A stretch of DNA of 64,000 nt from Bacteroidota bacterium (lineage in GTDB: Bacteria > Bacteroidota > Ignavibacteria > Ignavibacteriales > Ignavibacteriaceae): NCBI GenBank assembly GCA_021777835.1, contig JAJYDC010000003.1:1-64000 (forward strand). Direction: 5' to 3'. A model generated the notes under the pieces. It was not told the DNA's origin. It worked only from the letters and a program-made list of their open reading frames with translations, and searched no databases. Positions 1-64,000 of this stretch are shown one piece after another. The stretch's first letter is position 1. Each line of letters begins with the position of its first letter. Position numbers and translations under genes: made by a program.

Positions 1-185
1 AAAACTATTGAAATATTACGAAGTTAGTATAATAAAAGGTAATAATTTTTAGATGATATCCTGAAAAAAAGAGTTCATCTCTTACTAATTCTGAAAAAGT
101 TTATGATTTATTAATTTACTCAAGCTGTCCGCATAAATATTATAAACGGTTGAAACCGTTACAATGGGTGTCGAGTTGCCTTCAT

Positions 186-478
186 GTTCACCTAACTGAA
201 GTTAGGTGTTAGAGGTAAGCGCAGAATACGTGTAGTGATAGTATAATGGGATTGCGGTTAAGATCGCAATTCCTTGGGGTGAGAGTAGGATGCGGGCATA
301 TCACCAGGTCGTGTTCACCTAACTGAAGTTAGGTGTTAATGGTAAGCACAGAATAAGTGTAATGATAGTATAATAGGATTACGGTTAACATCGCAATTCG
401 TTGCGGTGAGAGTAGGATGCGGGCATATCGCCAGGTCGTGTTCACCTAACTGAAGTTAGGTGTTAATAGTAAGTACAG
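186..478. repeat. 127-bp tandem direct repeat, 2.3 copies, each headed by a hairpin
   Basis: Copy 1 is 186-312, copy 2 is 313-439 and a truncated third copy is 440-478. Each begins with GTTCACCTAAC-TGAA-GTTAGGTG, a perfect 8-bp stem with a TGAA loop. Copies 1 and 2 differ at scattered positions, so they are not recent exact duplicates. In copy 2 a CGCAA-TTCG-TTGCG hairpin with a UUCG-type loop forms; copy 1 has lost its pairing. The end of each unit (GAGAGTAGGATG...CACCAGG or CGCCAGG) resembles the 3' end of bacterial 5S rRNA, but the matching 5' strand is absent. The function is unknown. Confidence 0.85.
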
Positions 479-521
479 TTGAGCTAATAATATCATATTT
501 CAGCTTTTCTTTAATTCATAA

Positions 522-686
522 TATTTTATAAAAAAGTACGGTCGATATTATTGCACCAAACGAGGTAAGACTGGTAAAAAAGGATATAAGTTGCATACAG
601 TTCCAAAGAGTCATCCCTGGAGGAAAATGAATCAGAAGATATCGGATGACAAGCAGAGGAATTATTTTCGCGTAGCATTAGGGTAA
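522..686 (+). pseudogene. Headless reading frame, possible transposase tail
   Basis: The frame is open from 522 to a TAA at 684-686 and encodes about 54 residues with no start codon. The product is basic and contains KSHPWRKMN. Short HPWR motifs near the C-terminus occur in some transposase-like proteins, so this may be the remains of one; this is recollection, not a match I could test. Its stop lies inside the left arm of the inverted repeat at 675-725. Confidence 0.2.
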
Positions 687-725
687 ATTCAGTCGGGCAA
701 AGCTCTCCTTGCGTTACCCTAATGC
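675..725. repeat. Perfect 12-bp inverted repeat with 27-nt loop
   Basis: The left arm GCATTAGGGTAA (675-686) is exactly complementary to TTACCCTAATGC (714-725). The loop can form a further GCAA/TTGC pairing, giving a two-tier hairpin. No run of T follows on either strand, so it is not a standard terminator. It could be the end of a decayed mobile element or a structured RNA. Confidence 0.6.
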
Positions 726-852
726 AATACTTTAATTATTAGTTAACTAAATTTATTACTGACATTTCTACTTAGCTAACACAACTTAAAATAAATTACA
801 CACGAGGTTTGGTTTTCGAAACACTTATTATTAAAATGAAATGGAAATAATT

Positions 853-1515
853 ATGGGGAAAATATATTCTTTAATTCCAATTATTATATTGATCTTTACT
901 GGCTGTCCTTCTATTTATACCGTTAGAAACTTTTCATCAAAAGAGAAATTTTATGAAGATTTCAATAAAACAGTAAAAGATAAACAGGTTAACGTTGTTT
1001 TAAATAATGATAGCTGTTTTAGTTCAAATAAAGGATCAAGAATATCAAAAGATTCGCTTATTCTCATTGATCATAAACAAATATCAGAATTAAAAACGAT
1101 GCCTCTAAAGGAAATACAAAGTATTAATTATATTTATGACCGAAATTCAATTCAAGCATTTGATATACTTCTTCAAAATGGAAAAGAAATTAATGTAAAA
1201 GACGTAAAATATTTACCTGATTCATCAATACAAATTTCAATAACAAGAGATAGTATTTCTAATAGATTTATCCCGCTTAATTTAATTAAAAGAATATATT
1301 ATAAAAATAATTGGCTTGGAATTGTACCAGGGTTATTAATAGCTGCTCCTGTAATCTATTTATTGTATGGAATTGCCGGATCTTTTTCACATTTTTGTTC
1401 TCCGTTTTTTAATTATGAGACCGCCTTGTTCTTTGGCGCGCCTGCAGAGATAGTAATTGTCGGAATTATTGGTTATATAATCGGTTATACTTATATCTAT
1501 CAATTTAATCCGTAG
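853..1515 (+). CDS. Putative lipoprotein with two C-terminal membrane segments
   Basis: The product is 220 residues. It begins with a hydrophobic stretch ending in the lipobox IFTGC, so it is probably a signal-peptidase II lipoprotein acylated on that cysteine. The middle (about residues 25-155) is polar with alternating beta-type patterns. Two hydrophobic segments follow, starting near WLGIVPGLLIAAP and near PAEIVIVGIIGYIIG. A start 12 nt upstream at 841 is possible, but GGAA lies about 7 nt before 853 and this start gives a compact signal peptide. I do not recognise the family. A lipoprotein with C-terminal transmembrane segments is unusual, so its topology is unclear. Confidence 0.6.
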   Translation: MGKIYSLIPIIILIFTGCPSIYTVRNFSSKEKFYEDFNKTVKDKQVNVVLNNDSCFSSNKGSRISKDSLILIDHKQISELKTMPLKEIQSINYIYDRNSIQAFDILLQNGKEINVKDVKYLPDSSIQISITRDSISNRFIPLNLIKRIYYKNNWLGIVPGLLIAAPVIYLLYGIAGSFSHFCSPFFNYETALFFGAPAEIVIVGIIGYIIGYTYIYQFNP

Positions 1516-1707
1516 ATAAAAAATTACTATGCGTTTTTGTATGTTTGTTCTTAAATTATAGAAACGTTTTATACCCGATAGCGATTACATTCATTATTAG
1601 ACAATTTAAACCAAGTAGTGTATGTAATTGAAATGAAAAACGAATTTAATTCAAGAGCTGTTTAACTTTGTATAAACTTTGAAGGGAATAGATTAAGGAG
1701 TAAGTGT

Positions 1708-2079
1708 ATGAAAAAAATAAAATTAGTTATTATTCTTAGTTTTATCACTTCGGTCTTAGTGTTTGCGCACATTAAAATCACTCCTGCGAAGGCAAAAAAT
1801 TATATAGGAAAGACAGAGACTATTACCGGAATAATTGATCAAGTCCACCTAACAAACACAGGCACATACTTCCTTAATATGGGCGGTAAGTTTCCCAACA
1901 ATCCTTTCACTGCAATTATATTTAAATCTGATGCTTCAAAGTTCGGCGATATAAAAAGATACACGGGCAAAGAAGTTGAAGTGTCGGGTATGGTTAAAGA
2001 ATATAAAAATGAGACTGAAATTATTTTAGAGAGTAAAAAACAAATTAAGTTTGTTAAAGAATCAAATACTAAGAAATAG
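1708..2079 (+). CDS. Small exported OB-fold-like protein
   Basis: This 123-residue protein has an N-terminal signal peptide (MKKIKLVIILSF..., ending near VFA). The mature part starts ITPAKAKNYIGKTETITGII, the pattern seen in small exported OB-fold proteins in which a Pro-x-x-Ala-x-x-Tyr-x-Gly segment precedes the first strand. The ribosome binding site is AAGGAG about 8 nt before ATG. It would sit in the periplasm or be secreted. The fold assignment rests on pattern only, and no enzymatic residues are evident. The binding partner is unknown. Confidence 0.6.
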   Translation: MKKIKLVIILSFITSVLVFAHIKITPAKAKNYIGKTETITGIIDQVHLTNTGTYFLNMGGKFPNNPFTAIIFKSDASKFGDIKRYTGKEVEVSGMVKEYKNETEIILESKKQIKFVKESNTKK

Positions 2080-2112
2080 CTATAATTTAATTTTAGATTT
2101 AAACCAATCACC

Positions 2113-2703
2113 ATGTGCGGACGTTTCGAAACAAAACCGTCGCTTCAATCAATCATTATTGCTCTAAAAAAGCATAAGATTGAAGTAAATATTGATAAGG
2201 AGCTTTACAAGTCGAGTAATATTGCTCCAACCGATAAAATTCTTTCTCTTACTTATAAAGAGAAGAACTATAACATCTCTCTAACTAATTGGGGTATTAA
2301 ATTCTCTACCGATTCACCATTAATATTTAACTCTCGTATTGAAACAATTAAAGAAAAAAGGTATTGGGCAAATCTATTCGACAAGAACCGTTCTTTGGTG
2401 CCCATGTCAGCCTTCTATGAATGGAAAAAGGAAGGTGCTAAAAAAATTCCATATAGAATATATCTTCCCGACCAGGAATTCTTTTTCGTTCCAGCATTAT
2501 TTCATATCGATAAAAATAAAAACATATTTACCTCTCTTATAACTACAACTCCTAATGACTTTATAAAGCCAATTCACCACCGAATGCCGGTAATCCTAAA
2601 ACTGCAAGAAGGACTTGAATATTTAACAAATGACGCAGATTCCAACGTGAATAAATGCAAACCTTACTTTGGCTTAATGCAAATGGAACCGGCGGATATT
2701 TAA
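2113..2703 (+). CDS. SRAP-domain (YedK/HMCES-type) abasic-site DNA-protein crosslinking protein
   Basis: SRAP proteins shield abasic sites in single-stranded DNA by forming a thiazolidine crosslink between the N-terminal cysteine and the opened deoxyribose. The protein starts MCGRF, giving Cys2 after methionine removal. Further hallmarks are NIAPT (Asn36), FNSRIE (Asn73), FYEWKK (Glu103) and HHRMPVIL (His155). These match the catalytic Cys2, Asn, Glu and His of Escherichia coli YedK in order and spacing. At 196 residues it is slightly short for the family, with an abbreviated C-terminus. No clear Shine-Dalgarno sequence is seen before the ATG. It starts 33 nt after the OB-fold gene and may share its transcript. 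Confidence 0.92.
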   Translation: MCGRFETKPSLQSIIIALKKHKIEVNIDKELYKSSNIAPTDKILSLTYKEKNYNISLTNWGIKFSTDSPLIFNSRIETIKEKRYWANLFDKNRSLVPMSAFYEWKKEGAKKIPYRIYLPDQEFFFVPALFHIDKNKNIFTSLITTTPNDFIKPIHHRMPVILKLQEGLEYLTNDADSNVNKCKPYFGLMQMEPADI

Positions 2704-2999
2704 TATTGAGAGTTTTAAGGAAAGGCGTAATCTAGCTATAAACAATTAATAGATATTTTCTCCTTAAATAATATTATTATTGCTGATATGCACAACACTT
2801 TTTAATTTGGATATAAAAGTAACCAATGGCTATTTCATAAATCTTCTAATTTATTATACATGCGATCTCTCACAAATGTATTTATTGCATTGATGTGAAT
2901 CTAAAAACTGGATATTTTGTTAAACACTGCCATTTAACGTTTATGGAGTAATAAGTACTTTTAGAAATATCTAACATAAACTTTTAATAAGGTGAATAA

Positions 3000-3719
3000 A
3001 TGTTTTACACACTAATTCTATCTTTGTTTTTAATATTGTCAACTCCGGAAATGTCTTTGAAGTTGCACAAGGAAGGCAACAAGTTAAATATAATTGATAA
3101 TACTGAACATGCTAATAAAACAGATCAGTTAAATCAAAAAATTGCAGATGCTTACGGCATAAGCTCATTCTCAAAGGTTAAATCTATAACATATACTTTT
3201 AATGTAGAATTTGGCGGAAAGAAATTCAGTCGTAAGTGGCAACGGAATCCTAAGACAAAGGATATTACTTATTGGGGCAAGGATAGCACTAATAAGGAAA
3301 TTAAGATAAGCTACAATCGAAACAAGCCTATGGATGAAGCCACAAAGAAAATAGATGCAGGTTTCATAAACGATAATTACTGGCTGCTGTTTCCATTTCA
3401 TCTGGTGTGGGATACTAACGTAAAGTTCACAGATGAAGGCGTAAAGAAATATCCTTTAGGAGGAGGCGAAGGTCATGCTTTGATGGTAAAATACTCGGAC
3501 AAGGTGGGATATACACCGGGCGATGCTTTTGAATTATTCCTTGGGAAAGACAATATGATTAAGCAATGGATTTATTTTCACGGCGGCAAATTAAGCAATC
3601 CCCGTCCTGCTACCTGGGAAGGAAACAAAAACTTTGGAGGCATAACAATCTCTACTTTACATTCAACGCCAACTCATGCATTTAAATTGTGGTTCAGTGA
3701 TGTTAAAGTAACAGAGTAG
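3000..3719 (+). CDS. Exported protein of unknown function, possibly LolA-like fold
   Basis: The 239-residue product begins with a short hydrophobic export signal. The mature region contains KSITYTFNVEFGGKKFSRKW, then blocks rich in W, Y, G and alternating beta residues (DITYWGKDS, YWLLFPFHLVWD, FELFLGKDNMIKQWIYF). This repeated layout is typical of periplasmic half-barrel proteins related to LolA and outer-membrane lipoprotein-sorting factors, but no diagnostic motif is present and the assignment is inference. An AAGGTG ribosome binding site lies 7 nt before ATG. It is a monocistronic gene that converges on the DoxX-like gene across the hairpin at 3786-3816. Confidence 0.6.
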   Translation: MFYTLILSLFLILSTPEMSLKLHKEGNKLNIIDNTEHANKTDQLNQKIADAYGISSFSKVKSITYTFNVEFGGKKFSRKWQRNPKTKDITYWGKDSTNKEIKISYNRNKPMDEATKKIDAGFINDNYWLLFPFHLVWDTNVKFTDEGVKKYPLGGGEGHALMVKYSDKVGYTPGDAFELFLGKDNMIKQWIYFHGGKLSNPRPATWEGNKNFGGITISTLHSTPTHAFKLWFSDVKVTE

Positions 3720-3785
3720 TCAGAATAATTAACTAAAGAAATTATAATTAGCAAGTAATCAAATAAAGTGTTGAGTTTAATCTTT

Positions 3786-3816
3786 AATGACCTGCCTAAG
3801 GTGCAGGCAGGTCATT
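3786..3816. terminator. Hairpin between convergent genes, probable bidirectional terminator
   Basis: AATGACCTGCCT (3786-3797) pairs perfectly with AGGCAGGTCATT (3805-3816) around a 7-nt loop. It lies between the convergent genes ending at 3719 and 3872. There is no strong T-tract on either side, so termination may be inefficient or factor-assisted. Confidence 0.55.
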
Positions 3817-3871
3817 GGTTAAGTGAATTTTCTAACTTTAAAGAAATAATAATACGTCTCAAGATTAAGCT

Positions 3872-4681
3872 TTAATCTTTAACGTAAGCTAAAGCCCACA
3901 AGCCTCCCCAAATAGCAACAGCAATGAACAAGCTTGACCATTCATTAGGGTCGTTACGAGCCCCTGGAATACCATATAACCCGAGAGTTCTAGGAAGATG
4001 AAGTGTGATAACCCAAATTCCGAACATTATTCCTGTAAGAACATATACCCACCGTGCAAGCAAATTAATTCCAATACTTAATCCAGCAGCAACCAATCCG
4101 GCACCAAAAAACGCAACCCAGAACTCATGCCACGGAATCCATACAGGTATTAGTGTCGCGATAAACTTCAATGCAAGAAAATGATCAACTCCAAAAACAA
4201 TTAATGATAGTGCAAGCAGAAGGTGGCTACCGCGAATTATATAACCCGGTACTGCGTCTTTACGGGGTAACAGCAATGCTATACTTGCAATCGTAAAAGG
4301 CTCAAATACACGGGTGCGCAATGAGATGCCTGCGATATTAGCAGCATTTCTTGGTACATCAAGAAATAGTGTAAGCAAAAACATTAAACTTCCAATGACT
4401 ATTGCAGAAGATCTCAATGTTTTCTTGGATAGGAGTCCAATTCCGCATAATATCCAAATTATGCCTACGATATATGCAGCCCATGGGATTACCGGCAACC
4501 AAGGGATGACGGGAACTACAAATTGAGAAGAGCCAGGAGAAATACTCTCATAACCAGCACATAATAATGTCTCTATTCCTAATGCAATGATCGCAAATGA
4601 AAATAATCCAATACCTGTCCTTAGTACTTCAGAAGTTATCCCATCAAACTGTTTGTATTCTACTAACTTGTTTTCAGGCAT
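3872..4681 (-). CDS. Polytopic membrane protein, DoxX-like
   Basis: This 269-residue protein is almost entirely hydrophobic, with about seven or eight membrane helices separated by short loops. Conserved-looking features are ALGIETLLCAGYESISPGSS in the first helix-loop, the repeated PVIPWLPVIPW, and FGVDHFLALKF in a later helix. The layout, with paired helices and a small polar residue pattern, resembles DoxX-type proteins, whose members are linked to quinone or thiol redox chemistry at the membrane. An AAGGAAG ribosome binding site lies 6 nt before ATG. The gene lies 115 bp downstream of uppP on the same strand. Confidence 0.55.
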   Translation of the reverse strand: MPENKLVEYKQFDGITSEVLRTGIGLFSFAIIALGIETLLCAGYESISPGSSQFVVPVIPWLPVIPWAAYIVGIIWILCGIGLLSKKTLRSSAIVIGSLMFLLTLFLDVPRNAANIAGISLRTRVFEPFTIASIALLLPRKDAVPGYIIRGSHLLLALSLIVFGVDHFLALKFIATLIPVWIPWHEFWVAFFGAGLVAAGLSIGINLLARWVYVLTGIMFGIWVITLHLPRTLGLYGIPGARNDPNEWSSLFIAVAIWGGLWALAYVKD

Positions 4682-4796
4682 ATAATCTTCCTTAAATTTA
4701 TTAATTTATAAAATATTAAATTTCATTATGCACGACTAATACTTAAATTCTAATTTTATTAATTTCATAGCAAAGAGATAGAGTATACCCAGAGAC

Positions 4797-5654
4797 TCAA
4801 TACATTTTGAAATAAAACAATAAAACTCCTACAGATGCAAAAAGACAATAATACCCAAACCATTGCCACCGTCCGCCTTCAAGCAAGCGCGACAGCAGTT
4901 TCAATGCTAATAGCCCCGCTATAAAGCTAAATATCATACCTGTAATACCAGGTACGAAAAGATGCAGCGGTGAGCCATGAGTGTTTAATGAATGATCCTT
5001 CAGCAAACGATAAGCCTCTTTTGCAACTACAGCGGGTGTTAAAACTACGGCAAGCGCAAAGCTAAACTCTTCAAGTTTCTGCTTCGGCAAACCAAAAAAC
5101 AATCCGGTAGATATAGTTGAGCCCGAACGTGAAAATCCTCGAAAGGGAAGGCATACCCCTTGGACAATCCCAATCCAGATTGAGTGTTTAGTTTTTATTT
5201 CCTCATTCTTAATAGATTGTTTTTCATGCAGCCCGGCATAAATAATCATTACTCCGACGGCAGCCAGTGCAATAGCAATCAAGGGCAAGTTAGAGAACAA
5301 GTCCTCGATTTGCGCATTCGGTATATTGCGCATAAATACCTTCTCAATGATTTCCTTTAATCCAAGTCCAACAATACCGGTAAATATTGTAGCAATTACA
5401 ATCTGAACGGCAAAATCACGTAACTTCCCTGAAGAAGAAAAATAATCACGTTTCCAGCCTTTCCAGAAATAAGCAATAACTGCGAACATAGTTCCGGTGT
5501 GGAGCATTACAAGAACCATTGTCATTTCCGGGGCAGACGGATGGAGCCCCATTATTTTTTCAGCAATGATTACGTGAGCGGAACTAGACACAGGGAGCAA
5601 CTCGCAAGCTCCTTGAATTATGGCTAGAATAAGTACTTGAATAAAATTAGGCAT
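4797..5654 (-). CDS. uppP: Undecaprenyl-diphosphatase UppP (BacA)
   Basis: UppP dephosphorylates undecaprenyl pyrophosphate at the outer face of the inner membrane, recycling the lipid carrier for peptidoglycan and other envelope polymers and giving bacitracin resistance. The 285-residue protein has the family's two signatures: QGACELLPVSSSAH (residues 14-27), the (E/Q)xxxE motif with Gln14 and Glu18; and PFRGFSRSGSTIS, the arginine-serine phosphate-binding loop. About eight hydrophobic helices are visible and the length is normal. A GGAGGG site precedes the ATG by about 10 nt. It is not embedded in a cell-wall cluster. Confidence 0.95.
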   Translation of the reverse strand: MPNFIQVLILAIIQGACELLPVSSSAHVIIAEKIMGLHPSAPEMTMVLVMLHTGTMFAVIAYFWKGWKRDYFSSSGKLRDFAVQIVIATIFTGIVGLGLKEIIEKVFMRNIPNAQIEDLFSNLPLIAIALAAVGVMIIYAGLHEKQSIKNEEIKTKHSIWIGIVQGVCLPFRGFSRSGSTISTGLFFGLPKQKLEEFSFALAVVLTPAVVAKEAYRLLKDHSLNTHGSPLHLFVPGITGMIFSFIAGLLALKLLSRLLEGGRWQWFGYYCLFASVGVLLFYFKMY

Positions 5655-5865
5655 ATAACCAAATCCCTCCTCATTGAATTGTAATAAATATCCTCAAATA
5701 TAAAATCTTTATCCTAAATATCTCAGCAGTTAAATCACAGTTTGAAGCTAATTACATAATATAGTATACGCATTTCCAGTAATTATATTAAGAGTAATTC
5801 TTGCAATTTAATACTCAAAATAATTTGTAATTCCTGATCAAACGAACGAATAAATTTTCCTTATG

Positions 5866-7356
5866 TTATTGAGCCTTAAGAATCCTCTTCAAAATATTTA
5901 CTCCTGTTTTTAATCTGTCTTTATTGAAAGCCGTATATCCCATAATCAAGCCAGGTCTCCGCTTGAATTTTAATATATATTCGGAAAGCGGGGAGATTAC
6001 AAGACCATTCTCTTTAGCAATAACTGATATTTTCTTATCATCAAATCTGTCGGGAAGCCATGCAACAACATGCATACCTGCACCTGACGGTTTTACTTCC
6101 AATAAACTACCGGCTTCTCTTTTCAATTCTGCAATTAAAAATTCCTGTCTTTCCTTATAAAGTATTCTCATTTTTCTTATATGCTTAGTAAAGTGCCCTT
6201 CTTCTATAAACTTTGAAAGAACGACTTGATCAAGAATAGGGCTCTGACGATCAACTAAAGATTTTACAATAGCAAACGGATTTACCATTTCGACAGAAGG
6301 GAGCACAAGGTAACCCAGTCTTAGCCCGGGGAACAAAACTTTGCTAAATGTTCCTATATAGATCACCCTATTGAGCTTATCCATACCTTGAAGAGAAGGG
6401 AGAGGGCTTCCAGTATACCTAAATTCACTATCATAATCATCTTCAATTATCCAAGCATCGTTTTTATAAGCATATTCGAGTAACTTTAATCGTCGGGAAA
6501 TGCTCATTGTTGACCCAAGAGGAAACTGATGGGATGGAGTGGTGTATATAAAGTCGGGCTTTGGGTAATGCTTAGCTGCATAGTCAACACTAATTCCTTC
6601 ATCGTCTACGGGAGTCGGAAATATACTTGCCTTAGCTGATAGCACAGACGCTTTTGTCCCGAAATAACAAGGATCTTCAAGGACTACATTGTCGTTTTCT
6701 TTTAGCATCACCCTGCTTATTAAATCCAGACCTTGCTGAGAACCATTGATAATAATTATTTGTTCAGAAGTGCAATTGACAGCTCTGTAAGTCCGCAGGT
6801 AATTAGCTATAGCTTCTTTTAACGGCTCGTATCCGGTGGAGCTTTTGTATCCGAATTGAAGTCGAGGTAAATATGTTCCGTTCTTATTTATAATTTTTAA
6901 CCATGTAGAAAATGGGAAATCATCAAGTGAAGGCAATCCGTTTTGAAATGGGGCAATTTTATCTTCAGATATATTTCTATGAATTAAACCTGTTGAGCCA
7001 AACTTTTTATCAAGTTTGATTGAAGGAATCTTGCTCTTATTCTTTGCAACAGATTGCGCTTTTCTGTCTAAAATGTACTTATCAGGAATCTCATTGGTTA
7101 CATATGTACCCGCTCCGATCTTTCCTGTTATATAACCTTCTATCATTAATTGCTCAAAAGCTTGGACTACAGTATTCCTTGAAACCTTAAGGTCATTTGA
7201 AAATGTTCGAGTGCTTGGAAGCTTTTGTTCTCCTTTTAATCTACCGGACAATATTGCTTCTCTTAGTAATGAATAAAGTTGTTTATAAAGAGGTATACCT
7301 GAAGCAAAATCAATATGTATTCCTACAAGAGGTAATTCTTCTATTTGTTTTGGCAC
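5866..7356 (-). CDS. MocR-family regulator (GntR winged helix fused to aminotransferase fold)
   Basis: MocR proteins sense pyridoxal phosphate or an amine-PLP adduct and regulate vitamin B6 or amine metabolism. The N-terminus (about residues 15-88) is a GntR winged helix with PLYKQLYSLLREAILSG and LPSTRTFSNDLKVSRNTV. Residues about 130-490 form a class I aminotransferase-like domain with GSQQGLDL, EDDYDSEFRY and TFSKVLFPGLRLG, where Lys339 is the expected PLP lysine. Translation starts at GTG with AGGATT just upstream. The gene is divergent from an EamA exporter, a PNPOx-like protein and an OsmC protein, a common MocR neighbourhood. Direct repeats in the spacer (7525-7561) are candidate operators. 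Function as PdxR is possible but not shown. Confidence 0.93.
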   Translation of the reverse strand: MPKQIEELPLVGIHIDFASGIPLYKQLYSLLREAILSGRLKGEQKLPSTRTFSNDLKVSRNTVVQAFEQLMIEGYITGKIGAGTYVTNEIPDKYILDRKAQSVAKNKSKIPSIKLDKKFGSTGLIHRNISEDKIAPFQNGLPSLDDFPFSTWLKIINKNGTYLPRLQFGYKSSTGYEPLKEAIANYLRTYRAVNCTSEQIIIINGSQQGLDLISRVMLKENDNVVLEDPCYFGTKASVLSAKASIFPTPVDDEGISVDYAAKHYPKPDFIYTTPSHQFPLGSTMSISRRLKLLEYAYKNDAWIIEDDYDSEFRYTGSPLPSLQGMDKLNRVIYIGTFSKVLFPGLRLGYLVLPSVEMVNPFAIVKSLVDRQSPILDQVVLSKFIEEGHFTKHIRKMRILYKERQEFLIAELKREAGSLLEVKPSGAGMHVVAWLPDRFDDKKISVIAKENGLVISPLSEYILKFKRRPGLIMGYTAFNKDRLKTGVNILKRILKAQ

Positions 7357-7697
7357 TTTAATCCTATAGTTAGAAAAGTATTATAAAAAGTTTAATGTCT
7401 ATTAAAAATAGAGTCTTAATTTTAGAATGGAATAATATAATGATAATATTTTAATACGGGTGAAAAAAACTAATGCTTTATATCATACCCATATCAAGAA
7501 AAGAGAATCCTTTGTCACATACCTAAAGTGGTTCTATCATAATTTCATATAATGGCTCTTTTCTCAAGACCTTTAACAGATTACTTTTGAGCCAAAGATA
7601 AGTGCAAATTAAGATATAGAGTAGTAATTACTGAATAAGCCAAAGCAGCGAAATAATAGTATTATATGAATACATTAATTAGCAAAGGATTACAAAT
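7357..7697. other. Divergent promoter region of the mocR and exporter genes
   Basis: This 341-bp A+T-rich spacer separates the MocR gene (minus) from the EamA transporter gene (plus) and must hold both promoters. The clearest internal signal is the direct repeat at 7525-7561. No small open reading frame with a ribosome binding site or RNA gene was seen. Confidence 0.6.
7525..7561 (+). promoter_or_regulatory. Candidate MocR operator: direct repeat with 24-bp period
   Basis: AAGTGGTTCT (7526-7535) is repeated as TAATGGCTCT (7550-7559), with 7 of 10 bases identical and an offset of 24 bp. MocR regulators bind paired direct repeats in divergent spacers, and AAAGTGG-type half-sites are, as I recall, described for PdxR-like members. 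Assignment rests on position and this resemblance only. Confidence 0.4.
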
Positions 7698-8606
7698 TTG
7701 AAACTCAAACACTGGCTCGTTTTCATTTTACTTGGAGCAATATGGAGTTCATCTTTTATGTGGATTAAACTGGCGCTTAGGGAAGTTAGTCCTTCAAGTC
7801 TGGTTGCATTCCGTGTATTATTTGGTCTGCTATTTGGAATAGCAATAATTATAATACAAAAAGTTAGGCTACCGAAAGGGAGGAAGGAATGGCTGCCCTT
7901 ATTATTGCTTGGCTTAACAAATATTGCGATACCTTTTTACTTAATTTCATGGGGTGAAAAGTCTGTTGATTCTTCAGTTGCTTCTATACTTGATGCAACA
8001 GTTCCGCTATTTACAATTTTCATAGCTCATTACTTATTAAAAGACGACAAAATGACATTACCTAAAATGCTTGGATTGATAATAGGTTTTGCCGGAGTCA
8101 TCGTTCTTCTTAGCAAGGACATCGGAGAGTCAGAAAGCACCATCTTTGGGCAGGCTGCAGTTATTTTAGCATCAATATTCTATGCCGGGAGTGCGGTATA
8201 TGTTCGCAGGACTACACAAGAAACCCCAAGTATACTGCGCAGCACCGGTCCTTTGCTATCTGCTTCAGTTACAATGTGGATTATAGTAGCCTTGACGGAG
8301 AAACAAGTTCAAATACCCAAATTAGAAATTACCTGGATAGCATTGTTGTTCATGGGTGTGCTAGGTTCAGGCTTAGCATTTCTAATGGCTTTTTATCTTA
8401 TTCATGAAATCGGTCCTACACGTTCAACGATGGTCACCTATATATTTCCTCTAGGGGAAATTTTATTAGGAGTCATCTTTTTACATGAAAAAATTACCTG
8501 GCAATTGATAGCCGGCGGCATACTAATCTTAGCAAGCTTAATAGTCGCAAATTGGAAATCAATTGAAAGTCCTTCACTAAGCACTGTTAAAGCTGAAGTC
8601 AAATAA
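7698..8606 (+). CDS. EamA/DMT-family transporter
   Basis: A 302-residue membrane protein of the drug/metabolite transporter superfamily, probably an inner-membrane exporter. It has ten predicted helices in two homologous halves. The first EamA repeat opens GAIWSSSFMWIKLALREVSP and the second AVILASIFYAGSAVYVRR; the family motif FPLGEILLGVIFLHEKIT closes the second half. Translation starts at TTG with AAAGGA about 8 nt upstream, because the next ATG would delete the first helix. It is the first gene of a rightward cluster divergent from the MocR regulator, so a B6-related or amine substrate is possible, but the sequence does not show the substrate. Confidence 0.9.
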   Translation: MKLKHWLVFILLGAIWSSSFMWIKLALREVSPSSLVAFRVLFGLLFGIAIIIIQKVRLPKGRKEWLPLLLLGLTNIAIPFYLISWGEKSVDSSVASILDATVPLFTIFIAHYLLKDDKMTLPKMLGLIIGFAGVIVLLSKDIGESESTIFGQAAVILASIFYAGSAVYVRRTTQETPSILRSTGPLLSASVTMWIIVALTEKQVQIPKLEITWIALLFMGVLGSGLAFLMAFYLIHEIGPTRSTMVTYIFPLGEILLGVIFLHEKITWQLIAGGILILASLIVANWKSIESPSLSTVKAEVK

Positions 8607-8646
8607 ATTGTTACCACGTTTATAATTAACATTATAGTGAAACGAT

Positions 8647-9300
8647 ATGAAAAAACTAGATATTACAAACAGAACCAGAGTAAAGCGTCTTCCCAAAAGA
8701 GCATCTTACGATAGTGATGTAATATATAATATTTTGGATGAAACATTTATCTGCCAGGTAGGATTCAAAATAAACAATCATGTATATATTATTCCAACAG
8801 CCTTTGGCAGAAAAAACGAATTAGTGTATATCCACGGATCAAAAAACAATAGGATGCTTAAATCTTTTGAAACAGGCGAAGATATTTGCATCTCTGTAAC
8901 TTTGGTTGACGGAATTGTATTAGCAAAATCCGCATTTCATCATTCAATCAATTATAGGTCGGTAATATTATTTGGAAAGCCAAATAAGATAGTGAGCAAC
9001 GAAGAAAAAAACAAAGCACTTGAAATAATTATGGATCATATTATTCCGGGAAGGTGGGGTGACACAAGAAAGCCAAACGCAAAAGAACTCAAAGCAACGT
9101 CAGTCTTCTCTATTCAAATTAACGAAGCTTCGGCAAAAATAAGAACAGGGCCGCCAAATGATGACAAAGAAGATATTGATTTGAACATATGGACTGGCGT
9201 CATTCCGACAAAAATTATAGCCGAAGAACCAATTAAAAATGTTAATCTAATAGATAATATACCGTTACCGGGTTATCTAAAACAATATGTAAGAAAGTAA
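8647..9300 (+). CDS. Pyridoxamine 5'-phosphate oxidase-related FMN-binding protein
   Basis: The 217-residue protein matches the PNPOx-like/NimA group of FMN split-barrel proteins. Visible features are the opening TRVKRLPKRASYD, the core ICQVGFKINNHVYIIPTAFG, LVYIHGSKNNRMLK and CISVTLVDGIVLAKSAFHHS, the last two being typical flavin-contact segments. HHSINYRSVILFGK follows. Members bind FMN and may reduce small molecules or handle heme or B6 compounds; which applies here is unknown. It lies 40 bp after the exporter and ends immediately before the OsmC region. PNPOx-like genes beside MocR regulators are a recurrent arrangement, supporting a shared regulon. Confidence 0.88.
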   Translation: MKKLDITNRTRVKRLPKRASYDSDVIYNILDETFICQVGFKINNHVYIIPTAFGRKNELVYIHGSKNNRMLKSFETGEDICISVTLVDGIVLAKSAFHHSINYRSVILFGKPNKIVSNEEKNKALEIIMDHIIPGRWGDTRKPNAKELKATSVFSIQINEASAKIRTGPPNDDKEDIDLNIWTGVIPTKIIAEEPIKNVNLIDNIPLPGYLKQYVRK

Positions 9301-9333
9301 ATGATAATTTGGTCAAAACCAGGAGTTAGACTT

Positions 9334-9813
9334 ATGGATAAGAAGCATCAATATTCTCTTTCATTAAAATGGACGGGAAACAAAGGCGAGGGAACTTCGG
9401 CGTATCGTTCATATGAAAGAAGTCATACAATATACACGGAAAATAAGTCCGATATTTTATGTTCCTCTGATCCTGTATTTCTGGGAGATAAGACAAAATA
9501 TAATCCCGAAGAGTTGCTGGTTGCTGCTATTTCATCATGTCATATGCTTTCGTATTTGCATTTATGCGCAGATAACGGAGTTATAGTATTAGATTATGCT
9601 GATCGTCCTTTGGGAACCATGATAGAATCACCGGATGGAAGCGGACACTTTACTGAAGTTACACTTAGACCAATTGTTACAGTCAAGGAAAAAGAGATGA
9701 TTCCAAAAGCAAACGAATTACATAAACGGGCAAATGAATTATGTTTCATTGCAAATTCTTGTAACTTCAAAGTTTATCATGAACCGTTTTGCAAAGTAAT
9801 ACATGCAAATTAA
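9334..9813 (+). CDS. OsmC/Ohr-family peroxiredoxin-like protein
   Basis: This 159-residue protein carries the two redox cysteines of the OsmC family, Cys69 in AAISSCHML and Cys143 in IANSCNFKV, and the YNPEELL motif before the first. Family members reduce organic hydroperoxides in the cytoplasm. I place the start at 9334 because AGGAG lies 8 nt upstream of that ATG; a start at 9301 would abut the preceding stop and add eleven residues that are not part of the fold. It is the last gene of the cluster divergent from the MocR regulator. The Cys-containing helix (LLVAAISSCHMLSYLHLC) is characteristic of the small YhfA/OsmC subgroup. Confidence 0.92.
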   Translation: MDKKHQYSLSLKWTGNKGEGTSAYRSYERSHTIYTENKSDILCSSDPVFLGDKTKYNPEELLVAAISSCHMLSYLHLCADNGVIVLDYADRPLGTMIESPDGSGHFTEVTLRPIVTVKEKEMIPKANELHKRANELCFIANSCNFKVYHEPFCKVIHAN

Positions 9814-10420
9814 TATTTAATCTGTCCAATTGAAGGAAGTGAAAGTATTAAATTTTGTCAAAGATGAATATGAAAGAGAATAAAGACAAGCTGATTTTTT
9901 ATTTAATCAATTTTGTTCTCAATATAGTATTTCAAGATATAATGACCGCATAATAGAAATATCCTTGAAAAACTCACACCAGTATTTCCTTTATTTTTCA
10001 GTAATGCTGGATTTGACTGCCTATAGATATTATGATAATTAGTCACAATATTAGATTGTTCATTTAGCATGTTCCAAACGGTTGTCCCAGCATTCAGCAA
10101 TTACCAACATATAATTAGCTCTTTCTACTTTTATTCTTTGTCTATCCACAATTTAAAATAATTCAGGATCGTGCAGTGCAAAAGATAAATTAAAGGTTAT
10201 CTCATAATCGTTTTCAAATGAATATCATTATTTTTACTTGCATATAGGTTTCGTTTCAAATCATGAGCTTCAATTTGAAGACAATAGTGAAAATATTAAT
10301 TTTGATTTAGGAAATTGGACAAGGGAATATGTAAATAGATAAACTATCAATTACATTTGCAAAGCATTTACGGAATATTCATTTGTCATTTCTAAACGAA
10401 GAAATAATAAGGATTAAATA
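9814..10420. other. Gene-poor region, probably decayed coding sequence
   Basis: No intact gene was found in these 607 bases. The segment 10208-10342 is a headless open frame. The minus-strand frame 9903-10100 starts without a ribosome binding site and resembles nothing I recognise. The region separates the OsmC gene from the thioesterase gene and may hold the thioesterase promoter near its right end. Confidence 0.5.
10208..10342 (+). pseudogene. Headless reading frame, possible C-terminal gene remnant
   Basis: From a TAA at 10205-10207 the frame runs open for 44 codons to a TAA at 10340-10342. The predicted peptide has normal protein-like composition (FVSNHELQFEDN, then FDLGNWTREYVNR) but no start codon. 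The frame continues upstream of the internal stop with similar composition. It looks like the tail of a gene broken by a nonsense mutation. The family is not recognised. Confidence 0.25.
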
Positions 10421-10927
10421 ATGTTACACAAAGTTACCGGCAAGCAGCACAACTCTAAAATGTGTTTTGTATGTGGACTTAAAAATAATTTCGGCATACA
10501 TGCGCATTTTTATATCACAGAAAATCAAGAACTAATTGCAATATTTAAACCTTCTCAAGAGCATCAAAGTTATCCAGGCAGGCTTCACGGCGGCATAGCA
10601 TCTGCAATTTTAGATGAAACAATAGGAAGAGCTATTCTAAATAAATATGATGAAGAAATTTGGGGCGTTACCATCGACTTGAACGTGAAATTCAAGAAAA
10701 CAATTCCACTGAATGAGGAACTAAAAGTTATAGGAAGAATTACGAATGAGAATAGCAGAATATTCGAGGGCACGGGAGAAATCATACTAAAAAACGGAGA
10801 CGTTGCAGTAACCGCTTCGGGGAAATATCTTAAAGTACCATTAGAAAAAATAGGTGATTTTGACAGAATCGAAAACGAATGGAAAGTTGTCGAATTAGAA
10901 TCCGATCCCAAGGAAATTGAAGTATAA
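10421..10927 (+). CDS. PaaI-type hotdog thioesterase
   Basis: The 168-residue protein has the hotdog thioesterase core: RLHGGIASAILDETIGRAI carries the HGG and the acidic residue (Asp) used by PaaI-like acyl-CoA thioesterases, followed by VTIDLNVKFKKTIPL and AVTASGKYLKVP. The N-terminus CFVCGLKNNFGIHAHFY places two cysteines before the fold, a feature of a common subgroup annotated PaaI family. It probably hydrolyses an acyl-CoA in the cytoplasm; the acyl group is unknown. An AAGGA site lies 8 nt before ATG. It is a single gene flanked by gene-poor sequence on both sides. Confidence 0.9.
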   Translation: MLHKVTGKQHNSKMCFVCGLKNNFGIHAHFYITENQELIAIFKPSQEHQSYPGRLHGGIASAILDETIGRAILNKYDEEIWGVTIDLNVKFKKTIPLNEELKVIGRITNENSRIFEGTGEIILKNGDVAVTASGKYLKVPLEKIGDFDRIENEWKVVELESDPKEIEV

Positions 10928-11297
10928 GGTGCCTTAATTTGTTAAAGTAATTCCTGGAAGAGGAAAATATTTTATACTTAATAACCGATAACATAATAAT
11001 AAGGGTAACCGAAGATAGGAATAAAAATTAGAATACCAAAGTAAAGAAAGTCGTAAAAGTCAAATAGCTTAAGCGAATCATATCTGACAGCAAAGACTAG
11101 AGCAGATCCACAAGTATCCCTAGGTTAATAATAGTACTTTGGTTGCTTGAAGACTAGTTACTTAATTCCATTCCAAAGGTATCTAAGCACTAACTTGGAA
11201 AATACTCACCTTATTATATAACCCTTGAACGTCAAAAAAACTCAAAAGAAATTAATTGGGAAAAATGAAAAAATCAATTCTGAAGGCAGATTTATTC

Positions 11298-11380
11298 ATG
11301 GGTAAGGGTAAATGTATGGTAGATTGGAAAATCGAGGCACTGTGAGGAAAAAACGGGGTAAAACCTACGCTATTTCGTAA
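11298..11380 (+). pseudogene. Possible frameshifted remnant of ribosomal protein bTHX (S31)
   Basis: bTHX proteins are 25-30 residues long and typically start MGKGD, then basic residues, GKI, and end RGTYGKxRPK. Here ATG at 11298 opens MGKG and the same frame gives a W-K-I. A different frame across 11333-11365 gives RGTVRKKRGKT, close to RGTYGKKRPK. The halves are out of frame with each other and no single frame reads through, so an intact protein is unlikely. The match is short and could be chance. A terminator overlaps the end. Confidence 0.3.
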
Positions 11381-11388
11381 GGTTTTTT
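11360..11388 (+). terminator. Intrinsic terminator
   Basis: AAAACCTACG (11360-11369) pairs with CGTAAGGTTTT (11376-11386) with a one-base bulge and a 6-nt loop, followed by a run of T to 11388. No intact upstream gene is evident, so the RNA it ends is either the bTHX-like remnant or an untranslated transcript. Confidence 0.6.
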
Positions 11389-11695
11389 AGGGTTGAGTTA
11401 TTGAAAAAGGGCACATTTCTTTTAATATGCGAAAACATCATATTTTTTAGATTTGAGTTTTTCCACCCTATTGCGTCATAATAAAATGTAACCGATTGTA
11501 TAGATACTTTGATTGATTTTATATATATATATTGATAATTTCGGTTAGCAAAAATTATAATGTATTCTAATAAGAGGTTTGCCATTCACAATATCACATC
11601 GAAAACAATTTATTGAAAATGAACAGAGATTTATATTCTATCTTAAATAATCAAATTGTCCCATCGAAAATTCAGTATACTAAAGGAGTAATTTA

Positions 11696-12361
11696 ATGGG
11701 TTGGTTCACTACTTTCACAAGATCATCAATCGGTAAAAAGTTTATTATGGCTCTTACCGGTTCATTGCTTATGATTTTTTTAATTATTCATTTCATAGGC
11801 AATATGATGCTTTATTTTGGTCCTAAGGCTTTTGATACTTACGTAGATACTTTAGAAACGATCAAACCGTTAATTAGAGTAATTGAAGTTCTACTAGCAT
11901 TAATATTTATTTTTCATATCTATAACGGATTAAAACTTTGGTATGAAAATAAAAAAGCAAATCCGAAGAAATATGCCGTTAATGGCTCGCGAGAAAATAC
12001 AGATATATATTCTAGAACAATGGCGATTACGGGGGTTACAATTTTTGTATTCCTTATTATTCACTTATCAACATTCTGGGCTACATTTAACTTTGGTGTG
12101 CATCCAAATACAGAGTACCCATACTACACTATTGTTACTCACTGGTTCCAAAACCCATTTTATTCACTAATATATATAATAGGTATGATTGTCCTGGGTT
12201 ATCATCTTAATCATGCCTTCGAAAGTGCATTTCAAACATTTGGGTGGAATCATAAAAGATATACTCCCTTAATAAAAAAAATAGGAACAATATACGCTCT
12301 AATATTAGCTATAGGTTTCGCTTCTATTCCAATATACTTTTTTTTGATGGGAGGTAAATAA
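11696..12361 (+). CDS. sdhC: Succinate dehydrogenase/fumarate reductase cytochrome b subunit (type B)
   Basis: SdhC anchors complex II in the inner membrane and passes electrons between the flavoprotein/iron-sulfur arm and the quinone pool through two b hemes. The 221-residue protein is the single-subunit Bacillus/Bacteroides type with five hydrophobic helices and histidines in the expected helices ([39 protein letters not shown]). [16 protein letters not shown] is the usual opening of this family. AAAGGAG precedes ATG by 8 nt. Its stop overlaps the sdhA start in TAATG, implying translational coupling. No separate SdhD is present or needed. Confidence 0.95.
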
Positions 12362-14271
12362 TGGTAAAGTTAGATTCTCATGTACCCGATGGAAATATTT
12401 CAGAAAAATGGTCTAACCATAAATTTTCGATGAAGCTTGTTAACCCAGCTAACAAAAGAAAATATGATATAATTGTTGTCGGAACAGGTCTTGCAGGAGC
12501 TTCTGCCGCTGCAAGTTTAGGCGAATTGGGTTACAAAGTTAAAGCATTTTCATATCACGATTCTCCTCGGCGCGCTCATTCAATAGCCGCGCAGGGAGGA
12601 ATTAATGCTGCAAAAAATTATCAGAATGATTCAGACTCTGTTTTTAGATTATTCTATGATACAGTAAAAGGAGGCGACTTCCGTTCTCGCGAAGCCAATG
12701 TCTATCGTCTAGCCGAAGTTAGTAACAATATTATTGATCAATGTGTAGCGCAGGGGGTCCCTTTCGCTAGGGAATACGGCGGAACTCTTGCAAATCGTTC
12801 GTTTGGCGGAGCACAAGTGTCAAGAACATTTTATGCTCGCGGTGAAACAGGACAGCAATTGCTTCTTGGCGCTTACGGTTCGCTTAACAGGCAAATTCAT
12901 CTCGGTAACGTTAAAATGTTTCCACGAAGAGAGATGCTCGATCTCGTTATAGTTGATGGAAAAGCACAGGGCATAATGGTGCGTAATCTTATTACCGGTG
13001 AAGTTGAGAGCCACTCTGCACAGGCAGTTATTTTAGCAACCGGTGGTTATATGAATGTATATTTCTTATCGACAAATGCTATGAATAGTAATGTAACTGC
13101 TTCATGGCGTGCTCATAAAAGAGGGGCCGTATTTGCTAATCCATGTTATACTCAAATTCATCCAACGTGTCTCCCTGTGCATGGCGAAAATCAATCAAAA
13201 TTAGTTTTAATGAGCGAGAGCTTAAGAAATGACGGAAGAATTTGGGTACCTAAAAAAATAGGAGATACAAGATCTCCAGATCAAATTCCAGAAGATGAGA
13301 GAGATTATTACCTAGAGAGAAAATATCCTGCATTTGGAAACCTAGTTCCTCGCGATGTGGCTTCGCGTAATGCAAAGTATGTTTGTGACGAAGGGCGCGG
13401 AGTAAACGGCGGCAGAGCGGTATATCTAGATTTCTCTGAAGCATTTAATCGCATCGGGACGGAAGGTGTAAAGGACAAGTACGGTAACTTATTTGATATG
13501 TATCAAAATATTACCGGTACGGATCCTTATAAAGTTCCAATGCAGATTTATCCTGCACCGCATTATGCAATGGGAGGTCTTTGGGTGGATTATAATTTAA
13601 TGAGCAACGTTCCGGGTTTATTTGTTCTTGGTGAAGCTAATTTTTCTGATCACGGGGCAAACAGACTTGGCGCAAGTGCACTTATGCAAGGGCTTGCAGA
13701 CGGTTACTTCGTTATTCCTTATACCCTCGGAAATTATCTTACAACAGAGAAGCCGGCTAAAGTGGATCCAAAATCTAATGAATTCAAGGAAGCGGAAAAC
13801 AATGTTAAAGAAAATGTAAGTAAACTATTAAATGTTAATGGAAAACAAACTGTCGATTCAATCCATAAACGACTCGGTCATATTCTGATTGACAAAGTAG
13901 GAATGTCGCGCAGTGAAAAGGGACTAAAGGAAGCTATTAATAGTATAAGTGAATTACGCGAAGAATTCTGGAAGGACGTAAAAATCGTCGGGAAAGGAAG
14001 TGAACTTAATCAGACGCTTGAAAGGGCAGGCAGAGTTTCTGATTTTCTTGAACTAGGCGAATTAATGGCGATTGATGCTTTAAATAGAAATGAAAGCTGC
14101 GGCGGTCATTTTCGTGAAGAATATCAAACTGTCGAAGGCGAAGCTTTAAGGAGAGACGACGAATATTCTTATGTAGCAGCATGGGAATTTAAGCAGCCTG
14201 GCAAGTGGGAATTAAACAAGGAAAATCTTGAATTTGATAATATAAAATTAGCGACGAGGAGTTACAAATAA
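12361..14271 (+). CDS. sdhA: Succinate dehydrogenase/fumarate reductase flavoprotein subunit
   Basis: SdhA carries covalent FAD and oxidises succinate to fumarate (or the reverse) on the cytoplasmic side of complex II. The 636-residue protein has the Rossmann motif [38 protein letters not shown] with the flavinylated histidine, [10 protein letters not shown] and SESLRNDGR of the dicarboxylate site, [14 protein letters not shown], and [27 protein letters not shown] ribosome binding site lies at the end of sdhC. Length and motif order fit the type-B (Bacteroides/Wolinella-like) enzyme. Direction of catalysis cannot be read from sequence. Confidence 0.97.
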
Positions 14272-15041
14272 TGAACGGAAATCATATTCATTTAACTTTA
14301 AATATTTGGCGACAGGAAACTCCTTCTTCAAAGGGTAATTTTGAAGAGTATAAGCAAAATGTTTCCCCAGATGCATCAATACTCGAAATACTTGACGAAA
14401 TAAACAATCATTTGGAAGCAGAAGGTAAAAGGCCTATTGCATTTGAAAGCGACTGTCGAGAGGGGATATGCGGAACATGCGGTTTGGTAATCAATGGTCA
14501 TCCACACGGTCCTTTGCCAAAAACAGCCACGTGCCAATTGCATATGCGCAACTTTAACGACGGTGAAACACTTTACATTGAACCATTCAGGGCAGCTGCT
14601 TTTCCAGTAATTAAAGATCTGATAGTTGATAGAAGCGGATTTGATAAAATCCAACAAGCCGGAGGTTATGTGTCTTTTAACACCGGAAGCGCTCCGGATG
14701 CAAATAACATTTTAATTCCTAAACAAATAGCGGACCTAGCTCTAGACGCAGCCGAATGCATCGGTTGCGGAGCATGCGTTGCGGCTTGCAAAAATTCTTC
14801 AGCCATGCTTTTTGTTGCTGCGAAGGTTTCTCAATTTGCACTTTTACCTCAGGGTCAATCTGAAAGGTATGAAAGAGTACAGGCGATGGTTAAAGTAATG
14901 GATGAGAATCTCTTCGGAAGTTGCACTAATACTTATGCATGTGAGGCAGAATGCCCTAAAGGCATCTCTGTATCAAATATTGCAAGGATGAACAGAGAAT
15001 ACATTGTTGCTCAGTTAAAAACAGAAGAATTGGCTCACTAA
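14271..15041 (+). CDS. sdhB: Succinate dehydrogenase/fumarate reductase iron-sulfur subunit
   Basis: SdhB wires the flavin to the quinone site through three iron-sulfur clusters. The 256-residue protein shows the [2Fe-2S] ligands in CREGICGTCGLVINGHPHGP, the [4Fe-4S] ligands in CIGCGACVAACKNSSA, and the [3Fe-4S] set in CTNTYACEAECPKGISV. GAGGAG lies about 9 nt before ATG, and the start overlaps the sdhA stop by one base (TAATG), so sdhCAB is one coupled operon. A terminator follows at 15068-15119. Confidence 0.97.
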   Translation: MNGNHIHLTLNIWRQETPSSKGNFEEYKQNVSPDASILEILDEINNHLEAEGKRPIAFESDCREGICGTCGLVINGHPHGPLPKTATCQLHMRNFNDGETLYIEPFRAAAFPVIKDLIVDRSGFDKIQQAGGYVSFNTGSAPDANNILIPKQIADLALDAAECIGCGACVAACKNSSAMLFVAAKVSQFALLPQGQSERYERVQAMVKVMDENLFGSCTNTYACEAECPKGISVSNIARMNREYIVAQLKTEELAH

Positions 15042-15067
15042 GAAAATAGATATTTAGTTTTTCATGC

Positions 15068-15119
15068 AAATCCCGATACACTCCCGCCTTTGGGCAGGCA
15101 AGTTAATCGGGATTTTTTT
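15068..15119 (+). terminator. Intrinsic terminator of sdhCAB
   Basis: AAATCCCGAT (15068-15077) pairs with ATCGGGATTT (15106-15115) and is followed by seven T residues. An inner GCCT/AGGC stem lies within the loop. It closes the sdh operon 27 nt after the sdhB stop. Confidence 0.85.
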
Positions 15120-15149
15120 ATTTTGAGTTGTTATTTGGAGAAGATTTAA

Positions 15150-16724
15150 ATGTTTGAAAAAGAAATAAAATTTATATCTGATTTTAGTCTCAATAAGGTA
15201 AAAAAGTTCGGATCATTTTTTACTTTTGCAAAACTAGTAAGCAGCGATGTACATCCTGCAATAATTCAATATATATCTGCAGAATTGGACTTTCTAATTT
15301 ATGAAGACAGAAAGAAACTACTTCAGAATTCTGCTTTTGATTATTCAGGGAGTGAAATAGCTAAACACTTGAATATAATCGGCGAAGAAATCAAAAGGGA
15401 CAAAAAGATTTCTTTTGAAGATGTGAAGAAATTGATGATTCAAGCTGTTTCTTTCAATATCAACTTTTTAATTAGACCCAATTGGTCTTTGGTAAAGCTC
15501 GTTTTTAACGATTCAGAGCAGAGGACTATTGATGAAATCAAATTAGCTTTCAACTATATTTATTATTATGATTATATCAAGAATATTTTTCTTGGTTACT
15601 TAATTAAAAGAAAATTGACTGTTTTAAGCATTACTGAGTTCGAGGCTATACTTAGCAAAATAGACAAAGAACTTTTTTTAAGTCAACCTGAAAAATTTCT
15701 CGATAATTCAATATATTCGACCGCCGAATTTTTTAATGAAGGCGGGGTTAAAAAAACCACGATTACGCCGGCATACTTTGAACTTTTTCTTAAAGAGAAG
15801 AACTTAATCGATTATCAATTCAAGATTCGGAAGCACTTCCCCGCAGATTCGAATCAAAGTTATAATGTCGAAGAGGTAAAGAAAGTTTTATACTCATCAA
15901 CTCCTTTGCAGCAAATAGAAGCGAAAGAAGAAGAAATAAGCATAGAACCTAAGTCTCAATTCTATGATAACGGCTCGAGCAAGGATGAAAAGGTTCCTAC
16001 GAGTATTAAAAGTGAAACTTCTTTTAATTTAGACTTGGAAGAACCACAGACAATGCCAAGCAATAAGAAATCCGAAATATTTGATGTTGAAACTGAACAA
16101 GCGGCTAAAAATAAAACTGAAATCGAAAATATTGAGAATGAACTAATAGATGATGATTTATTGTCTCTTTACGACTCCGAGCTTCAATCCATTGAAGATG
16201 AGCTGAAAGAAATAAAGACGGACATAAGTAATTTCGAGTTTACAGTAGAACTTGATGATTCCGCAGATGAACCGTTGCTTGCGGATATTGAAGAATCCGA
16301 AAATAATAGTTCGCTTTTGCTTGATTTAGACGAAGAAGTAGAAACCACTAATGCAGATTCAATTGCGGATGATTCAGAGGATGAAATAGATTTGGCTGGT
16401 AAGGGAAACTCCGGTTTTCAAATAGAAGATGAAAATCATGATAACGAAAATCAGGCAAATACTAATAAAAAAATTATTAAAAGATATGATAAAGATGTTT
16501 ATGAATACTTAAGTAGAAGAGATATAAGAAAAATTATATCATCAGTTTTTAATGAAGACCGCGATGATTTTGAAAGTACTATCTCAAAGATATCCGAGAG
16601 CATTTCATACGATGAGGCAACTGAGATATTAAAATCTGTTTTTGTTACATACAGGGTAGATCCCTACTCGCAGGAAGCCGTTACCTTAACTAACGCGGTT
16701 TCAAATTATTTTGACCAGGCTTAA
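15150..16724 (+). CDS. Uncharacterised acidic protein encoded immediately upstream of obg
   Basis: The 524-residue protein has three visible parts. Residues 1 to about 240 are helical and moderately basic. A long acidic, low-complexity linker (about 245-440) is rich in D, E, S and N. A C-terminal helical module (about 440-524) contains YEYLSRRDIRKIISSVFNED. No signal peptide, membrane segment or catalytic motif is seen, so it is probably cytoplasmic. A GGAG site precedes ATG by about 10 nt. The stop lies two bases before the obg ATG, which suggests cotranscription and possibly a role tied to ribosome assembly or growth control, but that is inference. I do not recognise the family. Confidence 0.75.
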   Translation: MFEKEIKFISDFSLNKVKKFGSFFTFAKLVSSDVHPAIIQYISAELDFLIYEDRKKLLQNSAFDYSGSEIAKHLNIIGEEIKRDKKISFEDVKKLMIQAVSFNINFLIRPNWSLVKLVFNDSEQRTIDEIKLAFNYIYYYDYIKNIFLGYLIKRKLTVLSITEFEAILSKIDKELFLSQPEKFLDNSIYSTAEFFNEGGVKKTTITPAYFELFLKEKNLIDYQFKIRKHFPADSNQSYNVEEVKKVLYSSTPLQQIEAKEEEISIEPKSQFYDNGSSKDEKVPTSIKSETSFNLDLEEPQTMPSNKKSEIFDVETEQAAKNKTEIENIENELIDDDLLSLYDSELQSIEDELKEIKTDISNFEFTVELDDSADEPLLADIEESENNSSLLLDLDEEVETTNADSIADDSEDEIDLAGKGNSGFQIEDENHDNENQANTNKKIIKRYDKDVYEYLSRRDIRKIISSVFNEDRDDFESTISKISESISYDEATEILKSVFVTYRVDPYSQEAVTLTNAVSNYFDQA

Positions 16725-16726
16725 TT

Positions 16727-17722
16727 ATGTTTATTGATTATGTAGAAATTGAAATAGCTTCAGGAAAAGGCGGCGACGGAGCAGTAACCTTTAGACGTGA
16801 AAAATATGTACCTAAAGGAGGGCCATCAGGCGGAAATGGTGGGAAAGGCGGAGATATTATTTTTGAAGCTCATCATAATTTTTCAACGCTTCTAGATTTC
16901 CGATACAAAAGAAATTACAAAGCAGGCAAGGGAGATAACGGTGCCAGCGCTTTGAAAGACGGGAAAAACGGTGAAGATATAATTGTTAAAGTGCCGGTAG
17001 GGACTATAATTAAAGATGCTGAGACTAAAAAAGTTTTATTCGATCTTGATACAGATGGGAAGAAGACAGTTGTTGCTAAAGGAGGTAAGGGAGGTAAAGG
17101 AAATAGTAATTTTGCGACCCCGACAAACCAGACGCCAAGATTTGCAGAACCCGGAAAGCCAGGTGAAGAGAAGAAAATAATTTTGGAACTAAAACTTATA
17201 GCTGATATTGGACTTGTGGGTTTTCCAAACGCGGGCAAATCGACGTTGATATCTACTATATCTTCAGCCAAGCCTAAAATAGCAGATTATCCTTTCACAA
17301 CACTAGAGCCGAATTTAGGAATAGTAAGATATAAAAACTACCAAAGTTTTACAGTTGCAGATATTCCCGGCATAATTGAAGGTGCACATGAGGGAAAAGG
17401 GTTGGGACATAAATTCTTACGCCATATTGAACGCACTAAAGTAATATTATTCTTGATTGATGTAACTTCGGATAATTATCAGCGGGACTATAATATTTTG
17501 CTTAACGAATTAAAGAGCTACAGCCCGAAACTTGCAGAAAAGAAGAAAGTAATCTCATTATCAAAGATTGACCTAGTAGATGCCGATCAGTTAAAAAAAA
17601 TAGCAAAGAAAAAAATAAGGAATACTGACTCAACACTGCTTCTATTTTCGTCTGCCACTAAGCAGGGGATTCCGGAGTTACTTGATTATTTATGGAATGA
17701 AATCAGTGTAAAAATCACTTAA
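16727..17722 (+). CDS. obg: GTPase Obg/CgtA
   Basis: Obg is an essential ribosome-associated GTPase acting late in 50S subunit assembly and in stress control. The 331-residue protein has the glycine-rich Obg fold (about residues 1-158: ASGKGGDGAVTFRREKYVPK, GGPSGGNGGKGGD, VVAKGGKGGKGNSNF) and a G domain with GFPNAGKST (G1), DYPFTT (G2), DIPG (G3) and SKID (G4, with Ser in place of the usual Asn). The variable C-terminal extension found in some Obg proteins is absent. It lies two bases after the preceding acidic-protein gene and lacks a strong ribosome binding site of its own, consistent with coupling. Confidence 0.96.
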   Translation: MFIDYVEIEIASGKGGDGAVTFRREKYVPKGGPSGGNGGKGGDIIFEAHHNFSTLLDFRYKRNYKAGKGDNGASALKDGKNGEDIIVKVPVGTIIKDAETKKVLFDLDTDGKKTVVAKGGKGGKGNSNFATPTNQTPRFAEPGKPGEEKKIILELKLIADIGLVGFPNAGKSTLISTISSAKPKIADYPFTTLEPNLGIVRYKNYQSFTVADIPGIIEGAHEGKGLGHKFLRHIERTKVILFLIDVTSDNYQRDYNILLNELKSYSPKLAEKKKVISLSKIDLVDADQLKKIAKKKIRNTDSTLLLFSSATKQGIPELLDYLWNEISVKIT

Positions 17723-17864
17723 AACGATCAACAAATCCTTAAATTCGTTGTAATTAAGCAATATTATGCTGATGATTTATCGACTAAGACCCGCCTCTTA
17801 GGCGCAAAAGTCTTTGATATTTTAGGTATTTGTTCATATATTTACACGCTAAAATTTAAAAATC

Positions 17865-17938
17865 GGCGGGGTAGCTCAGTTGGTTAGAGCAGTGGAATCA
17901 TAATCCACGTGTCGGGGGTTCGAATCCCTCCCCCGCTA
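17865..17938 (+). tRNA. tRNA-Met (anticodon CAT)
   Basis: The 74-nt cloverleaf folds as acceptor GGCGGGG/CCCCGCT (first pair G-U), D arm GCTC-loop-GAGC, anticodon arm GTGGA-ATCATAA-TCCAC, 5-nt variable loop and T arm GGGGG-TTCGAAT-CCCTC, with discriminator A at 17938. CCA is not encoded (CA follows). The G1-U72 pair and lack of three G-C pairs in the anticodon stem argue against initiator tRNA. The GGCGG acceptor favours elongator Met over the lysidine-modified Ile-CAT species, but sequence alone cannot exclude the latter. Confidence 0.93.
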
Positions 17939-17960
17939 CAATATTTAGGAGTTAATAATT

Positions 17961-18317
17961 ATGTATTCATTTTTGATATTAGTTTTGTCAATAATTTCAG
18001 TTTTTCTAATGATAATTATTCTTATGCAGGCTAGTAAGGGAGACGGACTTTCAGGAACCTTTGGCGCTGGCTCAGGCATGGGTACAATGTTCGGAACCCG
18101 CAGAACAGCAGATTTTCTAAGCAAAGCTACCTGGTGGCTTGCCGGGAGCATTGCTGTATTGGCAATTGTCGTTAATCTTTTCTTTTTGCCAGGTCAATCA
18201 AGTGCAGCGCAAAGAGAAAAAATAATTCAAGGTTCAGGGAGGCAAGTTCCTCAAACACCAAGCTTGCCGCCGCAGACATCTGCTCCGGCACAACAAAATC
18301 AAGCTCCTAAGAAATAG
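17961..18317 (+). CDS. secG: Preprotein translocase subunit SecG
   Basis: SecG is the small accessory subunit of the SecYEG channel in the inner membrane. The 118-residue protein has the two expected hydrophobic helices (about residues 2-22 and 57-77). The conserved loop LMQASKGDGLSGTFGAG, followed by MFGTRRTADFLSKATWW, is diagnostic. The C-terminal tail (about 80-118) is rich in Q, P and A and probably disordered. AGGAG lies about 9 nt before the ATG. The gene starts 22 nt after the tRNA-Met end, so tRNA processing probably liberates the mRNA if both share a promoter. Confidence 0.95.
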   Translation: MYSFLILVLSIISVFLMIIILMQASKGDGLSGTFGAGSGMGTMFGTRRTADFLSKATWWLAGSIAVLAIVVNLFFLPGQSSAAQREKIIQGSGRQVPQTPSLPPQTSAPAQQNQAPKK

Positions 18318-18786
18318 CACGTATTACTTTCAGTAAGACTGTATTTCTAAAAGGATTGGATGTTTATGTTTGTGAGCATACTGTAATTTTGAACGCGAAC
18401 TTTTCGAGCAACATATTTTGATGCAGATTAGTTTATAGACGGGAATCTAAATAGAAGAGTTATTTAGTTTTAATATTAACTTTTATTCAAACAGTTCCTG
18501 TTATTACGTGTAGCTTAATAACCTAGAATTTATCAAAAATCAACTTGCATTATTATGGAATGATTTCTAATTACGACTTTATAGAATTTAACTTTATAAT
18601 CTCCTCGAATAATTATTGTCTTGCCTTTTTTATAACCATATAAATCAACTAACTTTCTTTAATAATATGTGTATTTATAGATTAGTATATATAATGCTTA
18701 TTAACACTAGATTATAAGAACAAATCTTTAATATATCAGTGTGACTAAAGAAATTTTGAATATTTATTTGATTTGGTATATTTGCA
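18318..18786. other. A+T-rich intergenic region, no gene seen
   Basis: About 470 bases between secG and the fluoride riboswitch contain no credible open frame, repeat or RNA motif that I can identify. The crcB promoter should lie near its right end (18700-18785), where TATATAATGCT and TTAATATATC elements occur, but a unique assignment is not possible. Confidence 0.5.
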
Positions 18787-18875
18787 AAGGCGATGGGGTT
18801 CGCCTTAATTACTAACGGCTGTTAAGTCTTAAGTTTAAAATGTTTTGGTTTGCTGCCAGACTGATAACTCCTACC
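18787..18875 (+). promoter_or_regulatory. Fluoride riboswitch (crcB motif)
   Basis: The aptamer core is visible: GGCGATGGGGTTCGCC (18789-18804), a variable stem, then CTGATAACTCCTACC (18861-18875), which is the conserved 3' signature of the crcB RNA. GGGGTT (18795-18800) pairs with AACTCC (18866-18871) to form P1, and GGCGA can pair with TCGCC as the pseudoknot. It lies 37 nt before a fluoride-channel gene. No T-tract hairpin follows, so control is more likely at ribosome binding than by termination. Confidence 0.93.
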
Positions 18876-18912
18876 TTATAAAATTAACATTAATGAAAAG
18901 GAGATAAAAATA

Positions 18913-19290
18913 TTGCAGAACTATATTGTCGTATTTTTAGGGGCAGGTATAGGCGGAATACTTCGTTACTGGATGACCGGCTATGCTTCAAAAATATTGC
19001 CCGAAAATTTTCCATACGGAACGCTTTCAGTAAATGTGCTGGGCAGCTTTTTGATCGGAATGTTTATGTTTTACTTAAATGATAATGAATTAATCAGCCT
19101 TGAAGTGAGAATTCTTCTGACAACAGGTTTTTGCGGTGGTCTTACTACCTTTTCAACATTTTCATTTGAAACCATTAATTTATTAAGGGATAAAGAATTC
19201 TTTTTTGCAGGAATGAATATTTTAGCTAATATATTACTTACTCTTCTTGCTCTTTTTATGTCTTATAAAATATCAAAACTATTAAGTTAA
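18913..19290 (+). CDS. crcB: Fluoride ion channel CrcB/Fluc
   Basis: CrcB/Fluc proteins form dual-topology dimers in the inner membrane that export fluoride. The 125-residue protein has four hydrophobic helices and the family motifs GAGIGGILRYW, GTLSVNVLGSFLIGMF and TTGFCGGLTTFSTFSFE; the last carries the Phe and Thr/Ser residues lining the pore. Translation starts at TTG, nine bases after AAGGAGATAAAAA, and no closer ATG preserves the first helix. The upstream fluoride riboswitch supports the assignment directly. It is followed 26 bp downstream by a DUF190 gene. Confidence 0.96.
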   Translation: MQNYIVVFLGAGIGGILRYWMTGYASKILPENFPYGTLSVNVLGSFLIGMFMFYLNDNELISLEVRILLTTGFCGGLTTFSTFSFETINLLRDKEFFFAGMNILANILLTLLALFMSYKISKLLS

Positions 19291-19316
19291 ACCGGTAGTT
19301 TATAAAGGAGTGAAAA

Positions 19317-19676
19317 ATGGAGTTAAAAGGCGAAGCAAAACTTGTTAGAATATTTGTCGGTGAATCTGATATTATTCATCATATACCAGTCTATGAAAGG
19401 ATAGTGCATGAAGCTCGAAAGATGCATCTTGCAGGAGCCACAGTATTTAAGGGGGTTATGGGTTATGGTGGTAATAGCAGAATCCACACGTCCAAAATAT
19501 TAAGGCTCTCTGAAGACATGCCTATGGTAATTGAAATAGTCGACGAAGAGGAAAAAATAAATAATTTCCTTCCCCTACTGCATGATATTTTTGAAGAAGC
19601 TAATTGTGGTGGTTTAATTACAATGGAAAAAGCAGAAATAATAAGCTATGTTGTTGCAAAAAAGAAAGCTGATTGA
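19317..19676 (+). CDS. DUF190 (PII-like fold) protein, fluoride operon partner
   Basis: The 119-residue protein begins KGEAKLVRIFVGESD and contains HEARKMHLAGATVFKGVMGY and SEDMPMVIEIVDEEEKI, the hallmarks of DUF190 proteins, which adopt a small PII-like ferredoxin fold and commonly sit beside crcB. Its role in fluoride tolerance is not established; a regulatory or nucleotide-binding role is often suggested by the fold. AAAGGAG lies 7 nt before ATG. It is the last gene of the riboswitch-controlled operon and converges on dacB. Confidence 0.9.
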   Translation: MELKGEAKLVRIFVGESDIIHHIPVYERIVHEARKMHLAGATVFKGVMGYGGNSRIHTSKILRLSEDMPMVIEIVDEEEKINNFLPLLHDIFEEANCGGLITMEKAEIISYVVAKKKAD

Positions 19677-19734
19677 CTTCAATACTCTTTTTGAATAAAT
19701 GATCTAGTCAATTAACTTTTGAACACCAATATCG

Positions 19735-21006
19735 CTATCTCCATTCAGACAAAGATGTAACAATCGCGTTTTCAATTTCTCTATAGTAATAGGCTCCCTG
19801 ATTGCGATATTGAAAAACAATACTTATAATTAAATCATTTCCATTAGCTAACTTAAGATAACCGGATAGGGAAGAGACTCCGTTAAGCGTTCCGGTTTTC
19901 CCATGGAAATTGTTTTCTGCAGGAGTTCCTATCATACGATATCTTAAAGTTCCGTCAACCCCTGCGATGCTTAAGGCGTTATAAAAATCTTTATAATTTT
20001 TCCGATCAAAGTACATTTTTTCTAATACTCCAGCAATTGCACCAACAGTCACTAAATCATATCTTGAAAGCCCCGAACCATCGACTAAAGAAGTTCCTTT
20101 AGAAAAAATTCCATTATCCTTAATAAATCGCATAACTGCTTGAGTTGAATAAAACGCATTCCCCTGTTCGCCTGTTGATACTGCTCCAATTGTCTTAAAT
20201 AAACATTCAGCCAAGAAATTATCGCTATGTTTATCCATAACTTTTATTAAGTCTTTTAACTTTATTGTGGATTCAGCAAGGACATCTGCATCATTCGGTG
20301 TTATTCCTTTCTCGGCAGCCCCATCTATGCGTATTCCGTTTTTAATTAATTCGGCTCTTAAAGCCTGGGCAACAAATAATGGAGGATTTGAAACGTCTTT
20401 GAAAACCGTTACATATTTTATTCTATAACGTCTTCTTGCAACTCTAACTCTAATTCGCTCTTTTACTGCAGTTCTATTGTGATCAAGGACTAAGGCAGAA
20501 ACAGGAGGAAGTCTATAGTTAGTTAGCTCGTCATTTATCCAATCATCACGAGAATAATCTTCATCAAAATAAGAATCGTCTCCTATTATTTTACCTGTTA
20601 TTTTCTTTACTCCTTTATTCTTTAACTCTTTAACCATCTCAATTAAATCATTTTCCGTAAATAAAGAATTTCCGTAGCCTTTTATATACAAATTTCCCTT
20701 CAATACACCGTTTCTTAAAGGGGAAACGGATAAAATCTTAGTTGATAATGGAAACTCGCCACCCATTAAATTAAGCGCTGTGGCAGTTGTAAATAATTTT
20801 GTATTTGAGGCGGGGATTACCGTATCGGCAATATTATCACTATAAATTGTATCTTGCGTTTGCGGATTAAGCACTATAATAGCCGAAATAGTTTCGTGAG
20901 GTACTCTAGTAAGGATGCTCTCTATCCTCTTTTTCAACGCTTCTTTTGATGCGCACAATGAGATAGAGCTTATCATCAGAAATAAAAGTAAAATTCTTCT
21001 TAACAT
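19735..21006 (-). CDS. dacB: D-alanyl-D-alanine carboxypeptidase/endopeptidase (PBP4, peptidase S13)
   Basis: PBP4-type enzymes trim peptidoglycan peptides in the periplasm. The product is 423 residues with a signal peptide (MLRRILLLFLMISSISLC). The penicillin-binding motifs are intact: SNTK with Ser67 and Lys70, SDN at 261-263 and HGKTGT with Lys370. A large insert between the first two motifs is typical of family S13. The reading frame is open further upstream, but I place the start at 21006 because AGGAG lies about 12 nt before it and this yields a normal signal peptide. It converges on the DUF190 gene. Confidence 0.93.
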   Translation of the reverse strand: MLRRILLLFLMISSISLCASKEALKKRIESILTRVPHETISAIIVLNPQTQDTIYSDNIADTVIPASNTKLFTTATALNLMGGEFPLSTKILSVSPLRNGVLKGNLYIKGYGNSLFTENDLIEMVKELKNKGVKKITGKIIGDDSYFDEDYSRDDWINDELTNYRLPPVSALVLDHNRTAVKERIRVRVARRRYRIKYVTVFKDVSNPPLFVAQALRAELIKNGIRIDGAAEKGITPNDADVLAESTIKLKDLIKVMDKHSDNFLAECLFKTIGAVSTGEQGNAFYSTQAVMRFIKDNGIFSKGTSLVDGSGLSRYDLVTVGAIAGVLEKMYFDRKNYKDFYNALSIAGVDGTLRYRMIGTPAENNFHGKTGTLNGVSSLSGYLKLANGNDLIISIVFQYRNQGAYYYREIENAIVTSLSEWR

Positions 21007-21220
21007 AATGATAATATTTCTCCTATAGCTTTCATATTTGCAATATACATTTAGATGTTTATTTTTATGTTGACGATAAAATCCGTTATGATAAAACTTG
21101 CATTTTGATAAACAAAAACAACGTGTAAATATAAAATTTCCAAACACAAATAAAAGGCTTTCATCTTACCCCATTAAAAAAATATTGGTTATAAAAATTT
21201 ATAATAAAGATTATTAAACT

Positions 21221-22081
21221 ATGTCAAACAAAAAAACGACTCAAAAAGCTTATGAAAACATTAATTTCTTAAATTCGGCTGATGCTAGAATAATAAGGAT
21301 TCTTGCAGAATTCCTTGAGCCCCAAGTAGAATTTAAAAAATTAAAGATTATTGATACTATTGTCTTTTTTGGTTCAGCCAGGTTAAAGTCTAAAAAAGAA
21401 GCAATAATTGAGTTAAATAAATTCAAAACAATAAACCCTAAAACTACTCCTCTGCTTGCCGAAAAATTGAGAAAGGCCCAGCATCAGGTTCGTATGTCAA
21501 AATATTATGAAGATGCTGTAGAGCTATCAAAACGCTTAACCGAATGGTCAATGCAGCTTCCGACATCAGCAAATAGGTTTATAATTTGCACAGGCGGTGG
21601 GCCTGGAATAATGGAAGCAGCAAACAAAGGCGCTAAAATTGCGGGTGGGTACTCAATTGGGTTAAATATAAGTCTTCCATTTGAGCAATATGTCAACAAA
21701 TATGTCCCACCCAGATTGAGCTTTGAATTTCATTACTTCTTTATGAGGAAATTTTGGTTTGCTTATCTAGCAAAGTGCCTTATAGTATTTCCGGGAGGAT
21801 TCGGCACAATAGACGAATTTTTTGAAATGTTGACATTGGTTCAAACAGGTAAGATCAAAAAGAAATTATTGCTTGTAGTATATGATGAGAAGTATTGGAA
21901 AAGCATTATAAATTTTGATGGACTGATCGAGAACGGTGTTATAAATCCAGAGGATATGCAGTACCTTTCCTTTTGTAATTCAGTTGATGAAGCATTTAAT
22001 TGTGTAATCAAGCACTTCGAAAAAAATTATCTTAATAAAAAGGAAATTGAACTAACCGAACCAAAAGTTGCCTTACAATAA
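21221..22081 (+). CDS. LOG-family protein (Rossmann-fold nucleotide phosphoribohydrolase-like)
   Basis: LOG-family proteins include cytokinin riboside 5'-monophosphate phosphoribohydrolases that cleave nucleoside monophosphates; some are nucleotide-binding proteins of other function. The 286-residue protein has DTIVFFGSARL at the N-terminus, CTGGGPGIMEAANKGA and FPGGFGTIDEFFEMLTL, the last being the diagnostic PGGxGTxxE motif. It has an extra N-terminal segment and longer C-terminus than the shortest LOG enzymes, as in the larger TIGR00730-like group. No strong ribosome binding site precedes ATG. It converges on the bS21 gene. Confidence 0.9.
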   Translation: MSNKKTTQKAYENINFLNSADARIIRILAEFLEPQVEFKKLKIIDTIVFFGSARLKSKKEAIIELNKFKTINPKTTPLLAEKLRKAQHQVRMSKYYEDAVELSKRLTEWSMQLPTSANRFIICTGGGPGIMEAANKGAKIAGGYSIGLNISLPFEQYVNKYVPPRLSFEFHYFFMRKFWFAYLAKCLIVFPGGFGTIDEFFEMLTLVQTGKIKKKLLLVVYDEKYWKSIINFDGLIENGVINPEDMQYLSFCNSVDEAFNCVIKHFEKNYLNKKEIELTEPKVALQ

Positions 22082-22082
22082 A

Positions 22083-22102
22083 AAGCCCCGTTACCGGGGC
22101 TT
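22083..22102. terminator. Bidirectional terminator between LOG and rpsU genes
   Basis: AAGCCCCG, loop TTAC and CGGGGCTT form an 8-bp stem between convergent genes. The minus strand carries a run of T after the stem (CTTTTTAT), so it is strongest for rpsU. Confidence 0.85.
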
Positions 22103-22107
22103 AAAAA

Positions 22108-22302
22108 CTATTCGATAATAGTATCGACTCTGTGCGCACGACGTGCTGCTTTCATCTTTTCCATTCTTTTCTTTATCGATGGCTTAACAAAAAAAGTTCT
22201 CTTTTTATATTCTTTAAGAACACCGGATCTTTCATATTTCTTCTTAAATCGTCTAAGAGCTTTGTCAATTGATTCATTCTCGCCAATAGTAATGCCTACC
22301 AA
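22108..22302 (-). CDS. rpsU: 30S ribosomal protein bS21
   Basis: bS21 is a small basic protein of the 30S platform, near the anti-Shine-Dalgarno region. The 64-residue product has IGENESIDKALRRFKKKYE and the Lys/Arg-rich tail KKRMEKMKAARRAHR typical of bS21. Translation starts at TTG (reading TTGGTAGGC) with AGGTGA about 6 nt upstream; no in-frame ATG precedes it. It lies just downstream of a zinc-ribbon protein gene on the same strand and ends at a strong terminator. Confidence 0.93.
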   Translation of the reverse strand: MVGITIGENESIDKALRRFKKKYERSGVLKEYKKRTFFVKPSIKKRMEKMKAARRAHRVDTIIE

Positions 22303-22325
22303 TTATATCACCTTCCTTTTTTGGG

Positions 22326-22712
22326 CTAAATATTTAATGATTCTATTAATTTCTTGTGACCTGATTTTTGAAACTCTACCGCAATTGATTTCTGTCCACT
22401 TGACATTACATTTTTACTTACAACCTTGCCAAAATCATCCCAGTTTTTATGATAGATAGCCTCACCAATTGTAAAAGATTTTTGAGGAGAATAAACCGTG
22501 CAGTCCTGATTTTCTATTCCTTCCAATGAAACTTTTGTTTCCTTAACGTCTTCAGTCATATCAATCAGCATTGTCTGCTTGCACTTTTTACATTTTGCCC
22601 AATGCTTATTGTTTGATTCTCCATTAATAATTGGAGTATCACCGCTAAGTTCCATTTTTCTCATCGCATTACAAACCGAACAGAAGGCTTCCACATTTTT
22701 TATTCTGGCCAT
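22326..22712 (-). CDS. Zinc-ribbon protein with C-terminal beta domain, function unknown
   Basis: The 128-residue protein has two CxxC pairs (CSVCNAMRK and CKKCKQTML) that form a zinc ribbon in its N-terminal half. The C-terminal half contains FTIGEAIYHKNWDDFGKVV and IAVEFQKSGHKKLIE, a small-barrel pattern seen in CarD-like and related nucleic-acid-binding modules. I place the start at 22712 (MARIKNVEAF), because AAGGAA lies 7 nt upstream, rather than 18 nt earlier. It could be a transcription- or translation-associated factor, given its place before rpsU, but this is inference. Confidence 0.6.
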   Translation of the reverse strand: MARIKNVEAFCSVCNAMRKMELSGDTPIINGESNNKHWAKCKKCKQTMLIDMTEDVKETKVSLEGIENQDCTVYSPQKSFTIGEAIYHKNWDDFGKVVSKNVMSSGQKSIAVEFQKSGHKKLIESLNI

Positions 22713-22840
22713 AAAAACATTCCTTATCAAAATTTAGACTAGTAAATATAAAAAAGCCTTACCCGATAAGCAACATAATTTGACTAACACACTCTTAAAA
22801 TATTGAAGAAAACGAAGGTTTTTGATCATTTTGGGTAATT

Positions 22841-24256
22841 TTAGTGCAAAATCATGCCATTTTTAATAGATCCGGTTTGTCTAGAAGGATCATATAAGAA
22901 TCCATTTAAGACGATATAAATTATTTTGTTTTCCCTTTGAATGATCAAATTAGCCGGGGATCCAACTTTTATAGATGTGTCAATTGTTTTTGATTTTTTA
23001 ATGATATTAATTGGAAGCTCTGTGATTTCTTCGTTTAAATTATTATCGCTTAAAATTATATTTGTATAGCCATCAGCATATAAAGAATGTATATTCATTT
23101 TTTTAAAATCTTCTATCGAAGAAAATTCTTCCGGGAAAGTCTTTCCGGGAATAACTTCCATTCCCATTAAATCTAAATCTTCATAACCAAATAGTATAGA
23201 AAGGTCGCCTATCTCTTCTATTGATGATTTTACGAAATATTCTGATGAAAGAGAACCATTTATTTCTGTTCTTATTATTCCAATATCAACAAAATATTCA
23301 TAGCCATTATTTTTATATCTTAAATTTCTGAGCACTAAATCCATTAAATCCTTTTCATTGAACGGAATTGAATCATAAATATCCAGTGCTACATCATTAT
23401 AACTTTCTTCAGCAATTGATTTTAAACCTATAAGCAGAGTGATGAAGTTTAATTTTCTTATATATTGTTTTTCCTGATCATCTTTCCAGCCGCCTGATTC
23501 AATCAAAATTGTACTCATGCCCAACCCTTGGAAGTTGTCGCCGAACGCTCTGGGCTCGAAATCATCAGGATATTTTGCAATATGCCCGGGTATAAATGAA
23601 TTAACGGTATTGAACATACTCCCAATTAATTTCATTGAATTCTCACGTACGGAATTAACTGATTTCTCAGCATCGAAAGCCGGCGCTAGAAATGAAAGTG
23701 TAGCTGTATTAAAATTGTGTCCCGCAGAGTAAAGGATACTTTGATCATGCAGGTTAAATCCAAATTCTGCATTTATTTTATTAAAAGTATCTTTTAATAA
23801 TTTAGCTTCGGGGGTTTGAAGCCTCACAAAATCGCGGTTAATGTCAATATCAAAAATATTTGTTCGCTTAAAGAGTTCCGCACCGTCAGGATTAACCATC
23901 GGCATAAAATAAATTGTAAGTTTATCAAATAAAGTATCTTTGAAACTATTATAGTTATCCTTTAAAAGAAAGAAATTAAATATATCAAATAATGCTCTAG
24001 TAGCAGTAGACTCATCTCCGTGCATTTGGGACCATAAAAATACTTTAGTCTTTCCGGTACCCGCTTTAATTAAAAAAATATCGCGTCCTTCGGCAGACTT
24101 ACCTGCTTCAGTAACAGTAAAAATATTTCCTTCTCTTAACCGGTCGATTAATGGCAAAATATCCGAATGCTTTACTCGCCGGTTAGTTAAGCTATATTCG
24201 AGATAATTCTGATAATCATAATAAATCCTGTAAGCAAAATCTAAATTGTCTGTCAT
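22841..24256 (-). CDS. M14-family zinc carboxypeptidase
   Basis: The 471-residue protein has the M14 metallopeptidase zinc and catalytic set: SQMHGDESTATRAL (His79, Glu82), FNLHDQ (His171) and ILIESGGW (Glu254), with VNPDGAELF and DINRDFVRLQTPE between them. It has no obvious signal peptide, although members often act on peptidoglycan peptides or are exported. A long C-terminal region (about 290-471) has a beta-type pattern and no family I recognise. The ATG lacks a strong ribosome binding site. Substrate is unknown. Confidence 0.88.
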   Translation of the reverse strand: MTDNLDFAYRIYYDYQNYLEYSLTNRRVKHSDILPLIDRLREGNIFTVTEAGKSAEGRDIFLIKAGTGKTKVFLWSQMHGDESTATRALFDIFNFFLLKDNYNSFKDTLFDKLTIYFMPMVNPDGAELFKRTNIFDIDINRDFVRLQTPEAKLLKDTFNKINAEFGFNLHDQSILYSAGHNFNTATLSFLAPAFDAEKSVNSVRENSMKLIGSMFNTVNSFIPGHIAKYPDDFEPRAFGDNFQGLGMSTILIESGGWKDDQEKQYIRKLNFITLLIGLKSIAEESYNDVALDIYDSIPFNEKDLMDLVLRNLRYKNNGYEYFVDIGIIRTEINGSLSSEYFVKSSIEEIGDLSILFGYEDLDLMGMEVIPGKTFPEEFSSIEDFKKMNIHSLYADGYTNIILSDNNLNEEITELPINIIKKSKTIDTSIKVGSPANLIIQRENKIIYIVLNGFLYDPSRQTGSIKNGMILH

Positions 24257-24299
24257 GTCATTTCTTTATGGGATTTTATGAAGTATAGCAAACTTTAAT

Positions 24300-24944
24300 T
24301 TAATACATTGTTCCGATATTCACGGTAATAAAAAATCCTCCAAGATCATTTTCTAATTTGTTTTGTAGAATTTCAATGCCTTTATTGAATAAATGAATTT
24401 CATAATACCTGATATTTATTCCTAGTAAATTTTTCTTGTTAATCCCAATATTTGCTCCTAATCCAATATACCCGCCTAAAGTTGGATATAATTTTGCAGC
24501 ATGAAATGCATTAAAGAATTCTCTGTCATACGGAGTGGTCAATACAATTGCGGGGCCAATCCCAATATTTATGTATGGTCTTAAGTTATCATAGATATCA
24601 TTTTCAAATAGTCTATATTGAACACCTAAATTGACAGGTAATAAGAAGGCACGATTTATTTTTCCATAAGTGTAGGTATTTCCAAAATAGTCAACATAAG
24701 TAAATTCTTGAGGATCTTTTGCTTCGGAAATGGAAAAGTCTGCAAAGCCGGTTATTTTCTGATTGAATTGGTGCCTGTAAAAAGCTCCTAATCCAAAACC
24801 ACTTTCGCTAAATATAATATCAGCTCCGATGGCATTGTCTGGAAATATATCAGGCGGTTTTGTAGGTGCTAACTCACCTATCCCTTGAGCATTTACATTA
24901 AGAAAAGGAATTATTAATATTACAAATAATAAAAATTTCTTCAT
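24300..24944 (-). CDS. Exported outer-membrane beta-barrel-like protein
   Basis: The 214-residue protein starts with a signal peptide (MKKFLLFVILIIPFLNVNAQ). The mature part alternates hydrophobic and polar residues in segments with aromatic ends, such as GFGLGAFYRHQF, LLPVNLGVQYRLF, YINIGIGPAIVL and GGYIGLGANIGI. It ends FFITVNIGTMY, with an aromatic C-terminal residue as in outer-membrane barrels. An eight-stranded barrel is plausible from the length. The gene lies 43 bp upstream of the M14 peptidase and may be cotranscribed with it. No specific function can be inferred. Confidence 0.7.
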   Translation of the reverse strand: MKKFLLFVILIIPFLNVNAQGIGELAPTKPPDIFPDNAIGADIIFSESGFGLGAFYRHQFNQKITGFADFSISEAKDPQEFTYVDYFGNTYTYGKINRAFLLPVNLGVQYRLFENDIYDNLRPYINIGIGPAIVLTTPYDREFFNAFHAAKLYPTLGGYIGLGANIGINKKNLLGINIRYYEIHLFNKGIEILQNKLENDLGGFFITVNIGTMY

Positions 24945-25015
24945 GTCCTATTCTTTTTATCTTTAAAATAGTTAAGTTAAAGATAATTTCAATATTATTA
25001 TAAATCAATTAACCA

Positions 25016-25621
25016 ATGAACTATACAAATAATAGTAATGCATACCAGAGTAAGAATTCTCAACTAGATGAAGCATGTTGGGGCATGAAACCTGCGACTC
25101 CTGCTTTTATTGAACTTATAAATTCAAAAACATTTATTCAACCGGGTAAGCTATTGGTAACGGGTTCCGGTAAATGCTACGATGCTATTACTGCCTCAAA
25201 AGCGGGTTATGAGGTTACTGCAAGTGGGCTCTCTTCTGAAGAGATCTTTTGTTCAAAGCTAGCTGCTCAACGGAACAACGCGCAAATTGACTTTATTGTG
25301 GACGATATATTACTAATGTGCAATTCTTTTAATGAGTCTTTTGACGCTATTTACGACTGTTCAAGTTATAGCACAGTAAACGATATTCTGCTTGAAGAAT
25401 ATATTCGAAAGATATCTTCTTTACTGAGAGATGGCGGAAAGTTTATTGCCATTCTGTTCTCGGTAAATGATAAAGGGGTTGAATCTCCGATCGGTATAAG
25501 CCTGCCGGAATTTTATTCCATCACAAAAAAATATTTGCAACTTGAATACTCCTCGCGAAGAATAATTTCTATCAAATCGCGAGAAGGGAAAGAAGCAATG
25601 CAAATTTATGTTAAGAATTAA
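25016..25621 (+). CDS. Class I SAM-dependent methyltransferase, TPMT-like
   Basis: The 201-residue protein resembles thiopurine S-methyltransferase-type enzymes: WGMKPATPAFIELINS near the start, GKLLVTGSGKCYDAITASKA as motif I, and FDAIYDCSSYSTVN followed by LLRDGGKFIAILFS as the post-motif strands. These place the SAM-binding Rossmann fold in residues about 45-170. It is cytoplasmic and of normal length. The methyl acceptor is unknown. No strong ribosome binding site is seen before the ATG. It may head the operon of the CYTH and AddB-like genes. Confidence 0.75.
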   Translation: MNYTNNSNAYQSKNSQLDEACWGMKPATPAFIELINSKTFIQPGKLLVTGSGKCYDAITASKAGYEVTASGLSSEEIFCSKLAAQRNNAQIDFIVDDILLMCNSFNESFDAIYDCSSYSTVNDILLEEYIRKISSLLRDGGKFIAILFSVNDKGVESPIGISLPEFYSITKKYLQLEYSSRRIISIKSREGKEAMQIYVKN

Positions 25622-25660
25622 TGCACTAAAACAATCATTAACCTTTAAAACGAGTAAAAA

Positions 25661-26173
25661 ATGCCCACTAATCTTGAACTGAAAATTAAGCTTACCACTT
25701 TTACTGAAGTTGAAAAACATTTAAGAGAAATTAACTCAACTTTAATTGCAGTGCTAGTTCAAAAAGATGTTTACTACAAATCAAATTCCGGTTTGTTGAA
25801 GCTTAGAATTGAAAACGATAATCAAAGCATTATAAGATATATTCGAAATGAGAAATCAAAGAATAGGTTTTCAAATTTTGAAGTTTTACATTTCTCAAAC
25901 GGTAATGCAGAAAAGTTTTTCGGAGAACTTCTTAAAATTGAAACAGTAGTACAAAAAAAGAGAATTCTATATATGTATAATAATACCAGAGTTCATCTTG
26001 ATAACGTAAAAAACCTTGGCTTGTTCTTGGAGCTTGAAACTCTAGTTCTTTTTGGTAAAAGAGATGCAAAAAGACGATTTGACCAAATAGTCGATCTTCT
26101 TCATATCGGTAATCATCCTCAAATAAAAAAATCATACCGTGATTTGATTTTATTAAATAATAGCAAAAAATGA
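25661..26173 (+). CDS. CYTH-domain protein (class IV adenylate cyclase-like)
   Basis: CYTH proteins bind triphosphorylated substrates inside a beta tunnel. The 170-residue protein has the signature N-terminal NLELKIKL (ExK variant), QKDVYYK, LLKLRIEN, IIRYIRNEK, and YNNTRVHLDNVKNLGLFLEL, matching the order of CyaB/thTPase tunnel strands. Members include type IV adenylate cyclases, thiamine triphosphatases and tripolyphosphatases, and the sequence cannot choose between these. Its TGA stop overlaps the ATG of the next gene (ATGA), so both are coupled. A partnership with the AddB-like nuclease is not established. Confidence 0.85.
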   Translation: MPTNLELKIKLTTFTEVEKHLREINSTLIAVLVQKDVYYKSNSGLLKLRIENDNQSIIRYIRNEKSKNRFSNFEVLHFSNGNAEKFFGELLKIETVVQKKRILYMYNNTRVHLDNVKNLGLFLELETLVLFGKRDAKRRFDQIVDLLHIGNHPQIKKSYRDLILLNNSKK

Positions 26174-29100
26174 TCTTAACTAAAAGGAAAGTTCAATCTG
26201 TAAATCTTGATAAGATAATTTCAGATAAAATAAACTCAGGAAAATTAAATGAGCTTTTGCTCATTGTACCTACAAAGCGTAAAATTAGATCCCTCAGAAG
26301 GCAAATTATTTTTTCGACTCCAAATAAAGCTGTATGTAAAATTAATCTTGAGACTATTGAAAGCTATGCAATTAATCTTTTGTCAACGAAAGGTGCATTT
26401 GGCTCCCGAGTCTTAAGCGATGCTTCATCAACAGTATTGATTAAACAGTGCTTCAAGGAATCACAATTGAAGTATTTCTCAAACTATGAAAAAGTATTCC
26501 CCTTCGGAACTTTGCAAAGAATTAAAAATGTTATTTCTGAATATAAACGACGCGGAATTTCTCCTTCAGAGTTGGTTAGAGAATCAGAAGCCCTTAACGG
26601 ATCAGAAAAGTTTAAGGCGGAGGACATTGCAAACGTTTTTGAGTTATATAACTCAAAATGTAAACAACTTGGTGTTAAAGAAATCGGAGATATATATAAT
26701 GAAATAATTTCCACGGTCTCAGGAAACTTCGATCAACTGTTTAGAGCTTCATACCCCGATGTAAATAACGTAATTATAAATGGCTTTGACGAGTTCAGTA
26801 ATCCCGAAATAAAAATTATAAATTCCTCTGCGGATGTTATTGACGTATCACTTTTTATTTCCTTTGATTATTATTCCGAAAACCCAGCCATTTTTTCTCA
26901 TCTTGACGGTTGTTATAATAACTTTATTAGTAATGGATTCATAAAGATTAAAGATGATTCAGATGAGACACATAATGAATTTCAGACCTTAATCCGGAGA
27001 GAATTATTTAATGTTTCTCAGTCACACAATCAACTAACCAATGACTCAACAATTACTAAAATTACTGCTTCTAATAGAGAAAATGAAATTGAACTAATTG
27101 CCAAAGAAATTAAAGAAATTATTATAACCCAAAAAGTTGAGCCTCATGAAATTTGTGTATGCTTTAATTTAATTCAAAAATATTCACCGTTGATTAGGTA
27201 TTATTTCCCATTGTATGGGCTGCCTTATAATCTAACCGATCGATTTCCGCTAAATGCTTCTTCTCCTGTTATTTCAATCATAAATTTTCTTGAGATTGTA
27301 GAAAATGACTTCTTCTATAAAAATATCTTTCGCGCATTAAGCAACCGCTATCTAGTATTTAATAATATAGATTCGTTCAGTTTGTTAAAAGCCTCGGTCA
27401 ATCTAAAGATTATTTCAGGATATAATAATTGGCATAATTCTTTACAGGATGCTATATATGCTGCTTCAATTGATAAGGACGAGAATGAATATAATTTTAA
27501 CTTTGATAAGAATTTGTATGAAAAAGCCTTAAAGAGCATTGTAGCTCTTAGAAATATACTTTCCCCGTTTATAAATGAAATGTCTATTCAAGAATTTCTG
27601 ACAAGACTTAATGATTTTATTTTTACCCAAAATTTTCTTTCGAACCTCGTTAACGATCACGATAAGAATATTGAACTAAATGCTAAAGCTTTAACCACAT
27701 TTATCGGTGAAATAACCGCACTTTTTAACATAATGGAGCTTGAAAATGGCAGCGATATGAAATTTCCGCTAAAGTATTATTTAAATAATATTCGAGCGGT
27801 CGTAAGCGCATCAAGATATAATGTGCAAGAAAAAACAAATTATGGGATTCAAGTAACTACTCTTAACGAAATAAGAGGACTTAAATATGATTATCTTTTT
27901 ATTGCCGGAATGTGTGATGGTGATTTCCCAACTAGATACTCACCCGAAATTTTCTTCTCCGGTTCCTTTGTAAAAAACGAAAAAATTCATCAAATCGAAA
28001 ACAGATATCACTTCTATCAATCACTTTGTTCATGGAGTAAAGGGCTTTATTTGACTTATCCACTCCACGAAGAAAAAACTGAACTTGTTGAATCCAATTT
28101 TCTAAGTGAATTCAATTCTCTATTTAAGGTGAATTTGAAAACAGAAAAAGATTATGAAAATAATTTATATTCTAAAGAAGAGCTATTAAAATTTGCAGGC
28201 AAACATATTGCTGCCGGCTTCAAGGAAGAGCTAAATTTCCTGAGCCTACCTCTTGATGAAATCAAAATACTCATTGAAATTAATAATCTGCGGATTGGTA
28301 ACCCATTCTATGAATCACCTTATACGGGCAGAATAGGCGGTAATATTTCAGAGGAAGCTCAAAGAAAACTTAGCGAATTTAAGGATAGAAGATATTCAAT
28401 TACACAACTTGAAACTTATGCGCTATGCCCATTCAAATATTTTGCCGAAAGGATACTTAAGCTCGAGCCAGTCGAAGAACCTTCTGAAGAAGTTGAAGCA
28501 CTTGAACTTGGCAGTCTTCTGCATGAAATATTATATGTGTTTTATCAAAAGCTTACAGAAGCTAATATTATATTACAAAAATCAAGTGATGAACAATTTA
28601 GGTTTGCTTACGATTTAATTTTCGAGATTGCAGAAGACAAAATAGGCAATGTTAATTTCAAATCTCCTTTAAGCTTTTATGAAAAAGAAAGGATTACCGG
28701 CATTAATGGGAATAAAATAAATTCAATATTATTTAAATTCCTTCAGGAAGAAAGGGGTTCGTCTGATGGCTTTGTCCCAACCTTCTTTGAAGTATCCTTT
28801 GGAGATAGACTTAAACAAAACGACGATAATGCTTTTGAAGTTGAAGGGATCAAATTAACAGGCAAAATTGATAGAGTTGATCTTGACGATGTAAACAAGA
28901 AATATAGAGTAATTGATTACAAACTTAACGGTAAAAAACCATCGGTAAAGGACCTTGATACAGGGTTATCTCTTCAACTGCCACTTTATCTTTTTGCTGC
29001 GCAAAAATTAATTGATGATAAGATCAAAAAGAAATTTGCACCTTTTGAAGCATCTATCTATTCATTAAAGCCAGTCACGAAGGATTTTGGGCTTAAAACA

Positions 29101-29277
29101 ACTATTAAAGAAGAAAGAAATCCTGAGTTGATAGAAATCTGTATTGATTCAATTAAAAAAAATGTAGAAAATATAGTTGAAGGAAAATTCAATCTTTCAA
29201 AACTCGAAGATAGAGAAACTAAGGTTTGCGGCTATTGCGGTTTTCGTTCTATCTGCCGCATTCAAGAAGCAAGTTAA
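26170..29277 (+). CDS. AddB-like PD-(D/E)XK nuclease with iron-sulfur cluster
   Basis: The 1035-residue protein resembles AddB, the nuclease and Chi-recognition subunit of AddAB-type DNA-end processing complexes. The N-terminal part is a degenerate UvrD-like helicase region. The C-terminal nuclease has LELGSLLHEILYVF, GKIDRVDLDD, YRVIDYKLNGKK and LQLPLYLFA, with the catalytic Asp and Lys in IDYK. Cysteines at 753, 1020, 1023 and 1029 follow the C...CxxCxxxxxC pattern of the AddB [4Fe-4S] cluster. Its ATG overlaps the CYTH stop. No AddA (UvrD-like helicase) is adjacent, so a partner may be elsewhere. Confidence 0.85.
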   Translation: MILTKRKVQSVNLDKIISDKINSGKLNELLLIVPTKRKIRSLRRQIIFSTPNKAVCKINLETIESYAINLLSTKGAFGSRVLSDASSTVLIKQCFKESQLKYFSNYEKVFPFGTLQRIKNVISEYKRRGISPSELVRESEALNGSEKFKAEDIANVFELYNSKCKQLGVKEIGDIYNEIISTVSGNFDQLFRASYPDVNNVIINGFDEFSNPEIKIINSSADVIDVSLFISFDYYSENPAIFSHLDGCYNNFISNGFIKIKDDSDETHNEFQTLIRRELFNVSQSHNQLTNDSTITKITASNRENEIELIAKEIKEIIITQKVEPHEICVCFNLIQKYSPLIRYYFPLYGLPYNLTDRFPLNASSPVISIINFLEIVENDFFYKNIFRALSNRYLVFNNIDSFSLLKASVNLKIISGYNNWHNSLQDAIYAASIDKDENEYNFNFDKNLYEKALKSIVALRNILSPFINEMSIQEFLTRLNDFIFTQNFLSNLVNDHDKNIELNAKALTTFIGEITALFNIMELENGSDMKFPLKYYLNNIRAVVSASRYNVQEKTNYGIQVTTLNEIRGLKYDYLFIAGMCDGDFPTRYSPEIFFSGSFVKNEKIHQIENRYHFYQSLCSWSKGLYLTYPLHEEKTELVESNFLSEFNSLFKVNLKTEKDYENNLYSKEELLKFAGKHIAAGFKEELNFLSLPLDEIKILIEINNLRIGNPFYESPYTGRIGGNISEEAQRKLSEFKDRRYSITQLETYALCPFKYFAERILKLEPVEEPSEEVEALELGSLLHEILYVFYQKLTEANIILQKSSDEQFRFAYDLIFEIAEDKIGNVNFKSPLSFYEKERITGINGNKINSILFKFLQEERGSSDGFVPTFFEVSFGDRLKQNDDNAFEVEGIKLTGKIDRVDLDDVNKKYRVIDYKLNGKKPSVKDLDTGLSLQLPLYLFAAQKLIDDKIKKKFAPFEASIYSLKPVTKDFGLKTTIKEERNPELIEICIDSIKKNVENIVEGKFNLSKLEDRETKVCGYCGFRSICRIQEAS

Positions 29278-29382
29278 TAAGTAATTAACTTCTGTAGTAT
29301 CGGAGAATTCAAATAATTTAATCTTAGGATAATGTAAATTAGAATTCATTATTTTCATTTTCCTAATTTGTGAAATTACGAT

Positions 29383-31365
29383 ATGAAAAAAACATCAATA
29401 TATTATTATCTATTAATCGCCCTTTTCTTCGCTCCAAATTGCTTTTCCCAACTTAACAAAAGGAATTTGGTTAATGCAGAAAAATATCAACTTCAGAAAT
29501 TCTATAAGATAAATAAAATTCTTTATCCGGGTGACTCAAGTATAAATATTACATACTATGGACTTAACCTTAATATTACTTACTCTCCAAATTATTTGAA
29601 AGGCATCGCAACTATAAATGCTAAAAGTACCGAGAATGGACTAACTAATTTTTTCCTTGACCTTCAAGATACGATGCATGTCGACTCAGTACTTTTAAAT
29701 AGCAGCCAAATATACTTCAAGCATTCATTAGCTAAACTGGAAATTGCTCTTCCCAGGAGTTATAATATAGGTGAACAATTTTCAGTCGTAATTTATTATC
29801 AAGGAATTCCAGGTTCAAGCGGATTCGGCAGCTTTGAATTTAGCAGCCACAATAATGCTCCTGCTATTTGGTCGCTAAGTGAACCTTATGGGGCTAGTGA
29901 TTGGTTTCCATGCAAAGATACCCCGGCAGATAAAGCAGATTCTTCAGATGTCTGGGTAACATGCAGTAATAGCTTAACAGCGGCTTCCAATGGTACTCTT
30001 CAAGCGGTAGTTGATAATGGGGATGGAACTCATACATTTAAGTGGAAGAACATTTATCCTATTGCCCAATATTTAATTTCTATAGCGATTTCAAATTATA
30101 CGGTTTATACCACATACTATCATTATGCTCCGTCTGATTCTATGCCAATTGTATTCTATATTTATCCTGAAGATTATAACATCGCAAAACCTTACCTTGA
30201 TAAAGTTGCAAATATGATAGCCATTTTCTCAAAGTTCTACGGACCATATCCTTTCTTAAAAGAAAAATATGGTGAAGCACAATTTGGCTGGGGTGGAGGA
30301 ATGGAACACCAAACTATGACTTCGCTTGGCGGCTTTGACGAAGATCTTGAAGCGCACGAACTTGCACATCAATGGTATGGAGACAAAATAACTTGCGCCG
30401 ATTGGCAAGATATATGGCTTAACGAAGGCTTTGCATCTTTCTCGGAAGCCGTTTATTTCGGAGCAGTCTCCGGCTTAAATTCATATAATTTGATGATGAA
30501 CTCTTTTATGGATAATGCTAAAAATGCAGTTGGCTCAATTTACGTTCAGAACATTTCAAATGTTAATTCAATTTTTGATTACGACAGGAGCTATGCTAAG
30601 GGAGCCGTTGTCCTTCACATGCTTAAAGGAATTATGGGCGACTCACTTTTTTACCAGCTTATGAAGACTTACGCCTCTGATCCTAAAGTTGCTTATGGCG
30701 CTGCTACTACTGCCAACTTTGAAGCGGATGCTGAAAAAGTTTATGGCTCAAGTTTAAGCTATTTTTTTAATGAATGGATATATGGCGAAAATTATCCCCA
30801 TTATTCAGTTAGCTGGAATTATAATTTTATTAGCAATAATATTTATTCCGTAAATCTTAATCTCTCTCAAACTACAAACACAAACCCTGCTTTCTTCACC
30901 ATGCCTATTCAAATTCAAGTTAAAACATCTGCCGGTGATACACTCGTAACAATATTTAATAACCGGCAAAATCAGCTAATCAGTTTTAATGTAAAAGGAA
31001 CACCGCAGTATATAAACTTTGATCCGAATAATTTGATACTAAAAGATATTTCAATAATCGATTCAATTGATTTGACCAAACCGCAAACATTTACACTTTA
31101 CCAGAACTATCCCAATCCATTTAATCCCTCGACCACAATAAATTATTCAATACCCGTAAACTCAAAAGGATTTATTCAAGTAAAATTAATTGTGTATGAT
31201 GAATTGGGAAATATTGTAGCAAGGTTAGTAGATAAAGCAGAACCGGCAGGAACCTACTCAGTCAAATTTCCGCCTGGTAATAAACATTTGGCAAGTGGAG
31301 TTTATTATTACCAAATTATAGCCGGGGATAATATTCAAACAAAAAATATGGTTCTGCTAAAATGA
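29383..31365 (+). CDS. M1-family aminopeptidase with type IX secretion sorting domain
   Basis: The 660-residue protein has a signal peptide, an M1 catalytic region with GGGMEHQTMTS and the zinc site HELAHQWYGDK (His325, Glu326, His329) plus Glu348 in WLNEGFASF. At the C-terminus (about residues 575-660) it has a T9SS type A sorting domain, beginning LYQNYPNPFNPSTTINYSIP and ending in a strand with NMVLLK. It is therefore probably exported through the type IX system and anchored or released outside the cell as a protease. GGMEHQ replaces the more common GAMEN exopeptidase motif, so substrate preference may differ from standard aminopeptidases. Confidence 0.93.
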   Translation: MKKTSIYYYLLIALFFAPNCFSQLNKRNLVNAEKYQLQKFYKINKILYPGDSSINITYYGLNLNITYSPNYLKGIATINAKSTENGLTNFFLDLQDTMHVDSVLLNSSQIYFKHSLAKLEIALPRSYNIGEQFSVVIYYQGIPGSSGFGSFEFSSHNNAPAIWSLSEPYGASDWFPCKDTPADKADSSDVWVTCSNSLTAASNGTLQAVVDNGDGTHTFKWKNIYPIAQYLISIAISNYTVYTTYYHYAPSDSMPIVFYIYPEDYNIAKPYLDKVANMIAIFSKFYGPYPFLKEKYGEAQFGWGGGMEHQTMTSLGGFDEDLEAHELAHQWYGDKITCADWQDIWLNEGFASFSEAVYFGAVSGLNSYNLMMNSFMDNAKNAVGSIYVQNISNVNSIFDYDRSYAKGAVVLHMLKGIMGDSLFYQLMKTYASDPKVAYGAATTANFEADAEKVYGSSLSYFFNEWIYGENYPHYSVSWNYNFISNNIYSVNLNLSQTTNTNPAFFTMPIQIQVKTSAGDTLVTIFNNRQNQLISFNVKGTPQYINFDPNNLILKDISIIDSIDLTKPQTFTLYQNYPNPFNPSTTINYSIPVNSKGFIQVKLIVYDELGNIVARLVDKAEPAGTYSVKFPPGNKHLASGVYYYQIIAGDNIQTKNMVLLK

Positions 31366-31512
31366 TTTGTTTTTGATCATTTACTCACAAAGAAGTGCGC
31401 CAATATTCCATTTATACTTTATTCTGAAATTTATCCTTAAAATAAACCAAAAAATAAGTTAAATTGTCTAACATAAAAATTATTATTCATTTCAAACAAT
31501 TATATAAATATT

Positions 31513-32382
31513 ATGAAAAATCTAACTTTTCTATTATTCCTTTTTTCTCTTGTTATTATTAGTGGATGCAATAATAAAACTATTCAGAGTAGATGGAGTT
31601 CAGGCAATGTTGTAATTGACGGTAATGATACTGATTGGGGAAGTACACTTACATACAATGATAAATCAAATTTTATGTATGGTGTACAAAATGACGGCAA
31701 GAATCTTTATCTATGCTTTGCTACTAATGATCCCGACCTTCAAGCTAAAATCATTAGAATGGGACTTACTGTATGGTTTGATAGAACTGGCGGAGATAAT
31801 CAAAATTTTGGTATTAAATATCCTCTTAACTTCCAGGATATGAATTTCCATCGAACCGAAAGTGAAGATAATCAGTCAATTATGCGCCAACGAAATCAAG
31901 AACCAATGAGCTCTGATAGGCTAAAGTCTATGCTATCAAGAAAGCTAAATGATCTTGAAATTGTCGGCAGAAATAAAGATGACCTTACCCGAATGACTGT
32001 ATCTGAGTTAAAAGGTATTGAAGTAAAAATGGCATTTCAAAGCAGTACTCTAGTTTATGAAATGAAAATGCCATTAACGTTTAGTCCCGGCATTCCTTAT
32101 GCGCTTAATACCGACACCAGTCAAACTATTAGTATAGGTCTGGAAACCGGCACAATAGATTTTAGTAAAATCAAAAGCAGAGGTGACCGCGGCGATGGCT
32201 CTATAGGCAGCGATAATGCAGATCAAGGTATGGGAGCCGGAGATGGTGATATGGGCACCGGAGATGAAGGAGGAGGTAATTCTTACGGAAGACGCAGAGG
32301 CGGAGGCGGATATCAATCCGGTGCTTCAATGCCGGAACCCTTTAGTTTTTGGTCTGAAGTTAAACTTGCGTCAGGAAAATAA
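31513..32382 (+). CDS. Lipoprotein with DOMON/CBM9-like domain and glycine-rich tail
   Basis: The 289-residue protein has a lipobox (VIISGC, Cys at about 19) after a signal peptide. The mature domain reads GNVVIDGNDTDWGSTLTYND, then NLYLCFATNDPDLQAK and GLTVWFDRTGGDNQNFGIKY. This WDG-x-x-D-W opening and beta-sandwich layout resemble CBM9/DOMON-like sugar- or heme-binding domains. The C-terminal region (about 225-275) is rich in Gly, Asp and Arg and probably disordered. It follows the M1 peptidase by 147 bp and is closed by a terminator at 32413-32450. Ligand is unknown. Confidence 0.7.
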   Translation: MKNLTFLLFLFSLVIISGCNNKTIQSRWSSGNVVIDGNDTDWGSTLTYNDKSNFMYGVQNDGKNLYLCFATNDPDLQAKIIRMGLTVWFDRTGGDNQNFGIKYPLNFQDMNFHRTESEDNQSIMRQRNQEPMSSDRLKSMLSRKLNDLEIVGRNKDDLTRMTVSELKGIEVKMAFQSSTLVYEMKMPLTFSPGIPYALNTDTSQTISIGLETGTIDFSKIKSRGDRGDGSIGSDNADQGMGAGDGDMGTGDEGGGNSYGRRRGGGGYQSGASMPEPFSFWSEVKLASGK

Positions 32383-32412
32383 AATCCAATATTTTAATAA
32401 TAATTTGTTTTT

Positions 32413-32450
32413 ATAGGAACGGAGTTAAAATCCGTTCCTATTTTTATTTT
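32413..32450 (+). terminator. Intrinsic terminator
   Basis: ATAGGAACGGA (32413-32423) pairs perfectly with TCCGTTCCTAT (32431-32441) around GTTAAAA, followed by a T-rich tail. It ends the lipoprotein gene and overlaps the end of the convergent glycosidase gene, whose stop is at 32444. Confidence 0.9.
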
Positions 32451-34294
32451 AATAAACTACTACTTGCCTTCAATTCTTTATAATAGTTCTGTAACACATA
32501 AAATGCTTTCTTCTTTATTCCTTTATTAGAGATAAGCCCTTTTCTATTCCAACCGTCTTCAAAATAAGGAAGCACTCTTCTGGGAGACCTGAAATCGCAT
32601 AAGATCCAAGGCGTCATTCCCCTCAACTGGGGTATCTTCTTTAACATGGATATCTGCTGTTTATATAGATCTTCCTGGTATTCTTCTGAAAAACGCGTTA
32701 ATTTATCTGCATGATACCCGCCAAGTGCGTCTGCCCCAAACTCCGTTATGATTACGGGTTTTTCATAGTTTATTTTCCATTTTACTTTTGAGCATTTAAC
32801 CGGCAAACCCTCGTACCAGCCGATGTATTCGTTAAACGCAAGCACATCTACGTAATCTGCAAACGGATCTTGTACAATTTGAGTTAAAGGGTCACCTTCG
32901 TTTGTATGCTTTTCCATTGCCGCACTTATCAATCTTGTTCCATCAGTTTTCCTTGCAACCTTAGACAAAGCAATAAGGAATTTATTTCTTGCATCGCTGA
33001 CAGGTGTTTCATTTCCCATCGACCATATTATAATAGATGCACTGTTTTTATCACGTTCAATTGCTTCGCTTAACTGATTCTCTGCGTTTGCTAGTGTGTT
33101 CTTATTCTTCCAGTCAATTGTCCAATAAACAGGGGTTTCCTCCCAAACCATTAATCCCATTTTCTCTGCTGTACGAATCATATTTTCATTATGAGGATAA
33201 TGCGCAAGCCGTACAAAATTACACCCCAACTCCTTAGCCCAGCCAAGGAGCATCTCGGCATCTTTTATAGAATAGGCTCTTCTTCCTTTAAGAGGATTTT
33301 CTTCATGAATGCTTATACCTCTTAAGAAAACAGATTTACCATTAAGAATGATATTACTGCCATTAGTTGAGATTGTCCTAAAACCAATTCTGTCTTCAAT
33401 TTTATCGTTACCCGAAGAGACAAAAACTTTGTATAGTTTTGGGTTTCCGGGTGACCACAAGGATAAGTTTTCAACAGGAATATTAATATTTACATATCCT
33501 GAAGCATTAGTCTCAAATGTTTTTTCAATCTTCGCTCCCGGTATTTCAATTTTAACATTCTGTTTTGATGTTGTCCCGTTAAGTTTGACAAAGCCCTCAA
33601 CTTGATCAAAAGAATTCTTCTTAAGCTGGATAAAATAATCCTGAATAAATGTTTTTGGCTCTTCAACAACATATACGTCCCTTGTTAAACCACCGTAATT
33701 CCACCAATCAGTCATTATTGTCGGAACTCCACTCATATTACGCTTATTATCAACCTTGACAACAACAAAATTATTTCCCTTCTTGATTAGGCTTGTTATC
33801 TCAAAACAAAACGGAGTAAAGCCTCCTATGTGTGTGCCAACTTTCGTCCCATTCACATATACAATTGATTCATAATTAGCGGCACCAAAATAAATGAACA
33901 ATCGTTTATCCAAAATATTTTTAATCTTAAAATCCTTTTTATACCATACAGTACCTTCGTAATAAAAAAGCTTTGGATCTTGAGAGTTCCAATCTCCAGG
34001 TACTTTTAGCACATGTTCTTTCGTAAACTTATATTCGATTAACTGAGTCTTATCAGTCTGAATTTCGTTCCGAAAGAATCCGTTGCCGCTTTCTTTATGC
34101 CTATAATCGTAGAATCCCGACTCATAGGGATCTATAATGATTTGCCAGTCACCGTCAAGTGAAGTTGTGTTTCGCCCTGTAATATTTACTAACGGTACGT
34201 TCTGTGCTTTAAGAATAGCCGCGTTAGAAACAATTAAAAGTGAAATCACCGATAGTATATAATAAGTAGTGTAGAATGATTTACAGTTCTTCAT
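32444..34294 (-). CDS. Exported glycoside hydrolase family 2, probable beta-glucuronidase type
   Basis: The 616-residue protein has a signal peptide, an N-terminal jelly-roll (about 35-215), an immunoglobulin-like domain and a TIM barrel. GH2 marks are HYPHNENMIRTAEKMGLMVW, the acid/base Glu in IWSMGNETP and the nucleophile Glu in VIITEFGADA. Near the end GWNRKGLISN reproduces the Asn-x-Lys pair that beta-glucuronidases use to bind the uronic carboxylate, in the expected place. Hydrolysis of glucuronides is therefore plausible, but beta-galactosidase cannot be excluded. It is single, on the minus strand, with no polysaccharide-utilisation transporter nearby. Confidence 0.88.
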   Translation of the reverse strand: MKNCKSFYTTYYILSVISLLIVSNAAILKAQNVPLVNITGRNTTSLDGDWQIIIDPYESGFYDYRHKESGNGFFRNEIQTDKTQLIEYKFTKEHVLKVPGDWNSQDPKLFYYEGTVWYKKDFKIKNILDKRLFIYFGAANYESIVYVNGTKVGTHIGGFTPFCFEITSLIKKGNNFVVVKVDNKRNMSGVPTIMTDWWNYGGLTRDVYVVEEPKTFIQDYFIQLKKNSFDQVEGFVKLNGTTSKQNVKIEIPGAKIEKTFETNASGYVNINIPVENLSLWSPGNPKLYKVFVSSGNDKIEDRIGFRTISTNGSNIILNGKSVFLRGISIHEENPLKGRRAYSIKDAEMLLGWAKELGCNFVRLAHYPHNENMIRTAEKMGLMVWEETPVYWTIDWKNKNTLANAENQLSEAIERDKNSASIIIWSMGNETPVSDARNKFLIALSKVARKTDGTRLISAAMEKHTNEGDPLTQIVQDPFADYVDVLAFNEYIGWYEGLPVKCSKVKWKINYEKPVIITEFGADALGGYHADKLTRFSEEYQEDLYKQQISMLKKIPQLRGMTPWILCDFRSPRRVLPYFEDGWNRKGLISNKGIKKKAFYVLQNYYKELKASSSLLK

Positions 34295-34520
34295 AATATT
34301 AATTTTTATAATTATTGTTAAAATTTTGATGCTTGCATATTAATTAGGTTAAACTTATAGAAGTCTTTAACATGAATTAAAGCCAGTCCCCGCCATAAAT
34401 TAATAAAAACTTAGGAGATTTTACCACTAAATTTAATATTTTATAAATGAAAAAGAATTAAGATATGACTATGATTTTGAAGGAAATAAAGATATTAAAA
34501 AAAATCGGTGTGTAGAAATA

Positions 34521-34550
34521 AAGAAGCCCTCGCTTCTGCGGGGGCTTCTT
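34521..34550 (-). terminator. Intrinsic terminator of the TPR protein gene
   Basis: AAGAAGCCC (34521-34529) pairs with GGGCTTCTT (34542-34550). Read on the minus strand the stem is followed by a short T-rich tract (CTTTATT), 17 bases after the TPR gene stop. Confidence 0.75.
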
Positions 34551-34566
34551 TATAAATACTTGATAT

Positions 34567-35331
34567 TTACTTTAATGATTTAAGAACAGTTTCAGCAACT
34601 GCTTTATATACCGGATCAGCTTTAGCTTTCTCAAGTGACTCCTTTGCTTTTTTTACGTCGTTCTTTTTACTATATGCGACACCCATATAATAATAAGGAC
34701 CGCCTTCACCAATTGTCTTCTTATATTTTAATGCATTCTGGCAAGCTTTAATCGTATTATCATATTGGTTTAGCAAGAAATAATCTCTTGCTAAGAAAAG
34801 ATAAGCTGCATCATAATTGTTGTAACTTACTGCTTTGTTCAAATATCCAATCGCTTTTTTATAATTCTTAACTTTATCTGCTCCTTGACCAAGATTTGTA
34901 TAAGCAAGAGACATGTTAAACTTCACTGCATTCTGCAAAGTGCTGTCTTTTGAAGTATCTAAAACCTTCTGAAAATTATCAATTGCTTCCTGATACTTAC
35001 TCATACTAAAGTATACGTTACCGAGATCATTATATGCGGCTTCAAAATCAGGTTTAGCTTGAATTGTACTCTTGTAATAAGTTACAGCCTCATTAAGATT
35101 ATTAAGTTTTACCTCTGCAACAGCTAGCTGGTAATAAATGCGATAATCTTTTTCAACCTTCAGGGCAGCTTCGAAGTCCGATAATGCACCTTTATAATCC
35201 GCTTTTTGCATCTTATCTAAACCGTCATTAAAAGGCTTTACGGCTGCAGAATCCATAGTTTGTGCAAATACACTGTAAGAAAAAAAGAGCATTAGCACAA
35301 AACTGAAAATTAAAAAAGTTTCTTTCTTCAT
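34567..35331 (-). CDS. Exported TPR-repeat protein
   Basis: The 254-residue protein has a signal peptide (MKKETFLIFSFVLMLFF, ending near VFAQ) and about six tetratricopeptide repeats, with helices such as AVKPFNDGLDKMQKADYKGA, NEAVTYYKSTIQAKPDFEAA and NVYFSMSKYQEAIDNFQKVL. It probably acts as a periplasmic protein-interaction scaffold; partners are unknown. I start it at 35331 because GGAG lies 6 nt upstream, with the earlier ATG at 35343 falling inside that ribosome binding site. A terminator follows. It is a single gene between the GH2 and RRM genes. Confidence 0.85.
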   Translation of the reverse strand: MKKETFLIFSFVLMLFFSYSVFAQTMDSAAVKPFNDGLDKMQKADYKGALSDFEAALKVEKDYRIYYQLAVAEVKLNNLNEAVTYYKSTIQAKPDFEAAYNDLGNVYFSMSKYQEAIDNFQKVLDTSKDSTLQNAVKFNMSLAYTNLGQGADKVKNYKKAIGYLNKAVSYNNYDAAYLFLARDYFLLNQYDNTIKACQNALKYKKTIGEGGPYYYMGVAYSKKNDVKKAKESLEKAKADPVYKAVAETVLKSLK

Positions 35332-35343
35332 AAATAACTCCAT

Positions 35344-35650
35344 TTTGTTAAATTAATAAATTATTAAATGCAGAAGTGTAATAATATCAAGATACTAAAT
35401 TGTGCAAAAAAATAAGGAAATCACATTTCCAATAGAATTTTTCCGCATACATAAAAAATATATGACTAAATAATAATAATCAATGAAATATTTATTCTTT
35501 TGATACAATTGTCACAATTTTTATTATAATTTAATATAACCCAACCAACATAAATTTTCTAACCGCTATTTACTATAAATAAAAAAGGCGTCAATTCAGA
35601 CGCCTATCAGACATAAATTCCCTAATTAAGGGATTAAAAAAAATATCTTC
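35344..35650. other. Intergenic region with the RRM gene terminator
   Basis: This 307-bp A+T-rich spacer holds the terminator of the RRM gene at its right side (35586-35605) and the TPR gene promoter at its left. A second small palindrome TTCCCTAATTAAGGGA occurs at about 35618-35633. No gene is seen. Confidence 0.6.
35586..35605 (-). terminator. Intrinsic terminator of the RRM gene
   Basis: AGGCGTC (35586-35592) pairs with GACGCCT (35599-35605). On the minus strand the stem is followed by TTTTTT, giving a standard terminator 46 bases after the RRM stop codon. Confidence 0.85.
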
Positions 35651-35902
35651 TTACTTACGTGCCTTCGCTTCATTAACTACGATATTTCTTCCTTCTAATT
35701 CTGATTCATTCAATGCCTTAATAGCATTTTCTGCATCAGTAGCATTCTCCATTTCAACAAAACCAAAGCCTCTTGACCTTCCGGTTTCGCGATCTTTTAT
35801 AACTTTTGCTGAGACAACCGTTCCGTGTCCTTCAAAAGCTGATTGTAAACCCTGATCGTCTATCGACCACGGTAGAGAACCTACAAATAATTTAGTACTC
35901 AC
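35651..35902 (-). CDS. RRM-domain RNA-binding protein
   Basis: This is an 83-residue single RNA-recognition-motif protein, like the small cold-inducible or RbpA-type RNA-binding proteins of cyanobacteria and Bacteroidota. RNP2 is KLFVGSLPW and RNP1 is SRGFGFVEM; the loop NATDAENAIKALNESELEGR completes the fold. It probably binds single-stranded RNA in the cytoplasm, perhaps in cold or stress. Translation starts at GTG with GAGG about 8 nt upstream. Its leader holds a hairpin with a T-run (35930-35951), which suggests control by attenuation or a separate upstream transcript. A terminator follows at 35586-35605. Confidence 0.93.
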   Translation of the reverse strand: MSTKLFVGSLPWSIDDQGLQSAFEGHGTVVSAKVIKDRETGRSRGFGFVEMENATDAENAIKALNESELEGRNIVVNEAKARK

Positions 35903-36682
35903 TCTAGAACCTCTAAAATAATAATAATAAAAAACACCGGACTAATTCCGGATGAACAAAATTACGTATAAAAAAACCCATAACCTAATTATATTGACTT
36001 TTTCGAACCAAGCGCACATCAATGTAATAATGCAAAATTAAGAGCAAAAGATCTAAAAATATTTTTCTAAGATCATTGAAAATAATTAATTAGCAGCCAA
36101 TTCATTATCAATAAACTACTGAATATCCCTGTTCAATTAACCGCAAATCGTAAGAATATTGCATTCGATTCAACTAAATTTATATATTAAATTCAGTTAA
36201 ATATTAGTATTTAGACTTCAATATTGCGTTATATTTAAAACACGGCTATCTTTTTTCGAACAATACCTATCCAAAATTAGATTAAAACCAATTTCTGAAT
36301 ACGTCTTAAAAACGTTCTCTCTCAAATGTAAAACAAGTACTACCAGAGTTAAGGCCTTACCCAGAAATACTATAGAAAAGATAACATATAGTTTCCCACT
36401 TTTCCAAAATTACATTATTTTATTTATCATAATGAACATATAACAATTCCTACAAGAATTAGTAAGCCATTTCTAAGTCTGTGCAAATCTTTGGCGAAGT
36501 TATTGCCTTTAGGTTATAAAATAAAGAAGGGAACTCTACCGAATCGCGTCTCGATAATTCTTAAATTCTTCTAACCTGTTATACTATAATTTATTATTTA
36601 TTCAACCCATTCTATTTAAATTGCATTTCAGACGCCCAATATTTAATTTTGAAGTCCAATATATTATGAAGAAAAGGAATAA
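35903..36682. other. Long divergent intergenic region before secA
   Basis: These 780 bases separate the RRM gene (minus) from secA (plus). The RRM leader hairpin lies at the left. The rest is A+T-rich with no credible open frame, tRNA or conserved RNA motif that I can see. Both promoters must lie within. The length is unusual for this compact genome, so an unrecognised non-coding RNA is possible. Confidence 0.5.
35930..35951 (-). promoter_or_regulatory. Terminator-like hairpin in the leader of the RRM gene
   Basis: On the minus strand CCGGA, loop ATTAG and TCCGG form a 5-bp stem, followed by TG and a run of T, 28 bases upstream of the GTG start. This has the form of an intrinsic terminator between promoter and gene. 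It could attenuate transcription or end an upstream small RNA. Confidence 0.5.
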
Positions 36683-40094
<3,412 letters not shown>

Positions 40095-40139
40095 AATATT
40101 TTACCTTTTACTTATTTTTAATCTTTTATAGCTTCCCTT

Positions 40140-42656
40140 ATGCAATTAAATAAACATTCGCATTTTAAAAAAGTGCTTGTCTTCACTTTACCGATGTTCA
40201 TTTTCTTCGGATGCGGGGTATGGGAAAACTTTACCACATATTTCAATCTTTATTACGATACGGTTGATCTTTTTCAGCAGGCAGAAGATGCAATCAACCA
40301 ACAAAAGCGTGAATTATTTACGACCGATCCTCTTGTACTGCCTCCTAATGCAAATCAGCTATTAGTTAAAGTTGTTGAGAAATGTTCTCAGATACTTCAA
40401 TTCCATCCCCGGAGCAGTTATGTTGATGATGCTTTGCTAATGCTTGGCAAGTCATTCTATTATCAGTCAAATTTTGAAAAAGCCTCACGAGAACTGCAAG
40501 AGCTAATGACTAAACAACCTAACAGCGATCTAATTCTTGAAACCCGGCTATGGTTTGGTAAAACTCAAATGCACCTTGAAGATTATTCAAAAGGACTTGC
40601 AACTTTAAATGCAGTTAGAGAAGAAGCGACGAAGAAGGGTAGAGATAACATAAGCCGCGATGCATTTATAGAAGAAATTAAATATAGAATTACGGAGAAA
40701 GATTATCCTGGAGCAATTGATCTTCTTAAACAATTCCTAACAGTATCAAGTGATGGAGCAATAAATGCTGAAGTCATTTATGAAACGGGATTACTTAATC
40801 TAAAGTTGGGAGACTTCCAAAGCGCAATAAAATCATTTGAATTAGTAACGAAATATTCACCAACATTTAATATTCTTTATAATTCAGAAGTTAATCTTGG
40901 AAAGACATTACGTGAGTCCGGGGATAATAAAAAATCCTTAAGTGTTTTTGAAAAGATGATAGTTCAAGATAAATATGCTGATTCGCTTAGTTCAATTGAA
41001 TATCAAAGGGGGTTAACCCTAGTAAAGTTGGGAAGATTTGATGACGCGTTAGAACAATTTAAACTAGTGGATACTGCATACGTAAGAAGCCCCTATTCTG
41101 GCTTAGCAAGTCTGAATATAGCCAGTCTTTATGAGAATCATTATAAAAATCTTGACAGTGCAGAGACATATTACAACGGGGTAATTCTGTCATCGGCACC
41201 GCAGGAATACATTTTAATTGCACGTTCAAAAGCAAATTTATTTAGTAAGTATAGAAAAATTTCAGCTGAATTAGATCAAGACAATCGTCAATTAGTTTAC
41301 CTTAAGGACCCAGAAGCCTTTGTTAAGGATTCAATTGAATATTATTCTGACACATCCAACACAAATTATCTTTATCCTCAAAACAACTATCAACAAAACT
41401 TTGCCGGTGAGAGCAGATTACCTAATAGTTTGGACTCAAACAGAGTACCCGGTACAGACTCAACTTTTTTCAATAATGGAAGCCTTCGTGATACAACCAA
41501 ATCAAATTTTCCTAATGCTCAAAATCCAAATCAATTAAACAATCAATTTGGAAACGGAACAACCGGACAAAATCCTAGCCAAGTTAATAATCAAAATCCA
41601 AATCTAGCACCTGGGCAAAATCCAAATCCTATTAGTAATCAATTTACTAACCCTGCACAAGGTCAAAACCCAAATCCTTTGAATAATAGATTCATAAATC
41701 CAACAGCAGGACAAAATCCAAATCAGATCAATCAGAATAGAGTAAATCCTATAGGAGTGATCCACAAAAAGCCGCCCGTTCGCCCTACGGTTTCAGCAGA
41801 TACATTGAACAGTGAAATAGTAAGACTTGAATATGATAAAGGTAATTTACTTTTCTCGGAGTTTAATCTTCCTGATACCGCTTATTATTATTATAATGAT
41901 ATTTTGGTAAATCATCCGGAATCGATTTATGAGGGAAGAACAATATATGCTTTGGGTGCATATTATTTAACTAAGGGTGATTCAGTAAAAGCCGATAGTC
42001 TATTCAATATTGTTTATAAAAATTATAAAGACGAAAGCATTGTAAATGCAGCAGCTGATAAACTTCATAAGCCATTTATAGATTTTAATTCTGATCCTTT
42101 GAGAATCAAATATGCAGAGGGAGAAAAATATTTATACTCTGCGAAATATGATTCATCTATTAATAAATTTTATGATATTTATAAGGAATCACCAAATTCA
42201 CCAGTAGCTGCTAAAGCGCTATATGCGTCCGGTTGGATATTGGAAAACAAACTTAATCTTCTTGATTCTGCTGCGGCAATTTATGATACTTTAACTAAAA
42301 AATTTCCCGGATCTGTATATTCTACTGAAATATTGCCGGAATTGAACCTCTACAATCAAGAAAAAATAAAAATGGAGAATGCGTATAAAGACTCGATAAG
42401 GGTTTATGCAGCTAAAGGAGACAGCGCAAAGTTTAAGAGATTAAGTCTTCAGGAATTTGAAGATGCACAAAATTTAGCTCTCATTAATAAATCCGCCACC
42501 ATATCGGCATCAGCAATTGCAGGCGAAAGTAAAAACAAACGAGTCCAAACCCCTATGCTGCCAAACACCGGAAATAATGTACAACCGAATACCTCTGCAA
42601 ACCCGGATACTCTTATAAGAGTATTCAATAGGGGAATTTTGGGTAGATCTAAATAG
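40140..42656 (+). CDS. Large TPR lipoprotein, candidate type IX secretion protein SprE/PorW
   Basis: The 838-residue protein has a lipobox (FIFFGC, Cys25) then ENFTTYFNLYYDTVDLF, a pattern resembling the start of SprE/PorW, the T9SS lipoprotein with tetratricopeptide repeats. Two TPR blocks follow (about residues 75-390 and 555-770), for example DDALLMLGKSFYYQSNFEKA and GAINAEVIYETGLLNLKLGD. Between them lies an Asn/Gln/Pro-rich repeat linker. Because the window encodes a T9SS cargo (M1 peptidase), a T9SS role is plausible, but SprE identity is inference from architecture. A role in general envelope assembly is equally possible. It starts 45 bases after the PII gene. Confidence 0.6.
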   Translation: MQLNKHSHFKKVLVFTLPMFIFFGCGVWENFTTYFNLYYDTVDLFQQAEDAINQQKRELFTTDPLVLPPNANQLLVKVVEKCSQILQFHPRSSYVDDALLMLGKSFYYQSNFEKASRELQELMTKQPNSDLILETRLWFGKTQMHLEDYSKGLATLNAVREEATKKGRDNISRDAFIEEIKYRITEKDYPGAIDLLKQFLTVSSDGAINAEVIYETGLLNLKLGDFQSAIKSFELVTKYSPTFNILYNSEVNLGKTLRESGDNKKSLSVFEKMIVQDKYADSLSSIEYQRGLTLVKLGRFDDALEQFKLVDTAYVRSPYSGLASLNIASLYENHYKNLDSAETYYNGVILSSAPQEYILIARSKANLFSKYRKISAELDQDNRQLVYLKDPEAFVKDSIEYYSDTSNTNYLYPQNNYQQNFAGESRLPNSLDSNRVPGTDSTFFNNGSLRDTTKSNFPNAQNPNQLNNQFGNGTTGQNPSQVNNQNPNLAPGQNPNPISNQFTNPAQGQNPNPLNNRFINPTAGQNPNQINQNRVNPIGVIHKKPPVRPTVSADTLNSEIVRLEYDKGNLLFSEFNLPDTAYYYYNDILVNHPESIYEGRTIYALGAYYLTKGDSVKADSLFNIVYKNYKDESIVNAAADKLHKPFIDFNSDPLRIKYAEGEKYLYSAKYDSSINKFYDIYKESPNSPVAAKALYASGWILENKLNLLDSAAAIYDTLTKKFPGSVYSTEILPELNLYNQEKIKMENAYKDSIRVYAAKGDSAKFKRLSLQEFEDAQNLALINKSATISASAIAGESKNKRVQTPMLPNTGNNVQPNTSANPDTLIRVFNRGILGRSK
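41510..41755 (+). repeat. Imperfect repeats encoding an Asn/Gln/Pro-rich linker
   Basis: Within the TPR lipoprotein gene, units encoding variants of GQNPNPxNNxF recur about four times at roughly 60-bp spacing (for example GQNPNPISNQF, GQNPNPLNNRF). The repeat unit is divergent at the nucleotide level. It probably arose by slippage and encodes a flexible linker between the two TPR blocks. Confidence 0.75.
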
Positions 42657-42701
42657 AAATGATCTTAAAAATTAAAGTTGAATTTATCGGAGAGACTTAA
42701 T

Positions 42702-43454
42702 ATGCAATCTCTGCAAATTTCCGAAAATGAACTCGGCAGTCTATTTGAGCAAATGTTACCCGGGATTAGAAAGAGGAAATTCCAAAATTTCATTCTTTAT
42801 ATCTTTTTCCTTATTTATTTCAGCATTCCTTCTTTTCAAATACCTTTACTTGAATATACACATATTCGAATTACATCCTTGATGGAACAAAGAGCTTTAG
42901 AACATGACCTAATCTTTTATCCACATCAATCCTGGATAGACATAAATAAAGTAAACCCAAATCTTTTGCGCGCAATAATCTCAATGGAGGATGATGATTT
43001 TTTTCAACATAAAGGCGTTGACTGGAAGCAGCTAGATGACGCCTTGAAATTGAATAAAAGGAAAAAGCGAATTATTAGAGGGGGAAGTACCCTGACAATG
43101 CAGCTTGCTAAAAACCTTTATCTTACAACAGAAAGAAATATATGGCGTAAGGCGAAAGAACTTCTTATAACATTCAGAATGGAAAAGGAAATAAGCAAGC
43201 AAGCCATTCTACAAGATTATGTAAATGAAATCGAGTGGGGTGACGGCATTTTTGGTATTAAAGAAGCAGCACAAAAATATTTTGGCAAATCGCCGCAAAA
43301 ATTAACCGTAACTCAATGCGCAAGATTAGCAGGAGTAATTCCTTCTCCGCTTGAACATAAGCCGAATGTAAATTCGGCTTATGTCTTAAGGAGATCATCT
43401 ATAATTCTTGGCAGAATGAATAACGTAGTTCTGTTTCCTAAAGAAAATTTATGA
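42702..43454 (+). CDS. mtgA: Monofunctional peptidoglycan glycosyltransferase (GT51)
   Basis: MtgA polymerises lipid II into glycan strands at the outer face of the inner membrane. The 250-residue protein has one N-terminal transmembrane helix (about 28-46) and a GT51 domain: AIISMEDDDFFQHKGVDW with catalytic Glu96, RGGSTLTMQLAKNLYL, KAKELLITFRMEKEISKQ, and NEIEWGDGIFGIKEAAQKYF. No transpeptidase domain follows. The start at 42702 has GGAG 9 nt upstream; a TTG at 42678 is an alternative. Its stop overlaps the start of the AlbA_2 gene (ATGA). Confidence 0.93.
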   Translation: MQSLQISENELGSLFEQMLPGIRKRKFQNFILYIFFLIYFSIPSFQIPLLEYTHIRITSLMEQRALEHDLIFYPHQSWIDINKVNPNLLRAIISMEDDDFFQHKGVDWKQLDDALKLNKRKKRIIRGGSTLTMQLAKNLYLTTERNIWRKAKELLITFRMEKEISKQAILQDYVNEIEWGDGIFGIKEAAQKYFGKSPQKLTVTQCARLAGVIPSPLEHKPNVNSAYVLRRSSIILGRMNNVVLFPKENL

Positions 43455-44107
43455 AAAGAAGTGAGCTCAAGGAATTAATTGATGAAGGGGAAAATCTTCA
43501 ATGTGAATTCAAACGAAAATTTTCATCCCCTGAAAAAATTGCTCGCGAGATGATTGCTTTTGCGAATACAAAAGGGGGATATATTTTGTTCGGTGTTGAT
43601 GATGATAAAAAGATCGTTGGGGTTGAAAGTGAAAAGAGTGAAACTGATTTAATTATAGATACCGCAAAAAATTACTGTGAACCAGCGCTTGAGTTTAATA
43701 TAGAATACATGGATATGAATGATAAAGAAATTGTAATTGTCGAAGTTCCGGAGTCAGACAAGAAGCCACATAGGCTGCAAGATTATCTAAATGAATTAGA
43801 CATAAGTAAGGCAATAGTTCTTATCCGAGTTAACGATAAATCCATACAGGCTAGTAAAGAAATGGTGAGAATTATGAGAGCTCAAGCGGAAAAGCTTAAT
43901 CTTACAAAATATTCAATAGGCGATAGTGAAAGAAAAGTATTTGAATTTCTTGAATCGAAGGAGACCATTATGGTAAAAGAATTAAGTAAACTTCTTAATA
44001 TTTCCGAAAGAAGAGCTTCAAGGACATTGGTAAAATTAGTGCGGGCTAATCTACTTGCAATACATACAAAAGATAACGGAGAGGAATTTTTTACTTCTAT
44101 TAGATAA
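43451..44107 (+). CDS. AlbA_2/Schlafen-like domain protein with C-terminal winged helix
   Basis: The 218-residue protein begins with an AlbA_2 (Schlafen-type, putative DNA- or ATP-binding) domain: EGENLQCEFKRKF, then IAREMIAFANTKGGYILFGV, a well-conserved signature. The C-terminal region (about 155-218) is a winged helix, with KVFEFLESKETIMVKELSKL and NISERRASRTLVKLVRANLL. Such proteins are presumed transcription regulators, but the DNA target is unknown. The ATGA overlap with mtgA implies coupled translation. No signal or membrane segment is present. Confidence 0.8.
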   Translation: MKRSELKELIDEGENLQCEFKRKFSSPEKIAREMIAFANTKGGYILFGVDDDKKIVGVESEKSETDLIIDTAKNYCEPALEFNIEYMDMNDKEIVIVEVPESDKKPHRLQDYLNELDISKAIVLIRVNDKSIQASKEMVRIMRAQAEKLNLTKYSIGDSERKVFEFLESKETIMVKELSKLLNISERRASRTLVKLVRANLLAIHTKDNGEEFFTSIR

Positions 44108-44153
44108 AAACCGTGAAAAATTGAAGATCTTTAAGATTATCTATTAATAATAG

Positions 44154-44693
44154 CTAATGAATCGAATCAAAGATTTTTCTAAGCTCGAAGATTGAAATTC
44201 CATAGGCTACAGCTACATTTAGGGATTGTTTAATTCCATACTGTGGTATTTCTAATGAACAATCACAGATATTTATTAAATCCTGAGAAACCCCTGTTAT
44301 TTCATTTCCTATGATTAAGCACAGAGGGAAATCACTACTTGAGACTTCGTAATATTTTTTACTTTTGTTTGTAAGTTCGAGGGCACAAATTTTAACACCC
44401 TTTTCCTTAAGTGTCATTACGACTTCTTTAGGTTCCTTCACATATTCCCAAGAAACGCTATCGGTTGATCCAAGTGCCGTCTTTAGAATTTCCTTTTTAG
44501 GAGGATGGGGCGTATAGCCACATAGATAAAGTTTCTCGATCATAACGCCATCTGATGTCCTAAAAATAGAACCTACATTGTAGTTGCTTCTAATACTATC
44601 CAGGATTACATAAACAGGTAGCTTCTTAATATTAGATATGTTTTCAAGTGTACTTCTGTTTACTGCAATTTCATCGTGGGTCAGTTTCTTCAT
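44154..44693 (-). CDS. SpoU/TrmH-family RNA methyltransferase
   Basis: A 179-residue SPOUT-class 2'-O-methyltransferase that modifies rRNA or tRNA. The three knot motifs are present: NYNVGSIFRTSDG, CLIIGNEITGVS and EIPQYGIKQSLNVAVAYGI; Arg and Asn in motifs 1 and 3 are the catalytic and SAM-contact residues. The protein lacks the N-terminal RNA-binding extension of longer RlmB-type members. It lies 16 bp downstream of rlmN and converges on the AlbA_2 gene. The target nucleotide cannot be read from sequence. Confidence 0.92.
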   Translation of the reverse strand: MKKLTHDEIAVNRSTLENISNIKKLPVYVILDSIRSNYNVGSIFRTSDGVMIEKLYLCGYTPHPPKKEILKTALGSTDSVSWEYVKEPKEVVMTLKEKGVKICALELTNKSKKYYEVSSSDFPLCLIIGNEITGVSQDLINICDCSLEIPQYGIKQSLNVAVAYGISIFELRKIFDSIH

Positions 44694-44709
44694 GAAGAAA
44701 AAAAGAGGA

Positions 44710-45816
44710 TTAATAATTATACTTTATTGCAAGCTGTCCGCAGGCTGCAGCGATATCCTCGCCTTGAGTATTCCGAATCATAACGGTTATGTTTTTATCT
44801 CTAAGCTGCTGTACAAATTCATTTATTCTTTCTAGAGGTGTCGGTGTTAACTCAGCAGATAAACCAGAAGGATTCATGTGTTTTAAGGAATTAAAAGGAA
44901 TTACATTTATTTTGCATGGAAATTCTTTACAAAGTTTCCATAGAGCTTCGATATCTTCATCTCTATCATTAATACCATTTAGCATAATATATTCAAAAGT
45001 AATTCTTGTTCTAGTTTTCCTTGCGTAATATTTTACAGCGTCAATATTTTGCTTCAAAGGGTATTTATCATTTATAGGCATTATTTTAGATCGGATATCA
45101 TCAAAACAAGAATGAAGCGATAAAGCCAATTTAACATTTAAGTTTTTATCTGCGAGCTCTTTGATTTTTGGAGCAATGCCAGCTGTTGAAACAGTAATCT
45201 TTTTTTTGCTAATTCCAGTAGTAAGTTCCTGAGCAAAAATTTCCAATGCATTAACGGTTGCATTATAATTAAGTAGCGGTTCGCCCATTCCCATAAAAAC
45301 AATATTTGTAATATTATCCTTGCCGTGATCTTTTGCCGCAATAACGTATTGGTCATATATTTCTCCGGCAGTCAAGTTTATTTTATATCCCATTAAACCG
45401 GTTGCACAGAACTTGCAATCAAGAGGGCAGCCAACTTGAGTTGATAGGCATAAAGTAGTTCTGTCTTCTTCGGGTATTATAACAGATTCGATCTTATTTT
45501 TAGCTTTAGTCTCAAAAATGTACTTTTTCGTGCCGTTGATAGAAGAAATTTCTGACTCTACATATTCAAGAGTCATAATTTCACAATTATCTTTCAATTT
45601 TGTTCGAAGTACCTTTGGTAAGTTTGCCATTTCAAAAAAATCAGTAACAAGGTGATTGTACATCCAATTAAAGACCTGTTCGCCTCGGAACCTTGGTTCG
45701 CCTGATTTAGCAAAATATGCTTTCAGTTCATCCAAGGTTAGGCCTTTGAGAACAGTTTTTTCAGAGTTGGTGTTATTTGTCGACAGATTAGTATCCAAAG
45801 ATATTTGATTTTCCAT
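44710..45816 (-). CDS. rlmN: Dual-specificity 23S rRNA/tRNA adenine-C2 methyltransferase RlmN
   Basis: RlmN is a radical-SAM enzyme that methylates C2 of A2503 in 23S rRNA and A37 in some tRNAs. The 368-residue protein has the radical-SAM cluster cysteines in GCPLDCKFCATG (Cys130, Cys134, Cys137), the resolving Cys123 in TLCLSTQVG and the methyl-carrying cysteine 359 in EDIAAACGQLA. NIVFMGMGEPLLNY and AGIAPKIKEL match the family. The length is normal. An ATG start is followed by a short non-conserved N-terminal tail. It is divergent from the acyl-CoA dehydrogenase gene across a region with a TTGATATATATCAA palindrome. Confidence 0.96.
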   Translation of the reverse strand: MENQISLDTNLSTNNTNSEKTVLKGLTLDELKAYFAKSGEPRFRGEQVFNWMYNHLVTDFFEMANLPKVLRTKLKDNCEIMTLEYVESEISSINGTKKYIFETKAKNKIESVIIPEEDRTTLCLSTQVGCPLDCKFCATGLMGYKINLTAGEIYDQYVIAAKDHGKDNITNIVFMGMGEPLLNYNATVNALEIFAQELTTGISKKKITVSTAGIAPKIKELADKNLNVKLALSLHSCFDDIRSKIMPINDKYPLKQNIDAVKYYARKTRTRITFEYIMLNGINDRDEDIEALWKLCKEFPCKINVIPFNSLKHMNPSGLSAELTPTPLERINEFVQQLRDKNITVMIRNTQGEDIAAACGQLAIKYNY

Positions 45817-45866
45817 ATTACAAATATAAAAATTAAGTAGGTTTTAAAAAACTGAAAATTTCGTTT

Positions 45867-45912
45867 ATGACGTATATATCATCAAATTAAAATCACCGTT
45901 GATATATATCAA
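45867..45912. promoter_or_regulatory. FNR/CRP-type palindromes between rlmN and acyl-CoA dehydrogenase
   Basis: TTGATATATATCAA (45899-45912) is a perfect palindrome matching the TTGAT-N4-ATCAA consensus of FNR-like regulators. A second partly palindromic site, ATGACGTATATATCAT, lies at 45867-45882. They are 119 bp before the acyl-CoA dehydrogenase ATG and within 90 bp of the rlmN start. The consensus identity is known; binding here is inference. Confidence 0.5.
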
Positions 45913-46030
45913 ATATTGTTTTATCTTCACTGAAAAATTTCTTTCGTCTCTTCAATTTGGGATTACAAATCTGAAATTAGTTAGACGGACAACTTACCAA
46001 AAAGTAATATTAACTTAACACGAGGGAATC

Positions 46031-47176
46031 ATGAATTTCAATTTTTCAGATGATCAGTTAATGATCCAAGACACAGCAAGAGAATTTGCTGAAGCAGAAA
46101 TAGCGCCATCTTCAATTGACAGAGACATTAACGCAAAATTTCCATCAGATATAATAAAAAAATTAGGTGAACTGGGATTTTTGGGCATGATGGTTTCTCC
46201 GGAATACGGAGGTGCTGGATTGGATACAATAAGCTATGTCCTTGCGATGATAGAAATATCAAAGGTTGACGCTAGCGTTGGTGTAATAATGTCAGTAAAT
46301 AATTCTCTAGTGTGTCATGGACTAGAAGAATATGGTTCGGATTATATTAAGGAAAAATATTTAACACCATTGGCTAAGGGCGAAAAGCTAGGAGCATTTG
46401 CTTTGTCGGAACCTGAAGCAGGGAGTGACGCTACCAAACAAAAAACCATAGCTGATAAAGTGGATGAATATTATGTGCTTAATGGGATAAAAAATTGGAT
46501 TACAAACGGACATTCTGCTGATTATTTTGTTGTGATGGCGACTACCGATAAAGAGAAGGGACATCATGGTATATCGACATTACTTGTTGAAAATGGAACT
46601 TCGGGCTTTGGCCGAGGCAAGAAAGAAGACAAGCTTGGAATCAGAAGTTCAGATACTTCTTCGTTAACGTTTGAAGGTTGTAAAGTACCGGTAAAGAATT
46701 TAATTTGGGAAGAAGGAAAGGGATTTAATTTTGCGATGAATATTTTAAACGGAGGAAGAATAGGAATTGCATCTCAAGCAATAGGAATTGCTGTAGCTTC
46801 TTTTGAAGCTGCATTAAAATATTCTAAACAGAGAAAGGCTTTTGGAAGCCACATTTCTGATTTTCAAGCCATTCAATTTAAGTTAGCTGATATGGCTGTT
46901 AAAATTGAAGCTGCAAAAGCCTTAACATTAAGAGCAGCAGCATTAAAGGATGCAAAGAAAAAATATTTTAAAGAAGCGGCAATGGCAAAGCTATATTCTT
47001 CAAAAATTGCTGTAGAGTGTGCTCTTGACTCTGTTCAAATACATGGAGGATATGGTTATGTCCGAGAATATTTAGTAGAACGATATTTACGTGATTCAAA
47101 GATCACTGAAATTTATGAAGGTACATCTGAAATTCAGAAGATGGTTATTGCTCGCGCGTTGCTCGATGAAAAATAA
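46031..47176 (+). CDS. Acyl-CoA dehydrogenase (short-chain/butyryl type)
   Basis: This flavoenzyme catalyses alpha,beta-dehydrogenation of acyl-CoA in fatty-acid or amino-acid oxidation or in butyrate-type fermentation. The 381-residue protein has LGAFALSEPEAGSDAT and GIKNWITNGHSADYF of the FAD/substrate site, FGRGKKEDKLGIRSSDTSSL, and YEGTSEIQKMVIARALL with Glu363 as the predicted catalytic base in the position used by short-chain butyryl-CoA dehydrogenases. GAGGG lies 5 nt before ATG. An FNR/CRP-type palindrome 119 bp upstream suggests redox or metabolic control. It may be cotranscribed with the downstream yidD-like gene, two bases after its stop. Confidence 0.95.
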   Translation: MNFNFSDDQLMIQDTAREFAEAEIAPSSIDRDINAKFPSDIIKKLGELGFLGMMVSPEYGGAGLDTISYVLAMIEISKVDASVGVIMSVNNSLVCHGLEEYGSDYIKEKYLTPLAKGEKLGAFALSEPEAGSDATKQKTIADKVDEYYVLNGIKNWITNGHSADYFVVMATTDKEKGHHGISTLLVENGTSGFGRGKKEDKLGIRSSDTSSLTFEGCKVPVKNLIWEEGKGFNFAMNILNGGRIGIASQAIGIAVASFEAALKYSKQRKAFGSHISDFQAIQFKLADMAVKIEAAKALTLRAAALKDAKKKYFKEAAMAKLYSSKIAVECALDSVQIHGGYGYVREYLVERYLRDSKITEIYEGTSEIQKMVIARALLDEK

Positions 47177-47178
47177 TT

Positions 47179-47631
47179 ATGAAATTATTTCTTTGTTTTT
47201 TTATATTACTTTCGACTATAATTTTTGCACAAACAGATTGGCAAAAATGGGGGAAAGCTAACTATTCTTATGCTTTGAAGGATAATTTTAAGAAAAGAGA
47301 ATTAAGCTTTGATGCAAAGAACCCAGGAAGGTTTGTTTTGAAATCCTTGTTAGATTCTTACTGGTTTTTTATATCGGATGTTGATGGTGATAACTGCGCA
47401 TTTTCGCCAACATGTTCAAATTTTTTTCTTCAATCAGTAAGCAAAACAAACCTTGTCCAAGGGACGCTGATGTTCTTTGATCGTTTTACTCGCGATATGG
47501 ATTTTATTGCCAAAATAGATTTTTATCCACGTGTTCCGGACGGACATTTTTACGATCCGATTTCGCTCTATACTTTAAATAAAAATGAGATAAATTATAT
47601 TCCGCCTTCAGTTGTTGTAAATAATGAATGA
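47179..47631 (+). CDS. Exported YidD-like protein
   Basis: The 150-residue protein carries a YidD-like (DUF37) motif, NCAFSPTCSNFFLQSVSK (Cys73 and Cys79), with the CxFxPTCS pattern that defines the family. Classical YidD is a small cytoplasmic, membrane-associated factor that aids YidC-mediated insertion. This version has an N-terminal signal peptide (MKLFLCFFILLSTIIFA, then Q) and lacks the third conserved Cys of the RCHP segment (RFTRDMDF stands there). It would therefore act in the periplasm or outside, with an unknown role. It starts two bases after the acyl-CoA dehydrogenase and overlaps the next gene by 4 nt. Confidence 0.8.
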   Translation: MKLFLCFFILLSTIIFAQTDWQKWGKANYSYALKDNFKKRELSFDAKNPGRFVLKSLLDSYWFFISDVDGDNCAFSPTCSNFFLQSVSKTNLVQGTLMFFDRFTRDMDFIAKIDFYPRVPDGHFYDPISLYTLNKNEINYIPPSVVVNNE

Positions 47632-48497
47632 AAAAAACTATTTTTCTGATATTGTGTTATAGTTCTATACTTATCGCTCAATCTGTGGATAAACAAAAAG
47701 AAGTTAACTTATTTTCCCCGTCCAACATAAAAAAATTTGCCGATTATCTTTTCTGTTCGCATGATTATTTAAGAGCTGCACTAGAATATCAAAGGTATCT
47801 CTCGACAAATCATAACGACACGGTTAGTTATAAAATTGCTATTGCTAATTCAAAAATCGGAAATTATTCCAAAGCAGCAAAATTGTTTACATCCATTGAT
47901 CATAAGTCGCACTTTTTCTCTGATGCACAATTAGAATATTACAAAGCATTGTTTCAAGACGAGGATTATTTTGAGTTAAGAAATGATATCATCAATGCGG
48001 ATTCGTCTAATCAATTCTTACATTCTCCCCGGGCTAAAAAATTATTTTATTTTTCATATTTATTCACAAATGATAGCCTTCCCAGCGAAAATCAATTTTT
48101 ATCCCCATTTGATGGAACAGATTTTCAACGTGTAAAAGATTTTTATAATTGGAAGGAAGCTCCTCCATATAAAAGTTCTCTTGTTGCTGGAATACTTGCG
48201 GCTATTATTCCCGGATTGGGAAAATTCTATGTTAAGGAATATTCTGACGGCGTATTTGCTTTTTTAGCTACGGCTGCATTGGGATATCTGTCTTATACGG
48301 ACTTTAAAGCCGGGCACGATATACGCGGCTGGGTATTTGGTGGAGTAGCTGCCGGATTTTATGCGGGAAACATCTATGGCTCAATTGCAGCAGCGCAGAT
48401 TTATAATGTAAAAATTCAATTTGATTTCGTGAATAGTTTAAAAATTTTCCTCAATGCCCAAGACTTTTTCATACCTGAAATAAAATTTTGCAGATGA
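47628..48497 (+). CDS. Exported TPR protein with C-terminal membrane segments
   Basis: The 289-residue protein has a signal peptide (MKKTIFLILCYSSILIAQ), helical repeats typical of TPRs (HDYLRAALEYQRYLSTNHND, NSKIGNYSKAAKLFTSI), and a C-terminal hydrophobic domain with SLVAGILAAIIPGLGKFY, then GVFAFLATAALGYLSYTD and WVFGGVAAGFYAGNIYGS. The P-G-x-G-x-x-Y element recurs in the next gene, so the two are paralogous or share a domain. Its start overlaps the yidD-like stop (ATGA). Function is unknown; the genes are likely to form one functional unit. Confidence 0.7.
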   Translation: MKKTIFLILCYSSILIAQSVDKQKEVNLFSPSNIKKFADYLFCSHDYLRAALEYQRYLSTNHNDTVSYKIAIANSKIGNYSKAAKLFTSIDHKSHFFSDAQLEYYKALFQDEDYFELRNDIINADSSNQFLHSPRAKKLFYFSYLFTNDSLPSENQFLSPFDGTDFQRVKDFYNWKEAPPYKSSLVAGILAAIIPGLGKFYVKEYSDGVFAFLATAALGYLSYTDFKAGHDIRGWVFGGVAAGFYAGNIYGSIAAAQIYNVKIQFDFVNSLKIFLNAQDFFIPEIKFCR

Positions 48498-48504
48498 TAC
48501 TAAT

Positions 48505-49344
48505 ATGAAATGGCTCGTAATATTTCTTGTTTCAATAATAGTTTTTTTAACTTCAAATATTTGTGCGCAGGATGTGTTAAAAAAACAATTTGCTTATGCA
48601 AAGAATCTCTATTCCAATGAAGATTATTATGACGCTATTACGGAATTAAAAAGACTACTATTCTTTGATACCGGTTGCCACTATACTTTTGAGGCGTATA
48701 TGCTCATGGGAAAATCATATAAAATGGGCGGGAAGTTTTCTGATGCCATTTTGAATTATACGGACGCAGAACTTAATGCAAAAACAATACAACAGATTTA
48801 TCAAGCCAAAATTGAAATTATTAGAACAAACATTTTAAGGCGAACTACAGACAGAGCTCTGCAATTGCTGGGCGAACTTGAGAAAGACAAAAGATTTGCT
48901 CACAAAGCGAATGAAATTAATTATTGGCGTGGATGGGATTTTATGTTTGCAGACAAATGGGATGATGCCTCCAAATCATTTTCCAAGATTGACTCTTGTA
49001 AACAACTAAAATATTTAGCGGAGAAAGTACATAAAGATAAATATTCGGAAGTATTCTCAAATTTAATCTCACATTTTATTCCTGGTACAGGACAGATTTA
49101 TACCGGTAATTATTTTAGCGGTTTTCTTTCGCTCGGATGGAATATCCTTTGGGGGTATGTAACTGTAAATTCTTTTGCAGCGAATAGAATTTTTGATGGG
49201 CTAGTTGAACTGAATCTTTTATGGTTAAGGTTCTATAATGGCAACATTCAAAATGCACAGAACTTCGCTAAAGAAAAAAATTTAGTTATAACCAACAAAG
49301 CATTAAATTATCTTCAATTCAAGTACGATGGACTTAAACCTTAA
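48505..49344 (+). CDS. Exported TPR protein with PGTGQIY membrane domain
   Basis: The 279-residue protein resembles the preceding one: signal peptide (MKWLVIFLVSIIVFLTSNIC), TPR-like repeats (AKNLYSNEDYYDAITELKRL, EAYMLMGKSYKMGGKFSDAI), and a C-terminal hydrophobic part with SHFIPGTGQIYTGNYFSGFL, then LGWNILWGYVTVNSFAANRI. The PGxGQxYxG element is like that of TM2/DUF5683-type membrane proteins. It begins seven bases after the previous stop. Together with the exported YidD-like protein this is a compact three-gene module whose function is unknown. Confidence 0.7.
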   Translation: MKWLVIFLVSIIVFLTSNICAQDVLKKQFAYAKNLYSNEDYYDAITELKRLLFFDTGCHYTFEAYMLMGKSYKMGGKFSDAILNYTDAELNAKTIQQIYQAKIEIIRTNILRRTTDRALQLLGELEKDKRFAHKANEINYWRGWDFMFADKWDDASKSFSKIDSCKQLKYLAEKVHKDKYSEVFSNLISHFIPGTGQIYTGNYFSGFLSLGWNILWGYVTVNSFAANRIFDGLVELNLLWLRFYNGNIQNAQNFAKEKNLVITNKALNYLQFKYDGLKP

Positions 49345-49567
49345 ATAAAATGCAAAAGTTTAATTATATAATCGAGTAGAATTTGTTAATAAGCAAAAAT
49401 ATATTCTCTTGCATTTGTGGTTTTTAACTATATATACAACAAAAACTTAACGTTTTTTATTGGATATTGAGTCAAAATCGGCTTAAATTAAATTTAGAAA
49501 AAAAAATCATGTTACAATTTCAACAATTGATGCCAAATAAGAAATCTACCATCAGTAAGGAGGTTTA

Positions 49568-50173
49568 ATGAAAAAAGGAATGATTATAGGACTGTCAATT
49601 CTTGGGGGGATATTTTTCATTGTCGCAATGTTTATTATTTGGGGAATCAGTTCTTACAATAATTTGGTTACTTTAAGTGAAAGCGTTAACCAAAGTTGGA
49701 GTCAGGTCGAAAATCAATATCAAAGAAGAGCCGATCTTATTCCAAATTTGGTCAATACTGTAAAAGGTTACGCAAATTTTGAACGTGGAGTTCTAACAGA
49801 TGTTACAAATGCTCGTGCAAGCGTTGGACAATTGAAAGTTAGTAAAGATGTTTTGGATGATCCTCAAGCATTTCAAAAATTTCAAGCTGTTCAAGGACAG
49901 TTAAGCGGAGCACTTTCCAGGCTTCTGGTAACTGTTGAAAATTATCCAGATTTAAAAGCAAATGAAAATTTTCTTGAACTTCAGGCTCAGTTAGAGGGGA
50001 CCGAAAACAGAATTGCTGTAGAACGAAGAAAATTTAATGAGACAGTTCAAGGATATAATACAGATATTAGGAGATTTCCAACCTCGATACTTGCAGGGGC
50101 TTTTGGCTTTAGAAATAAACAATATTTCAAAGCTATAGCCGGTTCTGAAACACCTCCAAAAGTCGAATTCTAA
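49568..50173 (+). CDS. lemA: LemA family protein
   Basis: LemA proteins are anchored by one N-terminal helix and project a long helical bundle; many occur with TPM-domain genes, as here. The 201-residue protein starts with a transmembrane segment (IIGLSILGGIFFIVAMFIIW), then SYNNLVTLSESVNQSWSQVE, QYQRRADLIPNLVNTVKGYA and LTDVTNARASVG of the family core, and ends with RFPTSILAGAFGFR. AAGGAGG lies 6 nt before ATG. Its stop overlaps the next gene's start in TAATG. Function is not established in this phylum. Confidence 0.95.
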   Translation: MKKGMIIGLSILGGIFFIVAMFIIWGISSYNNLVTLSESVNQSWSQVENQYQRRADLIPNLVNTVKGYANFERGVLTDVTNARASVGQLKVSKDVLDDPQAFQKFQAVQGQLSGALSRLLVTVENYPDLKANENFLELQAQLEGTENRIAVERRKFNETVQGYNTDIRRFPTSILAGAFGFRNKQYFKAIAGSETPPKVEF

Positions 50174-50904
50174 TGAAGAAATTAGTTTTATTCATATTTT
50201 TTGTTTCTATTGGTTTTGGGCAGACCCAAAGCCAATACCCCGTATTAAAGAATTATGCTAACGATTTTTCAAACACTTTAAATTCTCAACAACTTGATTA
50301 TTTGAATTCTGAGCTTCGAGCTTTTGATGATTCTACAAGTAATCAGTTGGTAGTGTTAATGATATCCACAATCGGGGATAATTCTATTGAAGATTATGCT
50401 AACGAAACAGCGACTCAAAATAAAATAGGGACAAAGAAGAATGATAATGGAATATTGCTTGTGATTTCGAAAAACGATCACCGAGCAAGAATTGAAGTTG
50501 GATATGGGCTAGAAGGTGCATTACCTGACGCACTAGCTAGTTCCATTATCAGAAATGTAATGATCCCTTATTTTAAGCAAGACGATTATTTTGATGGAAT
50601 TCAAAAAGGAATTGATGCTATTATTTTAGCAACAAAAGGAGAGTACAAGGCAGAGAAAAAATCTAATAATAACAATGGTGCGCACGCGATATTTACAATT
50701 ATTATGCTAATATTCTTTGTTGTTACCTTTTTTATTAGAGGAGGTGGAGGGAAAGGCGGCGGCTTTTTATTCTGGGGAGGACTACTTGGCGGTGGATTAG
50801 GAGGATTTGGTGGTGGAAGCGGGGGGGGCAGTTTTGGCGGAGGTGGTGGTTTTAGCGGCGGCGGCGGCGGCTTTGGCGGCGGCGGTGCCAGCGGTAGTTG
50901 GTAA
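50173..50904 (+). CDS. TPM-domain protein (YgcG-like) with glycine-rich tail
   Basis: The 243-residue protein has a signal peptide, then a TPM domain (about residues 25-150): YPVLKNYANDFSNTLNSQQL, STSNQLVVLMISTIGDNSIE and GILLVISKNDHRARIEVGYG. A single transmembrane helix follows at about 177-190 (AIFTIIMLIFFVVTFFI). The last 50 residues are almost pure Gly, Ser and Phe. LemA-TPM pairs are frequent and are thought to act together at the membrane; phosphatase activity has been suggested for some TPM domains but is not shown here. Overlaps lemA by one base. Confidence 0.93.
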   Translation: MKKLVLFIFFVSIGFGQTQSQYPVLKNYANDFSNTLNSQQLDYLNSELRAFDDSTSNQLVVLMISTIGDNSIEDYANETATQNKIGTKKNDNGILLVISKNDHRARIEVGYGLEGALPDALASSIIRNVMIPYFKQDDYFDGIQKGIDAIILATKGEYKAEKKSNNNNGAHAIFTIIMLIFFVVTFFIRGGGGKGGGFLFWGGLLGGGLGGFGGGSGGGSFGGGGGFSGGGGGFGGGGASGSW

Positions 50905-51006
50905 AGCATTTTTAAGTATAAGATAATTTTAATCTTAAATCAGAATTGTTTACATGGTAAATACTTATTTTCATGTTGAAGTTTTATAACGCTTTTTTTA
51001 AACTTG

Positions 51007-51033
51007 TATATCAAATTAATTGATATATATTAA
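51007..51033. promoter_or_regulatory. Palindromic site upstream of the first ferredoxin gene
   Basis: TATATCAA, five bases, TTGATATA (51007-51027) is an 8-bp inverted repeat. Overlapping it, TTGATATATATTAA (51020-51033) differs by one base from the TTGATATATATCAA found before the acyl-CoA dehydrogenase gene. This is an FNR/CRP-type consensus candidate. It lies 54 bp before the ATG. Confidence 0.5.
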
Positions 51034-51086
51034 ATAATACTTAATCCCTATTTTGGGATAATTATCCGAGAGTGGAGAATTAAATT

Positions 51087-51419
51087 ATGGCTATAATGAT
51101 TACCGAAGAATGCATCAATTGCGGTGCTTGTGAACCAGAATGCCCGAATACTGCAATTTATGAAGGTGGAGTGAATTGGGAACTAGCTGGAAAGAATTAC
51201 AGTGCAGAAGACAATGCGCCGTCAGGTGCTACCAAATTCTACTCGAATGATTACTTTTATATCGTTCCCGACAAATGTACTGAGTGTAAAGGTTTTCATG
51301 ATGAGCCGCAATGCGCCGCTGTTTGTCCTGTCGATTGCTGCATTCCAGACCCCAATCATGTGGAAGATGAAGCAACTCTTTTGGCAAGGAAAGAATATCT
51401 TGATGGAATTGGAAGATAA
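51087..51419 (+). CDS. 2[4Fe-4S] ferredoxin, Alvin-type (copy 1)
   Basis: Small cytoplasmic electron carrier of 110 residues. The first cluster is [20 protein letters not shown] (Cys9, 12, 15, 19). The second is [20 protein letters not shown], a CxxC-x8-CxxxC arrangement typical of the Chromatium/YfhL family, followed by a short C-terminal extension. About 37 residues separate the clusters, an insert common in Bacteroidota homologues. An AGTGGAGAA site lies 9 nt before ATG. A terminator follows at 51470-51495. A near-identical gene follows at 51745; this copy alone has the TTGATATATATTAA palindrome upstream. Confidence 0.95.
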
Positions 51420-51744
51420 CCTTATCAGTTACTAAAGTTCAATTTTTCCAAAATTGGTTCCTAGAATTTAGGGCATCAAAAGATGCCCTTTTTTTATGTA
51501 ATAAGCAAAAAATCTACAAATCGTTCAGTCGCCCATTACAGAGAAATGTATGTTCTCTATTCTCATATATGGCAATAGATTATTGTCTGGCGTCATAATT
51601 TAATTGGTTATTTTTCAATTCTAAAATATAAAAGTCAAATACAATATTGGCACAGTATTAGTTAAAAAGAATCAGAAATATTATGGAAACTAAATTTTTA
51701 ATAATTATAAATAATAAATGTTTAAGTAGTAAGGAGAATATATA
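51420..51744. other. Intergenic region between the two ferredoxin genes
   Basis: It contains the terminator at 51470-51495 and an A+T-rich stretch that must carry the promoter of the second ferredoxin. No palindrome like the one upstream of copy 1, no small gene and no repeat were seen. Confidence 0.6.
51470..51495 (+). terminator. Intrinsic terminator of ferredoxin copy 1
   Basis: AGGGCATC, loop AAAA and GATGCCCT form an 8-bp stem, followed by seven T residues. It lies 51 bases after the stop codon. Confidence 0.9.
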
Positions 51745-52077
51745 ATGGCGATAATGATCACACAAGAATGCATCAATTGCGGAGCCTGCGAACCTGAATG
51801 CCCAAATAATGCAATTTATGAAGGAGGAAACAGTTGGGAATTAGCAGGAAAAACTTACGGAGACGGTGAAGCTGCCCCCTCAGGCTCAAATGGATTTTAC
51901 TCAAATGACTATTTTTATGTAGTTCCAGATAAATGTACAGAATGCGAAGGCTTCCACGATACACCTCAGTGTCAGGATGTTTGTCCTGTGGACTGTTGCG
52001 TTGTTGATCCAAATCACACTGAAGATAAAGCTGCTTTAACGACTAAAAAAGAATATCTTGATTCAATTGGCAGGTAA
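51745..52077 (+). CDS. 2[4Fe-4S] ferredoxin, Alvin-type (copy 2)
   Basis: This 110-residue paralogue of the preceding ferredoxin keeps both clusters: [20 protein letters not shown], then CTECEGFHDTPQCQDVCPVD. Most differences fall in the segment between the clusters. AGTAAGGAG precedes ATG by about 9 nt. It has its own terminator at 52104-52130. The two genes have separate transcription units, so they probably serve different conditions or partners rather than dose alone. Confidence 0.95.
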   Translation: MAIMITQECINCGACEPECPNNAIYEGGNSWELAGKTYGDGEAAPSGSNGFYSNDYFYVVPDKCTECEGFHDTPQCQDVCPVDCCVVDPNHTEDKAALTTKKEYLDSIGR

Positions 52078-52103
52078 TTAGTATTTTTTACAATAGGGAA
52101 GAT

Positions 52104-52130
52104 AGAGGGCGCCAGGCGCCCTCTTTTATT
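52104..52130 (+). terminator. Intrinsic terminator of ferredoxin copy 2
   Basis: AGAGGGCG (52104-52111) pairs with CGCCCTCT (52117-52124) around a small loop and is followed by a T-rich tract. It lies 27 bases after the stop codon. Confidence 0.9.
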
Positions 52131-52350
52131 TAAGTATCGAGCAAATAATACAGTACTAACAAAATAGATAATTTTTCTTCAAAACTATCGACTTTCGCAG
52201 CCTTCATACTAATTTCACTTCTTTATTCATTTGTTAAACTTGTTTAATTTGCATAATAAAAATTGTTAATGCTCGTCTTGGCGAAATTAAGAATTTTGAA
52301 TGTGTCTTTTTGCGCTTTCTTAAATTATCCAAACGACAAAAGGTTCCAAT

Positions 52351-53196
52351 ATGAAGATCGGAAAGTATGAACTTAAAATAATCAATTCTGGATATTTTTG
52401 GCTCGACGGCGGAGCTATGTTTGGCATTATCCCCAAACCTCTTTGGGAAAAAACAAACCCCCCTGATTCCGCAAATAGGATTAAACTTTCGACAAGAAAT
52501 TTATTACTCTTAAATGGCAACCGGAAAATTTTAATCGATTCGGGAATGGGAAATAAATGGGATGCAAAATCAAAAAGCATATATTCTATAAATCAAGATG
52601 AATTTTCTTTGAACAAGGAATTAGGTAAAGCTGGAATTTCAGCAGGCGAAATAACGGATGTTATAATAACTCACCTCCATTTTGATCATACCGGTGGATC
52701 TATAAAATTGGAAAATGGAAAACTAATACCGGCTTTCCCTAATGCTAAATATTATGTGCAGAAAAAAAATTATGAGTGGGCGGTTAATCCCTCAGAAAGG
52801 GACCGGGGTAGTTATATAAAAGAAAATTTTGTTCCGTTATTCGAAGCTGGTTTGCTAAATCTTATCGACAATAATATCGATTTTGATGACGAGATTGAGT
52901 TTTTAGTTGTAAACGGTCATACCTTTTCTCAGCAGATTGTAAAAATATCTGACTCCTCCTCTACAGTTTTATATTGTGGCGATTTGATACCGACTTCTTC
53001 ACATATTCCGATTCCATATGTAATGGCCTACGACCTTCAACCTCTTATGGCCGTACAGGAAAAGAAAAATATTTTATCTCAAGCTAATGAAGAACAATGG
53101 AAATTGTTTTTTGAACACGATCCCGAGTTTGCTTTAGCCACAATTAAAAGAACTGATAAAGGATTTCAAGTTGATGAAAAATTCAGAGAATTGTGA
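52351..53196 (+). CDS. Metallo-beta-lactamase-fold hydrolase
   Basis: The 281-residue cytoplasmic protein has the MBL metal signature HLHFDHTGG in VIITHLHFDHTGGS, with later ligands in VNGHTFSQQIV and the aspartate of YCGDLIPTSSH. It resembles the quorum-quenching/lactonase-like and glyoxalase-like branch, but the sequence does not identify the substrate. No strong ribosome binding site is seen. Its last 23 bases overlap the following Rieske gene in another frame, so both are likely cotranslated. Confidence 0.85.
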   Translation: MKIGKYELKIINSGYFWLDGGAMFGIIPKPLWEKTNPPDSANRIKLSTRNLLLLNGNRKILIDSGMGNKWDAKSKSIYSINQDEFSLNKELGKAGISAGEITDVIITHLHFDHTGGSIKLENGKLIPAFPNAKYYVQKKNYEWAVNPSERDRGSYIKENFVPLFEAGLLNLIDNNIDFDDEIEFLVVNGHTFSQQIVKISDSSSTVLYCGDLIPTSSHIPIPYVMAYDLQPLMAVQEKKNILSQANEEQWKLFFEHDPEFALATIKRTDKGFQVDEKFREL

Positions 53197-53533
53197 GCAA
53201 GTTGATTTAGATGGCTTTAAAAGAGTATGCCCAATAAAAAACCTTTCTGAACAAAACGGAAAAAGATTTATGGTTAGCGATGTCGAGATTGCAGTCTTTT
53301 TAGTTAATGGAAAAGTTTATGCTCTTAATAATATCTGTCCGCATCAGCACACGGCTTTAATTTATGATGGCTTTATTGAGGACGGATATGTTATTTGTCC
53401 AGCTCATGGCTGGATGTTTAACCTTGAAACAGGCAAAATGCCCTTAAACAGAAAAGGTCTTGAAAGTTATCCTACTTTAATCTGTAATGAAAATGTCTAT
53501 GTGAAGGTTGAAAAAAAAGAACCAAAATGGTAA
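53174..53533 (+). CDS. Rieske [2Fe-2S] ferredoxin-like protein
   Basis: This 119-residue soluble Rieske protein has the two ligand boxes CPHQHTAL and CPAHGWMF, with RVCPIKNLSEQNGKRFMVSD at the start. This fits NirD-like or dioxygenase-type ferredoxins used as electron carriers for oxygenases or reductases. No membrane anchor is present. The start at 53174 (ATG) is 23 bases within the end of the MBL gene; a TTG three bases earlier is an alternative. Partner oxygenase genes are absent from the window. It lies 19 bp before queG. Confidence 0.9.
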   Translation: MKNSENCEQVDLDGFKRVCPIKNLSEQNGKRFMVSDVEIAVFLVNGKVYALNNICPHQHTALIYDGFIEDGYVICPAHGWMFNLETGKMPLNRKGLESYPTLICNENVYVKVEKKEPKW

Positions 53534-53552
53534 CAAGAAATATTTTTGTTGA

Positions 53553-54473
53553 ATGAAAATTACAAATGATATAATTGTTCAGAAAGCAAAATCAAATGGA
53601 TTTGATTTGGTTGGCTTTGCAAAAGCAGATGAGCTAAAGGAAGAAATTAATCATCTTGAAGAATGGCTTGCCAAAGGTTATCAGGCAGAGATGTCTTACA
53701 TGGGAAACAACGTGAATAAAAGAAAAGATGTCTCAAAAATTTTAGATAATGCAAAAAGCGTAATTTCATTAGGATTAAATTATTACCGCGATATAAAATT
53801 TCCAGGTAAGCCTGAGACAGGCAAAGTTTCAAGATATGCATGGGGAAAAGATTATCATCTTATTATATGGGAAAAACTTTCGCAATTAGAAAGCGAACTA
53901 AAAGAAATAGATCATAACTTTGAATCAAAATCTTATGCCGATACTGGTCCTGTCATGGATAAAGTATGGGCTTTAAAATCCGGTTTAGGTTGGATGGGCA
54001 AGCATACAAACTTAATTAATAAAGAATTTGGAAGCTGGTTCTTTATCGCAACAATTATTACAAACTTTGAATTTGACTATGCAATTCCTATCCCTGATTT
54101 TTGCGGTACGTGCACAGCCTGTATAGATGCTTGTCCAACAGAAGCAATCGTCAATCCATATATTATAGATTCTAATAAGTGTATCTCTTTTTTGACTATA
54201 GAGAACAAGAATGAAATATCTAAAGAGTTTAAGAGAAAACTAGATAACTGGATTTTTGGCTGCGATATTTGCCAGGATGTCTGTCCCTGGAATATAAAAT
54301 TTTCTCAAGAAACCTTATCCGAAGATTTTAATCATTCTGAAAATATGGAACTTAATTTGAACGAAATTCTGGAGATGAACGAAGACGGATTCAAATCAAA
54401 ATTTTTAAATAGCCCAGTAAAAAGGACAAAACTGTCGGGACTCAAAAGAAATGCATTATTTCTATTACAATAA
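53553..54473 (+). CDS. queG: Epoxyqueuosine reductase QueG
   Basis: QueG is a cobalamin- and iron-sulfur-dependent enzyme that performs the last step of queuosine synthesis in tRNA. The 306-residue protein carries the two [4Fe-4S] motifs FCGTCTACIDACPTEAI and CDICQDVCPWN. YADTGPVMDKVWALKSGLGW and GKHTNLINKEFGSWFF are typical of the family's core. The C-terminal HEAT-like extension of long QueG forms is truncated. Other queuosine genes are not in the window. It belongs to the same rightward run as the Rieske and MBL genes. Confidence 0.95.
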   Translation: MKITNDIIVQKAKSNGFDLVGFAKADELKEEINHLEEWLAKGYQAEMSYMGNNVNKRKDVSKILDNAKSVISLGLNYYRDIKFPGKPETGKVSRYAWGKDYHLIIWEKLSQLESELKEIDHNFESKSYADTGPVMDKVWALKSGLGWMGKHTNLINKEFGSWFFIATIITNFEFDYAIPIPDFCGTCTACIDACPTEAIVNPYIIDSNKCISFLTIENKNEISKEFKRKLDNWIFGCDICQDVCPWNIKFSQETLSEDFNHSENMELNLNEILEMNEDGFKSKFLNSPVKRTKLSGLKRNALFLLQ

Positions 54474-54601
54474 TTATTGTTTGCTTCATTCCTAATAGAT
54501 AAATTGAAACCTTCAGCTAAGAAATGAATCTAATTATAAATACATATAAAACAATATTTTATTAAACAGGATTTTTTGAAATAATAGTAAACGGAGAAAA
54601 T

Positions 54602-55546
54602 ATGGCAGATAATCATTTTAAAGTTATAATCATCGGTTCAGGACCGGCAGGATTTACAGCAGCCTTGTACACAGCAAGGGCAAACCTAAGTCCTTTAATG
54701 TTTGAAGGAATGCAGCCCGGAGGACAGCTTACTATTACAACAGAGGTAGAAAATTATCCCGGCTTTGAACATGGTATTCAAGGGCCGGAGCTTATGGATA
54801 TTATGCGAAAGCAAGCTCAAAGATTTGGTGCAAAATCTGTTTATCAAGAAATCACAGAAGTTGATTTTTCTAAGCGCCCATTTGTTCTGAAATCCTATGA
54901 CGAAGTTTATACCGCTGATTCCGTAATTGTTTCTACAGGCGCTTCAGCAAGACTTCTAGGCTTGGAAAGTGAAAATAAATATATGGGCTATGGTGTTTCC
55001 GCTTGTGCAACTTGCGATGGATTTTTCTTTAAGGGTCTAAAAATACTTGTCGTTGGCGGAGGAGATACAGCAATGGAAGAAGCAAATTATTTAACAAAGT
55101 TTGCCTCGGAAGTTACAATTGTACATCGACGTGATGAATTTCGTGCTTCAAAAATTATGCTCGATAGGGCTAAAAGAAATCCCAAAATAAAATTTCTAAT
55201 GAATAAAGTAATTAAAGAAGTTGTTGGAAAAGATGAGAATGGCAGAAAGTCAATGACCGGAGTGATTCTTCGTGATACAAAAGATAATTCAACTTCGCCG
55301 ATCGACGCAGATGGTTTGTTCATGGCAATTGGGCATAAACCGAACACTGATTTATTTAAGGGAATATTGGATATGGACGAAACCGGCTACTTAAAAGTAA
55401 AACCGGGTTCTACTTACACAAATATTGAAGGTGTTTTTGCTGCCGGAGATGTTGCTGATAAAACATATCGTCAAGCTATTTCTGCAGCAGGAACCGGATG
55501 TATGGCTGCAATTGATGCGGAACGCTGGTTAGAATCGCAAGAATAA
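54602..55546 (+). CDS. trxB: Thioredoxin-disulfide reductase
   Basis: TrxB uses NADPH and FAD to reduce thioredoxin in the cytoplasm. The 314-residue protein has the FAD motif IIGSGPAGFTAALYTA, the redox dithiol SACATCDGFF with Cys135 and Cys138, the NADPH-binding motif VVGGGDTAMEEANYL, and GVFAAGDVADKTYRQAISAA near the end. Length and order fit the low-molecular-weight bacterial enzyme. Weak AACGGAG lies 5 nt before ATG. A strong terminator follows at 55561-55588. Confidence 0.97.
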   Translation: MADNHFKVIIIGSGPAGFTAALYTARANLSPLMFEGMQPGGQLTITTEVENYPGFEHGIQGPELMDIMRKQAQRFGAKSVYQEITEVDFSKRPFVLKSYDEVYTADSVIVSTGASARLLGLESENKYMGYGVSACATCDGFFFKGLKILVVGGGDTAMEEANYLTKFASEVTIVHRRDEFRASKIMLDRAKRNPKIKFLMNKVIKEVVGKDENGRKSMTGVILRDTKDNSTSPIDADGLFMAIGHKPNTDLFKGILDMDETGYLKVKPGSTYTNIEGVFAAGDVADKTYRQAISAAGTGCMAAIDAERWLESQE

Positions 55547-55560
55547 AATTACGAAAAATT

Positions 55561-55588
55561 AAAGCCGGCTTGTTGCCGGCTTTTTTTT
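55561..55588 (+). terminator. Intrinsic terminator of trxB
   Basis: AAAGCCGGC (55561-55569) pairs with GCCGGCTTT (55575-55583), followed by a run of T. It lies 15 bases after the trxB stop and overlaps the end of the convergent membrane-protein gene. Confidence 0.93.
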
Positions 55589-55943
55589 ACTTAGCAAGGT
55601 CTTTTGATTCGAATTTTTTAGATAGAAGATTAGCAACTACAAAACCGATACCCGTTATTGTAAATAAAGAAAAAGGTACATAATAGTCACGTCCTAAAAT
55701 GTCCTCCAACATTAATCCGAGGCCTAATCCTATTCCGAAAAAAATAGAAATTATCCCTACTTTCAACATTCTATTTGGATCTCTTTTTCTTTCGAAATAC
55801 TCTTTTATTGAATCTGCAGAAAGACCTTTTTCAATCAGCATTTGTCTCTCCCTAAACCTAAAATAGTAATATGCGATAAGTACGAGTCCTATTACAAGGA
55901 ACATTACTATTGGTACAAAAACTCCAACAACTCCTGCATTCAT
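55587..55943 (-). CDS. Small membrane protein (DUF6249-like), predicted ECF sigma target
   Basis: The 118-residue protein has three hydrophobic helices (about residues 6-26, 61-78 and 88-107) with YFRFRERQMLIEKGL between the first and second, the mark of a small family often linked to ECF sigma operons. Its function is unknown. AAGGAA lies about 9 nt before ATG. It is divergent from the sigma factor gene, and the promoter-like pair TGTAACC-N17-GTCATAA at 56026-56056 points towards it. It may therefore belong to the sigma factor's regulon. Confidence 0.75.
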   Translation of the reverse strand: MNAGVVGVFVPIVMFLVIGLVLIAYYYFRFRERQMLIEKGLSADSIKEYFERKRDPNRMLKVGIISIFFGIGLGLGLMLEDILGRDYYVPFSLFTITGIGFVVANLLSKKFESKDLAK

Positions 55944-56025
55944 TTTTAATTTCCTTTCTAAATTTTTTCTAAATATTCAAACTGAAATATCTAATTTCTA
56001 GTTCTTTTATTTATTCTCTCAAAGC

Positions 56026-56056
56026 TTATGACTTGTATTTGCGCGAATAGGTTACA
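56026..56056 (-). promoter_or_regulatory. Predicted ECF sigma promoter, towards the membrane-protein gene
   Basis: On the minus strand this reads TGTAACC, 17 bases, GTCATAA. The identical elements and spacing recur on the plus strand at 56135-56165. The predicted transcript start is about 56019, leaving a leader of roughly 75 bases before the ATG at 55943. Confidence 0.65.
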
Positions 56057-56134
56057 AAAAAAATTATTGCATCTTATGTTACTTGTAAATATTTTTAGAC
56101 TAACATATGCTTTCCTATTATCTTTTTACTAATA

Positions 56135-56165
56135 TGTAACCTTTTAAATGGTGAGTTAGTCATAA
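56135..56165 (+). promoter_or_regulatory. Predicted ECF sigma promoter, autoregulatory, near-leaderless
   Basis: TGTAACC, 17 bases and GTCATAA face the ECF sigma gene, whose ATG is at 56172. A start 6-8 bases after the -10-like element falls at about 56171-56173, so the mRNA would be leaderless or nearly so. No Shine-Dalgarno precedes the ATG, in agreement. Confidence 0.65.
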
Positions 56166-56171
56166 AAGTAG

Positions 56172-56738
56172 ATGAAAAATATAAGCGACTTAGAAATAAT
56201 CGAATCTGTTAAGAAAGGAAATAGAGCAGATTACTCAATATTAGTGGATAGGTATAAAAATAAGGCATTTTCATTGATTGTAAGAATGGTAAAAAACCAA
56301 ATGGATGCGGAAGAGGTTCTTCAAGATTGCTTCGTAAAAGCGTATAATTCATTAGAGAGTTTTAAACAGCAAGCAAAATTCTCAACTTGGTTTTACCGGA
56401 TTGTTTATAACACGGCATTAACACGACTTTCAACGAAGAAAAGAAAAGTTGAGAATGACATGTCTTCTATTGATGAATTATACTTTCTTGAAAGCAACTA
56501 TAATCCTGAAACGACAGAACAAAAGGATTCTTCACAATTTATGCAATCGATGATCGAAAAACTGCCTCCAAGCTATTCAGCAGTCATAAATATGTTTTAT
56601 CTTGACAATATGAGCTGCGAAGAAATTAGTGAAATTATGCAGACGTCAGTTTCTAACGTAAAAGTAATGCTACACAGATCCAGAATTTTATTGCGTGATA
56701 TTCTTATAAAAAATAATTACGCAGAGGAAATATTATGA
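56172..56738 (+). CDS. ECF sigma factor
   Basis: The 188-residue protein is an extracytoplasmic-function sigma factor. The sigma2 region includes YSILVDRYKNKAFSLIVRMV and DAEEVLQDCFVKAYNSLESF with KFSTWFYRIVYNTALTRL; sigma4 includes LPPSYSAVINMFYLDNMSCE and EEISEIMQTSVSNVKVMLHR. No extra domain is fused. The promoter-like TGTAACC-N17-GTCATAA upstream suggests autoregulation. Its stop overlaps the next gene by 4 nt (ATGA), which fits a coupled anti-sigma. The inducing signal is unknown. Confidence 0.95.
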   Translation: MKNISDLEIIESVKKGNRADYSILVDRYKNKAFSLIVRMVKNQMDAEEVLQDCFVKAYNSLESFKQQAKFSTWFYRIVYNTALTRLSTKKRKVENDMSSIDELYFLESNYNPETTEQKDSSQFMQSMIEKLPPSYSAVINMFYLDNMSCEEISEIMQTSVSNVKVMLHRSRILLRDILIKNNYAEEIL

Positions 56739-57256
56739 TTCCCATAGATGACGAAACTTTAAATCAATATATCGACGGCGAGTTAGACCAATCAAAGCTT
56801 AATATTGTTAAAGAACAATTAATTAACTCTGAAATTGACAGGAAAAGATTAGAATATTTGCAAAAGGTTCACGGGGATCTAGGACAGTTGAAAATATATC
56901 AAACTTCAGCAAACTTCACCAGTTTCGTTATGTCAAAGTTAGAGAAAAAATTAAAATCAAGTAAAAAAGACAAAATTTTCATTTTATCTATATCGTCTGT
57001 TTTCATGATATTTTGTCTGGCAATTGCCGGTTATCTGTTATTCAATATTATTTCAGATCCTTCTAGCACAGGATTAATAGTAGAGAAAACAAATTTATAC
57101 ATGTCGATTTTAATGCAATTTACCGAAAGTGCGAAAGAAATATTTACACCTCAGAATATTTCAATATTCGGATCAATTATTTCATTCGGTTTCCTTGCTG
57201 TTGCTTACTTTATGTATGAAGAACATAAATTTTCTAAAAGAAAGATAGAACAATAG
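56735..57256 (+). CDS. Putative anti-sigma factor, single membrane segment
   Basis: The 173-residue protein starts DDETLNQYIDGELDQSKLNI, the helical opening of zinc-less anti-sigma domains, and then has one transmembrane helix (about 86-106: FILSISSVFMIFCLAIAGYL). A second hydrophobic stretch near the C-terminus may be another helix. No HxxxCxxC zinc motif is present, so it would be a zinc-independent anti-sigma. Its start lies within the sigma gene stop (ATGA), the usual arrangement for cognate anti-sigma factors. The C-terminal sensory part is not recognisable. Confidence 0.7.
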   Translation: MIPIDDETLNQYIDGELDQSKLNIVKEQLINSEIDRKRLEYLQKVHGDLGQLKIYQTSANFTSFVMSKLEKKLKSSKKDKIFILSISSVFMIFCLAIAGYLLFNIISDPSSTGLIVEKTNLYMSILMQFTESAKEIFTPQNISIFGSIISFGFLAVAYFMYEEHKFSKRKIEQ

Positions 57257-57280
57257 TAACAAACCTTTATATAGTTAAAA

Positions 57281-57308
57281 AAGGCTGTTGAAATTACAGC
57301 CTTTTTTA
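57281..57308 (+). terminator. Intrinsic terminator of the sigma/anti-sigma operon
   Basis: AAGGCTGT (57281-57288) pairs with ACAGCCTT (57296-57303), followed by T residues to 57307. It lies 25 bases after the anti-sigma stop. Confidence 0.9.
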
Positions 57309-57391
57309 TTTTGTAGTAAACTATTGCCTCCGTCATTTAATATTAGTTTGTATATTTGTATAGGGAAAATTAACAATTAAAGAATAATAAG

Positions 57392-58297
57392 ATGACAAAA
57401 GCAGGATATGTAGCAATTATTGGTAAGCCGAATGTTGGTAAATCAACTCTCCTTAATGTATTACTTGGGCAGAAAATTTCTATTACCACAAGTAAACCGC
57501 AAACTACCAGAAAAAGAATCCTGGGGATACTGTCAACAGAAATGTATCAAATTATATTTCTTGATACTCCGGGAATCCTTGCACCTGTTTATCTTCTGCA
57601 AGAAAAAATGATGGAAGAAGTTGAGCAATCTGTACAGGATGCTGATATTCTTATCCTAATTTTAGATTTGATTGAGGACCCGGATGGATTAAAAACCCTT
57701 CAAAATGATTTTACATATAAGCTATTTATGAGAGTTAAAAAGCCTAAAATACTATTGCTTAATAAAATTGATTTGACATCGCAAGAACATGTTAAGTTAT
57801 TAATGAATAAAATTAACTCTACACAAAAATTTGAAAAGATAATCCCTGTTTCTGCATTAGAAAAATTTAATATCCAACAAATAGTCGACTCAATAGTTGA
57901 ACTTCTTCCGCAAAACCCTAAGTTTTATCCTGATGATATTGTGTCCGACGAGAATGAAAGATTTTTTGTCTCTGAAATTATACGTGAAAAAATCTTCGAG
58001 CTTTACCAGGAAGAGATCCCCTATAGCTGCGAAGTCGTAATTCAAGAATTTAAGGAAGTTGAAGGAAGAAAAGATTTAATCCAGGCAGAGATATTTGTTG
58101 AGAAGGATAGCCAAAAAGGTATTCTTATAGGAAAACAAGGGGCCGCTATAAAGAAAGTCGGAGAAGATGCACGTAAGTCAATTGAAGAATTTCTTCAACG
58201 TCAAGTGTTCCTGGAGCTGCGTGTAAAAGTGAAAGAAAGATGGCGTTCCGATGAAAATGTTCTAAAATCTCTAGGTTATACAAAATGGAAAGAATGA
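57392..58297 (+). CDS. era: GTPase Era
   Basis: Era is a ribosome-assembly GTPase that binds the 3' end of 16S rRNA. The 301-residue protein has GKPNVGKSTLLNVLLGQKIS (G1), TSKPQTTRKRILGIL (G2), DTPGILAP (G3), NKID (G4) and SAL (G5), then a KH domain with ILIGKQGAAIKKVGEDARKS and the LELRVKVKERWR segment. Length and order are normal. It is the first gene of the operon reaching 63851; the next gene starts 37 bp downstream. Confidence 0.96.
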   Translation: MTKAGYVAIIGKPNVGKSTLLNVLLGQKISITTSKPQTTRKRILGILSTEMYQIIFLDTPGILAPVYLLQEKMMEEVEQSVQDADILILILDLIEDPDGLKTLQNDFTYKLFMRVKKPKILLLNKIDLTSQEHVKLLMNKINSTQKFEKIIPVSALEKFNIQQIVDSIVELLPQNPKFYPDDIVSDENERFFVSEIIREKIFELYQEEIPYSCEVVIQEFKEVEGRKDLIQAEIFVEKDSQKGILIGKQGAAIKKVGEDARKSIEEFLQRQVFLELRVKVKERWRSDENVLKSLGYTKWKE

Positions 58298-58334
58298 ATT
58301 TCATTTTAAACTACTTACCGGCGATTTAATAAGA

Positions 58335-59261
58335 ATGGTTAAAAAATATCTTGGCGAAGGATCATTATTATTTATCACAATTATTTGGGGAGCAACTTTT
58401 GTAATCATCAAAGGAGCTTTAAGTGAAATAACTCCGATGCTTTTCATCGCTGTTAGATTTACATTAGCGGCAGTTTTACTATTTCCATTTTTCTTTCGCT
58501 CCGTGTTAAATTCTTCAAAGGAAACTATAAAAGACGGACTCATTCTGGGTGTAATCTATTTTCTTGGGTTCGCTACTCAAACTATTGGACTGCAATATAC
58601 AACAGCTACAAAGTCAGCATTTATTACCGGTACGTTTGTATTGTTTACACCAATATTTCAATTAATTTTTGAAAAAAAAATTCCTGGAAAAGGAAACCTA
58701 ATTGGAATATTGTTTGTAATTCTTGGTTTAATTTTCCTTTCAAGCAAAGGAGAAAACGCACTTGATGTTTTTTCTGAAATAGGAAGCGGACTTAATATTG
58801 GGGATTTTTTTACCTTAATCTGTGCTGTGTTTTTTGCAATGTATCTTGTTTATCTTGATATATCAAGCAAAAAACACGATTACAAGCCGCTGGTCTTTAT
58901 CCAAATTTCACTTACCGGCTTATTGGGTATTATTTCTGCACTTTTTGTATCTGCCACTGGGTTGCAGACTGAAAAACTTATTATAAATTCTTCTCTTATC
59001 TTTGCAATCATCTATACTTCCATCTTCGCAACAATTATTGCCAGCACAATCCAAACAAAATTTCAAAAGGTGGTTACTCCAACTAAAGCGGGAATTATTT
59101 TATCTTTCGAACCAATTTTTTCTGCTATCTTTGCCTTGTTCATCTTGTCCGAAAAAATTTCTAAATTTGCGGCATTAGGTTGTACGCTTATTTTCCTGGG
59201 ACTTATAGTGGCAGAAGTTTTTGATAAACTAACTGTTGTTTCAAATGAAAAAGAGAGCTGA
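58335..59261 (+). CDS. EamA/DMT-family transporter (second copy)
   Basis: The 308-residue protein has ten predicted membrane helices and two EamA repeats: GATFVIIKGALSEITPMLFI in the first and LICAVFFAMYLVYLDISSKK in the second, ending IILSFEPIFSAIFALFILSE. It is an inner-membrane exporter of unknown substrate. Its stop overlaps the acylphosphatase gene by about 17 bases, which implies coupling. Unlike the EamA gene at 7698 it is embedded in a cell-wall and isoprenoid operon. Confidence 0.92.
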   Translation: MVKKYLGEGSLLFITIIWGATFVIIKGALSEITPMLFIAVRFTLAAVLLFPFFFRSVLNSSKETIKDGLILGVIYFLGFATQTIGLQYTTATKSAFITGTFVLFTPIFQLIFEKKIPGKGNLIGILFVILGLIFLSSKGENALDVFSEIGSGLNIGDFFTLICAVFFAMYLVYLDISSKKHDYKPLVFIQISLTGLLGIISALFVSATGLQTEKLIINSSLIFAIIYTSIFATIIASTIQTKFQKVVTPTKAGIILSFEPIFSAIFALFILSEKISKFAALGCTLIFLGLIVAEVFDKLTVVSNEKES

Positions 59262-59520
59262 AATAATAGTCTCCGGTTTAGTGCAAGGAGTTGGTTTTAG
59301 ATATTACGTTTCACGCCATGCACATAGTTTGGGATTGACCGGCTTTGTAAAAAATATTTATACAGGTGAGGTACAAACTATTGTGGAAGGTGAGGTTGCT
59401 CTTATTGAAGATCTTTTTCTAAAAATTAAAATTGGTCCTTCTCACGCTTCGGTTAATAATTGTAAAATTATCTGGCACGAGTTGAAAAATGAATTTAATA
59501 ATTTTGAGGTAAGATTTTGA
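59245..59520 (+). CDS. acyP: Acylphosphatase
   Basis: Acylphosphatases hydrolyse carboxyl-phosphate mixed anhydrides. The 91-residue protein has the signature [20 protein letters not shown], with the catalytic Arg in GFRYY, and [18 protein letters not shown] with the substrate-binding Asn. I use ATG 59245 rather than the TTG 59236; it lies inside the end of the EamA gene and lacks a Shine-Dalgarno, consistent with translational coupling. Its stop overlaps the ispF start (TTGA). Confidence 0.93.
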
Positions 59521-60005
59521 TTGAAGATTATAGAACAGGAATTGGTTTTGATGTTCACGCATTTGCTGAGGGAAGAAAATTAATTTTGGGAGGAATTGAA
59601 ATCCCATATGAAAAAGGTCTGCTCGGTCATTCCGATGCCGATGTTCTTCTTCATGCAGTTTCAGATGCCTTCCTTGGAGCTCTGGCGCTGGGCGATATTG
59701 GTCAACATTTCCCTGATTGTGACCCAAAGTATAAAAATGCCGATAGCGTTCTTCTGCTAAAGCATGTTTACCAACTCATAAAAGAGAAAGGCTATCAGCT
59801 TGGAAACCTCGATGCCGTAATTGCTATGCAAAGACCAAAAATATTTCCATTTATTTATCAAATGAGAAATCGAATTGCGGAAGTTCTTCAAACAAATATC
59901 GATATGATTTCCGTTAAGGCAACTACTACCGAAAACCTTGGATTTATTGGAAGAGAAGAAGGCATTTCGGCATTTGCAACTGTTCTAATCATTAAAAAAA
60001 ATTGA
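59517..60005 (+). CDS. ispF: 2-C-methyl-D-erythritol 2,4-cyclodiphosphate synthase
   Basis: IspF forms the cyclic diphosphate of the MEP isoprenoid pathway. The 162-residue protein carries the metal ligands of GFDVHAF (Asp12, His14) and His46 in VLLHAVSDA, the signature [20 protein letters not shown], and [12 protein letters not shown] (commonly DTDP). Translation starts at TTG, with GAGG seven bases upstream and overlapping the acylphosphatase stop as TTGA. Other mep genes are not in the window. Length is standard. Confidence 0.96.
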
Positions 60006-60006
60006 T

Positions 60007-60627
60007 ATGATAGAAAATATTCTTGACTTATTCTCGAATCTAAATCCTGTTTGGATTTATTTGGCACTCTTTCTTTTTGCATTTATTGAAAATGTTTTTC
60101 CCCCTTCTCCGAGCGACTTAGTTGTTATAGTCGGTGGTTCATTAATCGCAACAGATTCACTCCATTTTGTCCCGACATTACTATTTACTACTACCGGAAG
60201 CGTTCTAGGATTTATGTCCCTTTTTTTTATCGGTAGCCAATTGGATAAAAAAATTGTTCGAGCCGGAAAGATCAAATTCATTTCTGTAAAAGGCTTGGAA
60301 AGTGCTGAAAATTGGTTTGGGAAGTATGGATATATTGTCATTTTAGCAAACAGGTTTTTGCCTGGTACTAGATCAATTATTTCTTTGTTTGCAGGCTTAA
60401 GCGAATTGAAATTTAAGAAAACAGCTCTGTTGGCTACAATTAGCGCCTTATTTTGGAATTCTATTGTCATTTACCTGGGTTTTATTTTTGGCAGAAATAT
60501 CCATCAGGTCGATAATTATATTTCAACTTATAGTAGACTTATCCTCATTGTTACAATATTCATTGCAGCAGTTTTTATAGTGAGATATCTTTTTAAGAAA
60601 AGAAAGAAGCGCAAAATTGAGTTTTAA
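60007..60627 (+). CDS. DedA/VTT-family membrane protein
   Basis: DedA proteins are inner-membrane proteins needed for envelope lipid handling and pH/membrane-potential homeostasis. The 206-residue protein has FIENVFPPSPSDLVVIVGGS near the start, GSVLGFMSLFFIGSQLDKKI, and the signature NRFLPGTRSIISLFAGLSEL. About five hydrophobic segments are seen. It starts one base after the ispF stop, and its tail overlaps the start of lnt by 11 bases. It may be a lipid scramblase, as proposed for members of this superfamily. Confidence 0.93.
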   Translation: MIENILDLFSNLNPVWIYLALFLFAFIENVFPPSPSDLVVIVGGSLIATDSLHFVPTLLFTTTGSVLGFMSLFFIGSQLDKKIVRAGKIKFISVKGLESAENWFGKYGYIVILANRFLPGTRSIISLFAGLSELKFKKTALLATISALFWNSIVIYLGFIFGRNIHQVDNYISTYSRLILIVTIFIAAVFIVRYLFKKRKKRKIEF

Positions 60628-62320
60628 CCTCTGGTATAACAGAATTAGAATTTCGACTGAAGAAAAAAAGGCAAAACAAAACGAAAGATTACTTCTGATT
60701 CTTAGTGGATTACTCATGGGTGTTGGCTTTCCACCTTTTCCTTTTCCGTTTACTCTTTTTCTATTTGTAGGATTAATTCCATATTTTATTGTAATTGAAA
60801 AAAGAAAAACCTTAGCAGAAATAAACCGTGCTACCTACCTTGCTTTTTTTGTTTTTAGTGTCATAACCCTTTATTGGGTTGGCAGTTGGCAAAAGGAATC
60901 TGATCCGTTTCTAATGATTGCCGGCGGCACGTTACTCTTTTTTGAACCGATATTGTTCTTGATCCCCTCCACACTTTTCTATTTGGCGAAAAAATCCTTT
61001 TCAGGAACTGTTGCACTTTTTTTGTTCCCTATGTTTTGGGCTGCCTATGAATATCTCTATATGCTTACCGACATAAGCTTTCCCTGGCTAACCTTAGGAC
61101 ATGGTCTTGCTGAATTTATTCTTTTCATCCAAATTGCAGATACAATTGGTGCAGTTGGTTTGTCTATTGTCGTTATCTATATAAATATTTTTTTGTATAA
61201 AGCCTTTTTCAATCTAAAATTATCGAAAAGAAAATTTCTATTAAATCTATCCACAGCACTAATTATTTGTTTCCTTATGCTTGGGTATGGATTTTTTAGA
61301 CTTGATACTTTTCACGTTTCAAACAAAATAATTAAAGTTGGACTAATTCAGCCAAATTTAAACCCATGGGATAAATGGAATGACAAAAATTTAAATAACT
61401 TAACAATCGAATATCTTAACCTTTCGCAGCAAGCGGTTAACAAAGGAGCGCGTCTAATAATTTGGCCTGAAACTGCTTTGCCTGTTTTTTTGATGGATGG
61501 TTCTTATAGTATTACCCTTGATTCAATTTATAGCTTCCTGCGGCGCAATAACGTTTATCTTCTGACGGGAATGCCCGACGTAAAGTATTTTTATCCCGGG
61601 GAAAATGCCCCTTATGATGCTAAAACGAATTCAAGAGAAAATATTTCCTATGCGACTTATAATGGTATACTCTTGCTTTCCCCAGATACAAGAATTGTTC
61701 AGAGATATGCTAAAATGAAGCTTGTTCCATTTGGGGAAAGAGTCCCGTTTGTTAGTCAACTTCCTATTCTTGGAAAGTTAATTAGATGGAGCGTCGGAAT
61801 TTCAAGTTGGAACGTTGGTAAAGATACTGTCAACTTCAAACTTCCTGATATTGAAGATAATATATCTCCATCTCAGACTTATTCTAAAGATTCAATAAGT
61901 ATAAACGGACTTGTATGCTACGAATCTGTATTCCCATATTTTGTTACCAATTTTGTGCAGCGCGGTGCTAAGCTTATTGCTATTGTTACAAATGATAGCT
62001 GGTATGGTAAATCAAGCGGGCCTTACCAGCACAAAGAAATTTCCGTATTACGGGCAGTTGAAAACAGACGTACCGTTTTAAGAGCTGCTAATGGTGGAAT
62101 TAGCTGCATTATAAACCCTCTCGGTAAAACAATAATTGAATCAAAACTATTTACTAAGGATGTTATTGTTGGCGATGCATCTTTAGAATCAACAAAAACT
62201 TTCTTTACAAAATATCCTCTAATTATCCCAGAGATTTCTCTTGGGGTTTCATTATGGATTTTTGGAATTTTTATCTTGAAAAAAATTAAGGGAAAATGGT
62301 TAACATCTCAGATTAAATAA
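60617..62320 (+). CDS. lnt: Apolipoprotein N-acyltransferase
   Basis: Lnt adds the third acyl chain to lipoproteins in the inner membrane, consistent with the several lipoproteins in this window. The 567-residue protein has six to seven N-terminal membrane helices and a nitrilase-like periplasmic domain with catalytic Glu285 in WPETALPVF, Lys368 in AKMKLVPFGE and Cys434 in LVCYESVF. It starts at TTG, overlapping the DedA gene by 11 bases; a later ATG would remove the first helix. It has a somewhat long C-terminal hydrophobic tail. Confidence 0.95.
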   Translation: MSFNLWYNRIRISTEEKKAKQNERLLLILSGLLMGVGFPPFPFPFTLFLFVGLIPYFIVIEKRKTLAEINRATYLAFFVFSVITLYWVGSWQKESDPFLMIAGGTLLFFEPILFLIPSTLFYLAKKSFSGTVALFLFPMFWAAYEYLYMLTDISFPWLTLGHGLAEFILFIQIADTIGAVGLSIVVIYINIFLYKAFFNLKLSKRKFLLNLSTALIICFLMLGYGFFRLDTFHVSNKIIKVGLIQPNLNPWDKWNDKNLNNLTIEYLNLSQQAVNKGARLIIWPETALPVFLMDGSYSITLDSIYSFLRRNNVYLLTGMPDVKYFYPGENAPYDAKTNSRENISYATYNGILLLSPDTRIVQRYAKMKLVPFGERVPFVSQLPILGKLIRWSVGISSWNVGKDTVNFKLPDIEDNISPSQTYSKDSISINGLVCYESVFPYFVTNFVQRGAKLIAIVTNDSWYGKSSGPYQHKEISVLRAVENRRTVLRAANGGISCIINPLGKTIIESKLFTKDVIVGDASLESTKTFFTKYPLIIPEISLGVSLWIFGIFILKKIKGKWLTSQIK

Positions 62321-62391
62321 ACATAAGAAATTGTTTAACTTATTATATAAAGATTAGTTAAATCAAATTGGAAAGGAAAAATTTTATAGCT

Positions 62392-63423
62392 ATGAATAAT
62401 TTTATTGACCTCCGTAGTGATACAGTCACAAAACCTTCGGAGGAAATGCGTAAAGCAATGTATACCGCCGAAGTTGGAGATGATGTTTTTCAGGAAGATC
62501 CGACAGTAAATCAACTGCAAGAATATGCAGCGGACCTTTTAGGGAAAGAAGAATCTCTTTTCGTCTTAAGCGGGGTAATGGGAAATCAAATTTGCCTGAA
62601 TGTACTTACCAATCCCGGTGATGAAGTTATATGTGAAAGAGATGCCCACATTTTTCAATATGAGTCTGGTTCGCCGGCTGCATTAAGCGGAATCCAGATA
62701 ATGCCAGTCGATGGTGACTCTGGTGTTATTACACCAATACAAATTGAGCCATACATTAGACCCACCTCTGCTTATTACATGCCTCGGACAAAAGTAATCG
62801 AAATTGAAAACACTCATAATCGCGCTGGAGGAACTATCCATCCAATTGAAAATATTATGAAAGTGGGTGAATTAGCAAAAAAATATAATTTATTCTATCA
62901 CCTTGACGGCGCACGAATTTGGAATGCTTCGGTTGCCTCAAAAATTTCAGTTAAAGAATATGCGTCATACTTCGATACCGTCTCATGCTGTTTATCAAAA
63001 GGACTTGGCGCACCGGTGGGCTCTATTATTGCCGGCTCGAAAGATTTTATTAAAGAAGCTTTTCGGGTACGTAAAGCCTGGGGAGGAGGTACACGCCAGA
63101 TAGGCATTCTCGCTGCTGCCGGTCTCTATGCCTTGAAAAATAATATTAACCGTCTTGCAGATGATCATGAAAAAGCAAAGTTACTTGCCGCGACAATCAA
63201 TAATTGTAAGAAATTAAAAATCAATTTACAGTCGGTTCAAACAAACATCTTAATCTTTCAACCTGTAAATATTTCCATTGATGATGCATTGATCCTTTGT
63301 AAAGAAAAGGGATTGCTCCTTTCAACGGGTAAACCCGGTTACCTAAGGGCAATAACACATCTTGATGTAAGTTTTGATGAAATTAGAATTGCAAGCAAAA
63401 TTATTGAAGAGGTATTTAATTGA
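62392..63423 (+). CDS. ltaE: Low-specificity L-threonine aldolase
   Basis: This PLP enzyme cleaves L-threonine to glycine and acetaldehyde. The 343-residue protein begins NNFIDLRSDTVTKPS and contains GDDVFQEDPTVNQLQEYAAD, LSGVMGNQICLN, RDAHIFQYESGSPA (His86), FYHLDGARIWNAS (Asp172) and CLSKGLGAPVGS with the PLP Lys203. I start it at ATG 62392; the TTG at 62368 would add eight residues. Its stop overlaps the start of the thioesterase gene. It fits the operon as a housekeeping enzyme; no direct functional tie to lnt is known. Confidence 0.95.
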   Translation: MNNFIDLRSDTVTKPSEEMRKAMYTAEVGDDVFQEDPTVNQLQEYAADLLGKEESLFVLSGVMGNQICLNVLTNPGDEVICERDAHIFQYESGSPAALSGIQIMPVDGDSGVITPIQIEPYIRPTSAYYMPRTKVIEIENTHNRAGGTIHPIENIMKVGELAKKYNLFYHLDGARIWNASVASKISVKEYASYFDTVSCCLSKGLGAPVGSIIAGSKDFIKEAFRVRKAWGGGTRQIGILAAAGLYALKNNINRLADDHEKAKLLAATINNCKKLKINLQSVQTNILIFQPVNISIDDALILCKEKGLLLSTGKPGYLRAITHLDVSFDEIRIASKIIEEVFN

Positions 63424-63851
63424 AAATGGATATAAAAAATTTCAAACACAGCATTAAAATTAAGGTTAGATTTTCCGACCTTGACGCAATGCGGCATGTA
63501 AATAATGCAACATTTTTGTCTTATCTTGAAGAAGCAAGGATTGCTTATTTCAAAGATGTCCTGAATAAACCAATGGAGGGCCTCGATTTTGATGCAGTAG
63601 TTGCAAGAATTGAAATTGATTATCAGCAGCCGATTATACTTGGAGATGAGGTAGAAATACTCAGTAGAGTTTCAAAAATGGGGACTAAAAGTTCCGATGT
63701 GGAGCACCTAATTATGGTTAATCGAAAAGGGAATAAAATCATTGCAGCTTCTGCTATGACTAAGTTGGTTTCTTATGATTATACTAAACTGACATCATTC
63801 CCAATACCTGAAAACGTAAAGAAACAAATTGAAAAATTTGAAAAAGGCTAA
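63420..63851 (+). CDS. Acyl-CoA thioesterase (YbgC/4HBT hotdog)
   Basis: The 143-residue protein is a YbgC-type hotdog thioesterase with FSDLDAMRHVNNATFLSYLE, carrying the catalytic Asp and the HVNN motif, then VARIEIDYQQPIILGDEVE. It probably hydrolyses a short- or aromatic-acyl-CoA in the cytoplasm. I use the TTG start, with GAGG 7 nt upstream and overlapping the ltaE stop as TTGA; ATG 63426 would be six bases later. It is the last gene of the operon from era. No terminator is obvious after it. Confidence 0.9.
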   Translation: MKMDIKNFKHSIKIKVRFSDLDAMRHVNNATFLSYLEEARIAYFKDVLNKPMEGLDFDAVVARIEIDYQQPIILGDEVEILSRVSKMGTKSSDVEHLIMVNRKGNKIIAASAMTKLVSYDYTKLTSFPIPENVKKQIEKFEKG

Positions 63852-64000
63852 AGGAATTTTTATAATAATAGAGGCTTATTAAAATTGCTAAAACTCTTGT
63901 AACATAACTTTAATTTCAGCCAAAGAAAAAAATCTATTTTGTGCGAGAAAATTCTAATATTTGACTATGCAAGAGCTATTTCATAAAAACTAATTTTTTT

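Follow-up and report, generated by a model that had tools for sequence, protein, structure and literature searches.

Identical outward-facing promoters at an ECF sigma factor locus of an Ignavibacteriaceae genome suggest a closed autoregulatory circuit with a leaderless sigma mRNA

The window analyzed here is a stretch of 64,000 nucleotides, positions 1-64,000 of contig JAJYDC010000003.1 in assembly GCA_021777835.1 (Bacteroidota, Ignavibacteriaceae), which has 3,639,205 bases (3.64 Mb) and is 98.4% complete. An ECF sigma factor of 188 aa is encoded on the plus strand at 56172..56738, followed by the gene of a probable membrane anti-sigma factor of 173 aa (56735..57256, plus strand), whose start overlaps the sigma stop via ATGA and which is preceded by a Shine-Dalgarno-like GAGGA at 56724-56728 (plus strand). 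The gene for a 118-aa DUF6249 membrane protein lies divergently on the minus strand (55587..55943), with a Shine-Dalgarno-like AAGGAA, read from the sequence, ahead of its ATG (55951..55956, minus strand), and is convergent with a gene at 54602-55546 that looks by eye like a thioredoxin reductase gene. The start codons assigned in an earlier, sequence-only reading of this DNA, ATG 56172 for the sigma gene and the divergent ATG 55943 for DUF6249, are both correct; the 228-bp gap between these genes contains both promoter elements. Inverted repeats with T runs that look terminator-like by eye can be found at 55565-55590, past the reductase/DUF6249 pair, and a further one at 57277-57310, past the anti-sigma gene. 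Elsewhere in the window, a tandem pair of similar 110-aa ferredoxin-like genes, also named by eye, occupies 51087-51419 and 51745-52077.

The sigma factor has the domain content of ECF (group IV) proteins, with matches above cut-off to Sigma70_r2 (PF04542, 57.8 bits, cut-off 24) and Sigma70_r4_2 (PF08281, 52.5 bits, cut-off 25.7) and no further domain, and its closest solved relative is SigW (5wuq_A, E 7.2e-46). The divergent protein matches PF19762 with 55.5 bits against a cut-off of 33; its structural model (mean pLDDT 79, pTM 0.45) gave no Foldseek match at E <= 0.001 (best 0.62), and hence no functional hint. A profile search with the 173-aa protein of the window gave no family match of note, and seven of 21 aligned family members match zf-HC2 and two match RseA_N. 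The Hx3Cx2C zinc motif, which is optional in class I anti-sigma factors, is absent from the window protein but found in outer relatives, among them L058. The AlphaFold model of the window protein (mean pLDDT 81, pTM 0.32) contains the N-terminal anti-sigma domain fold of class I. Its top match is RsiW (5wuq_C; Z 7.0, 70 residues, rmsd 4.0), followed by RslA (Z 6.8, 55 residues, rmsd 3.0), MucA (Z 6.4, 53 residues, rmsd 2.4), RseA (Z 5.3, 49 residues, rmsd 4.1) and ChrR (Z 5.2, 57 residues, rmsd 3.2), with the next unrelated entry at Z 3.9, on a scale where, as the fold tool warns, Z under 13 can be common among helical bundles. Because five anti-sigma factors top this ranking, which is hard to read otherwise, the modelled fold points to a membrane anti-sigma factor of class I type, without the zinc motif, as the most likely identity of the protein. 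In loci L261-L288 (mostly of family f31; every third row inspected), the anti-sigma protein is shortened to ~130-140 aa, apparently with loss of the initial helices, and retains an FT..(V/I)M motif ahead of its first hydrophobic stretch.

The intergenic gap carries TGTAACC-N17-GTCATAA once on each strand, exactly as the sequence-only reading had described. The copy of the sigma/anti-sigma operon spans 56135-56165 on the plus strand (-35 at 56135..56141, -10 at 56159..56165) and the DUF6249 copy spans 56026-56056 on the minus strand (-35 at 56050..56056, -10 at 56026..56032), as located by motif search. All 14 of the 14 element bases are equal and both spacers are 17 nt long, while the spacer sequences differ; the -35 elements of these back-to-back promoters are 78 bp apart. 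The plus-strand element has the layout of a promoter of an ECF sigma factor's own operon, its two parts containing AAC (-35) and GT (-10). A scan of the whole assembly for TGTAACC-N15-19-GTCATAA returned two copies only, both at this locus, and none for the reversed control, and dinucleotide shuffles of the window (n=100) gave a mean of 0.00 motif matches. We rejected a chance origin of the promoter pair, given its absence from the shuffles, its uniqueness in the assembly and the clustering of sites at the same module in other genomes.

We scored promoters in 55 loci, comprising the window and L003-L057 without L044, drawn from the best 80 of 123; L044 was left out of every promoter count as its contig begins inside the gene. 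Start codons were picked by script, as the ATG nearest the alignment start in related loci and the first ATG in the phylum sample described below, so that some gaps are unsure in L058-L082 and in that sample. The motif, whose absence from orthologous loci had been named as the outcome that would count against it, is present there. A sigma-side site lies within 10 nt of the ATG in 49/55 loci, with gaps of 5 nt in five, 6 in 25, 7 in nine and 8 in ten, and when the first -35 base is left free it is found 5-8 nt before the ATG in 53/55, being missing in L042 and L049. The DUF6249-side copy occurs in 50/55 loci and both copies in 44/55. The spacers of the sigma copy are on average 37% alike across loci, and shuffled upstream stretches produced a fitting site 9 times in 110,000 trials. 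This pattern of conservation supports the proposal that in relatives, too, these are promoters of ECF type directed toward the sigma gene and toward DUF6249.

These loci contain 119 sites, of which 112 have TGTAACC as the -35 (the search pattern itself required AAC and GTC); the commonest -10 sequences are GTCATAA (26), GTCAAAA (21) and GTCTTAA (16), and the spacer is 17 nt in 93, 16 in 18 and 18 in eight. The constant parts are thus TGTAAC(C) and GTC, and the -10 past GTC varies widely. On these counts, the recognition sequence proposed from the window, TGTAACC-N17-GTCATAA, is better written as TGTAACC-N16-18-GTC-W-W-A-A. Likewise, the 14-base identity of the two copies holds in the window but is not a conserved feature, since it recurs in just 5/55 loci (the window, L003, L004, L007 and L019), three of which are the window and its 98-99% identical neighbours. 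Two DUF6249-facing copies are present in 18/55 loci (L008, L009, L012, L013, L056 and 13 others), often with one ~28 nt and the other ~85-110 nt ahead of the ATG; the window retains only the distant copy, 82 nt from the ATG.

We took a message to be leaderless when its 5' end lies at the start codon, with a leader under ~8 nt. In the window, 6 nt separate the last -10 base (56165) from the sigma ATG (56172), and the 18 nt preceding this ATG contain no GGAG, GAGG or AGGA, in line with the earlier observation that a ribosome binding site is missing. In the mapped promoter of Thermoanaerobacter RpoE1 (Tt-RpoE1), TCTATA is reported to span -11 to -6 (PMC3397946). By analogy, the sigma transcript is predicted to start at G 56171 (plus strand), 1 nt before the AUG, and the divergent transcript at ~56020 (minus strand), both within one base of the 56171 and 56019 predicted from the window. 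Under the same rule, gaps of 5-8 nt give predicted leaders of ~0-3 nt. Shine-Dalgarno-like tetramers at -18 to -4 were found ahead of the sigma gene in 5/55 loci, compared with 45/53 for DUF6249 and 49/55 for the anti-sigma gene; that the sigma gene lacks this signal, unlike its own neighbours, is partly because the -10 element occupies its place. The same gap measure gives DUF6249 leaders of 15 to 172 nt (68 sites). The leaderless sigma mRNA therefore stands as a prediction from comparison, with the 5-8 nt gap kept in 53/55 loci and few Shine-Dalgarno signals there. Leadered exceptions are L049 (66 nt) and L196 (80 nt), and among the outer named loci L058-L082, 11/18 divergent loci have a sigma-side site, just two of them within 15 nt. 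The 16S anti-Shine-Dalgarno pattern was not found in the window's own genome, perhaps being absent from the assembly, and Shine-Dalgarno use was gauged on genes in its place: a Shine-Dalgarno-like tetramer precedes 16/48 window genes, against 1/48 and 6/48 in two control stretches further upstream, and a figure of 32% has been given for Ignavibacteria (PMC10783764).

The sigma message could instead carry a leader, if the start codon lay further in or if a housekeeping promoter upstream made the near-ATG promoter one of several. There are precedents for both: for ecfF, a more distal start codon was assigned after the mapped transcript start proved to overlap the annotated ATG (PMC3420878), and in M. 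tuberculosis the leaderless promoter of sigE is described as accompanied by a housekeeping one (PMC10027907). An in-frame ATG, GTG or TTG is present somewhere in codons 2-24 of 26/55 loci and absent in the other 29/55; upstream and in frame, a stop precedes any start in 31/55 loci and another start comes first in 15/55. In the window, however, the in-frame codon directly before ATG 56172 is TAG and no ATG, GTG or TTG occurs in codons 2-24, which makes this start codon firm; since region 2 extends from residue 24 onward, a start further downstream would truncate it. No TAnnTTTG box was found on either strand of the window's gap, though this may not be the box of this class. We consider a leadered sigma message unlikely.

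Among aligned sigmas, the two residues that directly precede the V/I-K of the recognition helix, at 161/162 (S161 and N162 in the window), track the third -35 base in 146/151 sigmas, 21/172 having been left out for want of a site or helix. Asn is present at 161/162 in 111/151 sigmas, every one of which faces TGT, and 36/151 face TGA or TGC, 35 of them with Gly-Thr and one (L260) with Ser-Thr. TGT without Asn occurs in four, namely L077 and L301 (Ser-Ala), L255 (Ser-Asp) and L298 (Gly-Thr). On sigma trees built without the helix columns, from which L053 and L065 were excluded as their helix is missing, the motif changes three (78 rows) or four (171 rows) times. Independent pairs on well supported branches of the 78-row tree agree in 2/2 cases; among the three pairs of the 171-row tree, Asn shows agreement in an average of 0.9 and no difference in 2.1, while 'not Gly-Thr' agrees in 1.5, with none opposite and nothing significant. 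Following these independent-pair tests we dropped any claim of significance for the helix/base link, which is suggestive as a sign that the local sigma reads the motif.

Alternatively, the elements could be promoters of another sigma factor or repressor sites, with the local sigma acting on other targets. The window's own genome has 11 Sigma70_r4_2 matches above cut-off, and TGTAAC has also been given as the ECF16 -35 (PMC3420878) and is cited as a -35 of B. subtilis SigX (PMC12153292), so this -35 is not unique to the present sigma group. Against another reader, the helix residues of the local sigma go with the -35 base, and the sites go with the module. In 22 genomes hand-picked among DUF6249 carriers, TGTAACC-N17-GTCNTA (GTCNTA having been set after seeing the -10s of the phylum sample) has 35 sites versus eight in the control; 34/35 lie within 1 kb of a DUF6249 match, one lies elsewhere (G202:C1:3277070), and two of the 22 genomes have no such site. 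The same pattern gives one site, with no module gene adjoining, versus five in the control across 20 genomes that lack a DUF6249 match; 6/20 belong to the window's order, in which the -10s conform less closely to GTCNTA. With 35 sites in the former set and one in the latter, we regard a different reader as very unlikely.

The sequence-only reading had also anticipated a wider regulon for this sigma factor, and here the searches, all of which detect near-consensus sites only, did not bear it out. In the window's own genome, TGTAACC-N16-18-GTC has 11 sites versus 10 in the reversed control, and of the nine outside the locus, eight fall within reading frames (>=100 aa) and one is upstream of no gene. 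Allowing up to two mismatches gave 27 sites versus 29, and GTAAC-N17-19-GTCWNAA gave three versus 12, the third lying within a reading frame. A wider regulon detected through relaxed patterns was thus rejected, as matches were at, near or below the reversed control. In 97 genomes (own included), 33/49 exact sites are at the module, amounting to 26/27 of those with a spacer of 17, 6/8 with 16, 1/7 with 18 and 0/7 with 15. Among 89 distinct sites in the searched loci, 60 are before sigma or DUF6249 and 23 are inside reading frames; three are ahead of other genes (L103, L192, L202) and three in other gaps, one of them within a module's own gap. The two promoters look like nearly the genome's only strong sites, and the sigma factor therefore seems to switch on only itself and DUF6249.

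Most well-studied ECF sigma factors control more than one target, and this one could be an ordinary ECF sigma for which the two promoters are merely the strongest sites, with many weaker promoters that escape strict patterns. The wide variation of the -10 beyond GTC and the few consensus sites before other genes in relatives would fit such a broad regulon, but the relaxed patterns show no excess in the window's own genome, and we judge it improbable. The L202 site, at position 1508 of G002:C417, is a full-consensus one (GTCAAAA) 30 nt ahead of a gene for a 490-aa protein with a signal-like start, a possible extra target in one relative. A chance-level motif in L185 (G000:C42:44709) falls within a long Asn/Gln/Gly-rich repeat frame that appears curlin-like by eye.

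The two-promoter layout recurs in many Bacteroidota. DUF6249 is above cut-off in 123/392 genomes drawn from the phylum (about a third). For a phylum sample we took 100 of the listed DUF6249 matches with their surroundings and dropped five without a sigma match and two without a DUF6249 match, leaving 93 loci that combine DUF6249 with a sigma relative, divergently in 75 and on the same strand in 18. TGT-type sites are present in 50/75 divergent loci; in these 50, the sigma copy lies within 15 nt of the ATG in 43 (mostly 5-8), the DUF6249 copy is found in 49 and both in 43. A further 15 divergent loci have TGA- or TGC-type sites (eight within 15 nt) and 10 have no site. The site is ahead of DUF6249 in 9/18 same-strand loci and absent altogether in 19/93 loci of the sample. 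Downstream of the sigma gene, 88/93 loci have a reading frame of 90 aa or more that includes a hydrophobic stretch, 69 with an anti-sigma profile match at E < 1e-3. Seven named records (from Brumimicrobium, Dysgonomonas, Prevotella and others) have DUF6249 ahead of sigma on the same strand, and in 6/7 TGTAACC-N17-GTC precedes DUF6249. A divergent sigma/DUF6249 pair with TGAAACA-type sites was also seen in L073, from a metagenome-assembled genome labelled Ectothiorhodospiraceae and thus by name a gammaproteobacterium, reflecting either a wider spread or a mixed bin.

We consider it probable that the locus encodes a closed-loop ECF circuit, in which divergent promoters are read by the local sigma factor, the sigma mRNA is leaderless and, at full consensus, almost nothing else is controlled. 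The promoters and, by comparison, the leaderless message have thus been retained from the interpretation made on the window alone, and the wider regulon has been replaced by a closed circuit of two promoters. The putative anti-sigma factor made from the same operon would hold the sigma factor at the membrane until a signal releases it to read TGTAAC(C)-N16-18-GTC. The freed sigma would then transcribe its own operon and the divergent DUF6249 gene, creating a positive feedback loop that the co-made putative anti-sigma factor would bound. The sigma mRNA, starting at the AUG or no more than ~3 nt from it, would be translated leaderless with no need for a Shine-Dalgarno signal; the anti-sigma factor would be translated from its own Shine-Dalgarno signal, perhaps also by coupling, and DUF6249, which keeps its signal, may be a dedicated output, either as an effector or as a modulator of the anti-sigma factor.

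More tentatively, and with some doubt, the module could be a private, orthogonal Bacteroidota circuit, with essentially two promoters per genome in one gap, leaderless sigma translation that bypasses usual initiation and is perhaps favoured under ribosome stress, and a simple specificity switch in which Asn at position 161/162 recognises the T of TGTAAC, the place at which sigmas with Gly-Thr recognise A or C. Should the closed-loop reading hold, the membrane-signalling module found in ~1/3 of sampled Bacteroidota genomes would have one dedicated output; as this output is an uncharacterised membrane protein, the role of DUF6249 and the signal would become testable from two promoters. The sigma factor and promoter pair would also make a natural orthogonal part for use in Bacteroidota, and one leaderless gene conserved among leadered neighbours would provide a clean case on the purpose of leaderless translation in the phylum.

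SigW has a TGAAAC -35 and a large regulon. The Bacillus SigW/RsiW pair resembles the present one as the closest solved sigma and the top anti-sigma fold match, but SigW has a Gly-Thr helix in the alignment, versus Ser161-Asn162 here. The C-terminal extension of ECF41 sigma factors is SnoaL-like; the 188-aa sigma factor here has no domain past region 4, and its neighbour encodes DUF6249, not a COE-type product. Separately, precedents exist for ECFs with a single target (ECF41) and for an autoregulated sigma mRNA that is leaderless (sigE P2). ECF41 is described as having the sigma gene and one neighbouring gene as sole detectable targets, via a conserved ECF promoter whose motif often precedes both genes of divergent pairs, a single-target logic like that proposed here (PMC3426412). 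It differs in its TGTCACA -35, in a regulatory extension fused to its C terminus, in target genes of COE type and in a mapped 22/23-nt leader that carries a ribosome-binding site (PMC3426412), where the present module has a putative membrane anti-sigma factor, DUF6249, TGTAACC and a predicted leaderless sigma mRNA. M. tuberculosis sigE P2 likewise yields a leaderless ECF sigma mRNA transcribed by that sigma, but is reported as one of three promoters and to require MprAB (PMC10027907). Leaderless messages are common in M. tuberculosis, unlike in two Bacteroidota maps, which give 5.5% and 3.7% (<10 nt) (PMC9723704, PMC7366714).

ECF16/EcfF (PMC3420878) and Brucella BcrS (PMC8315932) share a tGTAACc -35 and an autoregulated sigma/anti-sigma operon with the present system, but are described with a CGAA-type -10 and a spacer of 14-17, and EcfF with about seven transcription units (PMC3420878, PMC8315932). 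Full-text literature searches, which covered few subscription papers, turned up no account of the DUF6249 module or of its promoter. Only 6% of Bacteroidetes ECFs are reported to lie beside a class I anti-sigma factor (PMC7406223), and so the module would belong to a minority of them. The motif given for SigP (PMC4800418) differs from the TGTAACC motif, and a Flavobacterium psychrophilum ECF operon reported under motif SM6 (PMC9723704) is a candidate counterpart of the module.
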